From an uncultured Bacilli bacterium (GTDB taxonomy: Bacteria; Bacillota_I; Bacilli_A; RF39; UBA660): a stretch of 64,000 nt of DNA. The translations under genes were made by a program, and so were the position numbers. The DNA lies in contig CALWAL010000005.1 of the NCBI GenBank assembly GCA_944373145.1, positions 62,001 to 126,000 of the forward strand. The letters run 5' to 3'. Numbering within the stretch: position 1 is the stretch's first letter; each line of letters opens with the position of its first letter. Positions 1-64,000 of the stretch are shown piece after piece. Under the pieces are notes generated by a model. It did not search any database, was not told the origin of the DNA, and saw nothing but the letters and a program-made list of their open reading frames with translations.

Positions 1-1332
1 ATTATTGATGGTGTTTTTCTTAAATTGAGCAATGATGGAATTCAAGAAAAAATCAAGTATAGTGGGCTAAAAAATGATAAATATAATAAAAAAGTTTTAG
101 ATGCCTATTTATTTTTTTACAATAGATTAATGCAAGATTTAGAGAATTTATCGTCTACTAATAAAATGAAAAAATTATTGGAATTAAAAAATAAAATTTT
201 AAGTGTAAATGTTGTAGAAATAATTGCACCATATGATGATAATGCAACAGTAGGTTATAGAATATTTGAAGTGTTAAATGCAAGGGGGATACCATTAGAA
301 CAACATGAATTGATTAAGAACTATATATTTAAATATAAGAAAAAAAAGAAAAATTCAAAAAATGATGGAGCTAAAAAGCAATGGGAAAATATAGTAAACA
401 ATTTAGTAAATGAATATAATGATAATATGAGTAACTTTTTTTCACATTATATAATTCATAAGTATGGTATTAAATCATCAAAAAAAGGGGAATTTGAAGC
501 AATAAAAGAAAATTGTCATAAAGGAGAAGTTGATGACCTATTATTAGATTTAGTAAAAAAATCGAATTATTACTCTGTTATTTGTGATCCATCTAAGAAT
601 TCCACTTTGCCATTTCTTAGTAAAACTGTAATTAATGCATTAATTTTTTTTAAAGATATGAATATTAGACAGATTAGACCAGTTCTTCTTTCTTTGTTTA
701 ATTGTGCTGATTCTGGGTTGATTAGTCAAACCGTATTAGACGATATTATAAAATATTTAGAATCATTTTATTTTATTTATGTTGTTCTTGCTAAAAATAA
801 AACTAATAATTTAGAAAATATAATATGTAATTATGCCCATAAATTGGAAAATGAATTTAATTCTAAAGTTTATGAAGAATTTTTGAATTCGTTATCTAAA
901 TATAAAATATCATATGACAGTTTTGAAAATTATTTTTGTGATATTGGGTATTCTAAAAAAAATGTCAAATTTAAAAATAGTTCAAATAAAAAAGTCGTTT
1001 TCTACGTTTTAAAAAAAATTGAGATATATTACAACACAGAAAATGACTATGATTTAAATAAATTTTCTATTGAACATATAAAATGTGATGATGAAGAGAA
1101 TGATGAAATAGCAAAAATTGGGAACTTATTACCATTGTCAGAAAATAGAAATAATAAAATTTCAAATGCTGATTTTGATACAAAGGTTGAGCAATATAAA
1201 AAATCTAATCTGTTAACTGTGAAAAGATTTTTAACAAATTATTCAACAAAAAAGGTTTGGGATGAATCAGATATAATTAATAGAACAAAAAAAATTGCAA
1301 AAATGTGTTATAAGAATGTTTGGCCTTTATAA
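1..1332 (+). CDS. GmrSD-like DUF262-DUF1524 restriction protein, 5' partial
   Basis: The reading frame is open to the left edge, so the N-terminus lies outside the window; the first visible TTG at 25 is not a convincing start. The visible part ends a DUF262 (ParB/Srx-like NTPase) domain with FEVLNARGIPLEQHELIKNY at about codons 90-109, and continues into a C-terminal DUF1524 (HNH-like) domain with IEHIKCDDEE and IGNLLPLSENRNNKISN. Such fusions belong to the GmrSD/BrxU group that cleaves modified DNA (established knowledge). The usual HxxP of DUF1524 reads H-I-K-C here, so the proline is missing and nuclease activity is uncertain. It lies 5' of a complete DpnII system, consistent with a defence island. 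Confidence 0.8.
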   Translation: MIDGVFLKLSNDGIQEKIKYSGLKNDKYNKKVLDAYLFFYNRLMQDLENLSSTNKMKKLLELKNKILSVNVVEIIAPYDDNATVGYRIFEVLNARGIPLEQHELIKNYIFKYKKKKKNSKNDGAKKQWENIVNNLVNEYNDNMSNFFSHYIIHKYGIKSSKKGEFEAIKENCHKGEVDDLLLDLVKKSNYYSVICDPSKNSTLPFLSKTVINALIFFKDMNIRQIRPVLLSLFNCADSGLISQTVLDDIIKYLESFYFIYVVLAKNKTNNLENIICNYAHKLENEFNSKVYEEFLNSLSKYKISYDSFENYFCDIGYSKKNVKFKNSSNKKVVFYVLKKIEIYYNTENDYDLNKFSIEHIKCDDEENDEIAKIGNLLPLSENRNNKISNADFDTKVEQYKKSNLLTVKRFLTNYSTKKVWDESDIINRTKKIAKMCYKNVWPL

Positions 1333-1374
1333 ATAAAAAAACGTATTTTAAATATACTATAAATGGTGAGATGA

Positions 1375-1572
1375 ATGTTCAAAGTTATAGTTATTTATAA
1401 AAAGAATAAATATGAGATTAAAGTATATGATTATGAGTTTAATAGATGGTGTGCATCACATAATGGAACATTGTTTAGAACTATTGAAGATGCCAAATTT
1501 ATGAAAAGCATATTAATAAAATTAAATAATAAAAATATAAAAGATGTTATTATAGAAGATATTAGGAGGTAG
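1375..1572 (+). CDS. small protein upstream of dpnM, unknown function
   Basis: Sixty-five codons with a GGTGAG ribosome site five bases before ATG. The stop codon is embedded in the AGGAGG site of dpnM, so the two genes are almost certainly co-transcribed. The product is basic and contains F-N-R-W-C near residue 24 followed by TIEDAKFMKSI. This resembles the F-D-D-W-C plus TSLNQLSQI layout of the small gene between dpnA and the nuclease, suggesting the two are distant relatives. The function is not known. Candidate roles are a controller or accessory protein for the restriction operon, but no helix-turn-helix is visible. Confidence 0.65.
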   Translation: MFKVIVIYKKNKYEIKVYDYEFNRWCASHNGTLFRTIEDAKFMKSILIKLNNKNIKDVIIEDIRR

Positions 1573-1576
1573 CAAA

Positions 1577-2428
1577 ATGATTAAAGGAAAACCATTTGTA
1601 AAATGGGCTGGTGGGAAAAGACAAATTATTGATAAATTAAAACAATATGTTCCTGATGAATTTAATACTTATTATGAACCATTTGTTGGTGGAGGTGCTT
1701 TGTTATTTGAATTATCTCCTAAAAATGCGGTTATTAATGATTATAATAGAGAACTTATGAATGTTTATGAATGTATTAAAGATGCTAAAAAGTTTGAATC
1801 TATGTGTAAAGAATTGAATCATCATGAAACTATGCATTCTGAGGAATATTATTATGAAATTAGAAATTTAGATAGGGATAAAAAGAAGTTTAATAAGTTA
1901 GCTGATTATAAAAGAGCTGCTAGAACAATTTATCTTAATAAGGCTTGCTTTAATGGATTATATAGAGTAAATAGTAAAAATGAATTTAATGTTCCATTTG
2001 GAAAGAAAAATAAAGTTAATACTTATGAAGGGCAAAATCTAGGAATTATATGTGGATTTTTAAATTACAACAATATTAGATTATTATCAGTTGATTTTGA
2101 AGAAGCTGTAAAAGACGCTAAAAAAGGGGACTTTGTATATTTTGATCCGCCATATGATTCTGATACAACTACCTTTAATAGTTATACTGAAGATGGCTTT
2201 GATAAAGAAGAACAAAAAAGACTTGCAAAAGTATTTAAGGATTTGGATAAAAGAGGATGTTATGTAATGTTATCTAATCATAATACAACTTTAGTTAATG
2301 AATTATATAAAGAATATAATATTCACATTATAGAGGCTAAAAGAAATATTAATGCTAATGGTAAAAAAAGAGAAAAAGTTGAAGAAGTTATAATAACAAA
2401 TTTTGAAAATAAAAGAGGATTTGAATAG
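1577..2428 (+). CDS. dpnM: DNA adenine methylase, DpnM/Dam type (GATC)
   Basis: A 283-residue class alpha N6-adenine methyltransferase that modifies GATC in duplex DNA and protects the host from its DpnII nuclease. Visible motifs are KWAGGKRQ at the N-terminus (SAM-site flank typical of Dam), PFVGGGALLF at about residues 35-44 (motif I) and YFDPPYDSD near 190 (catalytic DPPY). Length matches DpnM. A perfect AGGAGG precedes ATG at eight bases. It is the first methylase of a dpnM-dpnA-accessory-dpnII operon. Identification as GATC-specific follows from the family and from the clear DpnII nuclease downstream. Confidence 0.95.
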   Translation: MIKGKPFVKWAGGKRQIIDKLKQYVPDEFNTYYEPFVGGGALLFELSPKNAVINDYNRELMNVYECIKDAKKFESMCKELNHHETMHSEEYYYEIRNLDRDKKKFNKLADYKRAARTIYLNKACFNGLYRVNSKNEFNVPFGKKNKVNTYEGQNLGIICGFLNYNNIRLLSVDFEEAVKDAKKGDFVYFDPPYDSDTTTFNSYTEDGFDKEEQKRLAKVFKDLDKRGCYVMLSNHNTTLVNELYKEYNIHIIEAKRNINANGKKREKVEEVIITNFENKRGFE

Positions 2429-2463
2429 TAATTTTAGTATATTTAATATAAGGAGGTATTGAT

Positions 2464-3240
2464 ATGAATAGGTTAAAATATTATTATGAGAATCACAATT
2501 TTAAACTTATTCAAGGTGATTCATTAGCAATATTAAAAAAAATAGAGCCTAAAAGTGTTGATATGATTTTTGCTGATCCTCCTTATTTTTTGTCTGGTGA
2601 TGGTATTTCGTGCAGTGCAGGTAAAATGGTGAGCGTAAGAAAAGGGGCATGGGATGAAAAAATAGATATTAAAGAAAAGCATAGATTTAATAAAAAATGG
2701 ATTAGATTATGTAAAGAAATTTTAAAAGATGATGGGACTATTTGGATAAGCGGAACAATGCATAATATATATTCAATTGGTATGGCACTTGAAGAAGAAG
2801 GATTTAAAATAATTAATAATATTACTTGGAGAAAATTAAATCCTCCTCCAAATATTAGTTGTAGAGCTTTTGTTCATTCAACCGAAACAATATTATGGGC
2901 AAAGAAAGATATAAAGAAGGCTAAACATAAATTTAACTATGAATTAATGAGGAAAATGAATAACAATAAACAAATGAAAGATGTTTGGGAAACTTCTTTA
3001 ACTAAACCTAGTGAAAAAAAGTGTGGTAAACATCCTACTCAAAAACCTATTGCTTTATTAGAAAAAATTATTTTAGCATCGACTGATGAAGGTGATTTAA
3101 TTTTAGATCCGTTTAATGGTAGTGGTACTACTGGAATTGTTGCTAGTAGATTAAATAGAAAATATATTGGAATTGAAAAGAAAAAGGAATATTTAGAACT
3201 AACTATAAAGAGAAAGGAAGAAATTTGTGATAAAAGTTGA
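2464..3240 (+). CDS. dpnA: DNA adenine methylase, DpnA type (second GATC methylase)
   Basis: A 258-residue class beta adenine methyltransferase: FADPPYF (catalytic motif IV) at about residues 36-42 comes before the SAM motif DPFNGSGTTG near 216-225, with KHPTQKP just upstream. In Streptococcus pneumoniae, DpnA also methylates single-stranded DNA, and this protects incoming transforming plasmid DNA (established knowledge). The start is ATG after AAGGAGGT. The 3' end overlaps the next gene by 14 bases. Retention of both methylases suggests the organism, or the element's earlier host, took up DNA as single strands; that is inference. Confidence 0.92.
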   Translation: MNRLKYYYENHNFKLIQGDSLAILKKIEPKSVDMIFADPPYFLSGDGISCSAGKMVSVRKGAWDEKIDIKEKHRFNKKWIRLCKEILKDDGTIWISGTMHNIYSIGMALEEEGFKIINNITWRKLNPPPNISCRAFVHSTETILWAKKDIKKAKHKFNYELMRKMNNNKQMKDVWETSLTKPSEKKCGKHPTQKPIALLEKIILASTDEGDLILDPFNGSGTTGIVASRLNRKYIGIEKKKEYLELTIKRKEEICDKS

Positions 3241-3706
3241 TTTGAAAAATAATAAATATTTAACATTTTCTCGTGGTAAATTTGATGATTGGTGTGTATA
3301 TGAAGTAGATGAAAATGGAATTAAAAAAGCACCGTTAGATATAGAATATTTTACTTCTTTAAATCAATTATCCCAAATATTTAATCCTAATATGCTTTAT
3401 GATGATTTTATAAAACTATATGATGAAACTACTTCTATATTTAAAGATGATGTGATTTTAGATATAGAAAAACTAGTAGAACATTATAATGAGTATGCTG
3501 ATGAGGTTTTTAGAATCTTTTGTATTTTATATATGGCAATGATAGCGGAGCAAAATAAAAAATATACAAAATTAGGGAAAAGAATAAAAAGATTAGGGAT
3601 GTATAATTTATTAATTAAAAGATTATCCCCTAGTTATTGTGCAAATTTTATGAGAAACATGGATTGGAAAACAATTGATAAACTATGTTTAGAAGGTGGT
3701 TTTTAA
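3227..3706 (+). CDS. accessory protein of the DpnII locus, unknown function
   Basis: A 159-residue protein starting at GTG (AAAGGAAG six bases upstream) inside the end of dpnA, and ending in TAATG, where its stop overlaps the nuclease start. Both overlaps imply translational coupling with the restriction genes. The N-terminal 60 residues contain F-D-D-W-C-V followed by an FTSLNQLSQIF segment. The C-terminal half is helical and basic (YTKLGKRIKRLGMYNLLIKR). No catalytic motif is recognised. I believe similar small proteins accompany other GATC restriction loci, but I cannot name the family with certainty. Confidence 0.8.
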   Translation: MIKVDLKNNKYLTFSRGKFDDWCVYEVDENGIKKAPLDIEYFTSLNQLSQIFNPNMLYDDFIKLYDETTSIFKDDVILDIEKLVEHYNEYADEVFRIFCILYMAMIAEQNKKYTKLGKRIKRLGMYNLLIKRLSPSYCANFMRNMDWKTIDKLCLEGGF

Positions 3707-4563
3707 TGAACAGAAATTTTAACGAATGGTTAAGTAAAATTAAAACCAGTATATCAGATTATACATATTACGTTGACTTTAAAAAAATATATAAAAATGT
3801 TGATAAAGTAAAAGTAGAACTTAATATTTTGAATTCATTAATAGGTAGTCAAAATATTGAAGAAGAATTTCAAAATATTTTGATTAAATATCCTGAAACT
3901 TTAGAATGTATTCCTCTTTTATTAGCTGTTCGTTCAAGAGAAATATTTGTTAAAGATGAAATAAATGAATATTTATTTAAGTTTGATAAAATGGTTTATT
4001 CTATAAATGATTATATTAAATTTATGCGAGAAAGCGGACTATTTGATTTATTACAAAATCATATTATAAATAATTTATATGATTATGTTTTAGGTGTTGA
4101 AGTAGGATTAGATTCAAATGGTAGAAAAAATCGTGGTGGTCATTTAATGGAAAACTTAGTTGAAGATTATATAAAAAAAGCGGGATACATAAAAGATAAA
4201 AATTATTATAAAGAAATGTATACAAAAGATATTAAAACAAAATGGAATATAGATTTAATGTCAATATCAGGAAAGCAACAAGCTAGTAAACGATGGGATT
4301 ATGTCATAAAAACTGATGAGCAACTTTATGTTATTGAAACAAATTTTTATGCTAGTCAAGGTTCTAAATTAAATGAAACTGCAAGAAGTTATGAATTGAT
4401 TGCTCAAAAGGTCAAACAAATAACCGGAGTAACATTTATTTGGATAACTGATGGCACAGGCTGGAATAATGCTAAAAATAATTTAGAGGAAACATTTAAT
4501 GAATTAGAAACATTGTATAATATTAGTGATTTAGAATCTGGCGTTTTAAATGATTTAACATAA
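3706..4563 (+). CDS. dpnB: Type II restriction endonuclease DpnII (GATC)
   Basis: A 285-residue nuclease that cuts unmethylated GATC. The sequence closely follows the DpnII family from end to end: NFNEWLSKIKTSISDYTYY at the N-terminus, NSLIGSQNIEEEF, FDLLQNHIINNLYDYVLGVE, VGLDSNGRKNRGG, then YVIETNFYASQGSKLNETAR and TFIWITDGTGW. The ExN/ExK-like strand around IETNFY carries the likely metal site. I take the start as ATG in the TAATG overlap, with AAGGTGG upstream. This gives 285 codons against 288 in the pneumococcal enzyme; the in-frame ATG seven codons earlier would lie inside the preceding gene. Confidence 0.95.
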   Translation: MNRNFNEWLSKIKTSISDYTYYVDFKKIYKNVDKVKVELNILNSLIGSQNIEEEFQNILIKYPETLECIPLLLAVRSREIFVKDEINEYLFKFDKMVYSINDYIKFMRESGLFDLLQNHIINNLYDYVLGVEVGLDSNGRKNRGGHLMENLVEDYIKKAGYIKDKNYYKEMYTKDIKTKWNIDLMSISGKQQASKRWDYVIKTDEQLYVIETNFYASQGSKLNETARSYELIAQKVKQITGVTFIWITDGTGWNNAKNNLEETFNELETLYNISDLESGVLNDLT

Positions 4564-4569
4564 AATCCC

Positions 4570-4600
4570 AAAAAACCTATATTTTTGTAGGTATTTTTTA
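4570..4600 (+). terminator. rho-independent terminator after the DpnII operon
   Basis: A short stem, ACCTA/TAGGT, around an A/T loop, followed by ATTTTTTAT, seven bases after the nuclease stop codon. Confidence 0.6.
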
Positions 4601-4610
4601 TCAGGATAAG

Positions 4611-4712
4611 ATGATGGTACCATCATACTTATTTTGGCCTTATTTTATGCCAAAAGTCGCGGTACCAAACTTATTTTGCACTTGCAAAATATATCCCAAA
4701 ATCAATAAAAAT
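4611..4712. repeat. run of four palindromes in the spacer before the recombinase
   Basis: Four dyads follow each other: ATGATGGTACCATCAT (4611-4626, perfect 16-mer), TTTTGGC/GCCAAAA (about 4632-4654), ATTTTGCA-CT-TGCAAAAT (about 4671-4690), and AATCAATA/TATTGATT (about 4692-4713). The 9-mer ACTTATTTT occurs twice between them and GGTACC recurs. No coding frame runs through. This may be a recombination or transfer site, a structured RNA, or a REP-like unit. Confidence 0.6.
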
Positions 4713-4745
4713 ATTGATTTTATCCTTTAAATATAAGTTATTACT

Positions 4746-4786
4746 ATATCCCACTTCTTAAAAAAGATTATTTAAAATTGGGATAT
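4746..4786. repeat. inverted repeat ATATCCCA/TGGGATAT
   Basis: Eight-base perfect arms are separated by about 25 A/T-rich bases. They lie in the same gene-free stretch (4564-5034), which otherwise holds only A/T-rich sequence and further TATCC copies near 4828 and 4841. Confidence 0.45.
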
Positions 4787-5034
4787 CTATTATTTTGATA
4801 AAAAATTAATTAACACTTAATTATGTATCCAAAAAAGTATCCGAAAATTATCCTTGTTATAAATCTAGTTACAATATAAAATGTAGTAAAGTGGAATTAA
4901 TAGTATAATTTCATTTTTTATTAGTAGTGATTTTATGTTGTTTATAATTGGAAAATATAAAGGTTTGGTGTTATTAAGAAAGGCTTATATAGTCTTTTTT
5001 ATTTTGTATTATCATAAATTTAATAGTGATTAAT

Positions 5035-5214
5035 ATGAATAAATATAAGATAAATATTATATATAATGATTCTGGTCCAAATATAAATGACATATTAATT
5101 AAAACTTTAAAAATAGAAATATCAAAAAATCTTAAAAACATGATTTTGCTTCAGGGTAAAAATGTACTGCTGTTGAATAGTACTTATTTATCTCGTGAAA
5201 GTGATGTTAAATGA
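5035..5214 (+). CDS. small ORF preceding the serine recombinase
   Basis: Fifty-nine codons from ATG (an in-frame GTG lies three codons earlier), ending in ATGA, where its stop overlaps the recombinase start. Small ORFs immediately 5' of large serine recombinases are common in Tn4451/phage-type elements. The product has no recognised domain. The ribosome site is weak (AATAGTGATT), but the four-base overlap favours a real coupled gene. Function unknown. Confidence 0.5.
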   Translation: MNKYKINIIYNDSGPNINDILIKTLKIEISKNLKNMILLQGKNVLLLNSTYLSRESDVK

Positions 5215-6779
5215 ATAAAGAGATAAATATACTTTCTAATGTTGGATTATATATTAGATTATCACGTGAAGATGATGATAAAGTATCAGAAAGTCAAAGT
5301 ATTATAAATCAAAAAAGTTTATTAATACAGTATGTGAAAGAAAATGATTTAAGACTTGTTGATATTTATATTGACGATGGATATAGTGGTACTAATTTTG
5401 ATAGACCAGAATTTAAGAGAATGATAGATGATATCTTAAAAGGCAAAATTAATATGGTTATTACCAAAGATATGTCCCGTTTAGGACGAGATTATATTGG
5501 TACAGGAGAATTAATTGAAAAGTTTTTTCCAACTCATGGAGTTAGATATATAGCAGTTACTGATAATATTGATACTTATTTAGATACTTCCAATAATGAT
5601 ATTGCTCCTTTTAAAGCAATAATGAATGATATGTATGCAAAAGATATTTCTAAGAAAATTAAATCAAGTTTAATGGCAAAACAAAAAGAAGGCAAATGGG
5701 TAGGAGGAAGAACTCCATTTGGTTATATACAAGATCCTAATAATAAAAATAAATTAATAATATTTGAAGAACAGGCAGTTGTTGTTAGAAGAATATTTGA
5801 TATGTGTTTAGAGGGGTTAACATGCTATAAAATAGCTTTAAGATTAACAAACGAGAAAGTAAAGACACCAGCTGAATATTATAGTTTTGAATGGAAAAAT
5901 AATTATCATCTTAATTATGGATTATGGCATGCTAAGACAATTAGAGATATTTTAACTAATAGAATGTATATTGGCGATTTAGTCCAAAATAAAAGAAATA
6001 AAGTTAATTATAAAGTAAAAAAGATTATTAAAAACAATCCTGAAAATTATATTGTTGTAGAAAACACTCATGAGGCTATTATTAAAAAAGAAATATTTTA
6101 TGAAGTTCAAAAAAGAATTCCTAAAAATGTGGGAAGAAACGAAAAAAAAGAAACACATTTATTAGATGGTTTATTATATTGTGGAGATTGTGGTCATAGG
6201 ATATCTGTTACATCAAGAAGAAAAAAAGATAATAGATGTTATACAATATGTAATTATTATCGAACACATATGAAATATCATGCATGTACAACTCATTCCA
6301 ATAATTATGATATATTAGAAAATATTATTTTAAATACATTAAAAGAATTATGTTTAAATTATATTGATAAAAGAAAAATTAAAGAAGAAATATTAGAAAA
6401 TATAAATAATGATAATAAACAAAGCATAAAGAAAGAGATATCGGTACTTGAAAATGAAATCAATAACATTAATAGTAATTTAGATAACATCTATCTTGAT
6501 AAATTAAATAAAATAATTGCTGAAGAACAATTTAATAGAGTTAAAATTAAGTTAGAAAATGAATTAAAGATTAAACAAGATAGATATATAGAATTAGTTA
6601 GTAATATTAATGAACAAACTAATAATGAAATGAACCATAAAAAAATAGAGAAGTTTATTGATGAGTTTTTATCCATAGAAAAACCTAATAGAGAATTAAT
6701 CATTAATTTAGTTGATAGAATAGAAATATTTGAAGATAAAAATATAAATATAAAAGTTACTTTTAATAATTTATTTTAG
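5211..6779 (+). CDS. large serine recombinase (site-specific integrase)
   Basis: A 522-residue recombinase of the resolvase/invertase superfamily. The catalytic domain holds YIRLSRED (nucleophile Ser near residue 18), SESQSIINQ, DDGYSGTNFDRPEF and DMSRLGRDYIG. A Recombinase domain follows, then a zinc ribbon (CGDCGH near 323, then CNYY and a further Cys), a long coiled coil (about 395-470), and a C-terminal tail. Enzymes of this size insert and excise mobile elements at short att sites without homology. The neighbours (restriction genes, NERD protein, gene remnant) fit a small integrated defence-carrying element. It looks intact. Confidence 0.93.
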   Translation: MNKEINILSNVGLYIRLSREDDDKVSESQSIINQKSLLIQYVKENDLRLVDIYIDDGYSGTNFDRPEFKRMIDDILKGKINMVITKDMSRLGRDYIGTGELIEKFFPTHGVRYIAVTDNIDTYLDTSNNDIAPFKAIMNDMYAKDISKKIKSSLMAKQKEGKWVGGRTPFGYIQDPNNKNKLIIFEEQAVVVRRIFDMCLEGLTCYKIALRLTNEKVKTPAEYYSFEWKNNYHLNYGLWHAKTIRDILTNRMYIGDLVQNKRNKVNYKVKKIIKNNPENYIVVENTHEAIIKKEIFYEVQKRIPKNVGRNEKKETHLLDGLLYCGDCGHRISVTSRRKKDNRCYTICNYYRTHMKYHACTTHSNNYDILENIILNTLKELCLNYIDKRKIKEEILENINNDNKQSIKKEISVLENEINNINSNLDNIYLDKLNKIIAEEQFNRVKIKLENELKIKQDRYIELVSNINEQTNNEMNHKKIEKFIDEFLSIEKPNRELIINLVDRIEIFEDKNINIKVTFNNLF

Positions 6780-6811
6780 GGTTGTGATATAATTATTATG
6801 GATGTGATTTT

Positions 6812-7585
6812 ATGGAAATAATTAAAAGTATTATAAATACATATTTAAATAATCCAAATCTATTGTTGCAAACGATTATTTTGATAATATTATGTGTTTT
6901 ATTGAAAATATATTATCCAAAATTTAGAGGATTTATGGGTGAATTTTGGGTAAAATTGGAACTTCGTAAATTACCTAAAGATAAGTATATCATTTTTAAT
7001 GATATAATGATAGAAGATGAAAAAGGTACTCATCAAATTGATCATTTAGTTTTATCAAAGTTTGGCATTTTTGTAATTGAAATGAAAAATTATTATGGTT
7101 TAATAAAGGGAAAAGAATTCGATAATAAATGGTGTCAATATTTAGGAAAACATAAAAGTTATTTTTTAAACCCTATTCATCAAAATTATGGACATATAAA
7201 ATCTTTATCAAATTTATTTAAATTAGAAGACAAATGTTTTATTTCAGTTATATGTTTTTCTAACCAAGCAAAAGTTGATGTTAAGAGTAATAATATAGTT
7301 ACACAAGTTGACTATCTAAAAGACGAAATTTTAAAGTATAATGAGGTTCTTATTAATGATGATTTAAAAAAATTATCTAATATTGTTATATATAGTAATA
7401 TTGAGGATAAAAAATTAAGAAGTCAACACATAAAAAATATTCGCTTTAAAATTAATAATGATAAGAACTTAGAAGATAATATGATATGTCCAAAATGTGG
7501 TAACCAATTAATTGAACGAAACGGTAAATATGGAGAATTTATTGGATGTTCTAATTATCCTAAATGTAGATATATTAAAAAGTAG
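6812..7585 (+). CDS. NERD-domain protein with topoisomerase-type C4 zinc finger
   Basis: A 257-residue protein with an N-terminal membrane segment (about 13-33), a NERD nuclease-related domain (about 38-150: GEFWVKLELRKLP, IDHLVLSKFGIFVIEMKNYYG) and a C-terminal zinc finger CPKCGNQL...GCSNYPKC (about 222-253), as found at the end of topoisomerase I. NERD domains share the restriction-endonuclease fold, with the D-x(n)-E-x-K residues seen here as IDH and VIEMK. The architecture is common in Firmicutes, function unproven. It is transcribed with the recombinase (32-base gap) and probably belongs to the same element. Confidence 0.85.
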   Translation: MEIIKSIINTYLNNPNLLLQTIILIILCVLLKIYYPKFRGFMGEFWVKLELRKLPKDKYIIFNDIMIEDEKGTHQIDHLVLSKFGIFVIEMKNYYGLIKGKEFDNKWCQYLGKHKSYFLNPIHQNYGHIKSLSNLFKLEDKCFISVICFSNQAKVDVKSNNIVTQVDYLKDEILKYNEVLINDDLKKLSNIVIYSNIEDKKLRSQHIKNIRFKINNDKNLEDNMICPKCGNQLIERNGKYGEFIGCSNYPKCRYIKK

Positions 7586-7744
7586 TCTATCATAAATACG
7601 CAAGGACATGTATGCCCAATTCATACCCATATAATAAATAGACACATTTATAATCATACTTATACACCAAGATATACTTGTTCAGAAGAAAATCAAATAA
7701 TAAATAATGATTGTGGTAAATGTAGTGGCTTTATAAACAGATAA
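7586..7744 (+). pseudogene. 3' remnant of a Cys/His-rich gene at the probable element junction
   Basis: An open frame follows directly after the NERD stop codon, in the same frame, but it has no start codon and no ribosome site. It encodes about 52 residues with HVCPIHTHIINRHIYNHTY followed by a C-x(n)-C-G-K-C tail and ends in TAA right before a good terminator. The composition (His/Tyr/Asn-rich, HxH, Cys pairs) recalls small spore-coat CotD-like proteins, but this is tentative. Loss of its 5' part next to a serine recombinase suggests the host gene was interrupted by integration; the other half would lie left of the window. Confidence 0.5.
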
Positions 7745-7764
7745 AAACTTTTATCTGTTTTTTT
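7734..7764 (+). terminator. rho-independent terminator
   Basis: AACAGATAAAA pairs with TTTTATCTGTT and runs into TTTTTTTG, overlapping the stop codon of the gene remnant. Confidence 0.85.
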
Positions 7765-7787
7765 GTTAAAATTTTGATTATATATAC

Positions 7788-7817
7788 TTGAATTGATAGT
7801 TAAAAATATATTATAAT
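7788..7817 (+). promoter_or_regulatory. promoter of the ASCH gene
   Basis: TTGAAT (7788-7793), an 18-base spacer and TATAAT (7812-7817), about 28 bases before the start codon. Confidence 0.6.
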
Positions 7818-7836
7818 TATTTCAATATTGAAATAA
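7817..7836. promoter_or_regulatory. 20-bp perfect palindrome, probable operator
   Basis: TTATTTCAATATTGAAATAA is a perfect 20-bp dyad that begins in the -10 box and ends at the AGGTGA ribosome site of the ASCH gene. Its position would let a dimeric repressor block transcription start; it could alternatively form an mRNA hairpin. Confidence 0.6.
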
Positions 7837-7845
7837 GGTGAAAAT

Positions 7846-8229
7846 ATGGCAAAAGTGTTAACAATTAAAGAACCATGGGCTACTTTAATTATTGAAGGAT
7901 ATAAAAAATATGAATTTCGTAGTTGGAAAACTAATTATCGTGGCAAAATATTGATTCATGCAGGAATGTCATTGGAGAAAGAAAGTGCTAAAAAGTTTAA
8001 AGATTATAATTTAATTTACACTAAAGGAGCTATAATAGGAGAGGCAATATTAACTGATTGTATCTTAGTTACTGAAGATTTTGATAAGAGATTAAAAGAA
8101 ATTAATCCTTTAGTTTATGGAAACAGCGGACATGTGCAAAATTATGCTTGGAAATTAGAAAATATAAAAAAATATGACAGTCCAATATATATTAAGGGTA
8201 AATTAGGTTTGTGGAATTATGATAATTAA
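7846..8229 (+). CDS. ASCH-domain protein
   Basis: A 127-residue single-domain protein: LTIKEPWATLIIEGYKKYEFR, SWKTNYRGKILIHAG and the C-terminal YAWKLENIKKYDSPIYIKGKLGLW are the typical ASCH beta-barrel blocks. ASCH domains resemble PUA and bind RNA; some hydrolyse N4-acetylcytidine. Which activity applies cannot be told from sequence. It is a lone gene with its own promoter, palindromic operator candidate and shared terminator. Confidence 0.88.
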   Translation: MAKVLTIKEPWATLIIEGYKKYEFRSWKTNYRGKILIHAGMSLEKESAKKFKDYNLIYTKGAIIGEAILTDCILVTEDFDKRLKEINPLVYGNSGHVQNYAWKLENIKKYDSPIYIKGKLGLWNYDN

Positions 8230-8263
8230 AAATGAGTTGATAGTTTAATAATTATTTTGAATG

Positions 8264-8297
8264 AAAAAAGCAGATTCAATATCGAATCTGCTTTATT
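8264..8297. terminator. bidirectional terminator
   Basis: AAAAGCAGATTC pairs with GAATCTGCTTT, with A-rich and T-rich flanks on both sides. It serves the ASCH gene and, from the other strand, the VanY-like pair. Confidence 0.85.
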
Positions 8298-9318
8298 TAA
8301 TATTCATAGCATAGTACTCTTCAAAAGTAAGGTTATTTTCATATATATATGTAGCAATATCAACACCAACATAACGATAATGCCAAGGTTCATAAATATA
8401 TCCAGTGATATAAGTTTTATCTTTAGGATATCTTAATATAAAACCATATTTATGAGCATTTTCTTTAACCCAAGTAAACTCTTTGGTGTTTTCAAAAGCA
8501 CTAATGCTATAATTATTAGCTGTTGCCAAATCAAATGCTAAACCTGTTTGATGCTCTGATGAACCTGGTCGAGCTGAATATGTATCGGCATTTTCTTGCC
8601 CGTCCTCTTTTACATAATTAGTGTATAGTTGATTTTGTCGATTATAACTGCGATAAGGTGAGGCTACGTATAAATATAGTCCTTGTTCATACGCATCATT
8701 ATACATTTTAATAAAAGCATCGTATGTATCTTTTTGTAAACTTCCAGTACCATGTTTAGAACTAACAGTGACTAAGTCAGGAACATAATCACTTGTTAAG
8801 TGATAATATTTATTTACTAATATTAAATCACCCTTAGTAACATCAGTTAAAACTGAATCTTCATAGCTTTTTTTATCCATGTTTAAATTAACCATAGCTA
8901 TAGCTTCATTGACTGTTGATTCATATTTTTTTTGAAAAGCTAAGTAACGATTTAAATTTTCTTCAATAAAATTTTTATGATCAATAATATCTTTCATAAT
9001 ACTAGTATATTCATTATCTTCAATGTTGTTATTGACAATAATAATTGTATGTGGAATTGATATTTCATTATTGTTATAATAAGAAAGATATTTTTCTAAA
9101 TTATCATCAATATAATTTTCATAACTTTTAAATTTTGAAATAAGTTGTTCTTCTTCGCTTTCTTTTATTTCGGTACTATCATCAATGTTCACATTAATTT
9201 TTTTACTTTCTTTTTTATTATATATAACTATAAGAGTTACTATTCCAATAATAATTAGTAGGATAGCAATAAAAATTTTAAATATTTTCTTTTTCATTTT
9301 TCTTCTTTTTTTGTTCAT
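8293..9318 (-). CDS. VanY/DacB-type D-alanyl-D-alanine carboxypeptidase (M15B), copy 1
   Basis: A 341-residue membrane-anchored peptidase: basic N-terminus, one membrane segment (about 12-33), a lysine-rich/acidic linker, a helical region, then the M15B zinc peptidase domain. Zinc and catalytic residues are visible in SARPGSSEHQTGLAFDL (near residue 250) and PWHYRYVG (near 311). It trims terminal D-Ala from peptidoglycan stem peptides outside the cell. The start follows GGAGGTTAAATT. It is the second gene of a pair, three bases after copy 2, and clearly a tandem duplicate. Confidence 0.92.
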   Translation of the reverse strand: MNKKRRKMKKKIFKIFIAILLIIIGIVTLIVIYNKKESKKINVNIDDSTEIKESEEEQLISKFKSYENYIDDNLEKYLSYYNNNEISIPHTIIIVNNNIEDNEYTSIMKDIIDHKNFIEENLNRYLAFQKKYESTVNEAIAMVNLNMDKKSYEDSVLTDVTKGDLILVNKYYHLTSDYVPDLVTVSSKHGTGSLQKDTYDAFIKMYNDAYEQGLYLYVASPYRSYNRQNQLYTNYVKEDGQENADTYSARPGSSEHQTGLAFDLATANNYSISAFENTKEFTWVKENAHKYGFILRYPKDKTYITGYIYEPWHYRYVGVDIATYIYENNLTFEEYYAMNIK

Positions 9319-9321
9319 AAT

Positions 9322-10281
9322 TTAACCTCCTATAAAATATGCATAATATTCATCAAATGTGATATTATGTTCGTAGATATAAGTAGCAATTTCAACACCG
9401 ACATAGCGATAATGCCAAGATTCATATTTATAACCCGTTATATATTCTTTATCTTTAGGATACCTTAATATAAATCCATATTTGTATGAATTATTTATTA
9501 ACCAATCAAATTGTGGTGAGGTATCAAAATTTTCACGGGTATAATTAGAATCTATTAACACATCAACAACAAGACCGGTTTGGTGTTCTGAATGTCCAGG
9601 ACGTGCAGCATAACTATCTGCGTATTCGGAACCATAAGCTGCTTTATAATCGTTATATATTTCTTCTTGTTCATCATAAGGACGGTATGTTGAATACATT
9701 GCTATATTAAATCCTTCTTCTTTAGCTGCATTATACATTGAAATATAAGCATAATAAGCTTCTTCATCCATCTCATCAGCATCTGGATAAGCATACCAAT
9801 TACTTGTTTTGACTAAATTTGGTTGATAATCAGCAGGTAAACTGTTAAATTTATTAACTAATAGTGAACTACCTTTAGTGGTATCAGTTTCTTTAGAATC
9901 TTCATACCAATCTTTATCTGCTCCAACATTAATGATGGCTACAACTTCCGAAAAAGTTAAATCATCATGTTCTTTAGCATAATTTAGATAATCTTCTAAA
10001 TTTTTTTCTAAAAAATATTCTTGTTTATAAAATTTGATAATATTTTCATCCAAAGTTTTATCTTTTATTATTTGTGCTAAATAGTCTTTATCAAGATTGT
10101 CAATTAAAAAGCTAGTATCTTCTTCTGAATATCCGATTGATAACAATTTATATTCATCTGTTTTTTGATAATCTAGTTTTTCTTTCCACTTAAATATGCC
10201 AATTATGGCAACAATAATTACAACTAAAATTCCAACTGCTATAATAACATTACCTGTTTTTATGCGAATTTTTTTATTCAT
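9322..10281 (-). CDS. VanY/DacB-type D-alanyl-D-alanine carboxypeptidase (M15B), copy 2
   Basis: A 319-residue paralogue of the downstream gene with one N-terminal membrane segment and an M15B domain bearing ARPGHSEHQTGLVVDV (near 230) and SWHYRYVG (near 287). The start is the ATG after GGAGGATTGTATA; an in-frame ATG five codons earlier sits inside that ribosome site. Copies 1 and 2 differ most in the stalk and in the loop before the zinc motif (PDADEMDEEAYYAYISMYN here), which suggests different substrates or partners. Likely first gene of a two-gene operon. Confidence 0.92.
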   Translation of the reverse strand: MNKKIRIKTGNVIIAVGILVVIIVAIIGIFKWKEKLDYQKTDEYKLLSIGYSEEDTSFLIDNLDKDYLAQIIKDKTLDENIIKFYKQEYFLEKNLEDYLNYAKEHDDLTFSEVVAIINVGADKDWYEDSKETDTTKGSSLLVNKFNSLPADYQPNLVKTSNWYAYPDADEMDEEAYYAYISMYNAAKEEGFNIAMYSTYRPYDEQEEIYNDYKAAYGSEYADSYAARPGHSEHQTGLVVDVLIDSNYTRENFDTSPQFDWLINNSYKYGFILRYPKDKEYITGYKYESWHYRYVGVEIATYIYEHNITFDEYYAYFIGG

Positions 10282-10399
10282 TATACAATCCTCCAATTCT
10301 AGTGTTATTATACCACGAATTATATTAAATTAAAATAAAATAAAATGTATATTTTTATCAGTTTAAATGATATAATTTAAATAGAAGGAGTGTGTGTAT

Positions 10400-11215
10400 A
10401 TGGGTGTATTTTGGGTAGTATTAATTGTAATTATTTTTATATTATTAATATCTATTAAGCAAATTAATGAATATGAAAGGGGTATTAAATTTACTTTAGG
10501 TAAATTTTCAAAAATTATGAATCCTGGTTGGAATATTATTTTACCAATTATTCATAGTTATAGTAAGATTGATATTCGTACGAAAGCAGTAGATGTTCCA
10601 GAACAAGAAGCAATTACTAGAGATAATGTTTCTGTTCGAATTAATGCTGTTATTTACTATAAAATTTTTGATGCCTCAAAGGCAATGTTAGCTGTTGAGA
10701 ACTATTATTATGCTGTTAGTCAATTAGCGCAAACGACAATGCGTAATGCGGTAGGGTCTGTATCGCTTGATGAACTTTTAGGTGAAAGAGAGAAGATTTC
10801 TGAAGAAATTTGTTCAATTATTGATAAAGCAACCGATCCATGGGGAATTAAAGTGGAAAATGTTGAATTGAAAGACATTGCTTTACCTGAAGAGATGAAA
10901 CGTGTAATTGCTAAAGCAGCAGAAGCAGAAAGAGAAAAGATGGCAGTTATCACAAAAGCCGCCGGCGAAGTAGAAGCTTCACAAAATTTAGCTAAAGCAG
11001 CTGAAACAATGTCAAAAATACCAGGAGCTTTGCATTTACGTACATTGTCAACTATTAATGATGTTTCTTCGGATCAATCAAATACTATTATTTTTGCGCT
11101 TCCAATTGAAGTGTTAAGGGCATTTGAAGGTAGTGGAGTAAAGCCAATTCCACCAGTGCCTCCAAAGTTTGAAGAAAAAACAACCCAAATTCATGAAGAA
11201 AGAAAAGATGTTTAA
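10400..11215 (+). CDS. SPFH/band-7 (slipin/stomatin-like) membrane protein
   Basis: A 271-residue prohibitin-fold protein with an N-terminal membrane hairpin (about 1-20) and SPFH domain (20-180: NEYERGIKFTLGKFSKIMNPGWN, VRINAVIYYKIFDASKA, QTTMRNAVGSVSLDELLGER). An Ala/Glu-rich coiled coil (KAAEAEREKMAVITKAAGE) and a proline-rich tail follow. Slipins scaffold membrane microdomains and are often beside NfeD proteases, but no NfeD gene is adjacent here. Start chosen at ATG ten bases after AGAAGGAG; a GTG two codons earlier is too close. Confidence 0.92.
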   Translation: MGVFWVVLIVIIFILLISIKQINEYERGIKFTLGKFSKIMNPGWNIILPIIHSYSKIDIRTKAVDVPEQEAITRDNVSVRINAVIYYKIFDASKAMLAVENYYYAVSQLAQTTMRNAVGSVSLDELLGEREKISEEICSIIDKATDPWGIKVENVELKDIALPEEMKRVIAKAAEAEREKMAVITKAAGEVEASQNLAKAAETMSKIPGALHLRTLSTINDVSSDQSNTIIFALPIEVLRAFEGSGVKPIPPVPPKFEEKTTQIHEERKDV

Positions 11216-11226
11216 CATCTTTTTTG
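11203..11226 (+). terminator. terminator of the slipin gene
   Basis: AAAAGATGT-TT-AACATCTTTTTT, overlapping the stop codon. Confidence 0.8.
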
Positions 11227-11272
11227 ATGCATATGATGACATTTCAAAATATGTGTTAATAATGGAGATAAT

Positions 11273-12103
11273 ATGAATTGTAAAAGATGTGGTTGTCGAA
11301 TTCCAATTGAAGCGATAAAATGTCCAAATTGTGGAAAATCACTTAATACAAAAATTAATTTTAATGAAATTAAGCCAATACTAAATATAACTATGTCGTC
11401 AATTTTGATTATTGTTGGATCTTTTTTCATAACTATTATTTTAAGTGTGATTTTTGGATTTTTAACTATTTTGGGTAAAGGTTATATAATACCCATAATT
11501 TTTAAATTTGTTTTTGCTTTAGGAATAATCATTTTAACTGTTAATATATTTTTGCTTATAAAAAGAGTCAGAGAACAATTAAATAATAATTATACTTCAA
11601 ATATTAAGCCTGTAAAAAAAATATCAATAACGTGGTTTGTTTTGTCTGCCTTTTTAATTATCTTCCCAATCGTTTCTAAAAATTTAATAAAAATGACGAC
11701 AAATTTAGACTTAATTGATTATTCAACAGTTGAAAAAATAACTTTATCAAATATTGATATACCAACATTATATTCGACTGTTGGTAGACGGGATATTATT
11801 TTTAATCTAGGAATATCTGATGAATATGATTATGTTTTTGACATTAATTATGATGCTTTTATAATTAGTTATGCTAAATTAAGTAATAGTGATGTTGAAA
11901 AATATCAAGAAGAACTCATTAAAGAAGAATATCTTTTAATTAAAATTATAGGAGAAGATGATTCTATAGTTTATGTTAAGAATGATATTAATACGGGACA
12001 ATTTATTACTATTAGCATTGATGATAATAATTTTAATTATTTAGTAGGTCAAGGTACTTTTGAAGATTATTTTAAAGATTATGAAATTATTGAAAATGAG
12101 TGA
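11273..12103 (+). CDS. zinc-ribbon membrane protein, unknown function
   Basis: A 276-residue protein that opens with a rubredoxin-like zinc ribbon (CKRCGCRIPIEAIKCPNCG, residues 3-21), then four hydrophobic segments (about 38-65, 72-95, 115-135), and a C-terminal soluble domain of about 140 residues, probably extracytoplasmic. Zinc-ribbon plus membrane architecture is frequent in Bacilli (DUF-type envelope proteins, YvbJ-like). No catalytic motif is seen. RBS GGAGAT precedes ATG. Confidence 0.75.
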   Translation: MNCKRCGCRIPIEAIKCPNCGKSLNTKINFNEIKPILNITMSSILIIVGSFFITIILSVIFGFLTILGKGYIIPIIFKFVFALGIIILTVNIFLLIKRVREQLNNNYTSNIKPVKKISITWFVLSAFLIIFPIVSKNLIKMTTNLDLIDYSTVEKITLSNIDIPTLYSTVGRRDIIFNLGISDEYDYVFDINYDAFIISYAKLSNSDVEKYQEELIKEEYLLIKIIGEDDSIVYVKNDINTGQFITISIDDNNFNYLVGQGTFEDYFKDYEIIENE

Positions 12104-12116
12104 TAATATAAATGCT

Positions 12117-12144
12117 ATGAAGAGAGTTTTAACTCTTTTTTTGT
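12117..12144 (+). terminator. rho-independent terminator
   Basis: AAGAGAGTT-TT-AACTCTTTTTTTG directly after the zinc-ribbon gene. Confidence 0.8.
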
Positions 12145-12186
12145 TTTAACTAATATTTATTGGCATAAACTTAAGTGAGGTGAATG

Positions 12187-13350
12187 ATGAAAAAGTTTTT
12201 ATTAACAATAGTTTCTCTTTTTATTTTTATGTCTAGCGTTTTAGCTGAAGAAGATAAAGAATCTAATCTTTTGACACCTAATGCGAAGAGTGCCATTTTA
12301 ATTGAAGTAGAAACGGGTGAAGTTTTATACGAATATAATTCACATGAAAAGTTAGCACCTGCATCAATGACCAAAATGATGAGTTTATTACTTATCATGG
12401 AAGCATTAGATAACGATATTATTAAGTATGATGATATGATTACGGCATCATCTAATGCTTCAAGCATGGGAGGGTCGCAAATATTACTTGAAACTGGAGA
12501 GCAGATGAGTGTTGATGATTTATTAAAAGGAATAACAATTGCTAGTGGTAATGATGCTGTTGTAGCACTTGCTGAAGCTATCGGAGGAAGTGAAGCTAAT
12601 TTTGTTAAAATGATGAATGATAAAGCAAGAGAATTAGGACTTAAGGATACTTATTTTCAAAATAGTCACGGTCTAGATGAAGAGAATCATTATTCTAGTG
12701 CTTACGATATGGCTATTATTGCACGAGAATTAGTTGCTCATGATAAAATTTTGGAATATTCTTCAATTTACGAAACATATTTGCGAAAAGGGACAGAACG
12801 TCAAACCTGGTTAGTTAATACAAACAAATTAGTTCGCTTTAAATCAGGCGTCGATGGTTTAAAAACTGGTTATACTAGTAATTCTGGATATTGTTTAACA
12901 GCAACGATGAAAAAAGATGGTATGAGGGTAATAGCTGTTGTTATGGGAGAACCTAGCAGTACGGTTAGAAATGATGAAGCTAGTAGCCTGTTAGATTATG
13001 CTTTTGCACAATATCGTCTTGATACATTACTTTCCAAAGATAAAGTGGTAGATACACTCGTTTTAGAAAAAGCTAAGAAAACTAAAGTTGATGTAGTTCC
13101 AATTGATGATATTAGTATACTTCATAAAAAAACAGACCAAGCCATTACTCCTACTTATGAAATAAAATATAATAAATTAAAGAATGAAATTCGAGTTGGT
13201 GATGTCATTGGAACTTTATCAATAATGAATGACGAAGATGTTATCAGAACCGTCGATTTAACGGTGAAGGAAGATGTCAACCGTGCAAATATTGGAGAAT
13301 TATTTTTAAGATATTTTAAAAATATTATTACAGGTAATTTAGGAATATAA
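12187..13350 (+). CDS. dacA: D-alanyl-D-alanine carboxypeptidase (PBP5 family)
   Basis: A 387-residue S11 serine peptidase. A signal peptide (MKKFLLTIVSLFIFMSSVLA) precedes the three penicillin-binding motifs: SMTK (near 60), SGN (near 120) and KTG (near 225). A PBP5 C-terminal beta domain (about 265-360) and a terminal amphipathic segment (ELFLRYFKNIITGNLGI) for membrane attachment follow. It removes the terminal D-Ala of stem peptides and limits cross-linking. Two adjacent ATGs exist; the second is better spaced from GAGGTGA. Confidence 0.95.
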   Translation: MKKFLLTIVSLFIFMSSVLAEEDKESNLLTPNAKSAILIEVETGEVLYEYNSHEKLAPASMTKMMSLLLIMEALDNDIIKYDDMITASSNASSMGGSQILLETGEQMSVDDLLKGITIASGNDAVVALAEAIGGSEANFVKMMNDKARELGLKDTYFQNSHGLDEENHYSSAYDMAIIARELVAHDKILEYSSIYETYLRKGTERQTWLVNTNKLVRFKSGVDGLKTGYTSNSGYCLTATMKKDGMRVIAVVMGEPSSTVRNDEASSLLDYAFAQYRLDTLLSKDKVVDTLVLEKAKKTKVDVVPIDDISILHKKTDQAITPTYEIKYNKLKNEIRVGDVIGTLSIMNDEDVIRTVDLTVKEDVNRANIGELFLRYFKNIITGNLGI

Positions 13351-13381
13351 AAAGCAATAGATTTTACTCTATTGCTTTTAT
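13349..13381. terminator. bidirectional terminator
   Basis: AAAAGCAATAGA/TCTATTGCTTTT hairpin between the convergent dacA and phosphatidyltransferase genes. Confidence 0.85.
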
Positions 13382-14214
13382 ATGTCTAAAGTTTTTTGTT
13401 TATTAACCTCAGGATCTTCTACATATAATAATTGTTCTTTAAAATTTTCTAATTGTCTTATTTGTTCAGTAGTACTAAGTTCTGTACTATTTTGAAATGA
13501 TGATTCAACTTTTTCAACTGATAATTGCTTTTGTTCTTGAATATCATCATTTTCTTCAACACTAGATACTACTTGAGTTTCACTTACTAAAGATTTTGCT
13601 GAATTTTTGTAATTATTTACAAAAGAATATTTCGTTAATGAAGCTGCTTGAAGAATAATAGTTATACAATTAAAAGTATTTAATAGGTTTACTGGAAGTG
13701 ATGTTAACATATTAATATAGTTTAATAAAATTGTTGCTGATAAAGAAGCTGTTTTAATTTTTCCTATAATTTCGGTTTGCGGTTTATTATTTTCCAATTG
13801 CGCCTTGACATTAATAATGCTAATTGTACCTTCCAATGTTAATAAAATAATCATTAAATAATTAGTTGTTAATAGTGGTATTAATAAAGATGCTGCAAAT
13901 AATTTATCTGTTAGAGCATCGAGTTTACGACCAAATTCACTAGTTGCGTGGTATTTTCGTGCAAAATATCCATCAGCTGCATCAGTTAATGCAAAACTAG
14001 CAACTAAAACACCGGTTAAAACAATATTACCACTTAAAGCAGCGGGGATAATAACTAATGGCGCTAAAAGTCTTGAGGCGGTGAGTATATTAGGAATTTG
14101 CTTATGACGCGTTTGCGGATTTTTAAATTCCTTAAAGCATTCTAATCCTTCATTTACAAATTGTTGCCAATGATACTTAAATTGTCCTTTGGCTTTGTTC
14201 AATTTTTGTAACAT
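13378..14214 (-). CDS. CDP-alcohol phosphatidyltransferase (PgsA-like)
   Basis: A 278-residue membrane enzyme with the family signature D-A-A-D-G-Y-F-A-R-x8-G-x3-D-x3-D (near residues 80-105) and about six membrane segments. It would transfer a phosphatidyl group from CDP-diacylglycerol to an alcohol, glycerol-3-phosphate being the default guess. It is about 90 residues longer than typical PgsA, because of a soluble N-terminal stretch and a Gln/Glu/Ser-rich C-terminal tail of about 75 residues. The start is the ATG after AAAGGGAGAAG, which removes an apparent overlap with the divergent gene. Confidence 0.85.
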   Translation of the reverse strand: MLQKLNKAKGQFKYHWQQFVNEGLECFKEFKNPQTRHKQIPNILTASRLLAPLVIIPAALSGNIVLTGVLVASFALTDAADGYFARKYHATSEFGRKLDALTDKLFAASLLIPLLTTNYLMIILLTLEGTISIINVKAQLENNKPQTEIIGKIKTASLSATILLNYINMLTSLPVNLLNTFNCITIILQAASLTKYSFVNNYKNSAKSLVSETQVVSSVEENDDIQEQKQLSVEKVESSFQNSTELSTTEQIRQLENFKEQLLYVEDPEVNKQKTLDI

Positions 14215-14329
14215 GCGCTTCTCCCTTTCTATTGAGGTAAATATTATACCACTTTTTAAGATGATGTCAAACAAATTACATATTTTAAAAAAATTTATGA
14301 TATAATAAAATAAGTAAAAGAGGGATGTT

Positions 14330-14854
14330 ATGTACACAGAAAAAGAAGTAGTAGTTGATCACAGTTTTAATTATTCGAATATTATTCCGACCCCAGAAGG
14401 GATTGCTTTTTTAGCACATTATTGTGAAGAACTTTATACTCAGTTTAATATTTTAGTAAATCAAAATATGCAGAAAAATGAGATGTATCATCCAGATCAA
14501 CGAGTTTATGAATATTATAAACATTTTAAATGTGAATTCACGATCACATTGAAACAGAAGGGGTTAAATAATATTATTTGTAAGAGTTATAAAGCTTTTA
14601 TGGAGGCAGTTAATAGTGGTAAAGCTAATAATTTAAATGGGCTTGATGTTATTATGGACTTGAGTTATAAAAGAGGTAGTGGTAATGATTTAAAAGATTA
14701 TCGCAATGATTTTAAAGTCATTTTTCGCCCATATGATATTGTTTTTTACCGTAAATCAAATCATGATGAAGATAATATGAATCAAATTGAAAATTCTATT
14801 AATTCTATTATGCAACAATTTCCAGTTGCTAATAGCATTTTTTGTACAAAATAA
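14330..14854 (+). CDS. conserved-looking hypothetical protein
   Basis: A 174-residue soluble protein with no signal or membrane segment and no motif I recognise. The strand-rich C-terminal half (CEFTITLKQKGLNNIICKSYKAF, DVIMDLSYKRG, FKVIFRPYDIVFYRKSN) suggests an alpha/beta fold. RBS AGAGGGAT before ATG, TATAAT-like -10 near 14304, own terminator; divergent from the phosphatidyltransferase gene. Function unknown. Confidence 0.7.
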   Translation: MYTEKEVVVDHSFNYSNIIPTPEGIAFLAHYCEELYTQFNILVNQNMQKNEMYHPDQRVYEYYKHFKCEFTITLKQKGLNNIICKSYKAFMEAVNSGKANNLNGLDVIMDLSYKRGSGNDLKDYRNDFKVIFRPYDIVFYRKSNHDEDNMNQIENSINSIMQQFPVANSIFCTK

Positions 14855-14856
14855 TT

Positions 14857-14889
14857 TGAGAGAAAAAACATATTTTTTTTCTCTTTTTC
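14857..14889 (+). terminator. rho-independent terminator
   Basis: GAGAGAAAAAA pairs with TTTTTTTCTCTTTTT. Confidence 0.8.
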
Positions 14890-14954
14890 ATATATGCTAA
14901 TTGCTAAAAAAGATGAGGTGTGATAAAATGACAATAGTACAAGGGGAGATGTCT

Positions 14955-15476
14955 ATGGAGAAATATGTTCCAGATATTTATCAAAAAAGTATATACACAA
15001 TTAATTATGATTCTCTGTTATCCCGTGGAATAAAGTGTTTATTATTTGATTTAGATAACACTTTGGCGCCCATCACAGAAAAAACACCTAGTGAGCAAGT
15101 AAAAAAATTATTTAGTGAATTAAAGGAAAAAGGTTTTAAATTAGTTATTTTTTCTAATAGTCCAAGAATGCGTGTTAGCCCTTTTAAGGATGAATTAGAA
15201 GTTGATTGTTGTGCAAGTGCTAGAAAACCAAAACCTGATAAGTTTTTATCTGTTATTAAAATTTATGGTTATAATTTTAGCGAGGTTGCTATTATTGGCG
15301 ATTCAGTTTTAGATGATATTGTTGGTGGTAATGGAGTAGGAATCACAACAATTTTAGTTGATCAAATAAGTACAAAAGAATATCCTTTTGCTTGGATAAG
15401 ACGTATTAAGGAAAAAAAGATTGTTAAGAAATTGAGAGATAACAATTTATTTACAAAAGGTAGATATTATGAATAA
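14955..15476 (+). CDS. yqeG: YqeG family HAD phosphatase
   Basis: A 173-residue HAD subfamily IIIA hydrolase: LLFDLDNTLAP (nucleophile Asp, near residue 31), VIFSNSP (motif II), KPKPDKF (motif III Lys), and IGDSVLDDIVGG (motif IV). Length matches Bacillus YqeG (about 172) only if translation starts at this ATG, which has AAGGGGAG six bases upstream. Earlier ATG/TTG codons (14928, 14901) would add an unusual leader. Overlaps yqeH by eight bases, the conserved yqeG-yqeH order in Firmicutes. Confidence 0.92.
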   Translation: MEKYVPDIYQKSIYTINYDSLLSRGIKCLLFDLDNTLAPITEKTPSEQVKKLFSELKEKGFKLVIFSNSPRMRVSPFKDELEVDCCASARKPKPDKFLSVIKIYGYNFSEVAIIGDSVLDDIVGGNGVGITTILVDQISTKEYPFAWIRRIKEKKIVKKLRDNNLFTKGRYYE

Positions 15477-16455
15477 ATGTCAAGGATGTGGTTCAGTTTT
15501 ACAAAATCAAAATTTAAACCTTGATGGATATACTCAAAATATAGATAATGCCTTATGTGAAAGATGTTTTAGAATTAAAAATTATAATGATTACCATAAA
15601 ATTATGAAAACTAATAATGATTTTATGCCTATTATTAGAGATGTTAGTAATTCTCATGATTTGGTTGTATTGCTAGTTGATTTGTTTAATATTCCCAAAT
15701 CATTGGATAAGCTAATTGGTAATTTAGATAATAAAATTTTGTTAGTACTTACTAAAAGAGATATCATTCCGTTATCAGTTTATGATAAACGTTTAATTAA
15801 TTATTTTACTAATTTATCACATAAAATTGTAGATACTATTATTTGTAGTTCTAAAAAAAATTTTCATATTGATGAATTAATGGATAAAATATATTTTTAT
15901 AAAAAAACTAATAATGTTTATGTTGTCGGATATACGAATGCTGGTAAATCAACACTAATTAATAAAATTATTTATAATTATACAGATAAAACTCCAATGA
16001 TTACTACTAGCCTTTTAACCTCAACAACAATTGATGTAATAAAAATAAAAATAAATGAAAATTTAACTTTAATTGATACCCCTGGTTTATTAGAATATGG
16101 TAATATTTTAGATTACCTTGATGTATCGATGCTAAAAAAAGTTGTTCCACGCAATGAACTTAAACCAATAACTTATCAGTTAAAAGATTCTCAAAAGATT
16201 TTTATTGACAATATTTTGTGTATTGAAAATATTGAACCTAATAATATTACACTTTATTTTTCTAATGATTTAAATGTGAAACGAATTTTTAAAAAATGCG
16301 ATTTATCTAGTTTAAAATGTTATAAGGTAGAGGCAAAAGAAAAAGAAGATATTGTTGTTTGTGGCTTAGGTTTTATTAAAGTTATGAAACCTGGTGTATT
16401 TAATATTTATACATTACCAAATGTTTCAGTATATACGAGAGATGCGTTTATATAG
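15469..16455 (+). CDS. yqeH: YqeH, circularly permuted ribosome-assembly GTPase
   Basis: A 328-residue GTPase for 30S subunit maturation. It has an N-terminal treble-clef zinc finger (C-x2-C...C-x2-C, residues 4-33), then permuted motifs: G4 TKRD (near 95), G5, G1 VVGYTNAGKST (near 153), G3 DTPG (near 203). A C-terminal domain of about 100 residues follows. Translationally coupled to yqeG. In Bacillus aroE-yhbY-nadD follow; here an unknown membrane protein gene follows instead. Confidence 0.95.
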   Translation: MNKCQGCGSVLQNQNLNLDGYTQNIDNALCERCFRIKNYNDYHKIMKTNNDFMPIIRDVSNSHDLVVLLVDLFNIPKSLDKLIGNLDNKILLVLTKRDIIPLSVYDKRLINYFTNLSHKIVDTIICSSKKNFHIDELMDKIYFYKKTNNVYVVGYTNAGKSTLINKIIYNYTDKTPMITTSLLTSTTIDVIKIKINENLTLIDTPGLLEYGNILDYLDVSMLKKVVPRNELKPITYQLKDSQKIFIDNILCIENIEPNNITLYFSNDLNVKRIFKKCDLSSLKCYKVEAKEKEDIVVCGLGFIKVMKPGVFNIYTLPNVSVYTRDAFI

Positions 16456-16466
16456 GAGGAATAAAA

Positions 16467-17630
16467 ATGGATAATAAACATGAAACAGAAGAAGAATTAA
16501 GAGCCCGTTTAAAGGAAGAACTTAAAGCGGAACTTTTAGAAGAACTTAAAGCAGATAAAGTAGATAAAAAAGATAACAATTTTAAAGCTACTCCAAACTC
16601 GAGTGGTGTTAAAATTAGTAAAAGTACTGATAAAGGTGTAAAGGATGCAACTGATTTACTAAATAGAGATAAAAAATTTGATAAAGGTGGTAATGTTCCT
16701 AAAATGAGATCTTTACCACAAGCAAAAGATGAGTCAAATACTTTAACTGTGATTATAATTATTGTATCGATTATTTTAATTGGCGTTTCATATTTTTTCT
16801 TACCTAAAATTTATAAATGGTTTAATCGCGAACAACCTTCTTCCTATGTTGACCCAAACGCTGATAAAGAAGAACCAAAAGATGAGTTAGAGAAGATTAC
16901 TTTAGAAAGTGATATCGTTAAAAATTTGACTTATCCAATTATGCGTAATAATCTTCACTCAACTAATTCATATTATAAACGTTCAGTTTTAAATGTTGGT
17001 GATTTGAGCAATAATGATATTATTTATAACACTTTTGTCCATATTTATAAAGGTAATATTGCTGAATATACTGGTACCTATGGTTCGGATGCCTGTGTTA
17101 GTGCTGATATGCATAAAACTTTTAATGCTAAATACATTGAAGCGCGTATGAATAATTTATTTACTAAAAGCGTAGAATTTGAACATTCGGATTTTACAGT
17201 ACCAGCAACTAATACTATGACTCCATATATTGGCACTTGGAAATACGATAGTTTAAATCATCGTTATATTTACTATGGTAATTGTGATAAACCAAGTACT
17301 TCAACAACAAATTTTTATGATTTGAAATATGCGTATGATGCCAAAGGGTTGGATAATAATAATGTAATTGAAGTTTATTATGATATTGCGTTTGCTCGCG
17401 TTAATACTAAAACAAGTGAGTATACTATTTTTAAAGATGCGAATTATAAAGAACAAATTTTAAATGGGCAATTAACTTCAACTGATTATGAAAATGAATT
17501 GAACCAAATTTTTGCTGATTATATTGAGGCAGAAAACGTCGCTTCTAAATATAAATTTACTTTTTCAAATACCGATTGCTCTTATCAAAACCATTGCTTT
17601 ATTAAGGGTGAATGGCTTGAGGAAAATTGA
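16467..17630 (+). CDS. single-pass membrane protein with Cys-containing outer domain, unknown
   Basis: A 387-residue protein with a Glu/Lys-rich N-terminal helix (TEEELRARLKEELKAELLEE), a low-complexity linker, one membrane segment (about 94-113) and a 270-residue C-terminal domain predicted outside. That domain has four cysteines (near SDACVS, GNCDKP, NTDCSYQNHC) that could form disulphides. Strong RBS AGGAGGAATAAAA; 11 bases after yqeH, so part of its operon. No family recognised. The last 20 bases overlap the next frame, which could be a true overlap or an old frameshift. Confidence 0.8.
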   Translation: MDNKHETEEELRARLKEELKAELLEELKADKVDKKDNNFKATPNSSGVKISKSTDKGVKDATDLLNRDKKFDKGGNVPKMRSLPQAKDESNTLTVIIIIVSIILIGVSYFFLPKIYKWFNREQPSSYVDPNADKEEPKDELEKITLESDIVKNLTYPIMRNNLHSTNSYYKRSVLNVGDLSNNDIIYNTFVHIYKGNIAEYTGTYGSDACVSADMHKTFNAKYIEARMNNLFTKSVEFEHSDFTVPATNTMTPYIGTWKYDSLNHRYIYYGNCDKPSTSTTNFYDLKYAYDAKGLDNNNVIEVYYDIAFARVNTKTSEYTIFKDANYKEQILNGQLTSTDYENELNQIFADYIEAENVASKYKFTFSNTDCSYQNHCFIKGEWLEEN

Positions 17631-17940
17631 ACTTCATTGGGAAACTCGTAATGAATATGTTTTAACTGGGAATGAATTAAAAAGTTTAGAGGAAAAACAT
17701 CGTCGCGATTTAGAAAGGCGTAAAAAAGAAGAAGAGGAAAAAAAGAAACTTATTGGAGCGCAGATTAGTGATTTGCAAAATCATGGTGGCATTTCTCAAA
17801 ATTTTGTTTCTAAAGCACCTATTAATAGTCATAAAATTGGTTTAACTCGTGATGAAGGCTTAAGTAAAAAAAGTAATAATAATATTAATAAGCCTGTTTC
17901 AGGTCAAAATATGTTTTTGAATAAGAATAATAATTTATAA
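17608..17940 (+). CDS. charged coiled-coil small protein overlapping the previous gene
   Basis: A frame of about 110 codons rich in Lys/Glu/Arg (KSLEEKHRRDLERRKKEEEE), then an Asn-rich tail. It has no ATG start near the overlap; GTG at 17608 or TTG at 17617 (AAGG nine bases upstream) are possible. The alternative is that it is the C-terminal end of the preceding protein separated by a frameshift near 17620; the coil would then follow the outer domain, which argues against fusion. Moderately supported as coding by length and composition. Confidence 0.5.
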   Translation: MNGLRKIELHWETRNEYVLTGNELKSLEEKHRRDLERRKKEEEEKKKLIGAQISDLQNHGGISQNFVSKAPINSHKIGLTRDEGLSKKSNNNINKPVSGQNMFLNKNNNL

Positions 17941-17968
17941 CATTTGGTTTTTATCAAATGTTTTTTAT
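17938..17968 (+). terminator. rho-independent terminator
   Basis: AACATTTG pairs with CAAATGTT and runs into TTTTATT. Confidence 0.8.
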
Positions 17969-17996
17969 TGTTGAACGAATGTTTTTAGTGTATACT
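17968..17996 (+). promoter_or_regulatory. probable uvrA promoter
   Basis: TTGTTG, 17-base spacer, TATACT; 38 bases before the uvrA start. No LexA-type box (GAAC-x4-GTTC) is visible nearby, although GAACGAATGTTT at 17973 is a partial match. Confidence 0.5.
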
Positions 17997-18034
17997 ATTG
18001 CTTGTGATGTTAATTTTAATTAGTAGGTGATGTT

Positions 18035-20848
18035 ATGGATAAAATAATTGTTAAGGGTGCGCGCGAAAATAATTTAAAAAATGTTGATATTGAACTTCCT
18101 AAAAACAAGCTAATTGTTATGACTGGTGTTTCAGGTTCTGGGAAAAGCTCATTAGCATTTGATACTATTTATGCGGAAGGGCAAAGAAGATATATTGAGT
18201 CTTTGAGTGCTTATGCCCGCCAATTTTTGGGAGGAAGCGAAAAACCTGATGTTGATTCGATTGAGGGTTTAAGTCCTTCAATCAGCATCGATCAAAAAAC
18301 CACAAGTAAAAATCCTCGTAGTACAGTTGGAACGGTAACTGAGATATATGACTATTTGAGATTATTATATGCACGTATTGGTGTTCCAATATGTCCTATT
18401 CATAATAAGCCAATATCTAGTCAAAGTGTTGAAGAGATGACAAATCAAGTTCTAAATTTAGTTCAAGGTACTAAAATTAGAGTTTTAAGCCCTGTTGTCT
18501 ATGGTGAAAAGGGAACGCATAAAGATTTATTAGATAGTTTAAAAAAAGACGGATTTGTTAGAGTTCGAATTGATAATGAAGAACATGAATTAGAAGAAGA
18601 TATTGTTTTGGAAAAAAATAAGAAACATAGTATTCACGTAGTTATTGACCGTTTAATCATTAAAGAAGGAATTAGAAGTCGCTTATATGAAGCAATTGAA
18701 TTAGCTTCTAAATTATCAAATGGTAAAGTAGTTATCGATTTGGGAAATGAAGAATTTGTTATGAGTGAGAAATATGCTTGTCCAGATTGCGATTTTTCTT
18801 TACCGGAATTAGAACCGCGAATGTTTTCTTTTAATGCCCCTTATGGTGCTTGTCCAGATTGTAAAGGATTGGGCGTTAAACTCAAAATTGACGAAGATTT
18901 AATTGTTCCTAATAAGAATTTATCGTTAAATCAAGGAGCAATTGTAGCTATTAATACTAAAGATGTTAATAACATTATATATACACAGTTGAGTACAGTG
19001 TGTAATTATTATCATATTGATATGGATAAACCGATTAAAGATTTAACTCGTAAAGAATTAGATATTGTTTATTATGGCTCACCAGAGATGTTAGAGTTTA
19101 ATTATGTATCAAAAAACGGTAATACGCGTAAAGCGAAAGATTATTTTGAAGGTATTTTATCTAACTTTGAACGACGTTACATGGAAACCAAAAGTGGTTG
19201 GGTTCGGGAATGGATTGAAAATTTTATGGCTGAATTACCGTGTCCAACTTGCCATGGTTCGCGTTTAGCGAAAGATATTTTATCAGTAAAGATTAATAAA
19301 AAAAATATTTATGAAATGACTTTAATGAGTATAAAGGATTTAAGTCACTTTATTAACAACTTAAAGCTAACGAAAGAACAGGAAGAAATTGCTCGGTTGA
19401 TTTTAAAGGAAATTCAATCACGTCTAAATTTTTTAATTAACGTTGGATTAGAGTATTTGACTTTAGCTCGTACAGCTGGAACGTTATCTGGTGGCGAGTC
19501 GCAACGCATTCGTTTAGCAACACAAATTGGTTCAAGGTTGACCGGTGTTTTATATGTTTTAGATGAACCTAGTATTGGTTTGCACCAAAGAGATAATGAA
19601 CGGTTAATTAATTCTTTGCTAGAAATGCGCGATTTAGGTAATACATTAATTGTAGTTGAACATGATACGGATACAATGATGGTAGCTGATTATTTAGTTG
19701 ATATTGGTCCTGGAGCTGGTTTGCACGGCGGCAATATTGTAGCGGCCGGCACACCGCAAGAAATTATGGCTTGTAAGGAGAGTATCACTGGGAAGTATTT
19801 AACTGGTGCTCTAAAAATAGAAGTTCCAAAATCACGTCGTAAAGGTAATGGTAAATATCTTGAAATTAGAGGCGCTAAAGAGAATAATTTAAAAAATATT
19901 AATGTTAAATTTCCTTTGGGAAAATTTATTTGTGTAACTGGTGTTTCTGGCTCTGGAAAGAGTAGTTTGGTTAATGGGATTTTACAGAAAGTATTGTCTA
20001 ACGCTATCTATAAGTCCAAAGAAAAACCTGGATTATATCGTGAAATTAAAGGTTTAGAACAAGTTAATAAAGTTGTTAATATTTCACAAGATCCAATCGG
20101 ACGTACTCCAAGAAGTAATCCAGCTACTTATGTTGGTGTGTTTGATGATATAAGGGATTTATTTACAGAAACAAAAGAAGCTAAATTACGTGGATATGAT
20201 AAAGGTCGATTCTCATTTAATGTTAAAGGTGGACGCTGTGAGGCTTGTTGGGGTGATGGTGTTAAAAAAATTGAAATGCATTTCTTGCCAGATGTGTATG
20301 TTCCATGTGAAGTTTGTCATGGTACACGCTATAATAATGAAACTTTACAAATTAAATATAAGGGAAAAAATATACATGATGTTTTAGAAATGCGTGTAGA
20401 AGAAGCTTTGGAATTCTTTGAAAATGTTCCTAAAATTAAGCATAAATTACAAATGATGTGCGATGTTGGTATTTCTTATGTTAAATTAGGTCAAAGCGCA
20501 ACCATGTTATCAGGTGGTGAAGCAGCTAGAGTTAAATTAGCCAAGGAACTTCAAAAAAAGCCAACAGGACAAAGTGTCTTTATCTTAGATGAACCAACAA
20601 CTGGTTTACATTCTCATGACATTCAAAAATTATTAACTATTTTAAATAAAATTGTTGATAATGGTGATACAGTTATTGTAATTGAACATAATTTAGATGT
20701 TATTAAGGTTGCAGATTACATTATTGATTTAGGACCTGAAGGCGGTGACGGTGGTGGCAGAGTTGTTGCAACAGGAACACCAGAAAGTGTAGCAGAGGTT
20801 GAAGAGAGTTATACTGGTAAATTTTTAAAAAAAATTTTAAAAGGATAA
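18035..20848 (+). CDS. uvrA: excinuclease ABC subunit UvrA
   Basis: A 937-residue damage-recognition ATPase of nucleotide excision repair. Two ABC ATPase halves are visible: Walker A GVSGSGKSS near 31 and again near 635, signatures LSGGESQR and LSGGEAAR, Walker B VLDEPS and ILDEPT. Three zinc modules are present: CPDC...CPDC, CPTCHG, and CEAC...CEVCHG. Length is normal. RBS TAGGTGAT. No uvrB is in the window. One deviation: CEACWGDG carries Trp where Gln or Lys is more usual. Confidence 0.97.
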   Translation: MDKIIVKGARENNLKNVDIELPKNKLIVMTGVSGSGKSSLAFDTIYAEGQRRYIESLSAYARQFLGGSEKPDVDSIEGLSPSISIDQKTTSKNPRSTVGTVTEIYDYLRLLYARIGVPICPIHNKPISSQSVEEMTNQVLNLVQGTKIRVLSPVVYGEKGTHKDLLDSLKKDGFVRVRIDNEEHELEEDIVLEKNKKHSIHVVIDRLIIKEGIRSRLYEAIELASKLSNGKVVIDLGNEEFVMSEKYACPDCDFSLPELEPRMFSFNAPYGACPDCKGLGVKLKIDEDLIVPNKNLSLNQGAIVAINTKDVNNIIYTQLSTVCNYYHIDMDKPIKDLTRKELDIVYYGSPEMLEFNYVSKNGNTRKAKDYFEGILSNFERRYMETKSGWVREWIENFMAELPCPTCHGSRLAKDILSVKINKKNIYEMTLMSIKDLSHFINNLKLTKEQEEIARLILKEIQSRLNFLINVGLEYLTLARTAGTLSGGESQRIRLATQIGSRLTGVLYVLDEPSIGLHQRDNERLINSLLEMRDLGNTLIVVEHDTDTMMVADYLVDIGPGAGLHGGNIVAAGTPQEIMACKESITGKYLTGALKIEVPKSRRKGNGKYLEIRGAKENNLKNINVKFPLGKFICVTGVSGSGKSSLVNGILQKVLSNAIYKSKEKPGLYREIKGLEQVNKVVNISQDPIGRTPRSNPATYVGVFDDIRDLFTETKEAKLRGYDKGRFSFNVKGGRCEACWGDGVKKIEMHFLPDVYVPCEVCHGTRYNNETLQIKYKGKNIHDVLEMRVEEALEFFENVPKIKHKLQMMCDVGISYVKLGQSATMLSGGEAARVKLAKELQKKPTGQSVFILDEPTTGLHSHDIQKLLTILNKIVDNGDTVIVIEHNLDVIKVADYIIDLGPEGGDGGGRVVATGTPESVAEVEESYTGKFLKKILKG

Positions 20849-20867
20849 ACGATTTATCCTTTTTTAT
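20838..20867 (+). terminator. uvrA terminator
   Basis: AAAGGATAAA-CGA-TTTATCCTTTTTT. Confidence 0.85.
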
Positions 20868-20921
20868 TGACTTTAAAGACATTTCTCGATAAAATTATAG
20901 TAGTAAAGGTAAGGGATGAAT

Positions 20922-21422
20922 ATGAGTTTAGAATATACTTGGACAAGGGATAATTTAAAAGCAAAATTGCATAGAATGCGACGTATACCAAATTTAATTT
21001 TTTTAGGTTTAGGTGTTCTCTTTTATGTTTATTTTACCTGGTATGGAATTACCGAAGATATATTTGATACAAAAATAATTTTATTAGGGTTTGTTGTCTA
21101 TTTCATGATTTTAATCATCTTCTTATTGTTAACGACTAAACTATATGTTTTTATTAATTTACTTAGAAATGACCGTAAGACGTCTAAAGCTTATGGCACT
21201 TATTATATCAATGCTGATGATAAAGGTATTAATTCTAAGATAAATAATGAAAAAATTGCTTATGAATGGAAAGAAATTTCCAAGTTTAAGAAGGGGAAGA
21301 GTGGTTTCTTTTTAGCAACTGATAAAGATAAATTAGGGTTGCGTTTTGACAAAAATTGTTTAAACGAGGAAAAATATACTCAGTTATTGAAATATGTAGA
21401 AGATAAATTAGCTAAAGTTTAA
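20922..21422 (+). CDS. YcxB-like membrane protein
   Basis: A 166-residue protein with two membrane helices (about 26-45 and 52-80) and a C-terminal PH-like domain containing INSKINNEKIAYEWKEISKFKKGKSG and a closing amphipathic helix. This is the YcxB layout (two helices plus a small beta domain with a W-x-x-I motif). Role unknown. Start taken at the ATG six bases after AAGGG; an ATG two codons earlier abuts that site. Confidence 0.7.
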   Translation: MSLEYTWTRDNLKAKLHRMRRIPNLIFLGLGVLFYVYFTWYGITEDIFDTKIILLGFVVYFMILIIFLLLTTKLYVFINLLRNDRKTSKAYGTYYINADDKGINSKINNEKIAYEWKEISKFKKGKSGFFLATDKDKLGLRFDKNCLNEEKYTQLLKYVEDKLAKV

Positions 21423-21491
21423 TAGTTTGAGTACATTTGACATTTAGTGACATATTTTATATAATGTTACTTGTCGAAGGAGAGAGAGACT

Positions 21492-22130
21492 ATGCAAATT
21501 GAAACTTTAGTTAGCATCCTTACAATTATTGATGGTGAATTTAAAATTTTATTAATGCGGAAAAAAACAGAACCATATAAAGGTTATTGGGTTTTACCTA
21601 GTATGATTGTTGAAAAGGATATGACACTAGAGGAAGCAGTTAATGATTGCGTATCTTCAAAATTAGGCTTGAATAAGTTAGAGTTCGAACAAGGACTTGC
21701 TTTTAGTGCTTTAGACCGTAATCCATCTAAGCGTGTAATTGGTATTTCTTTTGTGAGTATTGCAGATAGTAGGACACTTGAAACTTTAGAATTAGATGAA
21801 GAAAGTTTAAATTTATTTTCAATTGATCGTCTTCCTAAATTGGGATATGATCACTCTGCAATAATTATGGAATCAGTTGAGATAATTAAACATAAAATTA
21901 GACAGAGTATGACGTTGAAAAAATTGTTTCCAAGTGACTTTACTTTACCGGAGATTCAAAAAATGTATGAACAAGTTTTGAAACAAGATTTAGATCGAAG
22001 AAATTTTCGAAAGAAATTTTTGAAAGCTGATTTGATCGAAGAAACTGGTGATAAAAGTATTGGAAACAATGGACGTCCTGCTAAACTATATCGCTTTAAA
22101 GAAGAGATTGAAGACAAGCTTTTATTTTAG
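21492..22130 (+). CDS. NrtR-type regulator: degenerate NUDIX domain plus winged helix
   Basis: A 212-residue protein. Residues 1-130 are NUDIX-like (VSILTIIDGEFKILLMRKK, GYWVLPS). The NUDIX box is degraded: SMIVEKDMTLEEAVNDCVSS lacks the leading Gly and the REUxEE acids, so hydrolysis is unlikely. Residues 145-210 form a winged helix (FTLPEIQKMYEQVLKQDLDR, RRNFRKKFLKADLIEETG). This is the architecture of NrtR, which senses ADP-ribose and represses NAD genes (established knowledge). Start at ATG after AAGGAGAGAGAG. Confidence 0.85.
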   Translation: MQIETLVSILTIIDGEFKILLMRKKTEPYKGYWVLPSMIVEKDMTLEEAVNDCVSSKLGLNKLEFEQGLAFSALDRNPSKRVIGISFVSIADSRTLETLELDEESLNLFSIDRLPKLGYDHSAIIMESVEIIKHKIRQSMTLKKLFPSDFTLPEIQKMYEQVLKQDLDRRNFRKKFLKADLIEETGDKSIGNNGRPAKLYRFKEEIEDKLLF

Positions 22131-22141
22131 GAAGTGATTAT

Positions 22142-22279
22142 ATGAGGTCGGATGTAAATTCTTGTACACGTTATTTTTTAATATTATTAATCGTGTTTTT
22201 AGTGGCCTTATATCAAATACATACTTTTAATAAAGAAGTTTATGCGCCTATGTTTTATAATAGTTCCGATAACTTTTAA
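22142..22279 (+). CDS. 45-residue membrane peptide
   Basis: A short frame with AGGAAGTGATT before ATG. It encodes a polar start, one hydrophobic helix (YFLILLIVFLVALYQI) and a short outer tail. It lies between the NrtR-like gene and the rpsL promoter, 12 bases after the former, so probably co-transcribed. Function unknown. Confidence 0.5.
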   Translation: MRSDVNSCTRYFLILLIVFLVALYQIHTFNKEVYAPMFYNSSDNF

Positions 22280-22307
22280 AAAAGTAATAAAAGCCATAAA
22301 AAAATTG

Positions 22308-22336
22308 TTGACAGTAATGACAAAACGTGTTATATT
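22308..22336 (+). promoter_or_regulatory. strong promoter of the rpsL operon
   Basis: TTGACA (22308-22313), exactly 17 bases, TATATT (22331-22336). One of the best sigma-A type promoters in the window. Confidence 0.85.
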
Positions 22337-22349
22337 ATTAATGCGTTTT

Positions 22350-22380
22350 AATTTGGAGATTTGCTTAGGCAAATCTTTAA
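22350..22380 (+). promoter_or_regulatory. hairpin in the rpsL leader
   Basis: AGATTTGC-TTA-GGCAAATCT forms a stem of eight to nine pairs in the leader of about 85 bases before rpsL. No U-tract follows at once (TTTAATTAAG), so it is not a plain terminator. It could be a ribosomal-protein binding site or an mRNA-stabilising hairpin. Confidence 0.5.
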
Positions 22381-22429
22381 TTAAGAGGAAAAAGAAACAC
22401 CTGGTAGTGTGTAAAGAAAGGAGAAGTTT

Positions 22430-22846
22430 ATGCCAACTATAAATCAATTAGTTAGAAAAAACAGAAAAAGTAAAACTAAAAAGAGTAAATCACCAGTTTT
22501 AAATATTGGATTTAACAGCAAAGATAAAAAACAAACAGTTCAAAATTCTCCACAAAAACGTGGCGTTTGTACTCGTGTTGGTACTATGACACCAAAAAAA
22601 CCAAACTCAGCTTTAAGAAAATATGCCCGTGTTAGATTAAGCAATGGAATGGAAGTTACTGCTTATATTCCTGGTGAAGGACATAATTTACAAGAGCACA
22701 GTGTTGTTATGATTCGTGGTGGACGTGTTAAGGACTTAATTGGTGTTCGTTATCACATCATCCGTGGAACATTAGATACAGCTGGTGTTGAGAATCGTCG
22801 TCAAGGACGTTCAAAATACGGTACTAAAAAACCAAAACAAAAATAA
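22430..22846 (+). CDS. rpsL: 30S ribosomal protein S12
   Basis: 138 residues with the invariant S12 blocks [30 protein letters not shown] (decoding-site loop with the streptomycin-target Lys) and [18 protein letters not shown]. First gene of the str operon rpsL-rpsG-fusA-tuf. RBS AAAGGAGAAG. Confidence 0.98.
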
Positions 22847-22879
22847 TAAAAAAAACATACATGTAAAGGAGGAAAAGAT

Positions 22880-23347
22880 ATGCGTAAAAGACGTGCTGTG
22901 AAAAGAGACGTGTTGCCAGATCCAATATATAACTCTAAATTAGTTACTAAATTAATTAATAGTTTGATGTTAGATGGAAAAAAAGGTGTAGCACAAAAAA
23001 TCTTATATCAAGCATTTGATATGGTTAAAGAAAAAACCAGTCAAGATCCAATGGAAGTTTTTGCTAAGGCTATGGAAAATATTAAACCAGCATTAGAAGT
23101 TAAGTCAAGACGTGTTGGTGGAGCTAACTATCAAGTACCAATTGAAGTTAGAGGAGATCGTAGTCAAGCATTAGCACTTCGCTGGTTAACTCAATATGCA
23201 AGATTACGTGGTGGACATTCAATGGCAGAAAATCTTGCTAATGAAATTATAGATGCATCTAACGGTGTTGGAGCAGCTGTTAAGAAACGTGAAGATACTC
23301 ACAGAATGGCTGAGGCAAACAAAGCATTTGCTCATTACCGTTGGTAA
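22880..23347 (+). CDS. rpsG: 30S ribosomal protein S7
   Basis: 155 residues, the standard length. [20 protein letters not shown] at the N-terminus and [16 protein letters not shown] toward the C-terminus are canonical S7 blocks. It binds 16S rRNA at the exit site region and can repress the str operon in other bacteria. RBS AAAGGAGGAAAAG; 33 bases after rpsL. Confidence 0.98.
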
Positions 23348-23374
23348 TATTTTTAAGAGAAAGGAAATTAAAGT

Positions 23375-25447
23375 ATGGCTCGTGAATATAGTTTAGAAAA
23401 TACCCGTAATCTTGGTATTATGGCTCATATTGATGCTGGTAAAACAACTTTTACTGAGCGTGTATTATTCCATACTGGTAAAATTCATAAAATTGGTGAA
23501 ACACATGATGGTGCTTCTCAAATGGACTGGATGGAACAAGAACAAGAACGTGGTATTACTATTACTTCAGCTGCAACAACTGCTTACTGGAAAGGTCATC
23601 GTTTAAATATTATTGATACTCCAGGGCATGTAGATTTTACAGTTGAAGTATCAAGATCACTTCGTGTACTAGATGGTGCTATTGCATTACTAGATTCTCA
23701 AGCTGGTGTAGAACCTCAAACAGAAACTGTTTGGCGTCAAGCAACTGAATTCAAAGTTCCTAGAATGTTCTTCTGTAATAAGATGGATAAGATGGGGGCT
23801 AACTTTGAGTATAGTTTATCAACTATTGATAGTAGATTAGGTGTTAATGCCAAACCTATTCAATGGCCTATTGGTGCCGAAGATGAGTTTAATGGAATTA
23901 TCGATCTTATAACTCGTACTGCTTATCACTATGATGGTAATCAAGTAGAAGAACCAACAATTATTGAAATTCCAGAAGAATTAAAAGATATTGTTGAAGT
24001 TAAGAGAACTGAATTAATTGAAGCAGTTGCTGAATTCGATGATGAATTAATGGAAAAATATTTAGAGGGAGAAGAAATAAGCGTTGAATTAATCAAAAAA
24101 GCAATTCGTAAAGGAACACTTGCTGTTGAATTCTTCCCGGTATTATGTGGTACTGCTTTAGGTAATACAGGTGTCAAGTTAGCACTTGATGCAGTTATTG
24201 ATTATTTACCATCTCCAGTTGATATTGAGGCAATTGAAGGTGTAAGTATGGATGGTGACCCAATCGTTAGACATCCTAGTGATTCAGAACCTTTTAGTGC
24301 TTTAGCATTTAAGGTTATGACAGATCCATTTGTTGGTCGTTTAACATTCTTTAGAGTTTATTCTGGACATTTATCAAGTGGTTCTTATGTATTGAATGCA
24401 ACTAAAAATAGTAAAGAACGAATTGGACGTATTTTATTAATGCATGCTAATAATCGTAGTGAAATTGCTGAGGTTTGGACTGGAGATATTGCGGCAGCTG
24501 TTGGATTAAAAAATACAACAACTGGTGATACTTTATGCGATGAAAAGAAGCCTTGTATACTTGAGTCAATGGTATTCCCAGAACCAGTTATTGAGTTAGC
24601 TGTTGAACCAAAATCAAAAGCGGATCAAGATAAAATGGCTACAGCATTACAAAAATTGTCTGAAGAGGATCCAACATTTAGAGCTAGTACAAATGTTGAA
24701 ACAGGTCAAACGATTATTGCTGGTATGGGTGAGTTACACTTAGATATCATTGTTGATCGTATGAGAAGAGAGTTTAATGTTGAAGCTAATATTGGTCAAC
24801 CGCAAGTTTCTTACCGTGAAACGATTACACAAGCTGCAGAATGTGAAGGTAAGTATATCAAACAATCTGGTGGGCGTGGTCAATATGGACATGTTTGGAT
24901 TAAATTTGAACCAAATCCAGATAAAGGATATGAATTTGTTGATGCAATCGTAGGTGGAGTTGTTCCTCGTGAATATATTCCAGTTACTGATAAAGGTTTA
25001 CAAGATGCTTTAAAGACTGGTGTTTTAGCTGGTTACCCAATGGTAGATGTTAAGGCTACATTATTTGATGGTTCATATCATGATGTTGACTCATCTGAAA
25101 TGGCTTTCAAAGTTGCAGCATCTTTAGCACTTAAGGAAGCTAAAAATAAATGTAAACCAGTATTATTGGAACCAATTATGAAAGTTCAAGTTATTGTTCC
25201 AGATGAATATTTAGGAAATGTTATGGGAGATATCACATCTCGTCGTGGACGCCCAATGGGACAAGAATCTCGTGGCAATGCATTAGCAATTGATGCTATG
25301 GTACCACTTTCAGAGATGTTTGGATATGCTACATCTTTAAGATCTAATACACAAGGACGTGGACAATTTACAATGGTATTTGACCATTATGAAGAAGTTC
25401 CGAAGAACATTTCAGAAGAAATAATTAAAAAGAATGGTGGAAACTAG
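23375..25447 (+). CDS. fusA: elongation factor G
   Basis: 690-residue translocase GTPase: AHIDAGKTT (G1, near 17), DTPGHVDFT (G3), CNKMD (G4), followed by domains II-V (for example [14 protein letters not shown] and [15 protein letters not shown] near the end). Full length, with no frameshift. Third gene of the str operon, 27 bases after rpsG. Confidence 0.98.
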
Positions 25448-25463
25448 TAATTTACTAGTTTCA
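25439..25463 (+). terminator. possible attenuating hairpin after fusA
   Basis: AAACTAGTAA/TTTACTAGTTT overlaps the fusA stop; only a weak T-run follows, so readthrough to tuf is likely. Confidence 0.45.
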
Positions 25464-25475
25464 CCTAAAAAATTG

Positions 25476-25504
25476 TTGCTATTTTAAAAACAATTAGATA
25501 TAAT
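25476..25504 (+). promoter_or_regulatory. separate tuf promoter
   Basis: TTGCTA, 17-base spacer, TATAAT, 32 bases before tuf. This would let EF-Tu be made in excess over EF-G. Confidence 0.65.
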
Positions 25505-25536
25505 ATAAATGTATGTAAATAAAGGAGGAAATTAAT

Positions 25537-26721
25537 ATGGCAAAAGCTAAATACGATCGTTCAAAACCACATGTTAATATTGGTACAATTGGACACGTAG
25601 ACCATGGTAAAACAACTTTAACAGCTGCTATTACCAATGTATTATCAAAAAAAGGATATGCTGAATTTGTAGATTATGCAAATATCGATAAAGCACCAGA
25701 AGAAAGAGAACGTGGAATTACAATTAATACTGCTCACGTTGAATATCAAACAGATAAGAGACACTATGCACACGTAGACTGCCCAGGACATGCCGACTAT
25801 GTAAAAAACATGATTACTGGTGCTGCTCAAATGGATGGAGCTATCTTGGTTATCGCTGCTACTGATGGACCAATGGCTCAAACTCGTGAACATATCTTAT
25901 TATCACGTCAAGTTGGTGTACCTCGTATGGTAGTATTCATGAACAAATGTGATATGGTAGATGATGAGGAATTATTAGATTTGGTTGAAATGGAAATCCG
26001 TGAGTTATTAAACGAATATGGATTTGACGGAGATAATACTCCAATTATTCGTGGTTCTGCTTTAAAAGCTCTTGAAGGAGATCCTGTTTACGAACAAAAA
26101 ATCTTAGATTTAATGGATGCAGTTGATAATTGGATTGAAACTCCAGAAAGAGATACTGATAAACCATTCTTAATGCCAATTGAAGATGTATTCACAATTA
26201 CAGGTCGTGGTACAGTTGTTACTGGACGTGTTGAACGTGGACAATTAAAACTTAATGATGAAGTTGAAATCGTTGGTTTAAGAGAAACTAAGAAAACAGT
26301 TGTTACAGGAATTGAAATGTTCCGTAAACAATTAGATTATGCTGAATCAGGAGATAATGCTGGTGTATTATTACGTGGTATTGCTCGTGAAGAAGTTGAA
26401 CGTGGACAAGTGTTAGCTAAACCTGGTACTGTTACACCTCATACTAAATTTAAAGCACAAGTATATGTTTTAAGTAAAGAAGAAGGTGGACGTCATACTC
26501 CATTCTTCAGCAACTATCGTCCTCAATTCTATTTCAGAACTACAGACGTAACTGGTGTTATTGAATTACCAGAAGGTGTTGAAATGGTAATGCCTGGCGA
26601 TAACGTTGAAATGACTGTTGAATTAATCGCTCCAATTGCAATTGAAAACGGAACTAAGTTCTCAATTCGTGAGGGTGGTAGAACAGTTGGTTCAGGAAAT
26701 ATTTCTGAAATTATTAAATAA
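25537..26721 (+). CDS. tuf: elongation factor Tu
   Basis: 394 residues. GHVDHGKTT (G1), [12 protein letters not shown] (G3), MNKCDMV (G4) and the conserved [13 protein letters not shown] block are all present. RBS AAAGGAGGAA. Ends the str cluster and is followed by a strong terminator. Codon choice looks more regular than in its neighbours, as expected for a highly expressed gene. Confidence 0.98.
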
Positions 26722-26722
26722 T

Positions 26723-26751
26723 TAAAAAAAGCAATTTATTTGCTTTTTTTG
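26723..26751 (+). terminator. tuf terminator
   Basis: AAAAAAAGCAA-TTTA-TTTGCTTTTTTT. Confidence 0.8.
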
Positions 26752-26759
26752 TGTGCATA

Positions 26760-26789
26760 CAAAAGTCCACTTATTTGTGGACTTTTTAA
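26760..26789. terminator. bidirectional terminator between tuf and the FemABX gene
   Basis: AAAAGTCCAC-TTATTT-GTGGACTTTTT; serves mainly the minus-strand gene. Confidence 0.8.
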
Positions 26790-26791
26790 TA

Positions 26792-28054
26792 TTAACTTTT
26801 TTCTTTTTTTCTTTTTATTTTTCTAATTGGGGAGCTATTACGATATAGCATATATAAAATTGAATTAGTAATTAATTCTAAATCACCAATATATTCAATA
26901 GCTTTTGATCCAAAGCCTAATTTAAAATCATTTAAACCTTTGTATTTATTATTTTTTAAAGTAGGGTTAGATATTCCGCCTAAATTAAATTTTTCATAAC
27001 CTTCTAAAGCATATTTTTCCATTAACTTCCATATTAGTAAATGTTTAGCATTTAATGATTTATAATTAGTATCATAACCGTCTAAAAATAAGTAAGCTTG
27101 ACGTTGATGTTTAACGATAATAGCACTTGCTACAACAATACCATTTGGATATTGTTTAAGTAGATTAGTTGCTTGAATTAATTGTTTTTTATAATATATT
27201 AAACGATTATCTTCCAAACTTTTACGAGTAATTAAGCTTTGACTAGCTTTACCTTGATTTTTAAAAATTTCATCAGTTAATTTGGTGCAGACAATGCTTT
27301 GTTTTTGATATTCAAATTGCATATGTATTAAATATTTTTTTGTATCTAGTAGTGCAAAATATAAATCAATCATATTTCGGTTTTTGTAATAATTGTATAA
27401 AGCTTTTAAATAATTTAAATCACGTGAATATTTTTTTTCAATTTGTTTATACAATAATTGCAAATTAGTTTCATCACCACGATAAATACGAATACCAGTT
27501 TTATCACTAGTTCTAATTTTAGTTCTGTACTTTTTTTGTATTTTAGAAAACATAACGCTAGTATTGCGATTTAAGTCAATTACTGCTTCAAAGCGCGGTT
27601 TAATAGCTTCAAAATAATTATTATATCCTAAATGATAATATTTTAATTTTTTTAAAAGCTTGAATATGTCATCAAATTTTGGATCACTAATAATTCCTTC
27701 TTTTTTAGTATATGTGCTTTTAATTATTAATGGCGATATTTTAATAGCAATAATATTTTTTTTCTTTAGATATTTTTTTACTAACTTAGTAAATTGTTTA
27801 ACATATTCACTATTAGTATAATCAAGTAAAAAACCACGAGGGGCATAAGCATATTGAAATTTACCTAATAATTCCACCATAATTAAAGAGGCGGCTACTA
27901 AGGTGTTTTTATCATCATACATTCCAAGGTAGAAAGAATCATATTGTTGTTTAGTCATTGTCATGGCATATTCTGAAGTTTGATATGGAGACGATACAGG
28001 GAAGTGTTCAGAAAATTCAATAAATTCGGCATTTGTTAGCTCTTTTATTCGCAT
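26792..28054 (-). CDS. FemABX family aminoacyltransferase, copy 1
   Basis: A 420-residue double-GNAT-fold enzyme of the FemA/FemX/MurM group, which adds amino acids from aminoacyl-tRNA to the lipid II stem peptide. Family blocks: FPVSSPYQTSEYA at the N-terminus, YAYAPRGFLLDYTN, a basic helical arm (KKYRTKIRTSDKTGIRIYRG), and the C-terminal YEKFNLGGISNP / GLNDFKLGFGSKAIEYIG. RBS GGAGGG before ATG. A second copy lies about 7 kb away. Confidence 0.92.
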   Translation of the reverse strand: MRIKELTNAEFIEFSEHFPVSSPYQTSEYAMTMTKQQYDSFYLGMYDDKNTLVAASLIMVELLGKFQYAYAPRGFLLDYTNSEYVKQFTKLVKKYLKKKNIIAIKISPLIIKSTYTKKEGIISDPKFDDIFKLLKKLKYYHLGYNNYFEAIKPRFEAVIDLNRNTSVMFSKIQKKYRTKIRTSDKTGIRIYRGDETNLQLLYKQIEKKYSRDLNYLKALYNYYKNRNMIDLYFALLDTKKYLIHMQFEYQKQSIVCTKLTDEIFKNQGKASQSLITRKSLEDNRLIYYKKQLIQATNLLKQYPNGIVVASAIIVKHQRQAYLFLDGYDTNYKSLNAKHLLIWKLMEKYALEGYEKFNLGGISNPTLKNNKYKGLNDFKLGFGSKAIEYIGDLELITNSILYMLYRNSSPIRKIKRKKEKS

Positions 28055-28112
28055 TTGTATCCCTCCTTTACATTATATAATATATCATAAAAGGGATTTT
28101 TTGTCTATTGAG

Positions 28113-28147
28113 CATAAAAAAAGAAAGATTATTTCTTTCTTTTTTTA
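28113..28147. terminator. terminator of the DUF1540 gene
   Basis: AAAAAAAGAAAGA-TTAT-TTCTTTCTTTTTTT, symmetric, usable from either strand. Confidence 0.75.
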
Positions 28148-28287
28148 TAACTAGAGCACATAGTTGCTTCCTTTGTTTCATCATTAGAGCAATTGCGAAT
28201 TTCAATTTCTTTTAAATTACATATGCAATCATCACAATTACAATGTTTACAATCAAAAACTTCGCACTTTATTTTTTGTTTGTCCAT
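28129..28287 (-). CDS. DUF1540 Cys-rich small protein
   Basis: 52 residues, dominated by a metal-binding-like pattern: CEVFDCKHCNCDDCICNLKE...NCSNDETKEATMC. DUF1540 proteins are common in Firmicutes, often spore-associated, and probably bind a metal. The start is the ATG after GGTGATAAT; longer upstream frames have no support. Divergent from the dehydratase-like genes. Confidence 0.8.
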   Translation of the reverse strand: MDKQKIKCEVFDCKHCNCDDCICNLKEIEIRNCSNDETKEATMCSSYKKRKK

Positions 28288-28352
28288 ATTATCACCATTA
28301 ATAATATGGACATATATATAGATTATTATACATAAGATGTAGTGGTGATAAA

Positions 28353-29240
28353 ATGAACAAAGTAATAGTCGGTATTCCACGTGGTATTTTTTATTATTAT
28401 GATGGTGTTTTTTGGAATAGTTTTTTTTATAGTTTAAATGTAAGAACAATTATAAGTCCTAAAACAAATAAAGAGATTATTAATTTAGGACTTTTATCAT
28501 CACCTGATGAAATGTGTTTAAGTATGAAAATATATTTAGGGCATATTAAATATTTAGAAGATAAAGTTGATTATATTCTTATTCCAAGGATTGATCGTTT
28601 TGATGATTATAATCAAACATGCACCAATTTTTTGGCCATATATCAATATGTTTTACATTTTTCATCAATTAAAATTTTAAATTATAATATTGACAATCAT
28701 CATACATTAAAAGATGGTGCATTTAAGATTGGTAAAGAATTAGGTTTCAGTCGGTGTGAAATTATTGAAGCTTATAAATACGCTTTAAAACGACATCAAG
28801 AGTATTTAAGAAAAAAAATATTTGAACAAGAACAAATTATTAGCAATAATCATAAAAAAGTTTTAATTGTTTCACATGCATATAACATTCATGATGAATA
28901 TTTAGGAGGAAATATTTTAAAAATTTTGAAAGATAATCAAATTGATGTTTTATATAGCAATTATTTTGATGAACAAAAAGCTAACGTTAAAGCTTTAGAA
29001 TTATCTCCAAATTTATATTGGAAATATAGTCGTGATGCAATTGGTTCGATAAGTTTTGTCCCTAATATTGATGGCATCATTTTCTTTTCTACTTTTCCAT
29101 GTGGTTTAGATTCATTAGTTAATGAATTAGTTATCAGAAAAATTCATAAACCATATCTTAATATAATTATTGATGATTCAACATCAATAACTGGGCTAGA
29201 AACACGTATAGAAAGTTTTGTCGATCTGCTTGAAAATTAG
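28353..29240 (+). CDS. 2-hydroxyacyl-CoA dehydratase-like protein, DUF2229 part
   Basis: 295 residues matching the DUF2229 segment of the giant BadF/DUF2229/dehydratase proteins: VGIPRGIFYYYDGVFWNSFF at the start, LLSSPDEMCLSMKIYLGHI, DYILIPRIDRFDD, and a C-terminal FPCGLDSLVNELVIRK / STSITGLETRIESFVDLLE. Cysteines at DEMC, QTC and FPCG are candidates for an iron-sulphur cluster. First gene of a three-gene overlapping set with a second dehydratase-like subunit and an ATP-dependent activase. Substrate unknown. Confidence 0.85.
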   Translation: MNKVIVGIPRGIFYYYDGVFWNSFFYSLNVRTIISPKTNKEIINLGLLSSPDEMCLSMKIYLGHIKYLEDKVDYILIPRIDRFDDYNQTCTNFLAIYQYVLHFSSIKILNYNIDNHHTLKDGAFKIGKELGFSRCEIIEAYKYALKRHQEYLRKKIFEQEQIISNNHKKVLIVSHAYNIHDEYLGGNILKILKDNQIDVLYSNYFDEQKANVKALELSPNLYWKYSRDAIGSISFVPNIDGIIFFSTFPCGLDSLVNELVIRKIHKPYLNIIIDDSTSITGLETRIESFVDLLEN

Positions 29241-30273
29241 TTATCCTTTAATGGGAAATTATGGGTTTATTGTTCATTATTTTTTATCTAATGTTTTAAA
29301 AGATGAAATAATAGATCCTCCTAAAATAACTTCTAAAACATTAGAGTTAGGTAGTAAATATAGCCCAGATTTTGTATGTACACCTTTTAAATATACATTA
29401 GGAACTTTAATAGAATCATTGGAATGTGGTAGTGATATATTAATTCAAATGGGTGGAGGTTGCCGCTATGGTTATTATCATGAATTACAAAGTCAAATTT
29501 TAAAAGATTTAGGATATAAATTTAAATTGATTAATTTAATTAATGGTGGTAATCATATTAAATTAAAAAAATTGATTAAAGATTATAATTTACATATTAG
29601 ATATTACAGACTACCAAAATATTATTTAATAGCGAAAACAATGGTAAAATATTTAGATAGTATTGAAAGTTATGTAAGAAAAAATCGATGTTATGAAAAA
29701 GAAAAAGGTAGTTTTAACAATTTAGAAGAAAAAATGATTAATGAATTCAAAAGCTGCCACAGTTATTTTAAATTAAGAAAAATTTATCAAAAATACTTAA
29801 AAAAATTTAAAAGTTTGCAACTTATTAAACCTAAACAAGAAATCAAAGTGGGAATTATCGGTGAGTTATATACAATTATGGAACCTTATGCTAACTATAA
29901 TTTAGAGCAAAAATTAAATGATAAAGGCATTTCACTAATACGTTTTACAAACGTTTCATATTTATTGTATGAGAAAAAAAGAAAAGTTAAAAAATTTCTA
30001 AAAAATTTAAAATTAAAATATCGAATGGGTGCTGATGCACTAGATAATATTTATCATACTAAATATTTATGTGAAAATGATTATGATGGTATTATTCATA
30101 TTAAGTCATCATTTTGTACACCGGAAATTTTAATTATGCCAATTATTGAAGATATTGCTAGTAAGTATGAAGTTCCTATTCTTTTCTTTAGTATGGACAT
30201 GAATACTTCCGAAACGGGTTTTGAAACGCGTTTAGAAGCGTTTTGTGATATGTTAGAAATGAGGAAAAAATGA
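29230..30273 (+). CDS. 2-hydroxyacyl-CoA dehydratase-like protein, second subunit
   Basis: 347 residues of the same superfamily: ISYPLMGNYG at the N-terminus, YSPDFVCTPFKYTLGTLIES, QMGGGCRYGYYHELQSQIL, SSFCTPEILIMPIIED, TSETGFETRLEAFCDMLEM. Three Cys positions (VCTP, GGCR, FCTP) match cluster ligands of the family. The start is inferred as TTG overlapping the previous stop, because homologues begin near MKIxxPxMGN; an upstream TTG is also in frame. It overlaps the activase gene by four bases. Confidence 0.85.
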   Translation: MKISYPLMGNYGFIVHYFLSNVLKDEIIDPPKITSKTLELGSKYSPDFVCTPFKYTLGTLIESLECGSDILIQMGGGCRYGYYHELQSQILKDLGYKFKLINLINGGNHIKLKKLIKDYNLHIRYYRLPKYYLIAKTMVKYLDSIESYVRKNRCYEKEKGSFNNLEEKMINEFKSCHSYFKLRKIYQKYLKKFKSLQLIKPKQEIKVGIIGELYTIMEPYANYNLEQKLNDKGISLIRFTNVSYLLYEKKRKVKKFLKNLKLKYRMGADALDNIYHTKYLCENDYDGIIHIKSSFCTPEILIMPIIEDIASKYEVPILFFSMDMNTSETGFETRLEAFCDMLEMRKK

Positions 30274-31196
30274 AAGATTGCTATTTAGGAATTGATATCG
30301 GTTCTATCTCAACCAAAGCAGTAATTTTAGATGAAGAAAATAAGGTTTTGTCTTCTTGTTATATTGAAACTTCAGGGTCGCCTGTTGATGCTGTCAAAAA
30401 AGCGTTGAAGATTGTTAGAGTGCCAAATGATTATGTTTTGAAGGGAATTGGTACAACAGGTAGTGCACGTAAATTAATTGGATTAATGGTAGGTGCTAAT
30501 GTTGTTAAAAATGAAATTACTGCTCATGCGATAGGAACTTTAACTTATTATCCTGATGCACGAACGATTTTAGAAATAGGTGGTCAAGATTCAAAAATTA
30601 TTTTAATTAATAATGGTGTAATCACAGATTATGCTATGAATACTTTGTGTGCTGCTGGAACGGGGGCCTTTTTATCTAGTCAAGCTAAACGTATTGGTGT
30701 TGATATTAATGATTTTGGTAAAATGGCTTTAAATAGTAACAACCCTGTTAAAATTGCTGCTCGTTGTACCGTTTTTGCTGAATCAGATTTGGTTCACAAA
30801 TCACAATTAGGATATAAAAAGGAAGATATTATAGCCGGTTTATGTCGTAGTGTAGTACTTAATTATTTAAATAATTTATGTAAAGGAAAAAGATTAGAAA
30901 AACCAATCATTTTTCAAGGAGGAGTAAGTAAAAATCAGGGAGTGCGAAAGTATTTTAATGAAATTTTAAAAGCAGATGTAATTGTAGATGACAATAGTCA
31001 TTTAATGGGTGCAATTGGTGTTGCTGTTTTAGCGCATCGTCAAGCTACTAATAAAATATATAATTTAGATATTGAAAATATTAAATTTGAAACAAAGGGA
31101 TATGAATGTAATGGTTGCTCAAATAATTGTGAGGTTGTTAGAATATATAAAGATAATCATTTAATTGATTCATTTGGAAACAAGTGTCAAAATTAA
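30270..31196 (+). CDS. ATP-dependent CoA-dehydratase activase (HgdC/BadF type)
   Basis: A 308-residue ASKHA ATPase that drives an electron into the partner dehydratase. LGIDIGSISTKAVIL (phosphate 1), LEIGGQDSKII (phosphate 2) and the cluster cysteines in NTLCAAGTGAFL and AARCTVFAESD are all present; the last pair holds the subunit-bridging [4Fe-4S] in HgdC. An extra C-terminal motif GYECNGCSNNCEV plus a final Cys near the end is typical of the multidomain relatives. Overlaps the preceding gene, RBS AATGAGG. Confidence 0.92.
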   Translation: MKDCYLGIDIGSISTKAVILDEENKVLSSCYIETSGSPVDAVKKALKIVRVPNDYVLKGIGTTGSARKLIGLMVGANVVKNEITAHAIGTLTYYPDARTILEIGGQDSKIILINNGVITDYAMNTLCAAGTGAFLSSQAKRIGVDINDFGKMALNSNNPVKIAARCTVFAESDLVHKSQLGYKKEDIIAGLCRSVVLNYLNNLCKGKRLEKPIIFQGGVSKNQGVRKYFNEILKADVIVDDNSHLMGAIGVAVLAHRQATNKIYNLDIENIKFETKGYECNGCSNNCEVVRIYKDNHLIDSFGNKCQN

Positions 31197-31301
31197 ATTC
31201 AAAAATAGAAAATATTTTATTTCTTTTTATAAAATATTAAAAATATAAGTTATAAAATGATTAACTACATAATATATAATAAAAGATATATAAAATAGAA
31301 G

Positions 31302-31330
31302 TTGACAAAAAAATTTTTATAGTGTATAAA
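31302..31330 (+). promoter_or_regulatory. topA promoter
   Basis: TTGACA, 17 bases, TATAAA; 28 bases before the topA start. Confidence 0.8.
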
Positions 31331-31357
31331 TTAGTATTAGAAAAAAGGACGTGAATT

Positions 31358-33385
31358 ATGTCAAAAAATTTAGTAATTGTCGAATCTCCAAGTAAAACAA
31401 AACCAATTGAAAAGTATTTGGGTAAAGAATATAAAGTATTGTCTTCCAAAGGACATATTAGAGATTTATCAACTAAAGGAAAATATGGCTTTGGAGTTGA
31501 TATAGAAAACAATTTTAAACCTGATTATGTTGCAATGAAAGGTAAAACAGCAGTTATTAATGAATTAAAAAAAGAGGTAAAAAAAGCCAATCGTGTTTAT
31601 TTAGCTACCGACCCTGATCGTGAAGGAGAAGCTATTTCTTGGCATTTATATGATGTTTTAGGACTTAAAGAAGATAACTATGATAGAGTTGTTTTTAATG
31701 AAATTACTAAAGATGCAGTTGTGAATGCTTTTGGTCATGCTCGTAAAATTGATAAAAATTTGGTCAATAGTCAAGAAACAAGACGAATCTTAGATCGTAT
31801 TATTGGTTTTCGCTTAAGTAAGTTAATTCAATCTAAAACCGATGGAAGCAGTGCTGGTCGTGTGCAATCAGTTGCTTTAAAATTAATTGTTGATCGTGAA
31901 AGGGAAATTGAAGCATTTAAATGTGAAGAATATTGGACGATTACTGGTATTTTTCCAACTTTTGAGGCAGAGATGTTTCAATATAATCATAAAGATATTG
32001 AAATTAAAGATGAAATTCAAGCTAATGACATTTTAGATAAATTATCTAAGTCTTTTAAGATTGAAAGTGTTGATAAAAAGAAAAAAAATAAGCAATCAAA
32101 ACCACCTTTTATTACAAGTAGTTTACAACAAGAAGCATCAACTAAATTAGGCTTTAATGCACGTAAGACGATGCAAATAGCTCAAAAATTGTACGAAGGT
32201 ATTGAATTAGCTGATGAGACTGTTGGTCTTATAAGCTATATGCGTACGGATTCTATTCGTTTATCAAATGAATTTATTAGTAGTACATACAAATTTATTG
32301 AAGCAAAATATGGTAAAGAATACGTTGGAAGTGTAAAAGTAGCTAAATCTAAAGATAATGTTCAGGATGCTCATGAAGCAATTCGTCCAACAAGTATTAA
32401 TCGTACGCCAGAAAGTGTTAAGCCTTTTTTATCAAATGATGAATTTAAATTATATCGCATGATTTATTATCGTGCTTTAGCATCTTTAATGAAAAATGCG
32501 GTGACTGAAAATACGACAGTTATTTTTGATAATAATAATTATCAATTTAAGACAACTGGGCAAATCATTACTTTTGACGGCTATTTAAAAGTTTATAAAG
32601 ATTATGAAGATATTAAGGATGCTGAATTACCTCCGTTTGATACTTATAAGTCAAATATTGTTGTAGCTGAAGATATTATGAAAGAGCAACATTTTACAAA
32701 ACCTCCGTCTCGTTATACTGAGGCTAAGCTTATTAAAGAAATGGAAGAGTTAGGAATTGGTCGCCCTAGCACTTATGCAACTACTGTTGATATTTTAAAA
32801 AAACGTAAATATGTTGATTTGGTAGATAAAAAATTTGTTCCAACTGAAGTTGGTATAGAAATAACAGATAAATTGCAACAATGTTTTAGCCATCTTATTA
32901 ATGTTGAATATACAGCTTCTATGGAGTCTGATTTAGATAAGATTGCTGAAGGCAATGTTAATTGGGTTGAAATTTTAAAACATTTTTACGATGAATTTGA
33001 TCCTGCTGTAAAAAATGCTTTTCAAGAAATGCCAAAAAAAGAAGCTGAAAAAACAGGTGAAGATTGTCCAGAGTGTGGCAATCCATTAGTTATTCGTAAA
33101 GGAAAATATGGAGAATTTACAGCTTGTAGTAATTATCCAAAATGCAAGTTTATTAAATCAGAACCACGAGAAATTGTTGAAGTTTGCGATTGTCCTAACT
33201 GTGGCTCTAAAATTATTGAAAAGAAAAGTAAGCGGGGTAAAGTTTTCTACGGATGCAGTAATTATCCAAAATGTAAAACAGCTTATTGGGATTTACCAAT
33301 TGGAGAAAAATGCCCAGACTGTGGTGAGATGCTTGTTGAAAAAAAAGGGATAATTAAATGCAGTTCTTGTGATTTTACAAAGTGA
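31358..33385 (+). CDS. topA: DNA topoisomerase I
   Basis: 675-residue type IA enzyme. TOPRIM domain: LVIVESPSKTKPIEKYLG and ATDPDREGEAISWH. Catalytic Tyr in ISYMRTDS (near residue 297). Three C-terminal C4 zinc fingers (about 568-675): CPECGNP...CSNYPKC, CPNCGSK...CSNYPKC and CPDCGEM...CSSC. The first finger resembles that of the NERD protein at 6812. RBS AAAAGGACG. Full length. Confidence 0.97.
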   Translation: MSKNLVIVESPSKTKPIEKYLGKEYKVLSSKGHIRDLSTKGKYGFGVDIENNFKPDYVAMKGKTAVINELKKEVKKANRVYLATDPDREGEAISWHLYDVLGLKEDNYDRVVFNEITKDAVVNAFGHARKIDKNLVNSQETRRILDRIIGFRLSKLIQSKTDGSSAGRVQSVALKLIVDREREIEAFKCEEYWTITGIFPTFEAEMFQYNHKDIEIKDEIQANDILDKLSKSFKIESVDKKKKNKQSKPPFITSSLQQEASTKLGFNARKTMQIAQKLYEGIELADETVGLISYMRTDSIRLSNEFISSTYKFIEAKYGKEYVGSVKVAKSKDNVQDAHEAIRPTSINRTPESVKPFLSNDEFKLYRMIYYRALASLMKNAVTENTTVIFDNNNYQFKTTGQIITFDGYLKVYKDYEDIKDAELPPFDTYKSNIVVAEDIMKEQHFTKPPSRYTEAKLIKEMEELGIGRPSTYATTVDILKKRKYVDLVDKKFVPTEVGIEITDKLQQCFSHLINVEYTASMESDLDKIAEGNVNWVEILKHFYDEFDPAVKNAFQEMPKKEAEKTGEDCPECGNPLVIRKGKYGEFTACSNYPKCKFIKSEPREIVEVCDCPNCGSKIIEKKSKRGKVFYGCSNYPKCKTAYWDLPIGEKCPDCGEMLVEKKGIIKCSSCDFTK

Positions 33386-33410
33386 TTGATTAAGTCAATT
33401 ACTTTTTTGA
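33378..33410 (+). terminator. topA terminator
   Basis: AAGTGATTGA-TTAAG-TCAATTACTTTTTT. Confidence 0.75.
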
Positions 33411-33489
33411 TGATATAATAAATTTATACAAAATGTTTACAAGTGTTTTAATATGTGCTAAAATGAAAATGGAAGGAGTATGGAGAGAT

Positions 33490-34374
33490 ATGAAGAAATA
33501 TCTTTGCGAGTTTTTAGGAACTTGTGTTTTGGTTTTATTCGGATGTGGAGTTGCTGTTTTATCTGGTGCTGATTTAATTGCTACTTCATTAGCGTTTGGG
33601 CTTTCAATTGTGGCAATTGCTTATACAATTGGGAAAGTATCAGGGTGCCATATTAACCCTGCTGTTAGTTTCGCAATGTGGATTGATAAAAGAATTAGTA
33701 CTAAAACTTTAATTGGTTATATTATTGCTCAAGTATTAGGCGCAGTTGTAGCTAGTGGATTATTGTATTTAATTTTTAATTCTACAACTTTAATAGGTGT
33801 TGAGACATTAGGGGCTAATGCTTATGGTGATTTAGTTGGTTCTGATATTACAATGTTAGGAGCTTTAATTACTGAAATTATTTTAACGTTTGTCTTTGTT
33901 TTGGCTGTATTAGGTGTAACTAGGGATGAAAAACATAGTAATATAGCACCAATTGTTATTGGTTTAGCTCTTGTATTAGTTCATTTATTTGGAATTAATT
34001 TAACAGGAACATCTGTAAATCCAGCTAGATCGATTGGGCCAGCTTTATTTGCCGGTGGTGAGTATTTATCTCAATTAGTTATTTTTATAATTGGGCCAAT
34101 TGTTGGAGCTGCTTTTGCAGCATTAACAATTTTTTTCATTGATTTAGAAGAAACTGATGAAGATCCTGAGTATCGTCCAGTTGTAAAAAAAGAAGACAAA
34201 GTAGTTGTAATTGAAGAAAAAGTTGAAAGAGAAATAGTAAAAGCTCCAACAAAAAGGGGTAGAAAAAAGGTTGAAAACAAAGAAACTCAAAATTCAACTA
34301 AAAAAGCTTCAACGGCAAGAAAACCAAAAACTGCTAAAACTACAAATAAAAAAGAAACAGAAGAACTAGTATAA
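33490..34374 (+). CDS. MIP family channel (aquaporin) with a long basic tail
   Basis: 294 residues. Residues 1-225 form six membrane helices with two NPA boxes (GCHINPAVSF near 55, SVNPARSIGP near 176); the residues around them look more AqpZ-like (water) than GlpF-like. The last 65 residues are an unusual Lys/Thr/Ala tail (TKRGRKKVENKET, STKKASTARKPKTAKTTNKK) on the cytoplasmic side, resembling H1-like or AT-hook sequences. Start at MKKYLCEFLG; an upstream ATG would add an implausible 19-residue leader. Confidence 0.9.
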   Translation: MKKYLCEFLGTCVLVLFGCGVAVLSGADLIATSLAFGLSIVAIAYTIGKVSGCHINPAVSFAMWIDKRISTKTLIGYIIAQVLGAVVASGLLYLIFNSTTLIGVETLGANAYGDLVGSDITMLGALITEIILTFVFVLAVLGVTRDEKHSNIAPIVIGLALVLVHLFGINLTGTSVNPARSIGPALFAGGEYLSQLVIFIIGPIVGAAFAALTIFFIDLEETDEDPEYRPVVKKEDKVVVIEEKVEREIVKAPTKRGRKKVENKETQNSTKKASTARKPKTAKTTNKKETEELV

Positions 34375-34390
34375 AACTAGTTCTTTTAAT
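34360..34390 (+). terminator. aquaporin terminator
   Basis: AGAACTAGT-ATAAA-ACTAGTTCTTTTAATTT over the stop codon. Confidence 0.8.
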
Positions 34391-34438
34391 TTAAAAAAAG
34401 TACTAGCACGTATTTATATTTTGGTTTATAATTGTTTT

Positions 34439-34600
34439 ATGAAAGAAAATATATATATAATTATTACAATAATTTTATTACTTATTGCTTCAATAATGCT
34501 TAGAATAAATTGTATTATTTGTAATGCTCTTGGTATTATTTTAACAATTATTACGATTTTTTTAATTTTTAATCTTATTAAAAAATCAAAAGAAAGATAA
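34439..34600 (+). CDS. 53-residue hydrophobic peptide
   Basis: A short frame encoding two membrane helices (IYIIITIILLLIASIML, ALGIILTIITIFLIFNLI) around an RINCIICN turn, ending in KKSKER and followed by a terminator. A TATAAT-like box sits about 10 bases upstream and there is no clear ribosome site, so it may be leaderless or not expressed. Confidence 0.4.
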   Translation: MKENIYIIITIILLLIASIMLRINCIICNALGIILTIITIFLIFNLIKKSKER

Positions 34601-34628
34601 GTTACATACAGTGCAACTTATCTTTTTA
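34592..34628. terminator. bidirectional terminator
   Basis: AAGATAAGTT and AACTTATCTT arms with T-runs; between the small peptide and FemABX copy 2. Confidence 0.75.
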
Positions 34629-35874
34629 AAAATTTTCTAATTTTTGGGAAAACTTTTGTATATCCAAAATACAATATTGGATTTAAAATATAATCAAACT
34701 CTCCAATAAATTCAGTATATTCACCACCAAATCGCTTTTTAAATAAATGAATACCATAAACTTCATTACCAGGAGTAGGGTTGCCAGTTGTTCCAAAAAA
34801 GTCAAATATTTTATAATTGTCTTTAATTGCATCTTCAATAATTTTATAATATAACCAATAATTTGCATTTAAAAAACGTAACTGATCTTTATTACCACCA
34901 TGAATGGTCCAAACTTTGTTTTGGTATTTAACAGTAATAATTGAAGATAGAATAATTTCTTCTTCTTTTATGTTTTTGACTTCTTCGTATTCTGATATGT
35001 ATTTAGCTAATTGCTGATTAAGTTCTTTTATTTTAATATTAACTTTATCTTTATTTTTTTTATCATCTTTGGTATTGGCAAGTTCAATGCTATTTTCAAT
35101 AACTTTAATTTTGTCTTCATAATTTTGTTTTAATTTTTCAATATTAATTTTAGCAATATATATATCACTCATATTGTGTTTGTGTAAAACATTATAAAAT
35201 GTTTGGTAATATTCTTTTGGAGATAAAACTAAATTTTCTCTTTTAGCAGTATCAATCATTGTTTCATAAAAAGCATCTATATCCGAAATATCACCTTTAT
35301 ATAATTCAATATTATATATATTGCCACGGTTAATAATTTTTCTTGTTGTTGGGTGAAGATTTTTGCGAACTTTTTCTAATCCACCACTTATATCTAATCT
35401 AAAGGTGTAACGCGGTTGATCATTTTCAAAATTTTTATTAAAACCTTTATGTTTAAAGCCACATTTAATTAAGTACTCAACTAATTTAAAATTATTATTG
35501 CCTTCTAATACATTTCCATCACAATCTAAAGTTTGTAATTTGATATCGGGATCTATTCTCAAAAAAATTCCATTATGTTTTTTACAATATTTTTTTAAAT
35601 GCTGTATGAAGATTTGTAATGTATTTAAATCGGTATAGTCACAAACAAAACCACGTGGGGCATAAAAAAAACTGTATTTATTAATTAAATGTTTTTCCAA
35701 TAGAAGCGCAGTGGCTATTAATTGATTATTATTTTTTAAACCAACATAGTGGGCTTTAAATTTTTTTTTCGAGCTTACTTCTCCCCAATATATTGATTGC
35801 ATAAAATGGCCTTTTGGATTATTACTAACAAATTTTTCAAATTCTTCTTTATCTACATTTTCTATAAATTCCAT
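34618..35874 (-). CDS. FemABX family aminoacyltransferase, copy 2
   Basis: 418 residues: NPKGHFMQSIYWGEVSSKK, FFYAPRGFVCDYTDL, NLHPTTRKIINRGNIYN, and C-terminal YKIFDFFGTTGNPTPGN / HLFKKRFGGEYTEFIGEFDY. Between the two GNAT folds lies a coiled-coil arm (about 250-305, KIKVIENSIELANTKDDKK), like the tRNA-binding arm of FemA/MurM. With copy 1 it could build a two-step interpeptide bridge. Start at the ATG after GAGGTGATAAAG, rather than the GTG three codons upstream. Confidence 0.92.
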   Translation of the reverse strand: MEFIENVDKEEFEKFVSNNPKGHFMQSIYWGEVSSKKKFKAHYVGLKNNNQLIATALLLEKHLINKYSFFYAPRGFVCDYTDLNTLQIFIQHLKKYCKKHNGIFLRIDPDIKLQTLDCDGNVLEGNNNFKLVEYLIKCGFKHKGFNKNFENDQPRYTFRLDISGGLEKVRKNLHPTTRKIINRGNIYNIELYKGDISDIDAFYETMIDTAKRENLVLSPKEYYQTFYNVLHKHNMSDIYIAKINIEKLKQNYEDKIKVIENSIELANTKDDKKNKDKVNIKIKELNQQLAKYISEYEEVKNIKEEEIILSSIITVKYQNKVWTIHGGNKDQLRFLNANYWLYYKIIEDAIKDNYKIFDFFGTTGNPTPGNEVYGIHLFKKRFGGEYTEFIGEFDYILNPILYFGYTKVFPKIRKFLKR

Positions 35875-35964
35875 CTTTATCACCTCATATTATCAATAAT
35901 ATTATATCAAAAATTTGTTGCTTTTACTAAATTAATTCATAAAATAAAACAGTAGGTGATTTTT

Positions 35965-36684
35965 TTGAGTGAATTAGTATTAGTTTTATTGTGTTCTAGT
36001 TTAACATTTTTAGCAACGATTTTAGGATCGGCCACTGTTTATTTTTTTAAAAATTTGGATAATAATTTTGAAAAAGTTTGCTTTGGTTTAGCTAGTGGTA
36101 TTATGATTGCTGCTTCTATATTTTCTTTGTTGTTACCTGCTATGGAACAAGCAAATTATTGGGTTTCTATTTGTGGAATTTTAATTGGCAGTTTGATTAT
36201 TTATATGTGTAAACTTGTTAATCGAAAAATTAAGAAAGATAATAAATCGTTATTTTTTTTCGCAGTAACTTTACATAATATTCCTGAAGGGATGATTGTA
36301 GGCTTGGCGTGTTCTTTAGCATTATCTGGAAATACAGTTACTAGTGCTTTAGCACTATCTTTAGGAATAGCAATTCAAAATATTCCTGAAGGAGCAGCAG
36401 TATCTTTACCAATGTTAAAGACTAAAAAAAATAAGCATCGAGCATTTTTATCTGGATTTATTTCAGCTATTGTTGAACCAATTAGTGCGATTATGATGTT
36501 TTTTTTAGCGCATTATCTTTCACAATTAATGCCTTTCTTTTTAAGCTTGGCAGCTGGAACAATGTTTTACGTTGTTGTTGATGAGTTGATTCCTGAAAGT
36601 AAAAAAAACAATTCTGATACTGGTGTAATATCATTTATGTTTGGCTTTTTGATTATGATGCTTTTAGATGTATCTTTAGGATAA
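35965..36684 (+). CDS. ZIP family metal transporter (ZupT-like)
   Basis: About 239 residues, eight membrane helices, with the two metal-site helices HNIPEGMIVGLA (IV) and QNIPEGAAVSLP (V). Helix IV has the usual H-N-x2-E; helix V carries Gln in place of the first His (QNIPEG), as in many ZupT proteins. Imports divalent metals such as zinc or manganese. Start taken at TTG five bases after AGGTGAT; the GTG at 35956 lies within that site. Confidence 0.9.
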   Translation: MSELVLVLLCSSLTFLATILGSATVYFFKNLDNNFEKVCFGLASGIMIAASIFSLLLPAMEQANYWVSICGILIGSLIIYMCKLVNRKIKKDNKSLFFFAVTLHNIPEGMIVGLACSLALSGNTVTSALALSLGIAIQNIPEGAAVSLPMLKTKKNKHRAFLSGFISAIVEPISAIMMFFLAHYLSQLMPFFLSLAAGTMFYVVVDELIPESKKNNSDTGVISFMFGFLIMMLLDVSLG

Positions 36685-36703
36685 AATATTTATATATATT
36701 AAT

Positions 36704-36741
36704 ATGAAAAAAACTAAATATTACCGTATTTAGTTTTTTTA
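36704..36741 (+). terminator. terminator after the ZIP gene
   Basis: AAAAAACTAAATA-TTACCG-TATTTAGTTTTTTT. Confidence 0.85.
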
Positions 36742-36830
36742 CACTTCTTCAAATCAACTATATATTAATAAAATTATTAAAAAAATGCAAATTATATATT
36801 ATTGTGATAAAATTGATATAGGTGAAGTTT

Positions 36831-37448
36831 ATGAATTTTGTAAAAAAATATTGGAAATATTTTATAATATTTATTTTATGTATTATCTTTTTTTCTTTGT
36901 TATTAAGTGTTTTGAATAAAAGTAATTTAGGCTTTGATAAAATGGTATATGAAGATTTTATTTTTAAGATAAGAAATGATGATCTAACAATGGTTTTAAA
37001 AATAATTACCTCTTTATCTAATCCTCTATTTTTAATTGTTTTAAGTGTCGTTATTTTTTTCCTTATCAAAAGTAAAAAGGAAAAAGGCTATTTTGTTTTT
37101 AATATATGTTTTATAACGTTAATTAATCAGCTTTTAAAATATTTAATTATTAGGCCACGGCCTGGTCTTAATGTTTTAATTCAAGAAAACGGTTATAGTT
37201 TTCCTTCTGGGCATGCAATGGCTTCTGTTGCTTTCTATGGATATTTAATTCATCTTTTGTGGCAGAGTAAATGGTCAAAAACATATAAATATATTGGGAC
37301 GGTTATTTTAATTGTTTTAATTTTAGCAATTTGTTTTAGTCGTATTTACTTAGGAGCACACTATACATCAGATATCATAGCTGGTATTTGTTTATCTTTA
37401 ATTCATTTGATTATTTATATTAGTATATTAAAAAAGAAGGAGAGTTAA
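36831..37448 (+). CDS. PAP2 family membrane phosphatase
   Basis: 205 residues, about six membrane helices, and the three PAP2 motifs: K-x6-RP (KYLIIRPRPG), PSGHAMAS and SRIYLGAHYTSD. Such enzymes dephosphorylate undecaprenyl pyrophosphate, phosphatidylglycerophosphate or phosphatidate. Being one base from an undecaprenol-kinase type gene, lipid-carrier recycling is the best guess. Start at the ATG after TAGGTGAAG; a GTG three codons earlier is part of the ribosome site. Confidence 0.9.
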   Translation: MNFVKKYWKYFIIFILCIIFFSLLLSVLNKSNLGFDKMVYEDFIFKIRNDDLTMVLKIITSLSNPLFLIVLSVVIFFLIKSKKEKGYFVFNICFITLINQLLKYLIIRPRPGLNVLIQENGYSFPSGHAMASVAFYGYLIHLLWQSKWSKTYKYIGTVILIVLILAICFSRIYLGAHYTSDIIAGICLSLIHLIIYISILKKKES

Positions 37449-37449
37449 T

Positions 37450-37860
37450 ATGTGGTTTTTAAAAAAACGAGAAATTACACCAATTTGGAAAAAAAGTAAA
37501 GTTAAGAAAATAAGAAATAGTTTTAAATATGCAGGCTCTGGTATTTTATCAGCTTTTAAATCTGAACTTAATATGCAAGTACATTTATGTATGATGTTCT
37601 TGGTTATTATATGTGGATTTTCTTTTAAAATATCATTAACAGAATGGCGAATTTGCATAATACTGTTTGGAATAGTTATTGGCTCTGAAATATTTAATAC
37701 CGCTATAGAAACGGTTGTTGATTTAGTTATGCCTAATATTAATGATAAAGCAAAAAAAGCTAAAGATTTATCGGCCGGAGCAGTTTTAGTAATTGCTATT
37801 TCGGCTGCTATTGTTGGCTTAACAATTTTTATTCCAAAAATTTTAGAACTATTTTGGTAG
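37450..37860 (+). CDS. DgkA family lipid kinase (undecaprenol kinase type)
   Basis: 136 residues with the DgkA core: SFKYAGSGILSAFKSELNMQVH, then E-I-F-N-T-A-I-E-T-V-V-D and AKKAKDLSAGAVLV. Gram-positive members phosphorylate undecaprenol with ATP. A basic 25-residue N-terminal extension precedes the core. It pairs with the PAP2 phosphatase in one operon (gap of one base). Confidence 0.92.
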   Translation: MWFLKKREITPIWKKSKVKKIRNSFKYAGSGILSAFKSELNMQVHLCMMFLVIICGFSFKISLTEWRICIILFGIVIGSEIFNTAIETVVDLVMPNINDKAKKAKDLSAGAVLVIAISAAIVGLTIFIPKILELFW

Positions 37861-37884
37861 AAAGTATTACTTTCTTTTTTTTAT
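37858..37884 (+). terminator. terminator after dgkA
   Basis: AGAAAGTA-TT-ACTTTCTTTTTTTT. Confidence 0.75.
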
Positions 37885-37920
37885 TTATATTTTAAGGTAT
37901 AATGATAGTGGAGTGGTTTT

Positions 37921-39516
37921 ATGTTAAACGTTTTAAAAAGAAGTCGTAAAAATCAAATCATTTTGACATTTGTTTTTAATACGATGCGTTATTTAGCTGA
38001 GTATGGAATTTCTTTTGCCTTTGCTTTATTTATAACTTCTCCTTTAACAACTTTTAAAGTTGAAAGTTTACTAATCACTTTAATTATTCTATTTCTAATT
38101 ACTTTGATTGCACAATATGGTTATTTTTATTATGCTGAAGTATTTTATTATCAATTGGAAATTAACTCTCAAGAATTATATTTTGATTACTTAACTAAGA
38201 TGGATAATAAGAGAATTGGTAATTATAATACCGGTTTTATTACGAGTTTAATTAATGAACACGCTATTAATACTCTTTGTGTAGTAAGTGATATAGCTGA
38301 AGTTTATACCCCTCTTATTATTGGTGTTGGTTCTTTTCTTTTTGTAACTTTTTCTAATTCTTTGTTATTAGGTGTAATTTCTTTTTTTTCATTTATTGTT
38401 ATTGTTATAATTCGCTTTTTTATGAACAAGAAAAAGCAAAAATTAACAGAAAAATATTATTTATCGCAATCATCTTACAAGGGAAAGTTAATTGATTTTA
38501 TCGCCAATATTAAAACGGTTATAAAATTAAATGGTGAAGAATTTGCCTATAATACTATAAAAAAAGAAAAAGATAGATGTGTATTAGATAAAGAAAAAGA
38601 GACTAAATATCAAGCATTAATTCAAACTGTTTTTGATTTATGTACTAATATGTTATATATTGTTCTTCTCATTTTTGCACTTAAAGATTTAGAAAATGGT
38701 ATTGATGTTATGGGGTATTTAATGTTTTATATGTCAGTAATGACAAAAGTTATCATGTCTTTAAAAAGTACCTCTAATGCTATTTCGAGAGTATTTAACT
38801 ATAACAGTAGTAAGAAAAAATTAAGAGAAGTTATAGGCATATTACAGAAAAAAGAAATTATTTCTAAGTTTGACAAATTAGAAATTATGTTTGGAAAATT
38901 TTCTTATGCAAATAGCGAGACAATTATAAATATTCCTTCTTTTAAAATATTTAAAGGTGATAAAGTTATTATTTTAGGAGAGTCAGGACAGGGGAAATCA
39001 ACTTTATTAAATATTTTAATGGGCATTTATGAACTAACAGATGGTCATTATTTGGTTGATGATGAAGAAAAAAAAGATTATGTTTTAGATGCCGTTTATG
39101 TTTCTCAAGAAATTGAAGTATTTAATTTAACTATTAGGGATAATTTATTATTGGGTAAAGATATTGCTGATGAGGTCATTTTAAATTTGTTTGAAGAAGC
39201 CGGACTATATGATTGGTATTTGAGTTTACCAGAAGGTTTAGATGAAATTATAGGTGAAAAAGGGATTAAGGTTTCTGTTGGACAAAAGCAGAGATTAAAT
39301 ATTATTAGAGGAATTTTAAATGATAAAGAATTATATATTTTTGATGAACCTACTTCAAATTTGGACGAATATTCAGAAGGGTTGATTATTAATTTGATTA
39401 ATAAATATTTAAATAATAAAACCTTTATTATTGTTACACATCGTACTAAATTAAATGAATTATGCTCAAAAAAATATGTTTTTAATAATCATACCCTTAG
39501 GAAAGTAGGAGATTAG
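37921..39516 (+). CDS. ABC exporter, fused permease-ATPase, first half
   Basis: 531 residues: six-helix exporter domain (1-310) and ATPase with LGESGQGKSTLLN (near 352), Q-loop VSQEIEVFNL, signature VSVGQKQR (near 451), IFDEPTSNLD and IIVTHRT. Immediately followed by a homologous full half-transporter, so the two probably form a heterodimer. The substrate cannot be read from sequence. RBS GGAGTGG. Confidence 0.92.
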   Translation: MLNVLKRSRKNQIILTFVFNTMRYLAEYGISFAFALFITSPLTTFKVESLLITLIILFLITLIAQYGYFYYAEVFYYQLEINSQELYFDYLTKMDNKRIGNYNTGFITSLINEHAINTLCVVSDIAEVYTPLIIGVGSFLFVTFSNSLLLGVISFFSFIVIVIIRFFMNKKKQKLTEKYYLSQSSYKGKLIDFIANIKTVIKLNGEEFAYNTIKKEKDRCVLDKEKETKYQALIQTVFDLCTNMLYIVLLIFALKDLENGIDVMGYLMFYMSVMTKVIMSLKSTSNAISRVFNYNSSKKKLREVIGILQKKEIISKFDKLEIMFGKFSYANSETIINIPSFKIFKGDKVIILGESGQGKSTLLNILMGIYELTDGHYLVDDEEKKDYVLDAVYVSQEIEVFNLTIRDNLLLGKDIADEVILNLFEEAGLYDWYLSLPEGLDEIIGEKGIKVSVGQKQRLNIIRGILNDKELYIFDEPTSNLDEYSEGLIINLINKYLNNKTFIIVTHRTKLNELCSKKYVFNNHTLRKVGD

Positions 39517-41127
39517 ATGGCAGAACTTTTTAAAATAACGAAAAAAAAGAAGTTAATAACTCTATTTATTTTAAAATTAATTTCATATTTAAGTTCTTTT
39601 GGAGTTTCTTTTGCCTATGCCAAGTATATTACTTCTCCTCTTACAGCTGACAAATTAAAATGTTTAATTACAAGTTTGATAATATTGTTCTTTATTAGTT
39701 TAATCAGCAATTATTTTTGTACAAAAATTCATGAATTATTTATCGTTGATTTAAAGTACGATATTGAATTGTATTATTTTAAACAATTAGATAATATTGA
39801 TTTTAATAATTTGAATGATATGCATACTGGATTTATCTATAATTTAATTGACAAAACCGCTTTTAGTTTCTATCGTATTATTGACGGCTTTTTAGAGTGT
39901 TATTTACCACTTATTATAGGAATTGGTGCTTTCATTTATATGACATTAAAGCAATCTTTTTTATTGGGCATCATTTCTTTAGTTATTTTTATTATAGCGG
40001 TTATTACTAGGTATATAATGACAAAAGACCGTGAAAAAATCAGAAAAGAACTTCATAGAAAGCACTCACTTTATACTGGTTCATTTATTGATTTTGCTTC
40101 TAATATTTTAACAGTAAAAAAACTTCGTATTGAAAAATTTGCTAAAGATACTTTGAGAAAAAAAGCAGATGATTTTTATAGTGATTTACAAATTTGTGAA
40201 ATTAAGCAAGCTAATATTCATACGATATTTGAAATTCTTATAGATAGTGTATATATTATTATTCTTTTAGCAATTCTAAATGATATTCGCCAAGGGGTAG
40301 ATGCGTTACCATTTTTGATTTTTTATATCAGTATTATGGGAAAAATTACATCTTCATTGCGAAGCATTACAAGAACTGTTGAATTAACTTTACGCTTTAA
40401 AAATGATAAATTACTTCTTACAGAAGCCATTGGCTATTTGAGATATTCTAAACAAGTGACATTTAATTCTCTTGAAATTATTAATGGAATATTTTCATAT
40501 AAAAATAAACCATTACAAATTAGAATTCCTCATTTTCTTATGAAAAAAGGCGATAAAGTAAGTGTAATGGGAGAATCAGGTCAAGGGAAAAGTACGATTT
40601 TAAACATTTTGGCCGGTTTTTACGAATTGAATGAAGGAACATTATTAGTTAATGGTGAAGAAATTTGCAATGAATTGGTTAAACCTGTTTTTATTTCGCA
40701 GGAAGTAGAACTTTTTGATTTGAGTATTCGTGATAATTTATGTTTGGGAAAACAAATTCATCAAAAAAAATTAGAACGTTTGCTTAAAGATGCCGGACTA
40801 TATGAATGGTATTTGAGTTTACCCAATGGTTTAGATGAATTAGTGGGCGAAAAAGGGGTTAAATTATCAATGGGACAGAAGCAAAGATTAAATATTATTA
40901 GAGGAATTTTAATTGATGCCGATTTATATTTTTTTGATGAACCAACATCTAATTTGGATAATTATTCAGAAGAAAAAATATATAAGATGATTGAAAAATA
41001 TTTAAAAGATAAATCATATGTTATTGTTACACATCGTGCTAATTTAAAAAGATTATGTGATAAACATTATGAGTTTAAAAATCATATTATGAAAGAGGTA
41101 AATTATGGAAAAGTATCAAGAAATTGA
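39517..41127 (+). CDS. ABC exporter, fused permease-ATPase, second half
   Basis: 536 residues, paralogous to the preceding gene along its full length (matching TSPLT at the N-terminus, LSLPxGLDEhhGEKG near the signature). Walker A MGESGQGKSTILN, signature LSMGQKQR, Walker B FFDEPTSNLD, H-loop VTHRA. Both subunits keep the Walker B Glu, so both sites may be active. It starts at the base after the previous stop and overlaps the tRNA-thiolase gene by 23 bases. Confidence 0.92.
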   Translation: MAELFKITKKKKLITLFILKLISYLSSFGVSFAYAKYITSPLTADKLKCLITSLIILFFISLISNYFCTKIHELFIVDLKYDIELYYFKQLDNIDFNNLNDMHTGFIYNLIDKTAFSFYRIIDGFLECYLPLIIGIGAFIYMTLKQSFLLGIISLVIFIIAVITRYIMTKDREKIRKELHRKHSLYTGSFIDFASNILTVKKLRIEKFAKDTLRKKADDFYSDLQICEIKQANIHTIFEILIDSVYIIILLAILNDIRQGVDALPFLIFYISIMGKITSSLRSITRTVELTLRFKNDKLLLTEAIGYLRYSKQVTFNSLEIINGIFSYKNKPLQIRIPHFLMKKGDKVSVMGESGQGKSTILNILAGFYELNEGTLLVNGEEICNELVKPVFISQEVELFDLSIRDNLCLGKQIHQKKLERLLKDAGLYEWYLSLPNGLDELVGEKGVKLSMGQKQRLNIIRGILIDADLYFFDEPTSNLDNYSEEKIYKMIEKYLKDKSYVIVTHRANLKRLCDKHYEFKNHIMKEVNYGKVSRN

Positions 41128-41965
41128 AAGAAGTATTATCAAAAAATATCGTAAAAATATTTGGAGTCGTTTTATTAAAGCCGTAAAAGAGTATTGCTTA
41201 ATTAATGAGAACGATAAAATTATGGTTTGCATATCAGGTGGTAAAGATTCCTTTTTAATGGCCAAATGCATTCAAGAAATTAAAAAACATGGTAAAATTA
41301 ATTTTGAGGCGGAATATGTAGTTATGAATCCAGGTTATAATATTGTTAATAAAGAACTTATTTTGAAAAACGCCAAAACATTGAATATTCCAATTAAAAT
41401 GTTTGATACTGATATTTTTGAAGTAGTTACTAAAGTTGATTTTAAAAGTCCTTGCTATCTATGTGCAAGAATGAGAAGAGGATATTTATATAGTAAAGCT
41501 CAAGAATTAGGATGTAATAAGATTGCCTTAGGACATCACTTTGATGATGTTATTGAAACGTCTCTTTTATCGATGTTTTATGGCGCTGAAGTTAAAACAA
41601 TGTTACCAAAATTGCACAGTGAAAATTTTGAAGGATTAGAATTAATTAGGCCTTTATATTTAGTAAAAGAAAAAGATATTTTATCGTGGGTTCGTAGCAA
41701 TGATTTAACTTTTTTAAATTGTGCTTGTCGTTTTACTGAAGAACATAAATCCGATGATGATAATACAAGTAAGCGCAAAGAAATGAAAAATTTAATTAAT
41801 TATATGCGTAAAACTAATCCCAATATTGATCATAATCTATTTACAAGTCTGGCCAATATTAATCTAAATGCCGTTTTAGGCTACAGACTAGATGGTGTTT
41901 TACATAGCTTTTTAGATGAATATGAGGAGACACCAATAAAAGAAAAAGATAAGAAAAGCCGTTAA
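41105..41965 (+). CDS. TtcA/TilS-superfamily tRNA-modifying ATPase
   Basis: 286 residues with a PP-loop VCISGGKDSFL (near 43) that activates a tRNA base by adenylation, and cysteines at PCYLCARMRRG and NCACRF that match the TtcA pattern of C-x2-C plus a distal Cys. LGHHFDDVIETSLL is the other conserved block. TtcA thiolates cytidine 32 using an Fe-S cluster. The overlap with the ABC gene suggests co-translation, though no functional link is obvious. Confidence 0.85.
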   Translation: MEKYQEIERSIIKKYRKNIWSRFIKAVKEYCLINENDKIMVCISGGKDSFLMAKCIQEIKKHGKINFEAEYVVMNPGYNIVNKELILKNAKTLNIPIKMFDTDIFEVVTKVDFKSPCYLCARMRRGYLYSKAQELGCNKIALGHHFDDVIETSLLSMFYGAEVKTMLPKLHSENFEGLELIRPLYLVKEKDILSWVRSNDLTFLNCACRFTEEHKSDDDNTSKRKEMKNLINYMRKTNPNIDHNLFTSLANINLNAVLGYRLDGVLHSFLDEYEETPIKEKDKKSR

Positions 41966-42355
41966 AACTTTTCAATAGATGTTGATTCAGTTGTAGCTAT
42001 TAAATATATTACCCATGATGTGAATGGTTATTATGATATTCCGGGTGGAAAAACGGCCATGGAAGCAGCAATTCGCAAATTTAAAGAGGAAACTAATATG
42101 GAAATATGTAATCTTTGTTATGTTGGAAATTTAATCTTAGAAAGTCTTAAAATTATCTTTGATAATAAATATAACGTAACTACACAAGTTACTTTAAAAC
42201 ATATAGCAAGGCGGATTAACCGTAGGAAATTAATATAGAAAATTCAAGTTTTAACACTACTGACTTCTGAATACTATAATAATTTAGTTAATTTAATAAA
42301 TTTCAACTATCATTTTATTTTAGATGAAAATAATAATATAATTGAGAAAAAATAA
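41966..42355 (+). pseudogene. decayed NUDIX hydrolase
   Basis: In frame directly after the previous stop codon there is a NUDIX domain without a start: VVAIKYITHDVNGYYDIPGG, then GGKTAMEAAIRKFKEET as the NUDIX box (Arg-Glu pair changed to K-F-K-E-E-T). After a stop near 42238 the C-terminal part continues in another frame (VLTLLTSEYYNNLVNLI, NYHFILDEN) to TAA at 42355. At least one frameshift and a missing 5' end make it a pseudogene. Confidence 0.75.
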
Positions 42356-42367
42356 TTGGAGGTAATT

Positions 42368-42838
42368 ATGGATTTATATCAAATATTTAAATGTTTAAAT
42401 ATTAATTATAGCCAAGTAGAACATGAGGCCGTATATACTGTTAAAGAAGCTAAAAAGTTAAATATTATAAGCAAAATAAATGGTTTGGGCTGTAAAAACT
42501 TATTTTTGAAAGATACACATAAAAGATATTTTTTAGTTATCTTGCAAGAAGACAAAAATATTAGAATAAATGAAATTGCTCATAAAATAGGAACAACACA
42601 TATGTCGTTTGCTAGTGAAGCTGAATTAATGCAAAATCTAGGTTTAATTAGTGGTAGTGTATCACCGTTTGGTATTATAAATGATAAAGATAATTTAGTC
42701 ACTATTGTATTAGATTCAGAATTAGTAGATAAAAAATTGTTATTTCATCCAAACCGTAACACAGCTACTTTAGCTATTGATTATGCTGATTTAATTAAAT
42801 TTATTAAATATGAAAATCATGATTTTATTTTACTGTAA
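42368..42838 (+). CDS. YbaK/ProX-type prolyl-tRNA editing protein
   Basis: 156-residue trans-editing domain: VEHEAVYTVKEAKKLN, GLGCKNLFLKD, YFLVILQEDKNIRI, ISGSVSPFGIIND, FHPNRNTATLAI. The Lys in KNLFLKD and the GSVSPFG loop are the conserved catalytic features. It hydrolyses Ala-tRNA(Pro) or related mischarged tRNAs. Start at the ATG after TTGGAGGTAATT. Confidence 0.93.
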   Translation: MDLYQIFKCLNINYSQVEHEAVYTVKEAKKLNIISKINGLGCKNLFLKDTHKRYFLVILQEDKNIRINEIAHKIGTTHMSFASEAELMQNLGLISGSVSPFGIINDKDNLVTIVLDSELVDKKLLFHPNRNTATLAIDYADLIKFIKYENHDFILL

Positions 42839-42905
42839 AGTAAAATAAAATGACTTTTTTTAAATCTTCTTTTTTGTTAAAATAATATTAGAAGAGAGTG
42901 ATAAA

Positions 42906-43619
42906 ATGCGTATAGCTGTTTTTTCAGATATTCATGGTAATTTACCAGCGTTAGAAAGTATTTTAAAAGATATTAAAACTAATAATATCAATCGTGTTAT
43001 TTGTTTAGGTGATGTGATTGGTATTGGGCCAGAACCAAAAGCTTGCCTCGATTTGATTATGAAAAATAATATTGAAATGGTATTGGGAAATCATGAATTA
43101 TACTATATTCGTGGAACAAAAATTGATCACACAATTTCTAATCAAGAATTGGAGCATTTCAAATGGATCTGGTCATGTTTAAGTAATGAACATTATAATT
43201 ATTTAAGACAAAAGCCATTGAGCATAACAATGGAAGTAAAAGGGCATAAATTTTTATTTCAACATTTTTTAATAAATAAGGATAAAGTTGATGATTATCC
43301 ATTTTATGGTTTTACAGTTTTAAAAGAAGCTACTATTAATACTTTAGTTGATAAATTAAATAGTGATTATATATTTATTGGTCATGAACATCGTCCTTAT
43401 GAAGTTACATACCACGATAAAGTATTATTTGATGGCGGAAGTAGTGGGTGTGTTTACAATGATATTACCCATTATACAATTATTGATATTGATGATGATG
43501 TAACTATTACACGACGTGAAATTAATTATAATCGTGATGCTTTAGTTAAGGCTTTCAAAATAAGTAATTATGCACTTAATGAGTATTTAGGAGAAAATTT
43601 CTTTGGAATAATAAAGTAA
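42906..43619 (+). CDS. calcineurin-like metallophosphoesterase
   Basis: 237 residues with all metal motifs: FSDIHGN, LGDVIGIGP, LGNHE and GHEHRP. Resembles YfcE/DUF2851-type bacterial phosphoesterases of unknown physiological substrate. RBS AGAGAGTGAT; single gene with its own terminator. Confidence 0.9.
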   Translation: MRIAVFSDIHGNLPALESILKDIKTNNINRVICLGDVIGIGPEPKACLDLIMKNNIEMVLGNHELYYIRGTKIDHTISNQELEHFKWIWSCLSNEHYNYLRQKPLSITMEVKGHKFLFQHFLINKDKVDDYPFYGFTVLKEATINTLVDKLNSDYIFIGHEHRPYEVTYHDKVLFDGGSSGCVYNDITHYTIIDIDDDVTITRREINYNRDALVKAFKISNYALNEYLGENFFGIIK

Positions 43620-43652
43620 AACTACACTTTAAATTTTAAGTTGTAGTTTTTA
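43617..43652 (+). terminator. terminator
   Basis: AAAACTACA and TTGTAGTTTTTA arms; the loop holds CTTTAAATTTTAAG. Confidence 0.8.
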
Positions 43653-43755
43653 TTTTTCATATAATGATAATTTTAGTCATTAACAATATTTTGTATTTTT
43701 GTATTAATTACATATAATCAATGTTCTTTTAATATATTTAATATAGGAGGTTAAA

Positions 43756-44688
43756 ATGAATAAAGTAGATAAACTTTTTAAAGAATTAATAAATAAGATT
43801 AATTTAATGACTAAAGAAGAAATTTATTTTAATATTAAAAAAAGTTTTGATAAAATTCCTATTGAAACAAAAAAATCAATTGAAGTGTTTTTTAATAAAT
43901 TTAATTATTGGGGAAAAATTGATTTAGAAAATAATAATTATGAAGCTTTATATGAAAAAGCTATTACTTTAAAGGAAAATACAGAACAATTTAATTGGCT
44001 TTATTTTACATTAAAGGATTATAAATCTAAGAAACTTTTATATGGTATTTTAAATAATTGGTTTTGTTATGATTTTAATACTGTTAAGCCTTGTTTAGGA
44101 ACTCCGTATAAGCATTATTTTGACTTAGATATAATTCCGCATTGTGAGAATGAAGTGATAGTTGATTTGGGAGCTTATACAGGGGATACTATCTTAGATT
44201 ATATTGATACTTATGGTGAAAATTCATATAATAAAATATATTGTTATGATATAACTGATGAAGTTTTCATATATTTAAAAAATAATTTATCTAAATATAA
44301 AAATATAATTTATCGGAAAAAGGCTATAAGCGATAAAATAGGTAATTTGTATTTAGAAGCCAATTCTTCTTCAATTTCAGCTAATAGGGTGTGTGAAGAA
44401 GGTGATATTTTGTTGGACAGTACAACTTTAGATGAAGATATAAAAGAAAAAGTTAGTATGATTAAAATGGATATTGAAGGACATGAAAAAAAAGCGTTAC
44501 TTGGAAGTATTAATCATATTAAAAATGATAATCCTAAATTATTAATTTCGGTTTATCATAATAATAATCATTTATGGGAATTGCCTAAATTAATTAATGA
44601 TATTAATCCTAATTATGATTATTATCTAAGATGTTATGGTAACTGTATATATCCAACTGAAATAGTTTTGTTTGCAATTCCAAAATAA
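43756..44688 (+). CDS. FkbM family methyltransferase
   Basis: 310 residues. A helical N-terminal region of about 120 residues precedes a class I SAM fold: VIVDLGAYTGDTILDYI (motif I, near 136), YCYDITDEVFIYLKNNL, MIKMDIEGHEKKALLGS and LLISVYHNNNHLW, which mark FkbM. Members O-methylate sugars or polyketides; the target here is unknown. RBS AGGAGGTTAAA, preceded by an A/T-rich region of about 100 bases. Confidence 0.9.
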   Translation: MNKVDKLFKELINKINLMTKEEIYFNIKKSFDKIPIETKKSIEVFFNKFNYWGKIDLENNNYEALYEKAITLKENTEQFNWLYFTLKDYKSKKLLYGILNNWFCYDFNTVKPCLGTPYKHYFDLDIIPHCENEVIVDLGAYTGDTILDYIDTYGENSYNKIYCYDITDEVFIYLKNNLSKYKNIIYRKKAISDKIGNLYLEANSSSISANRVCEEGDILLDSTTLDEDIKEKVSMIKMDIEGHEKKALLGSINHIKNDNPKLLISVYHNNNHLWELPKLINDINPNYDYYLRCYGNCIYPTEIVLFAIPK

Positions 44689-44713
44689 AAACTACATTTA
44701 AATGTAGTTTTAA
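44687..44713. terminator. bidirectional terminator
   Basis: AAAACTACATT/AATGTAGTTTT between convergent genes. Confidence 0.85.
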
Positions 44714-45333
44714 AATTTTCGATTGTTAAATTGGTTATTATTCAAGCGATTTTGATTGAAATTAGACTGGCTGTTGAATGGCTTAGGCATAGTATTTGTT
44801 GTATTAACATGATGTTTGGGGATGTTTAAAGGCTTTGGCATATCATTTAAAATTTGACTATCCTTTTTTGGTAATTCATGATTTTGATAGTTTAGTTTCG
44901 ATTGCTGTTTTAAATAAGTTGGATTTTTCATTAATTCAGCGGGTGTTAAAAATTGTTCATTATAATTAGCTTTTTCTTTATTGTTAATTAGTTTAAGGAT
45001 AAGAAGAATGAATAAAAGAATAACTGATAGTAATATAAATAGATTAATAATACTATTTAAATTCATTGGTAAAATTCTTTTAATTATAATTTTGTCATCA
45101 TTAATAATAGGATAATTGAAGTTTAAAATAACTATAATGATTAATAGCCAACCAACAATTTGGTGAATTGTTAAAGAACCAAGTAAGTAAATATTAGCTA
45201 AAGGGATATAAGCCATTGCCGTTTTTTTGTTTTCTTTTCTTTCATATATTTTGTTTATACATATACCTAAAATAAGATGCAATATAACTGCTAATATAAA
45301 AAGAAGATTAAAATAATTGTCAATAAAATTCAT
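44710..45333 (-). CDS. membrane protein with Asn/Gln/Pro-rich tail, unknown
   Basis: 207 residues: about four membrane helices in the first 125 (FNLLFILAVILHLILGICI, TIHQIVGWLLIIIVIL, IINLFILLSVILLFILLIL), then a polar tail with repeated PKPxN elements (MPKPLNIPKH, MPKPFNSQSN) and a final run of Asn. Start at ATG after GAGGTGTGTTT. No family recognised. Confidence 0.7.
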   Translation of the reverse strand: MNFIDNYFNLLFILAVILHLILGICINKIYERKENKKTAMAYIPLANIYLLGSLTIHQIVGWLLIIIVILNFNYPIINDDKIIIKRILPMNLNSIINLFILLSVILLFILLILKLINNKEKANYNEQFLTPAELMKNPTYLKQQSKLNYQNHELPKKDSQILNDMPKPLNIPKHHVNTTNTMPKPFNSQSNFNQNRLNNNQFNNRKF

Positions 45334-45400
45334 AAACACACCTCTTTACTATCAACATTATAGCACATATTTGATATAATAAAAATGAAGTAGGTGAATT

Positions 45401-46429
45401 ATGAGTAAAAGAGATTATAGTTTGGATTTTTTAAGAGTTATTGCATGTATATTAGTTATTGTTATTCATGTTGCTAATATATATTGTAGAGCATACGCTA
45501 GTATTGATGATATTAATTATATAGGTGCAGTTATTTTTAATGCTATAGCACGAATTAGTGTACCCATTTTTTTTATGATTAGTGGTGCTTTATTAATTAA
45601 AAATAGTGAATTTGATATGAAAAAATATTTTAAACGAATATGGAGGTTATTATTTGCTCTCATTATATGGAATATTTTTTATTATCTTTTTAATTTTTAT
45701 TATTTGGGAACATCTAGTAACTTATTTGACACTTTTATTGAATCTTTCTTTGTTCCAACTAAACGCCATTTATGGTTTATGTATGCTATTATTGGAATTT
45801 ATATTGCTTTGCCGTTTGTTCAAAAGATGTGTCATAATTTAAGCGAAAAAGAGGAAAATTTGTTTATGGGATTATATCTTTTCTTTGTAGGATTTGTATA
45901 TGTCTTTAGAAAGGAGTTTAATCAAACAATTGATAATCCAATTCCTATTATTCAAGCGACTTATTATTTAGGATATTTTGTTATAGGTCATATTTTATAT
46001 AAACGAGTCTCTGATAATAAAATTGATAAAAAATGGAATAAATATTTAATATTATTACCAATTGTTTGTTTAACAATAACAATTTTATATACCCTAAAAC
46101 TGTCAGGTGAAAGTCACAGCTTCGATAATACTTATTTAGCTTATCGTAGTATCTTTTATATATTGTCATCAGTATCTATTTTTCTTCTATTTGTTATGTA
46201 CAAAGAAAAATTTAAGTATTCAAAATTGATTGCAAGCATTTCTAATCTATCGTTTGGAATTTATTTAATTCACCCAGTATTTCAAAATATTATTACAGAA
46301 AATATAGCTATTACACAGCAACTAACATATATATATATTCCTGTATATACATTAATAATCTTCCTGTGTGCTTATTTTTCTGCTTATATTATTAGTAAAA
46401 TACCATATTTGAATAAAATATTGGGTTAA
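45401..46429 (+). CDS. acyltransferase 3 (OafA/YrhL type) membrane protein
   Basis: 342 residues, about ten membrane helices. SLDFLRVIACILVIVIHVAN holds the family His, and FFMISGALLI, RHLWFMYAIIGIYIALP and GIYLIHPVF complete the pattern. These enzymes O-acylate surface sugars or lipids. RBS GTAGGTGAATT. Confidence 0.9.
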   Translation: MSKRDYSLDFLRVIACILVIVIHVANIYCRAYASIDDINYIGAVIFNAIARISVPIFFMISGALLIKNSEFDMKKYFKRIWRLLFALIIWNIFYYLFNFYYLGTSSNLFDTFIESFFVPTKRHLWFMYAIIGIYIALPFVQKMCHNLSEKEENLFMGLYLFFVGFVYVFRKEFNQTIDNPIPIIQATYYLGYFVIGHILYKRVSDNKIDKKWNKYLILLPIVCLTITILYTLKLSGESHSFDNTYLAYRSIFYILSSVSIFLLFVMYKEKFKYSKLIASISNLSFGIYLIHPVFQNIITENIAITQQLTYIYIPVYTLIIFLCAYFSAYIISKIPYLNKILG

Positions 46430-46461
46430 CATTTATGATATATTAAATTTTGGAGTGGTTT

Positions 46462-47153
46462 ATGAGTGTATATATGGAAAAGGCTATAAGAAGAGCAATT
46501 GATATTTTTAGAAAAGAAGGTATTATTTTATCTGATGATTTTATCAATGAAATGCGAATTAAAAACGGGTTACCACCAACAATAAATTAGGAATTACGGA
46601 TTACGATGAATTAAAAAAAGCTGATGCTGAATTATCATTTCAAAGATTAGTTGAATTGGCACATAATCCACTACCTGGCAATTTTGATAAGCAACATCTA
46701 TTAGCTATTCATTATTATTTGTTCCAAGATTTGTATGATTGGGCTGGTAAGTATCGTACTGTTTATATGGCAAAAAACAATTCTTATTTTGCTCCGGTAG
46801 AATCTATTGATTTATATTTAGATGATGCTTTTAATTTAATGTCCGAAGAAATTAAAGTTGTATCTAGTTTAGATGATCTTGTTATTTTTTTAGCAAAATA
46901 TTATGTCATTCTTTTAAACATTCATCCTTTTAGAGAAGGTAATGGACGTACAATTAGTGAATTTTTTTCAGAATATGTGCTTGCTAAAAGCATAAATTTA
47001 CCCGGTGGTCCGTATGAGTTAGATTGGGATGAAGTAGATGAAGATGCTTTAGAACAAGCTATGGTTTTAGCTCGAGCTTTTAAAGGACTAATTGAGGCTG
47101 AATTTCGTAAAGCTTTAAAGCACTTATCGTTTGATGAAAATAAAACAATATAA
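46462..47153 (+). pseudogene. Fic/DOC family protein interrupted by a frameshift
   Basis: The first frame starts at ATG 46462 (TGGAGTGG upstream), reads MSVYMEKAIRRAIDIFRKEG... and stops at 46588. From about 46584 the other frame continues NKLGITDYDELKKADAELS, typical of a Fic N-terminus, then ANPxPGNF-like HNPLPGNFD, LFQDLYDWAGKYRTV and HPFREGNGRT (active loop with His, Glu and Arg) to TAA at 47153. One base lost between about 46565 and 46587 would explain it. Without the correction a product of about 165 residues could start only at TTG 46656. AMPylation activity is therefore uncertain. Confidence 0.75.
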
Positions 47154-47159
47154 AGTTCA

Positions 47160-47190
47160 TAAAAAGTACACATTATGTGCACTTTTTTTA
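47160..47190 (+). terminator. terminator after fic
   Basis: AAAAAGTACAC-ATTAT-GTGCACTTTTTTT. Confidence 0.8.
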
Positions 47191-47214
47191 TGATATAATT
47201 TAATAGGTGATAAA

Positions 47215-48267
47215 ATGCTAAAGAAAATAATAATAGCTATGCTGATAATTCTTGTTCTAAGTGTTATGGTATATTATTTATTAAGAAATGATAATGTTGA
47301 GAGTTCTAAAAGTTCTAATATAAAATTTATTAATTTAGATAAATATGCATCTAATATTATTATTTCAGAAGGTGGAGAATATTCATTAACTGGAAATTTA
47401 GAATATGCTATTTTAATTAATACTTCTTCAACCGTTACTTTAAATTTAGATAATGCAACAATTAATAGTCAAGATATGGCTGCTATTGCTAATCTTAGTG
47501 ATGAAGAATTAATTATTAATTTGGTTGATGATACAGTTAATAATTTAAGTGATGGTGGTAGTAGTGATTATAATGGTGTTATATATTCTAATGGATCTTT
47601 AGTTATTAATGGTGCAGGAACTTTAAATATTTTTAGTAATCAATATCAAAGTGAAGGAATCGCTACTGATGATAATGATATTACAATTAATGGTGGTATA
47701 ATTAACATTGAAGCTAATGACGATGGAATTAATGCGGGTGGAGATAATGGAGGCACAATAACAATTAATGATGGTGATTTACGAATTATAGCATCTGGTG
47801 ACGGGATTGATTCCAATGATAATCTAGTTATTAATGGCGGGATTACCTATGTTTCAGGCTCATCAAATGGCGGAGATGCAGGATTAGATGCTGATAATGG
47901 AATTGAAATTAACGGTGGATTAGTTATTTCACTTGGCTTGGATATGTTACAAATTCCAGAAGATAGTTCAAAACAATCATCACTTATTTTTGAATTAGAT
48001 GAAGATATTTCAAAAGGAACTTTAATTACTTTGATAAAAGATAATGAAATTATTGTTTCATTTATTGCCCTTCAAGATTTTAGAAATCTTATTATTAGTT
48101 CACAAAGTATAGATAATGGCACCTATTCTTTATACCAAAAAGGAGAAAATTTGGGAGATGTTAATAATAATGTTTATCTTAGTCATCAATATCAAAAAGG
48201 TGATTTAATCAAAATTACTAATAGAACATCTTTTCAATTAACTGATAAGAACACAGTCATAAAATAA
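47215..48267 (+). CDS. DUF4353 carbohydrate-binding-domain surface protein
   Basis: 350 residues: lipidless membrane anchor or signal (about 5-22) and a right-handed parallel beta-helix rich in N-G-G-x-I-x-I and N-D-G-D turns (TINGGIINIEANDDGINAGG, INDGDLRIIASGDGIDSND). This is the DUF4353 family typified by Cthe_2159, which binds calcium and acidic polysaccharide. Located outside the cell. RBS TAGGTGAT, own terminator. Confidence 0.88.
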   Translation: MLKKIIIAMLIILVLSVMVYYLLRNDNVESSKSSNIKFINLDKYASNIIISEGGEYSLTGNLEYAILINTSSTVTLNLDNATINSQDMAAIANLSDEELIINLVDDTVNNLSDGGSSDYNGVIYSNGSLVINGAGTLNIFSNQYQSEGIATDDNDITINGGIINIEANDDGINAGGDNGGTITINDGDLRIIASGDGIDSNDNLVINGGITYVSGSSNGGDAGLDADNGIEINGGLVISLGLDMLQIPEDSSKQSSLIFELDEDISKGTLITLIKDNEIIVSFIALQDFRNLIISSQSIDNGTYSLYQKGENLGDVNNNVYLSHQYQKGDLIKITNRTSFQLTDKNTVIK

Positions 48268-48290
48268 AAGCACTAATGTGCTTTTATTTG
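48265..48290 (+). terminator. terminator
   Basis: AAAAGCAC-TAAT-GTGCTTTTATTT. Confidence 0.75.
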
Positions 48291-48425
48291 TTGAAAAGAT
48301 TTTAGTTAAAATTTTTACTAAATCAATTCCTAATTAAAGTTTTCTAAAGTTAATTGAAATTATGACACAAAAATAATAATTTACATTTTAGGGTATTTAG
48401 CGTATATTAGAAGCGGAGTGATAAT

Positions 48426-49202
48426 ATGGAAGAATATTTAAATTTTGCTATTGAAATAGCTAGGTATGCTGGTGAAGTATTTAAAAAATATTTTACTGTA
48501 GAAAATGGAGCTAGTTATAAATATGATCAAACGATTGTTACTAAAGCTGATACAGAAATTAATCGATACTTAATTGAAAAGGTTAAAGAAGTATATCCTA
48601 ACCATTGTGTTGATGGTGAAGAAGAACAATTTGGAAAAAGTGAAAATGTTTGGGTTTGTGATCCGGTTGATGGAACGGCAATGTACGCACGACATATACC
48701 TGTTGCAGTTTTTTCTTTAGCGCTCGTAATTGATGGAATACCAATGGTAGGTGTTGTTTATGATCCATTTACCGAAAATTTATACTCTGCAATAAAAGGA
48801 AATGGAGCTTTATGCAATAATCAACCGATTAGTGTTAGTGATACGGTTTTAAATGATATGAAGAGTGTTTCTAATTTTGATATGTGGCCTAATAGCCCAT
48901 ATAATATTTATGAATTAATAAAAGAATTAGGTGAAAAAACATACTTCGTTAGTATTGGAAGTGTAATTAGAGCTTCGATGTGTGTTGCTAATGGTGATTT
49001 TAATTTCGCTATATTTCCAGGAACTAAACATAAAAATTGTGATATTGCAGCAGTTAAAGTTATTGTTGAAGAAGCTGGCGGAATTGTAACTGATTTATTT
49101 GGACGTGAACAACGCTATGATCAAAATATTAATGGCGCTATTATTAGCAATGGTTTAGTTCATCAAGAAATAGTAGATAATGTAAAAAAATTTGTGAGGT
49201 AG
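48426..49202 (+). CDS. inositol monophosphatase family phosphatase
   Basis: 258 residues of the Li-sensitive metal phosphatase fold: DGEEEQFG, WVCDPVDGTAMYARHIP (metal motif, near 78), GNGALCNN, and CDIAAVKVIVEEAGGIV. Substrate could be an inositol or sugar phosphate, fructose bisphosphate, or PAP. RBS GGAGTGAT. A DeoR/WYL-type regulator follows three bases later. Confidence 0.92.
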   Translation: MEEYLNFAIEIARYAGEVFKKYFTVENGASYKYDQTIVTKADTEINRYLIEKVKEVYPNHCVDGEEEQFGKSENVWVCDPVDGTAMYARHIPVAVFSLALVIDGIPMVGVVYDPFTENLYSAIKGNGALCNNQPISVSDTVLNDMKSVSNFDMWPNSPYNIYELIKELGEKTYFVSIGSVIRASMCVANGDFNFAIFPGTKHKNCDIAAVKVIVEEAGGIVTDLFGREQRYDQNINGAIISNGLVHQEIVDNVKKFVR

Positions 49203-49204
49203 TT

Positions 49205-49684
49205 ATGTCAAAAGTTAGTAATGTTTTAACTATGTTGGAATACCTTAGCAGTGGTAAAAAATATAGTATTGGAGAGTTATCTAATTTATTAGAAGTAACG
49301 CCACGAATGGTTAGAGTTTATAAAGATGAAATAGAAAAAGCTGGTATTTATATTGATACCATTAAAGGCCCATATGGTGGTTATGTTTTAAATCAAAATA
49401 TCAATGTTCCTAAGCGCTTTATAACACCAAATGCAATAAAATTGGATGACAAAAAAGTTTTTAATTTATTAAATAAAGCAATTAAAGAAAAACGGAAATG
49501 TTTGATTGATTACTATGCTAAAGATAGAAGTAAAATAACTACTCGGACGATTCAACCTTATGATTTGATACTTTTAGGAAATGAGTGGGGAGTTGCTTCT
49601 TACTGTGAATTAAAAAAAGAGATTAGGCATTTTTACCTTAATCGTATTAAAAGAATACAAATTTTAAATAATTTTTACAACTGA
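49205..49684 (+). CDS. HTH/WYL-domain transcriptional regulator, short
   Basis: 159 residues: a winged helix (SIGELSNLLEVTPRMVRVYKDE) with the G-G-Y wing, and a C-terminal WYL-type domain (KCLIDYYAKDRSKITTRTIQ, PYDLILLGNEWGVASYC, RHFYLNRIKRI). Typical YafY proteins are about 300 residues, so the linker and WCX extension are absent. The WYL tripeptide itself reads W-G-V. Co-transcribed with the phosphatase and may respond to its ligand. Confidence 0.85.
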   Translation: MSKVSNVLTMLEYLSSGKKYSIGELSNLLEVTPRMVRVYKDEIEKAGIYIDTIKGPYGGYVLNQNINVPKRFITPNAIKLDDKKVFNLLNKAIKEKRKCLIDYYAKDRSKITTRTIQPYDLILLGNEWGVASYCELKKEIRHFYLNRIKRIQILNNFYN

Positions 49685-49780
49685 CATATATATTTCCTCT
49701 TTTTCTGTTAAAATGTAACTAGAAAAAATTTTAGATTAGAGGATTTAATTTTTTACTAATCTGAAAAACGAGGAGGTTAT

Positions 49781-50398
49781 ATGATGAATTTAATTTATGT
49801 GACTGGTAATTATGGAAAATTTATTTCGGTTAAAGAACATTTTGAAACTAACGGAATATCAATATCTTTTTTAAAAAAGGATTTTGATGAACCAGAAATT
49901 AATGATATCAAAATTATTTCAGAGTCTAAAGCAAAAACTGCATACGAATTTTTGCATCAACCTTGTTTTGTAGCCGATACTGGTTTTTATATCGATTATT
50001 ATCCTGATCACCCGGGGTATCCGGGAGCTTTTGTAAAACGAAGCGGTGTGAGTAGTAATATTGAAAAACTTTTAGAAATAATGGCACATGAAACTCGTCG
50101 CACTTGTCGTTTTATTGATTGTTTAACTTTTTATGATGGTAATGATTTTTATTCTTTTTTTGGGATAAGTGAAGGTTCATTAGCGTATGAAATATGTGGA
50201 GATAGTTTAAAAAAAGCAAAATCAAATTTGTGGAAAGTATTTATTCCAAAAAATTGTTCAAAAACTTTAGCGCAAATGACGGATGAAGAAAGGGCTAATC
50301 GTCCTGATGGACATACTTCAGCTACTGAAGAATTTATTGCGTGGTACCAAAGTGTTTATATGAAGCAAAAAGTTAAGAAAAAAACATCATTAATTTGA
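49781..50398 (+). CDS. Ham1/RdgB-like nucleotide pyrophosphatase
   Basis: 205 residues: VTGNYGKFISVKEHF (T-x-N-x-x-K motif), FVADTGFYIDYY (catalytic Asp, near 67), HPGYPGAFVKRS, and F-I-P-K-N-C-S-K-T-L-A-Q-M with DGHTSA. The order matches the ITPase/Ham1 fold that removes non-canonical purine NTPs. The C-terminal motif is variant (FIPKNCSKTLAQM instead of F-P-x(n)-T-x-AE), so substrate is uncertain. RBS GAGGAGG. Confidence 0.85.
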   Translation: MMNLIYVTGNYGKFISVKEHFETNGISISFLKKDFDEPEINDIKIISESKAKTAYEFLHQPCFVADTGFYIDYYPDHPGYPGAFVKRSGVSSNIEKLLEIMAHETRRTCRFIDCLTFYDGNDFYSFFGISEGSLAYEICGDSLKKAKSNLWKVFIPKNCSKTLAQMTDEERANRPDGHTSATEEFIAWYQSVYMKQKVKKKTSLI

Positions 50399-50656
50399 TG
50401 CTTTTTCTTTTTTTAAAGCTTGTTTGACTGCTTCTGCTAATTGATCAGCACAAGAAGTACCACGAATTCCACAATTGATACCTTGTAGTTTTGTAATAAC
50501 TTCGTGAGCTTCCATTCCTTCTACTAATCGCGGTAGTGCTTGTAAATTACCTAGACATCCCCCATCTAAAAATTGAACATTTGTAACAACACCATTGTTA
50601 AGTTCTAAAATAATTTCTTTTGGGCAAGTATTTTTTGTTTTATAACTATATTTCAT
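50390..50656 (-). CDS. TSCPD-domain protein (TIGR03905 type)
   Basis: 88 residues: YKTKNTCPKEIILELNNG, FLDGGCLGNLQALPRLVEGM, GINCGIRGTSCADQLA. This short Cys-conserved domain also occurs in some class II ribonucleotide reductases; stand-alone copies are common in Firmicutes, function unknown. Convergent with the Ham1-like gene, sharing nine bases. RBS GGAGGTAAT. Confidence 0.9.
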   Translation of the reverse strand: MKYSYKTKNTCPKEIILELNNGVVTNVQFLDGGCLGNLQALPRLVEGMEAHEVITKLQGINCGIRGTSCADQLAEAVKQALKKEKASN

Positions 50657-50707
50657 ATTACCTCCATAATCAAATTTTATATAAACTCAGATTAAGTGTC
50701 AAGATTA

Positions 50708-51406
50708 TTATGAAGATAAAATCCAGTTAATAATACTTTTTTTTATTTCGTAGTACTCGTAGCTTTCAAATTGCATATTGGCAATACAATATCGCTTATT
50801 AGAAATATGTGCACAAAACATGCATTCGTAAAGGTCAAAACAATCTTGAATAAAAATAGAATTACTAATTTTATTAGAGCATATAACACTATAACTATTG
50901 CTACAATTTTTAGAGTCATCTGTTCTAATACAAAAATTACAAGTGTTTGAGCGTTGAGAAGCTAATAGATATTCACTGTAACTACAAGAATCACAGTAAA
51001 TAATATTTTTAGAGTCTAAGCAATCAGTTGAGCGATAAACATTTTCAGAACGATATATTGTATCACTTTTACTTACATTAATGGAGTCATATACTCTTTC
51101 TGTTGTTGTTAAATTAATTGTACTCCATATATCAATAATTTCTTGTAAATTTTTTACATCTTTTTTTTCAAGCATCCATCCTGTTGTTGTCTCACGTTTT
51201 TCCATATTATTATTTGTAATAAAACGTCCGTTATTAATAGAGTCCGCCCAAGTTATTTCATTAGTAGTAGAATCGTTAACCTGTTGTGGTAATTTGATAT
51301 CAAAAGCAAATTTATTTAATATTTCTTCTAATGTATAATGATTATTAGTATTGAAAACTTGCATAAATATTTTATTAACAATTTGAAGTGCTACAGCATC
51401 ATTCAT
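50708..51406 (-). CDS. Cys-rich hexapeptide-periodic protein paired with the ATPase
   Basis: 232 residues. An N-terminal 95-residue region (TLEEILNKFAFDIKLPQQV, ITWADSINNGRFITN) precedes about 100 residues with a six-residue rhythm: SINVSK, SDTIYR, SENVYR, STDCLD, SKNIIY and so on. It turns Cys-rich (CDSC, CNFC, NCSN, DCFD, ECMFC) and ends SNKRYCIANMQFESYEYYEIK. The pattern suggests a small beta-helix with stacked cysteines, like the C-terminal module often annotated 'caib/baif' in candidate-phyla genomes. Start codon overlaps the ATPase stop (TAATG), so the two are translationally coupled. Confidence 0.75.
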   Translation of the reverse strand: MNDAVALQIVNKIFMQVFNTNNHYTLEEILNKFAFDIKLPQQVNDSTTNEITWADSINNGRFITNNNMEKRETTTGWMLEKKDVKNLQEIIDIWSTINLTTTERVYDSINVSKSDTIYRSENVYRSTDCLDSKNIIYCDSCSYSEYLLASQRSNTCNFCIRTDDSKNCSNSYSVICSNKISNSIFIQDCFDLYECMFCAHISNKRYCIANMQFESYEYYEIKKSIINWILSS

Positions 51407-53253
51407 TATTTCACGTCCTTTCTGCTTGATGATGTGGTAAGTAAAATGTCTTTTAAATTAATTGTGTTATCAATTTGAAATTTGGTTTCAAATTTTGGCA
51501 AACATTCATTGTTTATTATAGCATTAGAATTATTTACTTTTATACGAGGAATACTTTGATAATCAAGAGTTGAACCTTTAAAAGCCGGTAATAAAATGCC
51601 ATTAGCATCTATACGTACGATACATTCACGATTATTCAATTCAGTAAGTAACTTTATTTTTCGGTCTTTAGTATCTTCTAAAGGAATTTTCATATCAAAA
51701 TTATCAACTAATATATTAGCATCCATTTGCGAGATACGAAAAATATAATAGTTAACAATATTCGCAAAAATAGCGTTTCGTAATTGTTCAGATATTTGAC
51801 TAAAATATTGACCAGCTAAAATTAAAGATAAATTGTACTTTCTAGCTTCTGATAAAAAACGTGCTAAAATAGGATTTTCAATGACCGAAACTTCATCAAC
51901 AACAAAAATAATGTGTTCGTTAATGGTATAACTTTGAATGATTGTTAATAGTTGTTGCATAACTAATCCAGCTATAGTCTTAGTAACCTTATCACCAAGT
52001 TTGGTACGATCTAAAGAAAATAGTGTTAAAAAGTTATCGTGAATAGTATTTTTTAGATTAGCAAAATTTTCGTTCTTATTAAAAACGGGAAGCATTTCCA
52101 TCTCATCAATGAAACCAATAATAGGTGAAATAGCTTCACCATATGATTTAGTTTTTAAATCGTTAAAATCAGTTAGAAAAAAATCAATGACACTTATTGG
52201 AATATTATTTTGATGTTTTTTTATCAAATTAGTACGATATTCTAAATTTAAAAGTAAATTGCGTAAATTTTGAAAATTAAATGATTCATCAGTTAATAGT
52301 AAGTGAATAGCATGTCTTAAAACACGCTCTAGTTTAGAATTGTATTGATCGGCAATTAATGATTTAAAAAGTTCTAATAATAATTCATTTGCAGCAATTA
52401 CGTCATCACTATTATTAATAAATAAGTCAATACTATCTATGGTATTTTTAAAATCAATGACGCGACTAAATCCACCAATATCATTTTCTAAAGCTGCATG
52501 TGGATCGATAACAACAACTTTGTATTTGGCTTTTAAATTGCAATTATTATTGATATTACTAATGATAGAACTAATAAATTTTGATTTTCCTGAACCACTA
52601 GATCCTAAAATAATGGAATGTTTATCAAAATTATAGCTAGTTTGATTTAAGTAAAAATCGCCTTGCAAATAAGGAAAAGTATCTACTTTAAGTAAAGCAG
52701 AGGATGAATCGCTATTTAATAAATGAAGACATTTATTTATATCTAAATATTTAGGTGCACTTTTATAAAAATATCTTTTATTACCCTCAAAATCGAGTGA
52801 CAAAAGATTAATGGGTATTGCACCTAAAATCCTATATTTATAACTAATATTGCTTTTTCTTAAATAGATATATATTTTACTTCTTATTTTATTGGGCGTA
52901 ATTTTACGAAACATAATTTCTAATCGATCGACAGTTCCTTTATTTTTTATTTCAGTATTATTAATAATATCTATTAAACTATCATAAAAACGTGTTAAAT
53001 AGAACTTTCTTTTTTGATAATTAATATCATTAATTTCACTTTTTTTTAATAAAAAAGAATTCAAATTGTTAAGAGTTGCCGGCAAACTGCATTTTGATTG
53101 AACAAAGTATCTAATTAGATTTTTATCATTTGTAATAATTAATTTCCATGTTTGAAAAATTCCATTGTAATGTGAAATACTTTTGATTAATTCGGCCCAA
53201 TCATTTTTTGATATTTCTTTTTTTGTAAGATATATTTCTGACGCTAACCCCAT
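51406..53253 (-). CDS. HerA/VirB4-like ATPase of unknown role
   Basis: 615 residues. An N-terminal region of about 200 residues is followed by ILGSSGSGKSKFISSI (Walker A, near 219), VVIDPHAALENDIGG, a helical insert, IIFVVDEVSVIENPILARFL (Walker B, near 449), LSLILAGQYFSQISEQLRNA (sensor/arginine-finger region) and a C-terminal beta tail. This fits the FtsK-HerA branch close to VirB4/TraG and DUF87 proteins: ring ATPases that move DNA or protein. No other conjugation gene is nearby, so it is not a transfer cluster. Start at ATG after GAGGTGACGATT. Confidence 0.85.
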   Translation of the reverse strand: MGLASEIYLTKKEISKNDWAELIKSISHYNGIFQTWKLIITNDKNLIRYFVQSKCSLPATLNNLNSFLLKKSEINDINYQKRKFYLTRFYDSLIDIINNTEIKNKGTVDRLEIMFRKITPNKIRSKIYIYLRKSNISYKYRILGAIPINLLSLDFEGNKRYFYKSAPKYLDINKCLHLLNSDSSSALLKVDTFPYLQGDFYLNQTSYNFDKHSIILGSSGSGKSKFISSIISNINNNCNLKAKYKVVVIDPHAALENDIGGFSRVIDFKNTIDSIDLFINNSDDVIAANELLLELFKSLIADQYNSKLERVLRHAIHLLLTDESFNFQNLRNLLLNLEYRTNLIKKHQNNIPISVIDFFLTDFNDLKTKSYGEAISPIIGFIDEMEMLPVFNKNENFANLKNTIHDNFLTLFSLDRTKLGDKVTKTIAGLVMQQLLTIIQSYTINEHIIFVVDEVSVIENPILARFLSEARKYNLSLILAGQYFSQISEQLRNAIFANIVNYYIFRISQMDANILVDNFDMKIPLEDTKDRKIKLLTELNNRECIVRIDANGILLPAFKGSTLDYQSIPRIKVNNSNAIINNECLPKFETKFQIDNTINLKDILLTTSSSRKDVK

Positions 53254-53293
53254 AATCGTCACCTCGATAAAAATTATAACAAAATATAAAAAT

Positions 53294-53326
53294 AAAAAAC
53301 TGATTTTTTTGTAATCAGTTTTGTCA
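53294..53326. terminator. bidirectional-looking terminator
   Basis: AAAACTGATT and AATCAGTTTT arms around a T-rich loop, between the AraC and ATPase genes (both minus strand). Confidence 0.7.
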
Positions 53327-53327
53327 G

Positions 53328-54125
53328 TTAATATATAGGGACAAGAAAATCAGTTATACCGTCATGATAATATTCTAATTCGGGAATTTCGCGCAAATTA
53401 TATTTACATGATGGTAAAAATTCTAAATAAAAGTTTTCTGACATTTCCTGAATGTCTTTAGCATCTTGCGAATTAATGCTGAATTTTAACCATTTGCTAG
53501 CTGGAATATTTATTTGTTCAAATCCTTTAATTGGTTTGTCATAGGCAACATAGTATGAAACACATTCTTCACGCATATTATTGTTGTAAGCTATTAATCC
53601 ATAATTGATGTTTCCATATTTTGAATAATATTTAGCTTCTATGCTTTTGAAAAGTTTAGGGGCATCAATCTTAATATCATTATTATTAGTCGTGACACCT
53701 ATGCCATATAAGTTAAGCTCATTTAGTTCAATTATTTCATATTCTAATTCATTGGTAATAGCAATATTTTCATCAAAGATAATTCGTGGGAATATTTTTA
53801 ATGTAGAAAGTTTGTTTACTTGACTAGGTTTAATACCATGAAAAGATTCAAAAGCTCTAGAAAATGATGTGGCATTATCATATTGATATTTTATGGCGAT
53901 ATCCATTACTTTATCATGCGTTTTATACAAATCAAAACCAGCATTTGATAATCTTCTTTTGCGAATATACTCAGCCAAAGATAATCCTGCAATTAATGAA
54001 AAAATCCGTTGCATTGTATAGGTATTGACACCAAGAAAACGAGCTAAAACGTTATAATCAATTTTGCTTTCTAAATTTTCTTCAATATAGGAAGTTAATT
54101 CGTTTAAACATTTATAGATATTCAT
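53328..54125 (-). CDS. AraC-type regulator with GyrI-like effector domain
   Basis: 265 residues: two helix-turn-helix units (DYNVLARFLGVNTYTMQRIF and VMDIAIKYQYDNATSFSRAF, with FHGIKPSQ) at residues 1-105. A GyrI/BmrR-type ligand-binding domain follows (about 125-265, YEIIELNELNLYGIGVTT, WLKFSINSQDAKDIQEMSE). MarA/Rob-like layout; likely responds to a small hydrophobic molecule. Divergent from the SnoaL-like gene, with about 87 bases between. Confidence 0.88.
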   Translation of the reverse strand: MNIYKCLNELTSYIEENLESKIDYNVLARFLGVNTYTMQRIFSLIAGLSLAEYIRKRRLSNAGFDLYKTHDKVMDIAIKYQYDNATSFSRAFESFHGIKPSQVNKLSTLKIFPRIIFDENIAITNELEYEIIELNELNLYGIGVTTNNNDIKIDAPKLFKSIEAKYYSKYGNINYGLIAYNNNMREECVSYYVAYDKPIKGFEQINIPASKWLKFSINSQDAKDIQEMSENFYLEFLPSCKYNLREIPELEYYHDGITDFLVPIY

Positions 54126-54212
54126 ACTATCACCATTTTAATTTTATCATATTTAAAGATAATATAGTTAAATTAATTCGAAATATAGTATAATTTATAT
54201 GAGAGTGATATT

Positions 54213-54563
54213 ATGGAAAGAAAAACTGTTATTAGATGGTTAAATGATTTGAAAAAGTATTGGTTTAATAAAGATGTTATAAATGCGGTGAAATTATTTG
54301 AAAAAACTGTATATTATCAAGAGACTCCATTTATGAAGCCATATTATACGCAAAAGGAAATTGAGCAAGAATGGCAACATGTTTTAGTAGAAGATATTAA
54401 ACAAATTGATTTTAAATTATTAGCTTTTGATTTTCCTGTTGCAATAGTGGAATGGACTTTAGAACAAAATAATGATTTTTATAGTGGTATTTATGAAATT
54501 AAATTTAATGAAGAGGGAAGCTGTATTTACTTTCGTAGTTGGGAAATGGTAAAGGAATGCTGA
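54213..54563 (+). CDS. SnoaL/NTF2-like small protein
   Basis: 116 residues: VIRWLNDLKKYWFNKDVINA, FEKTVYYQETPFMKPYYTQK, then strands IKQIDFKLLAFDFPVAIVEWTLEQN and YSGIYEIKFNEEGSCIYFRSWE. The cone-shaped NTF2 fold is suggested by the helix-strand order and W at the end. Role unknown. RBS GAGAGTGAT. A decayed serine hydrolase gene follows. Confidence 0.7.
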   Translation: MERKTVIRWLNDLKKYWFNKDVINAVKLFEKTVYYQETPFMKPYYTQKEIEQEWQHVLVEDIKQIDFKLLAFDFPVAIVEWTLEQNNDFYSGIYEIKFNEEGSCIYFRSWEMVKEC

Positions 54564-54572
54564 TAAGATTTT

Positions 54573-55122
54573 ATGAGTAATTATTTAATTTTACATGGTA
54601 GTTTTGGTAGTCCTTTTAGCAATTGGTTTCCATATTTGCACAAAGAAATTGAGAAAAGAGATTTAGTAGTTTATACACCTATTTACCAAGTGGTGTAGGG
54701 TATCAGAACTATGATAACTTATTAAAATTAATGACTAGTTATGGTGGTTCTAATATTATTACTGAAGATACAGTTATTTTTGCACATTTCATTGCTCCTG
54801 TATTTATATGTAAATTTTTAGTTCAAAATAAACTTAAAGTTAAAAGATTGGTTTTAGTTAGCGGATTTAACAATTATTTTGGTATTAATGAAGAGTATGA
54901 TACTGTCAATAGTACAATGTATTTTGTAATTTAAAAGATGTAAAAAATTATTGCGGTGATATTATTTGTTTTTTATTGGATAATGATCCTTATGTAAATT
55001 ATGAAAACGAATTATCTTTTGCTCATACTTTAACGGATAAAATAATCGAAATTAAAAGTGGCGGGCATTTAAATGTGGAAGCGGGATATGTGGAATTTAA
55101 AGAATTATTAAATTATTTATAA
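54573..55122 (+). pseudogene. decayed RBBP9/YdeN-like serine hydrolase
   Basis: Fragments of an alpha/beta hydrolase in alternating frames: NYLILHGSFGSPFSNWFPYL from ATG 54573, then GVGYQNYDNLLKLMTSYGG and VIFAHFIAPVFICKFL after a frame change near 54685, then ICFLLDNDPYVNYENELSF and IKSGGHLNVEAGYVEFKELL after another near 54930. The nucleophile elbow A-H-x-I-A-P has Phe where these enzymes have Ser, so catalysis was lost as well. Asp and His segments survive. Confidence 0.8.
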
Positions 55123-55149
55123 AACTATGAAAACATAGTTTTTTTTTGT
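55119..55149 (+). terminator. terminator
   Basis: AAAACTATG-AAAA-CATAGTTTTTTTTTG. Confidence 0.85.
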
Positions 55150-55183
55150 ATATCTATGTTACAATGTAAGTAGGTGATGAATT

Positions 55184-56080
55184 GTGAAACAATATTATAT
55201 TGATTTAGGATCTTCAACAATTAAAGTTTATGAATATGAAGAAAATTTGAAATTATTAGAAGAAAAATCAATTTATTTTAAGAATGATTTTGATGCTGTT
55301 AAAGGGATTAGTGCGGATAATCTAACCGCTTTATGTGCTTATTTTGAAGAATTAAAAAATAAGTATTCTTTAAAATATGAGAATACAAGTATTTATGTAA
55401 CTGGCATATTTAGAAATTTATCACAAATTAAAAAAAATGAGTTACTAAAATTATTCAATGATAAATATGATTTACATTTTAATATTATTAGTCACGGTAT
55501 TGAAAATTATTATTTGGGAAAGGCAATGAATAATGATTATAATGGTTCTAAAGTATTAATTATTAATATGGGAGGCAAAACAACTGAATTAGTAACTTTT
55601 ATTGGCTCTAAAATCGTAGATACTAAGAATTTAAATATTGGAGTTGCTGATTTATTAAATAATTTTGACAGAGTTAATGAAACTTATAGTGGACATACAT
55701 TAGAAGAGATGGAAACATTTGTTTTTGATAAATTAGCTGATATAGAATTAGATAACGATTACGATTGTGCTATATTTACAGGTGGTGAAGAGAGATTTGA
55801 ATTATTAACGGGTTTTAATTTAGTTGAAAACACTTTATTTAACGATGGTATTCATAAATATATGGTTAGTTTAGATGATTATATTAAAGGGACAAAAAAA
55901 GTTTTCTTTGATTTAACATTAGAAGAATTATATGCACTTATGCCGTCAAATCCTAAATGGATGGATGGTGCTCGCAGTGGTGCGATTATTCCGCTAGTTC
56001 TTTTCAAAAAAACAAATGTTGAATGGATTATCCCATCGGATTTAAATTTAATTAATGGTGTAATTAATGATTTAAAATAA
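55184..56080 (+). CDS. Ppx/GppA-like ASKHA protein
   Basis: 298 residues. YYIDLGSSTIKVYEYEE (phosphate 1), IENYYLGKAM (Ppx E-x3-LG region, with Asn-Tyr for the usual acids), LIINMGGKTTELVTF (phosphate 2) and a C-terminal MPSNPKWMDGARSGAIIPL, which matches the L-x-P-x-R-x-D-x-hhxGAxI block of Ppx/GppA. It may hydrolyse polyphosphate or a nucleotide phosphate, but the changes at conserved positions leave this open. GTG start with TAGGTGAT. First of three genes with a PurA homologue. Confidence 0.75.
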   Translation: MKQYYIDLGSSTIKVYEYEENLKLLEEKSIYFKNDFDAVKGISADNLTALCAYFEELKNKYSLKYENTSIYVTGIFRNLSQIKKNELLKLFNDKYDLHFNIISHGIENYYLGKAMNNDYNGSKVLIINMGGKTTELVTFIGSKIVDTKNLNIGVADLLNNFDRVNETYSGHTLEEMETFVFDKLADIELDNDYDCAIFTGGEERFELLTGFNLVENTLFNDGIHKYMVSLDDYIKGTKKVFFDLTLEELYALMPSNPKWMDGARSGAIIPLVLFKKTNVEWIIPSDLNLINGVINDLK

Positions 56081-56098
56081 AATTGTCTAGGGGGATTT

Positions 56099-57475
56099 AT
56101 GGTAAAAAATGTTATTTCGGTAATTGATGGAGCCGCTGGAAGTTGCGGTAAGGCAAAAGTGGTTGGGGAAATTGCTACTGATAAAAGTGTTCGATTAGGA
56201 GCAGCTATTACTAATTGCATGCCTAATGCCGGTCACACGTTTGTGAGTGCAAAAGGTCGTGTGACAGTATTTCGAAATATTCCTGTATCAATTGTTAATC
56301 CTAAAACAGAATTGTTTATTGGACCTGGTTCGGCCATTGATATGGATGTATTTAAAGAGGAATATAACGCTTGTCTACCATATTTAGGTAGTCGAAAAAT
56401 ATATGTTCATGAAATGGTTCCACTTATTGAACAACGTCATAAACAATATGAGAGGGAGCATATTAAAAGTGGTTCGACTTTTAAAGGTTGCGGAGCCGTT
56501 ACACAAGAAAAAGTTATTCGTGATAAAAAATTAGAATTTTATAAAACTTTTCGCAATGCAGTTGTTTGTTCAAATGAAGAATGGTTAGAAAGATTATATC
56601 AACATTTAGATAATCCTTTTGAATATGTCTTAATGGAGGGAGCCCAGGGTTGCGATTTATCTTTAAATCATAGCGGTAATTATCCTTATGTGACAAGTCG
56701 TAATGTATCAACGGCACAACTATTAGCTGATTGTGGTATTTCGCCAGAGCATTTGTTACAGACAATTATGGTTATTAGACCATTTCCTATTCGAATTAGT
56801 AACATTACTAAAAATGGGGAGATAATTTATACGGGTTCTTATGGAAGTGGGGCAGAACTTACTTGGACTCAGATTAATTTAGCTTCAATGTATGGTGGTT
56901 ATCCTTTTGCAGGTGATGTTGAGTGTTATGAAAATAATATGACTCTTAAACGAATAAAAAAAGTTATGGGGCATTGCGCTGAAGTTTATTTAAAACAAGT
57001 TTTAGGTAATAATTATCGTCAAGTTAAACCTTGTAATATTACTTTATTACAAGCTTTGGAATTGGAAAGATTATTTTATAAGACTCGTGGATTATCAGAA
57101 TACCAAACAAAATTTTTAAATTTAGGAATGTATGATATTGAATATGCACCTAATACAATTATTGATCAGTCTGAACAGACAACGGTTACTAAAATGGAAA
57201 GAAGAATATTTGATTTAGATATAAAAAAATTAAAAACCAATTGTCAGATTAATACTCCATCAAGTTTATATTTGAATTTTTTTCAACATTTAGGGCTAGA
57301 ATATAATGGCGCTAGAGGAAATTATGAAGATTATTATTTTAATCGTTATATTCGTAATTATTTAGATTGGCTTGAAGAAAATACTGGTGTTGAAATATCA
57401 GCACTTGGTACAGGTGCTAAGAATGGTGAGAGAATTTTAAAAAAACGTTTTATTAAAGATATTAAGCGTGATTAA
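56099..57475 (+). CDS. divergent adenylosuccinate synthetase homologue (PurZ-like active site)
   Basis: 458 residues aligned with PurA: VIDGAAGSCGKAK at residues 8-20 (PurA G-D-E-G-K-G-K), NCMPNAGHTF (catalytic His 46), SGSTFKGCGAV, MEGAQGCDLSLNHSGNYPYV (PurA EGAQG-x-LD-x-D-x-G-TYPFVT), and TTVTKMERRIFD. The catalytic Asp of PurA is Ser 15 here and the next Glu is Cys 16. As I recall, Asp-to-Ser/Gly at this site marks phage PurZ, which joins Asp to dGMP. The real substrate is unknown. RBS AGGGGGATTT. In operon with a Ppx-like protein and DUF1848. Confidence 0.85.
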   Translation: MVKNVISVIDGAAGSCGKAKVVGEIATDKSVRLGAAITNCMPNAGHTFVSAKGRVTVFRNIPVSIVNPKTELFIGPGSAIDMDVFKEEYNACLPYLGSRKIYVHEMVPLIEQRHKQYEREHIKSGSTFKGCGAVTQEKVIRDKKLEFYKTFRNAVVCSNEEWLERLYQHLDNPFEYVLMEGAQGCDLSLNHSGNYPYVTSRNVSTAQLLADCGISPEHLLQTIMVIRPFPIRISNITKNGEIIYTGSYGSGAELTWTQINLASMYGGYPFAGDVECYENNMTLKRIKKVMGHCAEVYLKQVLGNNYRQVKPCNITLLQALELERLFYKTRGLSEYQTKFLNLGMYDIEYAPNTIIDQSEQTTVTKMERRIFDLDIKKLKTNCQINTPSSLYLNFFQHLGLEYNGARGNYEDYYFNRYIRNYLDWLEENTGVEISALGTGAKNGERILKKRFIKDIKRD

Positions 57476-57497
57476 ATAATAAGGCGATGATGTATAA

Positions 57498-58382
57498 ATG
57501 ATTTTAAATGTTAGTGGTAGAACTGATATTGTAGCATTTTATAGTGAGTGGTTTATGAAACGCTATGAAGAAGGATACGTTGATGTGCGAAATCCATTTA
57601 ATTCTAAAATGGTAAGTCGTATATATTTTAAAGACGTCGATGCCATTCTTTTTTGTACAAAAAATCCTAAACCTATCTTGAAATATTTAAATAAAATTGA
57701 AAAACCAATTATTTTTCATATAACTTTAACCTCGTATAAAAAAGATATTGAACCTAATGTTCCACCTAAGGGTGAAATAATCAAAGATGTAAAAAAAATA
57801 TCTAAGATAATTGGAAGTGATAATCTATATATTCGATATGATCCAATTTTTATTAATGATAAATATAATATACAATATCATATTAAAGCCTTCAATCATT
57901 TATGTTGTCTTTTAAATGGTTATGTTAAACATATTATTGTATCTTTTATTGATGATTATAAAAATGTTCGAAAAAACGCCAATGCAATACATTATAGAAA
58001 GTTAACAGAAGATGATTATAAGATTATTGGAAAATTTTTTAGTCAAAGTGCTTATGAAAATGGAATGACTGTTCAAACATGTTTTGAAGATAGAACTCTT
58101 GTTGAATATGGTTTTATTAAAGGTGAATGTTTATCACATGAACTTGCTTTCAAAATAACAAACAAGATTTATAAAAAAGGAACAGCTAGAAAAGGTAATA
58201 AATGTCAGTGTGTTCAAATGGTAGATATCGGGGCCTATAATTGTTGTAAACATTTTTGTAAGTATTGTTATGCAAATTATGATGAAAAACGAGTAATAGA
58301 CAATTGTTTAAAGCACCATAACTCTTCATCACTACTAATTGGTAACCTTGAAAATGATGATGTTATTAAGATAAGAAAATAG
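57498..58382 (+). CDS. DUF1848 protein (radical-SAM-like, Fe-S)
   Basis: 294 residues: ILNVSGRTDIVAFYSEWFM, VRNPFNSKMVSRIYF, DAILFCTKNPKPIL, YIRYDPIF and a Cys-dense C-terminus CQCVQMVDIGAYNCCKHFC / KYCYAN (about 236-258). DUF1848 proteins have a TIM-like SPL-related fold; the cysteines probably bind an Fe-S cluster. Substrate unknown. Twenty-two bases after the PurA homologue, with AAGGCGATGATG before ATG. Confidence 0.88.
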   Translation: MILNVSGRTDIVAFYSEWFMKRYEEGYVDVRNPFNSKMVSRIYFKDVDAILFCTKNPKPILKYLNKIEKPIIFHITLTSYKKDIEPNVPPKGEIIKDVKKISKIIGSDNLYIRYDPIFINDKYNIQYHIKAFNHLCCLLNGYVKHIIVSFIDDYKNVRKNANAIHYRKLTEDDYKIIGKFFSQSAYENGMTVQTCFEDRTLVEYGFIKGECLSHELAFKITNKIYKKGTARKGNKCQCVQMVDIGAYNCCKHFCKYCYANYDEKRVIDNCLKHHNSSSLLIGNLENDDVIKIRK

Positions 58383-58416
58383 AAATATTAATATTGGAAT
58401 ACTTTAAATAAAAATA

Positions 58417-58454
58417 AAAAGTCATAGATAATTTTATTCTATGACTTTTTATTT
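58417..58454. terminator. bidirectional terminator
   Basis: AAAAAGTCATAGA/TCTATGACTTTTTA between DUF1848 and the convergent LysR gene. Confidence 0.85.
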
Positions 58455-59344
58455 GTTCTCCAAGTGATTAATTCAATTAGTTTTTTGGTACTAAAATTCG
58501 GTAAGTGATTTTTAGATGTAGCTATACCAATAAAGCGACTAGGTATATTTTCCTTAATATTTAATATTTTAAGTTCTCCATTTTCTAAGTATGGTGTAAT
58601 ATATTCTTTTGTGACATAAGCTATTCCTAAACCAACTCTAGCAAATTCAATAACTAAAAAATAACTAGCTAACTCCATAGTTGGTTTTAAGATAATATCA
58701 TGTTTCTTTGTTAAATTATTTAAAAAAGTTCTTGTATTTGAACCATTTGCTTGAAGGACTAGTGGATATTCATTCAAATCTTTAAATGATAACTCTTTAT
58801 CAAATAATGATGAAAAATTATTATTGGCTACAAAGCAATCGTGAATTTCACGCCACTTTATGATTTTAAGGTCATTATCATAATTGGAATCATCAATATT
58901 AAAAAAAACAATGTCAATTAAACCATTTTTTAACTGATGCAGTAATTCGGACGTAATATCGGTTGTTATTTGAATATCTATTTTAGAAAATAATTTATGA
59001 AAATCTTCTATATAGGGAATTAAGACATTTTTTGCTAAAGTTGTATTAACGCCAATTTTAATACAGCCAGTTTCTAAATTAATTAATTCGGTAAAACGAT
59101 TTTCAGCACTTGAAATAAAACTTATAGCTTGTTTAATGTATTTATAAAATTCTTTCCCTTCTTCAGTCAAAAAGACACCTCGTTTAGTTCTGACAAATAA
59201 GCTTCCTCCTAATTGTTCTTCTAAACTTTTAATAGATTTACTGATAGCTGGTTGTGAAATATTTAACTCTAGTGCCGCTTTTGTGATATTTTCGTTTTTA
59301 GCAACTACATAAAAAATTCTATATAATTCAAAATCAATGTTCAT
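58439..59344 (-). CDS. LysR family transcriptional regulator
   Basis: 301 residues: winged helix NITKAALELNISQPAISKSI plus LEEQLGGSLFVRTKRGVFLT, then a type 2 periplasmic-binding effector domain. CysL/CbbR-like. Target unknown; it is divergent from coaE with about 85 bases between, and could in principle act there. The overlapping terminator provides its last codons. RBS GGAGGTTATC. Confidence 0.93.
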   Translation of the reverse strand: MNIDFELYRIFYVVAKNENITKAALELNISQPAISKSIKSLEEQLGGSLFVRTKRGVFLTEEGKEFYKYIKQAISFISSAENRFTELINLETGCIKIGVNTTLAKNVLIPYIEDFHKLFSKIDIQITTDITSELLHQLKNGLIDIVFFNIDDSNYDNDLKIIKWREIHDCFVANNNFSSLFDKELSFKDLNEYPLVLQANGSNTRTFLNNLTKKHDIILKPTMELASYFLVIEFARVGLGIAYVTKEYITPYLENGELKILNIKENIPSRFIGIATSKNHLPNFSTKKLIELITWRTNKKS

Positions 59345-59430
59345 GATAACCTCCAGTTATATTGAATATAACATATATGTATTTTTATTATAATAGTAAT
59401 TTTTGTATAATGCAAATAGAGGTGATAAAA

Positions 59431-59985
59431 ATGATTATCGGTATATGTGGTAAAAGTGGTAGTGGTAAAAGTACTGTAGCAAAATCACTAATTAAATATT
59501 ATGGAAACGAAACAGTTCATTTAGATATTGATAAGATTGGACATTATGTTTTAACAATACCTGATGTTATACAAAAGTTAGTTAATTACTTTGGTAATGG
59601 GCTTCTTGAAGATGGAAAGATAAATAGAAAAAAGTTAAGTGTTTTGGTTTTTTCTTCACCAATTAAGATGATGATTTTAACAGAGATAACTTGGCCATAT
59701 ATGGAACAAGAAATAGATAAAATTTTATCTAGTAAGAATAGTGTAGTTATTTTAGATTGGCTTCTCTTACCAAACACAAAATTTTTTTCAATGTGCAATT
59801 TTAAAGTTTTATTAGATATTCCTTATGAAATTAGAAAAGAAAGGGTAATGAAGCGTGACAATATTACAAGCATGGAGTTTGATTTAAGAGATGATGCTAG
59901 TATTGAATATGATAAAAGTAAATTTGATTATATTATAAGTGATAATGAACAATTTGATGTTGAAAGATGGGTGAAAGTAAAATGA
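59431..59985 (+). CDS. coaE: dephospho-CoA kinase
   Basis: 184 residues: P-loop GICGKSGSGKSTVAKSL, LDIDKIGHYVL, FGNGLLEDGKINRKKLSVLVF, LDWLLLPNTKF (variant of the usual PLL-x-E block) and MKRDNITSMEFDLRDD. Adds the final phosphate of CoA. The start is the ATG after AGAGGTGATAAAA; in-frame upstream ATGs are unsupported. The stop overlaps coaD in ATGA. Confidence 0.92.
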   Translation: MIIGICGKSGSGKSTVAKSLIKYYGNETVHLDIDKIGHYVLTIPDVIQKLVNYFGNGLLEDGKINRKKLSVLVFSSPIKMMILTEITWPYMEQEIDKILSSKNSVVILDWLLLPNTKFFSMCNFKVLLDIPYEIRKERVMKRDNITSMEFDLRDDASIEYDKSKFDYIISDNEQFDVERWVKVK

Positions 59986-60488
59986 CTAAAGTATTATATA
60001 CAGGGAGTTTTGATCCAATAACTAAAGGACATATGAATATTATTGAGCAAGTTAGCGCACTATTCGATGAAGTGATAGTAGCGGTTTTACAAAATTCTGC
60101 TAAACAAAATAGTTTTTTTACTATTGAAGAAAGAGTTGAAATAATTAAAGAATTATATGATAGGGTAAGTAATGTTAAGGTAGTATCAGGTAATGGAGCA
60201 GCAGTAGATATTGCTATATTGCATGAGTGTAAAGCCATTATACGAGGTATCAGAGGTTTAAGTGATTATGACTATGAATCTCAAATTTCACAAATAAATA
60301 GAGATATATCAGAAGGTATGGTAAATACAATTTGTTTATTTGCAGATCCAAAATATCAATCTATATCTTCAAGTGCAGTTAAAGAAATTTTTGCCCTAAA
60401 TAAGGATGTTTCAAAATATATTGATCCTCATGTAAAACAAAAAATGTTGTTAAAAAGGGATGGCGTTTTAAGTGGAAAAATTAATTGA
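59982..60488 (+). CDS. coaD: phosphopantetheine adenylyltransferase
   Basis: 168 residues: YTGSFDPITKGHMNII (nucleotidyltransferase HxGH variant T-K-G-H), GIRGLSDYDYESQISQINR, and SISSSAVKEIFAL (the I-S-S-x-x-x-R/K-E block). Catalyses the penultimate CoA step, so coaE and coaD form a unit for the last two steps. Start at ATG overlapping the coaE stop; an ATG five codons earlier exists but families begin at MxKVLYTGSFDP. Confidence 0.95.
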   Translation: MTKVLYTGSFDPITKGHMNIIEQVSALFDEVIVAVLQNSAKQNSFFTIEERVEIIKELYDRVSNVKVVSGNGAAVDIAILHECKAIIRGIRGLSDYDYESQISQINRDISEGMVNTICLFADPKYQSISSSAVKEIFALNKDVSKYIDPHVKQKMLLKRDGVLSGKIN

Positions 60489-61329
60489 TTTACACACCCA
60501 TACAAATTATTCAGATGGTGATTTAAACCCTTTAAAATTAGTACTTTTAGCTATAGAGAGGAAAATAGGTGTACTGGCAATAACCGATCATGATACTTTA
60601 AAAGGAGTTCAAGCTCTTTCTTCATGTTTATCAGTTATTGCTAATAGTGATATTAAAATAATTTATGGTATTGAATTATCGGCTAAAGTTACAAAAGGAA
60701 GAATGCATATTTTAGGATATGGTATTGATATTAATAATGAACTTTTAAATCAAAAAATGAATCAATTAAGAGATAATAGTATAAATTCAGTGTTATCAAT
60801 AATGGAACAACTGAAAAGAGACTACGGAATTATTTTTACTTATGACGATATTAAAGATTTAGTTAATGTTGATCATAATTTGGGAAGGCCGGATTTGGCT
60901 AAGTTATGTGTTAAATGTGGATATGCGAAAAGTATTCAAGACGCTTTTGATAATTATTTGGTAGATGCATATGATAAAACTCGAACCGTTAATAAAGGAC
61001 TTCTTTATCAAGAATGTATTAAATTAATTTTAGAAAGTGGAGGAATTCCAGTTCTAGCACATCCTAAATCTTTAGAATTATCTGAAAATGAATTGTTAAA
61101 ATTAATTAAAGAGATGATTAAATGTGGGCTAAAGGGTATTGAAGTATATCATCCTAGTCATACAAGGGAAGAAACGAAACAATATTTAAAAATTGCAAAC
61201 AAATATGGTTTATTAGTAAGCGGTGGGACCGATTATCATGGTATAACAGTTAAACCACAAATAGAATTAGGAACAGGCATTAATAATAATGTTAAAATTA
61301 AACAATTATCTATTTTGAGTAAATTATAA
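60472..61329 (+). CDS. PHP-domain phosphoesterase
   Basis: 285 residues: LIDLHTHTNYSDGDLNP, LAITDHDTLKGV, IIYGIELSAKV, an insert with GRPDLAKLCV, PVLAHP, EVYHPSHT and GGTDYHG. All expected metal ligands are visible. Belongs to the YciV/RNase AM group (3',5'-nucleoside bisphosphate or 5'-RNA phosphate). GTG start inside coaD (17-base overlap). A pAp-type phosphatase next to CoA genes would make sense, since pAp is released from CoA during carrier-protein loading. Confidence 0.92.
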   Translation: MEKLIDLHTHTNYSDGDLNPLKLVLLAIERKIGVLAITDHDTLKGVQALSSCLSVIANSDIKIIYGIELSAKVTKGRMHILGYGIDINNELLNQKMNQLRDNSINSVLSIMEQLKRDYGIIFTYDDIKDLVNVDHNLGRPDLAKLCVKCGYAKSIQDAFDNYLVDAYDKTRTVNKGLLYQECIKLILESGGIPVLAHPKSLELSENELLKLIKEMIKCGLKGIEVYHPSHTREETKQYLKIANKYGLLVSGGTDYHGITVKPQIELGTGINNNVKIKQLSILSKL

Positions 61330-61331
61330 CT

Positions 61332-61361
61332 TGAAAAGACATTTAATTGTCTTTTTTATTA
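61332..61361 (+). terminator. terminator
   Basis: AAAAGACA-TTTAA-TTGTCTTTTTTATT. Confidence 0.75.
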
Positions 61362-61451
61362 TTTTTAAATTAGCATAGGAGAGTATATCTTTTGAAATGT
61401 GATTATAGTATAATGAGACTATATATTAAAAAAATTAGAGGAGTATTAATT

Positions 61452-62240
61452 ATGGGAAAGATGGAGTTAGAAGTAAAAATATTAGATATAGATAAGGAAA
61501 AATTTATCGAAAAATTAGAAAAAATGGGAGCAATCTTTAAAGAAGAGACTAAGCAATTTTTATATACATATGATTTACCAACTATTTATGGAAGATATAT
61601 TGATCTTTTAATACAATTAAATAATCCAGAAAGTTTGATAAAATATGAAACAGCAATTGCTAAACTTAAATTATTATTCTTTGAATTAGATAATTTATTG
61701 GAAGAACAAGATAAAAAAACTTTAAGAAAAATTATTGATGTAGATAATTTTATGACCTTATGTGATAGGCAAAATATTTTAGATTATTTAAATGATAGAA
61801 AACTGATAAATTTTGTAAAAAAATTTCATAATAATTCTAAAAAATGGATAAGGGTTAGACAGACAAACGATAAAGTAACTATTGCGGTAAAACATATTTT
61901 AGCGCCTAATAAAACTAATCTACAACAGATGATGGAAACAGAAATTGAAGTGTCTAGCATTGAAGATGCAAATAATTTATTAGAAGCTTTGGGCTTTTCT
62001 TATAAAAGTTATCAAGAAAAAGAAAGGATAACCTATTTATTTAATGGTTATGAAATTGATATAGATACTTGGCCCGGAATACCAACTTATTTTGAAATAG
62101 AAGGAACATCTGAACAAGATTTAGATGAAATATTAAATAAATTGGGTTATTCTTTTGATGAAAGTGTATCATGTACAGCTGATGATATTTATAGAAAATA
62201 TGGTAAGACAATGTTTGAGCAAAGGGAATTAAAATTTTAA
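61452..62240 (+). CDS. CYTH-domain phosphohydrolase/cyclase with helical insert
   Basis: 262 residues. MELEVKILDID carries the E-x-E-x-K signature; the barrel resumes at WIRVRQTNDKVTIAVKH, METEIEVSS, YQEKERITYLFNGYEIDIDTWP and YFEIEGTS. Between the first strand pair and WIRVR lies an insert of about 85 residues that looks helical (LIKYETAIAKLKLLFFELDNLL). Members act on triphosphates (thiamine triphosphatase, inorganic triphosphatase) or are class IV cyclases. Start at ATG after TAGAGGAG, not the distant upstream ATG. Confidence 0.88.
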   Translation: MGKMELEVKILDIDKEKFIEKLEKMGAIFKEETKQFLYTYDLPTIYGRYIDLLIQLNNPESLIKYETAIAKLKLLFFELDNLLEEQDKKTLRKIIDVDNFMTLCDRQNILDYLNDRKLINFVKKFHNNSKKWIRVRQTNDKVTIAVKHILAPNKTNLQQMMETEIEVSSIEDANNLLEALGFSYKSYQEKERITYLFNGYEIDIDTWPGIPTYFEIEGTSEQDLDEILNKLGYSFDESVSCTADDIYRKYGKTMFEQRELKF

Positions 62241-62257
62241 TTTAGTGGTGATGATAT

Positions 62258-63370
62258 ATGAATATTGTAGTATTAATTGATTTTAGTGTTATTGAAAATG
62301 TAATAGATAATAAAATGAAATTTAACGAAAATCTAGATATGTTAAATAAAATTAGTTCTATATATGAAGTAGTTTGTTTTGCTACTTCAGAAGAAACAAA
62401 TCTATTTAAGTCTTTAAATATTTCTAATAAAGTTAATGTTTGTGAAATTGAAAATATTGAGACAAAAGAAAAAATGATATTAGAGGCTAGTCAAAAAAAT
62501 GAGTGGGTTTTATACTTTAAAGAAGGCATTGAGATAACTAAAAGAGAAGATAATATTATTTATAGTCCAATTTATTTAAAAGGAAATCTAGATGTTTTTA
62601 AAAATATTAGTTTTACTGAGCATGCTAAATATAAAAAGTATTATCATGATTTTTCAGATTATTATATGTATACTTTAGCTAATGACACAGTAAAAGAAGC
62701 TCAATTTTTAGCCAATTGTTTTAAAAAATATTTAAATAAGGATACCGGTAAGGTTTTAGATTGTTGTTGTGGTGTTGGTAGACACACTTATTTAATGGCT
62801 AAAAATAATTTTAAAGTTACAGGATTTGACTTTTCAGAAGATCAAATAAGGAATGCGAAAAAATTTCATAATCATCCAAATATAGAATATCTAGTTATGG
62901 ATGCAAGAAATTTTAATCTTGAAACTAAAGATTATGATATGTCTTATTGTATGTGGACAACTTATAATTATTTATCTTTAACTGATGATTTAAAAAAATT
63001 TATTATATCTAATTATAATCATCAAAAAGAGGGTGGAATTTTAATTTTAGATAGTAAAAATATTCCATGTTTACAGCCACATAGAATGTATAATCGTTAT
63101 ACAGAAAAGGGAAAATTTAGAATGGAAATACTGATTAATAAATATGTTTCTAAAAATATTCAAAATTCTCAATATTTTCTTTTTATTGATGATGCAGGCA
63201 TTAAAAAGTTTTTCTTTGATGATGAATTTGTTAGATTTTATACAATTAAAGAATTGCAACAAATTACTAACGGGTATTATGAAGTTATTGATACATACGG
63301 CGATTTTGATATGAATGAATATCAAGAAGATAGTAGTAATAGATTTATTGTAATATTAAGACGGATATAA
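62258..63370 (+). CDS. class I SAM methyltransferase with unusual N-terminal domain
   Basis: 370 residues. Residues 1-125 have no match that I recognise, though the alternating strands and helices (MNIVVLIDFSVIENVID, EVVCFATSEETNLF, WVLYFKEGIEI) suggest an alpha/beta module. The SAM fold follows: VLDCCCGVGRHTYLMAK (motif I, near 168), VTGFDFSEDQIRNAKK, YDMSYCMWTTYNYL and GGILILDSKN. Target unknown. RBS AGTGGTGATGAT; 17 bases after the CYTH gene. Confidence 0.88.
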   Translation: MNIVVLIDFSVIENVIDNKMKFNENLDMLNKISSIYEVVCFATSEETNLFKSLNISNKVNVCEIENIETKEKMILEASQKNEWVLYFKEGIEITKREDNIIYSPIYLKGNLDVFKNISFTEHAKYKKYYHDFSDYYMYTLANDTVKEAQFLANCFKKYLNKDTGKVLDCCCGVGRHTYLMAKNNFKVTGFDFSEDQIRNAKKFHNHPNIEYLVMDARNFNLETKDYDMSYCMWTTYNYLSLTDDLKKFIISNYNHQKEGGILILDSKNIPCLQPHRMYNRYTEKGKFRMEILINKYVSKNIQNSQYFLFIDDAGIKKFFFDDEFVRFYTIKELQQITNGYYEVIDTYGDFDMNEYQEDSSNRFIVILRRI

Positions 63371-63443
63371 TAGTAAATTAGATATATTTTTATTTTGAAG
63401 ATAATTTTATGCTATTTATTTAATAATTAATAATTAGCTTAAA

Positions 63444-63486
63444 TGAAAAAAACTTACAAATTTTTGAAATTAGTAAGTTTTTTTTC
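63444..63486 (+). terminator. terminator after the methyltransferase gene
   Basis: AAAAAAACTTAC and GTAAGTTTTTTTT arms. Confidence 0.8.
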
Positions 63487-63939
63487 AACAAAATTATAAG
63501 CATTCCACTTTAATAGTAGAAGAATATATATAATTTTTTTCATGAATTTCTCACTTATCAGGATGTTATTTTAAACTTTAAAGGTCATCTCGTCAAATAA
63601 TGATAAAATTATTATTAAAAAAGTCTAACCTTATAATATCTTTATTGAATAAATATTTTATTATTATACAAGTTTCTTAACTATTTTTTCTAATTCGTTA
63701 TTTTTTTATAAAATTATCTAAATTATATGGTTAAAGGCGAGGATAAGTATTTATAAATTAGCTAACTTACAAGCTGATGCGCAAGATACAAAAAAATCTA
63801 TTCTTTTGAATAGATTTATATATCGAACTCGGAAAGTTCCGAGCAGATTCCTCAATGGAGCGAATAGCATACAAGTTACGAACTATGTTCTCTTTCTAAG
63901 AATATTATATATGAATTATTATTAAATTTCAATGGAAAT
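63487..63939. other. gene-free region with hairpins
   Basis: No convincing frame on either strand. The left half is A/T-rich with stops in all frames. From about 63735 composition changes (GCGAGG, GATGCGC). Two hairpins follow: ATCTATTC-TTTT-GAATAGAT at 63796-63815 and CTCGGAA-AG-TTCCGAG at 63828-63843, then CAATGGAGCGAATAGCATAC. It could be a structured leader RNA for whatever lies to the right, or gene debris. Confidence 0.5.
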
Positions 63940-64000
63940 ATGGATAAATTAGATGAACTAATAGTTGATATGAAAAACAAATATCTCCGTCCAGATAAAT
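63940..64000 (+). CDS. possible start of a gene cut by the window edge
   Basis: ATG at 63940 opens a frame (MDKLDELIVDMKNKYLRPDK) that runs off the end. The frame is also open upstream to about 63865, there is no clear ribosome site, and nothing is recognised, so this is only a candidate. Confidence 0.25.
   Translation, partial: MDKLDELIVDMKNKYLRPDK

Follow-up and report, generated by a model that had tools for sequence, protein, structure and literature searches.

The window analysed here, the whole 64-kb stretch of DNA, corresponds to G000:C5:62001-126000, where G000 is the genome under study. Directly behind the stop codon of a NERD nuclease-related gene, and in frame with it, lies a frame of 52 codons (7586-7744) that is open from the very next codon and has no ATG, GTG or TTG ahead of its conserved part, in line with the sequence-only reading, which had described a startless gene remnant at this place. 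The peptide finds matches at E ≤ 1 in 41 of 57 genomes, its own included, and matches at E < 1e-25 in all 11 other genomes of the same genus. Alignments to the nine genomes of the genus that carry the whole gene begin at residue 7, the first six residues being element-derived: the first 20 bases of the frame are the end of an element, and host-gene DNA begins at the ACA trinucleotide that follows (Table 1). The weak resemblance to CotD noticed in that reading was found again at the same level, the 3' half alone scoring E = 0.012 and 16.5 bits against Pfam CotD (PF11122), below the gathering score of 22; the gene is therefore labelled CotD-like, not CotD. The terminator that had been assigned to the frame was recovered in part. 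A hairpin (-9.7 kcal/mol) with a U run behind it overlaps the stop codon, and none of 200 shuffled sequences was as stable, whereas a scan for consensus terminators found none at the end of the CotD-like gene, probably because the hairpin stem is A/T-rich.

Table 1. Features of the island and of the interrupted gene, in window coordinates unless a contig position is given.
Feature	Position	Strand	Evidence or remark
Island portion inside the window	1..7605	+	island starts 531 bases before the window
GmrSD/HEC-06/Orf5-like gene, 3' part	1..1332	+	full 573-aa ORF begins at G000:C5:61611
Dam-type N6-adenine methyltransferase, DpnII-like system	1577..2428	+	PF02086 E=2.9e-61, TIGR00571
Second DNA methyltransferase (N6_N4_Mtase)	2464..3240	+	PF01555 E=1.4e-64
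DUF7004 protein, between methyltransferase and restriction enzyme	3227..3706	+	PF22539 E=9.8e-54
DpnII restriction endonuclease	3685..4563	+	PF04556 E=1.5e-107
CATAAATTTAA box before the small gene/LSR operon	5013..5023	+	role putative
Small gene, 59 codons, overlaps the LSR start	5035..5214	+	conserved across elements
Large serine recombinase (LSR), 522 aa, TnpX/TndX type	5211..6779	+	Resolvase, Recombinase, Zn_ribbon_recom
NERD nuclease-related protein, C-terminal zinc ribbon (cargo)	6812..7585	+	PF08378 E=1.5e-28, PF01396 E=1.8e-15
Element side of attR	7586..7605	+	TCTATCATAAAT pairs with attL-side ATTTATGATAGA, inverted repeat
Shared core ACA	7606..7608	+	putative central dinucleotide CA; second copy G000:C5:61470-61472
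3' half of the split CotD-like gene	7606..7744	+	homologues, rejoined frame
Terminator-like hairpin with U run at the end of the CotD-like gene	7735..7765	+	folding versus shuffles

A search with full-length relatives located the 5' half of the CotD-like gene at G000:C5:61351-61469, just outside the window and separated from the 3' half by 8.1 kb, with an island between them. Both junctions have the ACA in common, and the island together with one of the two ACA copies spans 8136 bases (G000:C5:61470-69605). Removing these bases in silico yields an 86-aa ORF that is in frame and resembles the intact relatives. When the arms of the island are joined the other way, the deduced attP reads TCTATCATAAAT ... 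ATTTATGATAGA flanking a CA core, with an inverted-repeat symmetry that was equalled in 38 of 5000 shuffles. Integration into a coding gene, as the earlier reading had proposed, is thus upheld by the 5' half upstream, the in-frame rejoined ORF and an uninterrupted site in the same genus (see below), and the further things it had pointed to, namely longer homologues of the peptide and a short repeat common to both ends, are present as full-length genes in relatives and as the ACA core. Judged from these comparisons of sequence, the 52-codon frame represents the 3' portion of a CotD-like gene cut by the 8.1-kb island, which is inserted precisely in that gene and whose precise removal would restore it. 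A chance origin of the frame, or an orphan peptide without relatives, might be argued from the Pfam score below cut-off but is barely conceivable: the cotD-like gene has homologues in 318 of 386 same-family genomes (E ≤ 1e-4), and both halves of it are present in one genome. We rejected this candidate on the homologues, the upstream 5' half and the in-frame rejoining.

In the same genus, the gene is whole in 9 of 12 genomes and split in G000, G006 and G010, the last being called split from its 3' side alone. The outcomes named as speaking against the earlier reading, namely no longer homologue anywhere, or a missing 5' half at a locus alike in all relatives, were not encountered. At one of the intact loci (L059), the CotD-like gene is uninterrupted and the flanking genes follow in the order found in G000 once the island is left out: MBOAT, DHHW (identified by Pfam), intact cotD-like, ASCH, VanY, VanY and band-7. 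An assembly chimera as the sole cause of the junction was rejected, given that junctions of this kind recur in 55 of the 386 genomes and that a same-genus genome has the site uninterrupted. As for the neighbouring genes themselves, two adjacent VanY-type carboxypeptidase genes lie downstream of the split gene (window 8293-10296, minus strand), and VanY-like genes also lie downstream of the intact gene in several same-genus genomes. An ASCH-domain gene stands just outside the island (window 7846-8229), as it does at L059, and a weak ASCH domain was also seen in a cargo protein (L152:6520-7434) whose cluster has four members inside elements.

The cargo of the island begins with a GmrSD/HEC-06/Orf5-like ORF, recognised by Pfam GmrSD_N (E = 3.5e-33) and GmrSD_C (E = 1e-12) and by PADLOC HEC-06 (E = 1.4e-69). 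The genes behind it form a DpnII restriction-modification system, the DpnII nuclease being accompanied by both a Dam-type and a second methyltransferase. Among 156 proteins from the elements, recombinases and small genes included, the named clusters comprise a Fic-type cluster (13), MazE-like (9), MazF-like (8) and NERD (6) proteins and a 527-aa type (5, one of them a fragment), with domains assigned by scanning one member per named cluster; the one member scanned of the 527-aa type gave no domain above cut-off.

The recombinase has the Resolvase, Recombinase and zinc ribbon domains and the length, about 500 aa, of a large serine recombinase (LSR). TnpX and TndX, the recombinases of the transposons Tn4451 and Tn5397, are its nearest type (E = 6.1e-25 against TnpX chain 2mhc; 33.5% identity to TndX over 98%), though with a different target, and its identity to the plasmid and phage matches listed is at most 34.9%. 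The small gene precedes 32 of the 35 recombinase genes examined, a few of its copies being short or divergent; of the three misses, two are truncated where the contig stops, and in the third the small gene can be made out by eye. Its product has no match in Pfam or NCBIfam, its best match in PHROGs reaches E 0.0051 (one member), and its AlphaFold model is of low confidence (pLDDT 67). From the position of the gene, our guess is that the small protein is a candidate recombination directionality factor. Ahead of the operon, CATAANTTTAA was found in 26 of 32 element operons checked, and its likeness to a sigma-E box is a matter of conjecture. In many elements, including L149 and L153, inspection by eye showed two features ahead of the small gene: a palindrome, TTTAGTATTACTAAA, some 45-60 bases upstream of its start, and an TTATCCATAA...TTATGGATAA inverted repeat spanning its start codon; neither was seen before the small gene of G000. 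An operator and a start-codon hairpin are possible roles for the two.

The same kind of insertion recurs across the family. We found attR joined to a cotD-like 3' half in at least 55 of the 386 same-family genomes, from 45 genera. This number derives from a pattern built on the element side of attR, which matches 68 of the 386 genomes, all of which were inspected: in 51 the match is itself joined to a cotD-like 3' half; G155 and G216 have their pattern match elsewhere but were counted for another junction; the 15 genomes with no 3' half at the match were excluded; and G146 and G220 were added through short cotD-like frames. It is a lower bound, the further short or double cotD-like matches listed having been read in part, and the split same-genus genomes G006 and G010 lie outside the 386 sampled. 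Both ends were found for 17 elements of 3.1-9.0 kb; all 17 carry a recombinase and all 17 rejoin to a full-length frame (16 of 16, followed by G216). The 8986-base element of G084 is a tandem of two elements that enclose a natural attP matching the deduced form, and a tandem is also apparent in G288, where an attP precedes a second recombinase and an attR joined to the 3' half. The split gene was found in every sampled genome of two genera, g73 (4/4) and g77 (3/3), and two g73 genomes are split at two loci. Between G000 and G090, which belongs to another genus, DNA identity is 96.5% for NERD and 90.6% for the LSR, against 75.9% for the cotD-like 3' halves, which indicates that the islands move between genera.

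Some genomes hold more than one split or partial locus. In G379 (L152, L153) and G219 (L150), two different cotD-like loci per genome are both split by elements. The two 3' halves of G219 lie 14.8 kb apart and point outward, and no recombinase was found on the plus-strand side; an inversion between elements may have produced this arrangement. G021 and G155 each have a second 3' half, with no recombinase in the sequence piece examined.

With the island in place, a stop codon follows the 5' half within five codons in all 17 elements; of the 41 split 3' halves, nine are preceded somewhere by an in-frame ATG and 32 are not. As the 5' half of G000 is soon stopped and its 3' half is startless, no full-length coat protein can be made while the island is integrated. 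Nevertheless, the 3' halves look preserved: none of the 41 contains a stop in 39 codons (a decayed relic in G021 lies outside this set), and the pN/pS of the split genes is 0.14 (0.10-0.18), from 39 of the 41 sequences, compared with 0.105 (0.08-0.14) for 49 intact sequences, both from nearest-neighbour counts, two split sequences having been dropped at the divergence limit. Raw pairwise dN/dS (0.297 split, 0.163 intact) was discarded as a measure, since synonymous changes (dS) are almost saturated and the lineages in the split set are more divergent. Within g73, any two of the 3' halves of G086, G312 and G379 show 4 differences in 108 bases, and every one of these is silent. The low pN/pS and the silent changes fit a gene that would be used after excision, and the purifying selection could also predate recent insertions. 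The relic in G021 (contig C94, L201) is an extra 3' half behind a MazEF-like pair and an attR; it has lost its stop codon, several of its residues are changed, and its neighbour, where the contig ends, is a partial copy in good state. Useless remnants, then, do occur.

That the target may be a sporulation gene, as suggested at the outset from the CotD likeness, is supported by that weak match, by a promoter-like box and by Spo0A. The box, CATANNNTA, lies at a fixed place, within -45 to -14, in all 67 distinct cotD-like upstream regions (reduced from 99 named regions by removing duplicates and short ones, with start codons picked by ribosome-site score); it was found in 6 of 122 control ORFs of the own contig, and in a mean of 4.3 of 67 when the 90 upstream bases were shuffled. 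CATANNNTA resembles the -10 form of mother-cell sigma-K (and near sigma-E) promoters. It is absent at any fixed place before the small gene/LSR operons. Spo0A_C was found in G000, and it is present in 52/55 genomes with the split gene and in 302/331 of the others, so that a split gene is not coupled to absence of Spo0A. A search for SpoIIID gave nothing in the G000 assembly but found it in 5 of the 12 genomes of the genus, and SpoIVA in G000 scored below cut-off; sporulation of this strain is consequently not certain. Bacilli of the order RF39 are predicted by Field et al. to be able to sporulate (PMC10868615).

We propose that the island probably is a coat-gene-splitting LSR island that is excised in the sporulating mother cell, a reading that draws on the analogy with known elements. 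The LSR would have recombined an attP, its inverted-repeat arms set about a CA core, with a conserved attB located in the CotD-like gene, both sites being deduced from the junctions and the part of the LSR being putative. Precise excision across the ACA core would restore the gene in frame, as it does in silico. Removal would most likely take place in the sporulating mother cell, through the LSR and with the small protein as directionality factor; this terminal cell would then make the coat protein, and the forespore chromosome would retain the island with its defence cargo. In the assemblies, the attP pattern occurs in 2 of the 386 genomes, namely G084, where a tandem is shown, and G288, where it is apparent, and no exact match to attP was found in viral contigs. 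That no excision product was found, and that the LSR operon has no CATANNNTA at a fixed place, counts against programmed excision, and so do the SpoIIID and SpoIVA results for G000, the CotD score below cut-off, the possibly older purifying selection, the decayed remnant of G021, the in-frame ATG ahead of nine 3' halves and the low-confidence model of the small protein.

The same facts bear on two other readings. LSR islands often insert in conserved genes, and the coat gene may simply have served as a conserved attB, a dispensable gene being inactivated by passive insertion with no programmed excision. Occupancy may then be recent, given the movement between genera seen with G000 and G090; excised forms are missing beyond the attP of one shown and one apparent tandem, and the extra 3' half of G021 has decayed. 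However, passive insertion sits poorly with the in-frame rejoining of 17 elements out of 17, with 41 of 41 3' halves free of stops (the G021 relic aside), with a low pN/pS, and with two genera, g73 and g77, in which all sampled genomes are split, two of them at two loci. We consider it unlikely, though a serious candidate. Alternatively, the island might switch stochastically or with growth phase in vegetative cells, giving populations with mixed coat-protein states that are not tied to the mother cell. For the element yin in yabG, excised and integrated forms are reported to depend on growth phase (PMC10747680), and an LSR operon devoid of a box like that of the coat gene would suit such switching; the fact that no free attP was found outside tandem-like arrays in the assemblies searched speaks against it, weakly, as the consensus of a MAG hides minorities. 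This possibility appears quite improbable to us. Excision tied to the mother cell, the reading we prefer, has a broader form to which we lean slightly: a family of small islands, some of them carrying defence genes, housed in one spore-coat gene across a family of uncultured Bacilli would be kept in the germ line, i.e. the vegetative cell and the spore, and spliced from the mother cell whenever the coat is made.

The anatomy has counterparts among the intervening elements of sporulation genes. As with skin, vfbin, gin and yin, removal restores the frame and the element has its own recombinase. In kind, gin comes closest: this non-phage island lies in the gerE gene of Bacillus cereus ATCC10987 (PMC5595907). 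It resembles the present islands in its serine recombinase, its insertion in a short sporulation gene (as ours is presumed to be), its restriction-modification system, a short core common to both ends and an inverted-repeat attP. It differs in its 31 genes, three recombinases, gerE target and need for GirC plus GirX (PMC5595907), whereas the islands described here have one LSR in most cases, 3.1-9.0 kb, a CotD-like target and uncultured Bacilli as hosts, with excision being presumed. The skin(Cd) element of Clostridioides difficile is likewise an LSR element in a sporulation gene, sigK, which is restored by excision, and it encodes the directionality factor CD1234 under the control of sigma-E and SpoIIID; unlike our islands, it is prophage-like and splits a sigma-factor gene (PMC5025042), and in ours the small gene sits in the LSR operon, its directionality role being a guess. 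The element yin, in the yabG gene of Clostridium botulinum, shows both gene restoration and a circular form, but is prophage-like and reported from one isolate alone (PMC10747680), in contrast to a family of small islands in many genera for which no circle was found. By anatomy, the island would be of the gin/skin/yin kind, the timing of its excision being presumed by analogy.

Among the literature matches listed, in a search with subscription papers and preprints outside its coverage, there was no CotD-like intervening element and none in uncultured Bacilli. To our knowledge, gene splicing specific to sporulation is not known outside cultured relatives of Bacillus and Clostridium, and most of the elements involved are phage-like. 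As far as our searches show, novelty lies in the target and the uncultured hosts, in the small size, in the number of genera and in the swapping of cargo. If mother-cell excision holds, roughly one sampled genome in seven of this family would undergo programmed rearrangement, with an exchange of islands between genera and, at times, two coat-gene loci of the same genome split. At least 55 of 386 sampled genomes from one family of uncultured Bacilli share the same gene as a hotspot for non-phage islands. Given the frames, the junctions and the naturally occurring attP copies, the mechanism is open to direct test; the system bears on whether small-genome Bacilli still sporulate and yields a set of LSRs with mapped attachment sites.

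Related recombinases with Resolvase, Recombinase and Zn ribbon domains, accompanied by the same kind of small gene, were also seen on two IMG/VR contigs (L207, L208). The attR-like arm in L208, AGCAAAAAGGGGCAAGGACAAGAAGC, continues into sequence that contains no cotD-like half, which suggests another target site.

Follow-up and report, generated by a model that had tools for sequence, protein, structure and literature searches.

A mobile, phage-derived PurZ-like and Ppx-like gene pair in RF39-type Bacilli lacking PurB

Analysis of a 64,000-nucleotide stretch of DNA (the window), interior to contig C5 (bases 62001–126000) of a 1.29 Mb, 95% complete metagenome-assembled genome (MAG), established the existence of a cellular, mobile and phage-derived PurZ–Ppx gene pair that is maintained under selection in bacteria without PurB and is found almost only in RF39-type Bacilli. 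It is reasonably probable that in these gut bacteria the cassette, a PurZ-type ligase of phage origin accompanied by a Ppx-like protein, yields a succino-nucleotide as its end product.

The earlier note on this DNA had described three co-directional genes lying within about 20 bases of one another, and the three open reading frames were duly found, all on the plus strand and separated by gaps of 18 and 22 nt (Table 1). A scan for promoters and terminators returned nothing beyond chance level.

Table 1. Positions of the genes and of selected features within the window
Feature	Position	Strand	Basis
Ppx/GppA-like ASKHA protein, 298 aa, GTG start	55184..56080	+	Pfam, Foldseek, alignment
AGGGGG Shine-Dalgarno-like sequence ahead of the PurZ-like ATG	56089..56094	+	sequence directly
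PurZ-like ligase, 458 aa	56099..57475	+	family profiles, tree, pocket map, structure model
P-loop G14-S-C-G-K-A-K20, with Ser15 at the PurA Asp13 position	56138..56158	+	alignment
Extra region of ~70–95 aa (residues about 262–356), before the Asp-binding loop	56882..57166	+	alignment; model
Aspartate-binding loop T361-TVTKMER-R369	57179..57205	+	alignment
DUF1848 protein, 294 aa, co-directional, outside the conserved module	57498..58382	+	Pfam, neighbour comparison

Affiliation of the ligase and the missing lyase

The 458-aa protein matched Pfam PF00709 (Adenylsucc_synt) with an E value of 2.3e-25, and the best of the curated models was PurZ (NF038379), which returned 186.5 bits compared with 103 for purA (TIGR00184), models for archaeal-type and bacterial purA ranking after it. 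Because that score falls below the curated cut-off for NF038379 (300 bits), the protein is termed PurZ-like rather than PurZ. A search of PHROGs assigned it to the phage 2-amino adenylosuccinate synthetase family (3e-50). A PMSF tree of 87 rows nested the bacterial clade (100/100) within the viral PurZ group (100/99), apart from both bacterial and archaeal PurA, and placed it in a subclade (98/93) together with Bacillus phage vB_BpsS-140, four phage contigs (L144, L145, L150 and L158) and the second PurZ-like protein of genome G180, a short one. Pyrococcus PurA clustered with its bacterial counterparts; PurZ0 and plasmid genes occupied other branches. An AlphaFold2 model of the protein (pLDDT 93.9, pTM 0.92), deployed as a Foldseek query, gave as its top PDB matches the phiVC8 PurZ/DgsS structures 6fko, 6tnh and 6fm1, together with 7odx, the dGMP-bound phiVC8 enzyme ranking first. 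Tree, profiles and structural matches thus bore out the proposal that the enzyme is PurZ-like and not PurA, and the tree that had been called for placed it in the PurZ group, outside ordinary bacterial PurA. Within the PurZ subclade that holds the bacterial clade, we are aware of no protein that has been assayed biochemically.

Inspection of the sequence confirmed each of the active-site features previously claimed, namely an Asp to Ser change in the P-loop (G14-S15-C16-G17-K18-A19-K20) combined with retention of His46, the EGAQG block and an Arg-bearing loop. The PurZ-like motifs comprise NAGHT (His46), the E180-G-A-Q-G block and TTVTKMERRIFD, and the aspartate-binding loop continues T361-T-V-T-K-M-E-R-R369-I-F-D. 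Serine occupied the PurA Asp13 position in 61 of 61 aligned relatives, in which the other catalytic and substrate residues were retained, and in 80 of 80 viral relatives; its invariance in the former set, combined with purifying selection on both core genes (see below), indicates that it is neither chance nor a sequencing slip.

When the pocket was mapped onto S-2L PurZ, using the residue roles reported for that enzyme (PMC8342488), essentially all base-pocket, catalytic and Asp-loop residues proved to be retained in the PurZ-like clade, including S15, N43, A44, G45, H46, T47, G125, S126, T127, Q183, R232, the TTVT..RR loop, N393 and F394. Residue R201 is likewise of the PurZ type, PurA having Ser there. 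Where PurA has its GTP-selecting Asp (position 333), the protein has Q396, the relatives carrying Gln (48) or Glu (9), and ATP-using PurZ similarly has Gln or Asn in place of this Asp. The residues that accommodate dGMP, Asp and ATP in PurZ are present on the residue map, with a difference at the 2'-OH gate residue I233, which is Ile in all relatives and Val in both PurZ and PurA. A further region of some 70–95 residues, modelled by AlphaFold2 as helical, is characteristic of a long clade and is mostly missing from a short clade (L086–L089) and from phage PurZ; the long clade also has GKA in place of GKG in its P-loop and a long stem branch (0.73), and on account of these three features the acceptor could have changed.

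Phage PurZ/DgsS (succino-2-amino-deoxyadenylate synthetase; S-2L 7odx, phiVC8 6fm1) shares with the bacterial protein its clade, the Asp13 to Ser change, the TSR motif, the TTVT..RR loop, the ATP-side residues and the fold, whereas the bacterial gene is chromosomal, mobile between bacteria, accompanied by a Ppx-like partner and resident in hosts without PurB, its long clade being additionally distinguished by the P-loop variant and the insert. PurA has in common with it the superfamily fold, the P-loop Lys, the catalytic His and the Asp-binding loop, but the PurZ-like protein lacks both Asp13 and the GTP-selecting Asp, lies outside the PurA clade and has no PurB partner. PurZ0 (7vf6) shows the same Asp to Ser change within the PurA superfamily but sits on a separate, more distant branch.

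The 458-aa protein is the sole PF00709 protein of its genome, and the second canonical purA for which the earlier note had suggested a search was not found there; a weak second hit (G000:C2:31608) was a small zinc-ribbon-like protein and neither purA nor purB. Two observations that the same note had associated with ordinary PurA diverged, the gene being the only one of its kind in the genome but its product lying outside ordinary PurA in the tree. Nor was any match to apt (adenine salvage) recorded above threshold in this genome. The gene purB was absent from the genome and almost entirely so from the family: PF00206 (Lyase_1, covering PurB/ArgH/FumC-type enzymes) was not detected in 55 of the 57 carrier genomes by a search that was positive in 14 of 14 control genomes, two carriers having a Lyase_1 protein and six a canonical purA. 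RF39 genomes are known to be reduced, with many auxotrophies (PMC6784871), and phage PurZ depends on the PurB of its host (PMC8342488, PMC12783734).

In these 55 carriers neither adenylosuccinate nor succino-2-amino-dAMP could be processed by the known route, a circumstance which argues against both an ordinary PurA and a simple 2-aminoadenine pathway. Since the genome of the window encodes neither PurB nor any other Lyase_1 protein, its PurZ-like protein cannot serve as a normal PurA. Barring an unrelated lyase, the product of the enzyme would remain a succino-nucleotide in these hosts. The missing lyase is the strangest fact of this system.

A number of further PurA- and PurZ-related genes were encountered. 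Two rhizobial conjugative plasmids (S. medicae pMl5, L142:3986-6048; A. rubi pW2_73_2, L143:3458-5750) carry PurA-like genes with GSEGK (Asp13 to Ser) that lie elsewhere in the tree and in non-canonical two-gene contexts, one being followed by a weakly Dcd-like protein and the other being fused at its N-terminus to a P-loop kinase-like domain, with DUF7002 next in line. Both have the appearance of additional PurA/PurZ systems of a non-canonical kind. The second, short PurZ-like gene of G180 (contig C6, L129:2363-3883; GSCGKGK) directly follows a NUDIX hydrolase gene, on a contig that also carries a group II intron-type reverse transcriptase. Genome G175 (contig C7, L128:1479-6327) encodes a PurA paralogue of 477 aa with GDEGKGT, clustered with what appear, by sequence reading, to be aldolase-like, nucleoside kinase-like, protein kinase-like and vWA-like proteins. 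In phages of the sister subclade (Bacillus phage vB_BpsS-140, L139:5962-7083; L144, L145 and L150) PurZ is located within a replication module, no recognisable DatZ or MazZ gene being present in the stretch read around it, and these may possibly represent a distinct PurZ type.

Distribution, mobility and selection

Relatives of the PurZ-like protein are encoded at 58 loci in GTDB contigs, and an even sample of the class yielded matches to the clade only in the window's own family. Relatives are recorded as Candidatus Onthousia, Candidatus Ventrenecus and uncultured Bacilli/Tenericutes MAGs, the RF39 type. Even in the family the distribution is patchy: within the genus 3 of 12 genomes carry the gene, and within the family 7 of 85, three of them with a broken or truncated copy. 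Copies judged to be broken were recorded in G037, G009, L069, L090 and L092, and the gene surroundings varied between genomes. The LysR gene was tried as an anchor for the empty site and proved too divergent among members of the genus.

Pairwise distances for the PurZ-like and Ppx-like proteins were closely correlated across the 28 loci with both (r 0.85). A Mantel comparison of 24 genomes, for which seven ribosomal proteins were concatenated, gave an equivalent value (r 0.84; partial r 0.84 given the ribosomal proteins), whereas neither the PurZ-like (r 0.02, p 0.34) nor the Ppx-like protein (r 0.05, p 0.24) tracked the ribosomal distances, and it is concluded from this contrast that the two genes are transferred horizontally together. 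Individual comparisons depart from the ribosomal proteins in both directions: L048 and L054 are 93% identical in the PurZ-like protein and 80% in the ribosomal proteins, while the corresponding values for L086 and L088 are 76% and 95%. Mis-binned MAG contigs, probably including L039, could exaggerate this signal of mobility, but the pattern does not depend on one genome. Both genes are under purifying selection, with dN/dS values of about 0.06–0.22 (about 0.13) for the PurZ-like and 0.06–0.15 (about 0.08) for the Ppx-like gene. A prophage origin for the copy in the window was considered and discarded, IMG/VR viral contigs and phage records containing only distant PurZ and no close relative.

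The Ppx-like partner and other neighbouring genes

The description of the upstream gene as coding for a degenerate Ppx/GppA ASKHA protein was upheld. Its match to Pfam PF02541 (Ppx-GppA; E 5e-5) scored 23.3 against a gathering threshold of 27, the ortholog at L053 reaching 34.3, and with the window score below the cut-off the term degenerate is a fair one. A model of the 298-aa protein (pLDDT 79) nevertheless retrieved the Ppx fold, matching Aquifex Ppx/GppA (1t6c) with an E value of 2.8e-18 and a probability of 1.0, a probability shared by 7epq and 6pc0, with NTPDases lower in the list. Like established members of the family (1t6c, 6pc0) it has the ASKHA fold, a Glu that aligns with their catalytic one (E107, which is invariant) and a GGxTTE-type loop, the segment GGEERFELLTG being nearly invariant among the Ppx-like proteins; it differs from them in its sub-threshold Pfam score, its short length, its pairing with PurZ and the replacement by Asn128 of the Asp in the DxGGGSTE motif. 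The protein may hydrolyse phosphate bonds or may sense nucleotides; lacking the motif Asp, it may not be a hydrolase at all.

The Ppx-like gene lies directly upstream of the PurZ-like gene in about half of the loci, mostly with gaps of 14–24 nt. An ortholog was detected in 35 of the 57 carrier genomes, and short fragments containing stops in two more, so that some 22 assemblies are without an intact ortholog. Across the 85 family genomes, four contained both genes, three only the PurZ-like, two only the Ppx-like and 76 neither (Fisher p 2.4e-4). The partner was not found in phage records, and unlinked Ppx-like genes had no common downstream partner in the three loci for which genes were listed. 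A second Ppx-like protein (L127:6897-7784, G000:C2:34905-35768), ~26% identical and present in many genomes of the family, likewise lacks the motif Asp (IGGGGSTE); the cassette partner may have originated from it.

The downstream gene product is a clear DUF1848 protein (PF08902, 289.5 bits, E 4e-86) ending in CKHFCKYC, a CxxxCxxC pattern that resembles that of radical SAM enzymes but is C-terminal; the protein further gave a PADLOC hit, to RTasDUF1848 (8.8e-31). It had been proposed as the third member of a pathway, with conservation of the three-gene order as a suggested check. That order proved to be local, DUF1848 adjoining the PurZ-like gene in only 2 of ~62 loci (the window and L008); in L131 it occurs close to a Ppx-like gene that is not linked to PurZ. 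It was rejected as a third member, the conserved unit being the two genes for the Ppx-like and PurZ-like proteins.

Other neighbours vary, and include UDG-superfamily proteins, UvdE, NUDIX and DUF1848. UDG-superfamily proteins of several types lie next to or near the PurZ-like gene at five loci (L049:9403-10113, L067:9376-10095, L058:4281-4970, L082:3304-3966 and L083:4780-5445) as against 0 of 20 control regions; the difference is not significant and a partnership was not adopted. On the minus strand of the window, positions 50708–53262 encode a 232-aa protein without a Pfam match and a HerA/TrwB-like ATPase that PADLOC mad8 matches weakly. Both have relatives near PurZ in L042, and the 232-aa protein has one in L057 as well. 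DatZ, MazZ and DpoZ were not noticed beside the window genes, nor were they among the 25 listed of 155 Pfam families of neighbour proteins.

Proposed function and alternative readings

We infer what the ligase catalyses, what the Ppx-like protein contributes and how the cell uses the pair as follows. By the chemistry of phage PurZ, the ligase would probably phosphorylate the O6 of (d)GMP at the expense of ATP and join aspartate to it, generating N6-succino-2-amino-(d)AMP; (d)GMP is the most likely acceptor on the evidence of the pocket residues, and the free nucleoside or modified base suggested earlier as substrates gained no support. The Ppx-like protein would probably supply or sense the guanine nucleotide, for instance by hydrolysing (d)GTP in the way that MazZ serves phages, and because the hosts are without PurB the succino-nucleotide would probably be the end product. 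The cassette might then divert guanine (deoxy)nucleotide, perhaps against phages, or make a succino-nucleotide effector or a modified nucleotide.

It is improbable that the enzyme is a divergent but otherwise ordinary PurA, serving IMP salvage as the only adenylosuccinate synthetase of its genome. Its fold is that of PurA and no other PF00709 gene is present, but all relatives have lost Asp13, the pocket is of the PurZ type, the tree position is within viral PurZ, PurB and any other Lyase_1 protein are missing from 55 of 57 carriers, the gene itself is dispensed with by most of the family, and six carriers hold a canonical PurA besides. Less probable still, to the point of being negligible, is a functionless, decaying phage remnant, to which the broken copies might be ascribed: dN/dS values of about 0.13 and 0.08, the conserved catalytic residues and the joint transfer of intact gene pairs all oppose it, and for the clade as a whole the selection test refutes it.

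Among readings that assign the pair a use, a mobile cellular PurZ–Ppx module in which guanine (deoxy)nucleotides of host or invader end up as succino-2-amino-(d)AMP, for a new kind of nucleotide-based defence or signalling in PurB-less bacteria, is put forward tentatively. A mobile anti-phage or inter-element module, in which the pair drains (d)GTP/(d)GMP into succino-2-amino-(d)AMP on infection or produces it as a toxic or signal nucleotide, is possible if somewhat doubtful: draining nucleotide pools is a well-known means of defence, there is no PurB to recycle the product, and the cassette is patchy, horizontally moving, often broken and found at differing insertion sites, but no PADLOC model matches the pair and neither a sensor nor an effector domain is apparent. 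A defence island was also sought and no clear PADLOC signal obtained, the totals of 138 families for neighbours and 79 for random genes of the carriers failing to separate because single proteins hit many related models and both counts are inflated. An unlikely option is that the enzyme performs one step in the biosynthesis of a modified nucleotide that serves the cell (as a succino-nucleotide cofactor, an antimetabolite or a precursor for DNA or RNA modification), completed by non-PurB enzymes that vary with the host. An intact pocket under selection and neighbours such as the UDG-superfamily proteins, UvdE, NUDIX and DUF1848 are consistent with this, but there is no conserved third gene, and the UDG-like association is confined to the five loci noted above.

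PurZ is familiar as the phage enzyme that serves the making of 2-aminoadenine DNA. A 2026 survey of viral PurZ described the PurZ group as consisting of phage sequences and four archaeal sequences only (PMC12884076), and a literature search, with most subscription journals outside it, brought to light neither a bacterial PurZ clade nor a PurZ–Ppx pair. The occurrence of a selected and mobile bacterial PurZ clade, with a preferred partner, in hosts unable to finish the Z pathway implies that there is another use for succino-purine nucleotides.
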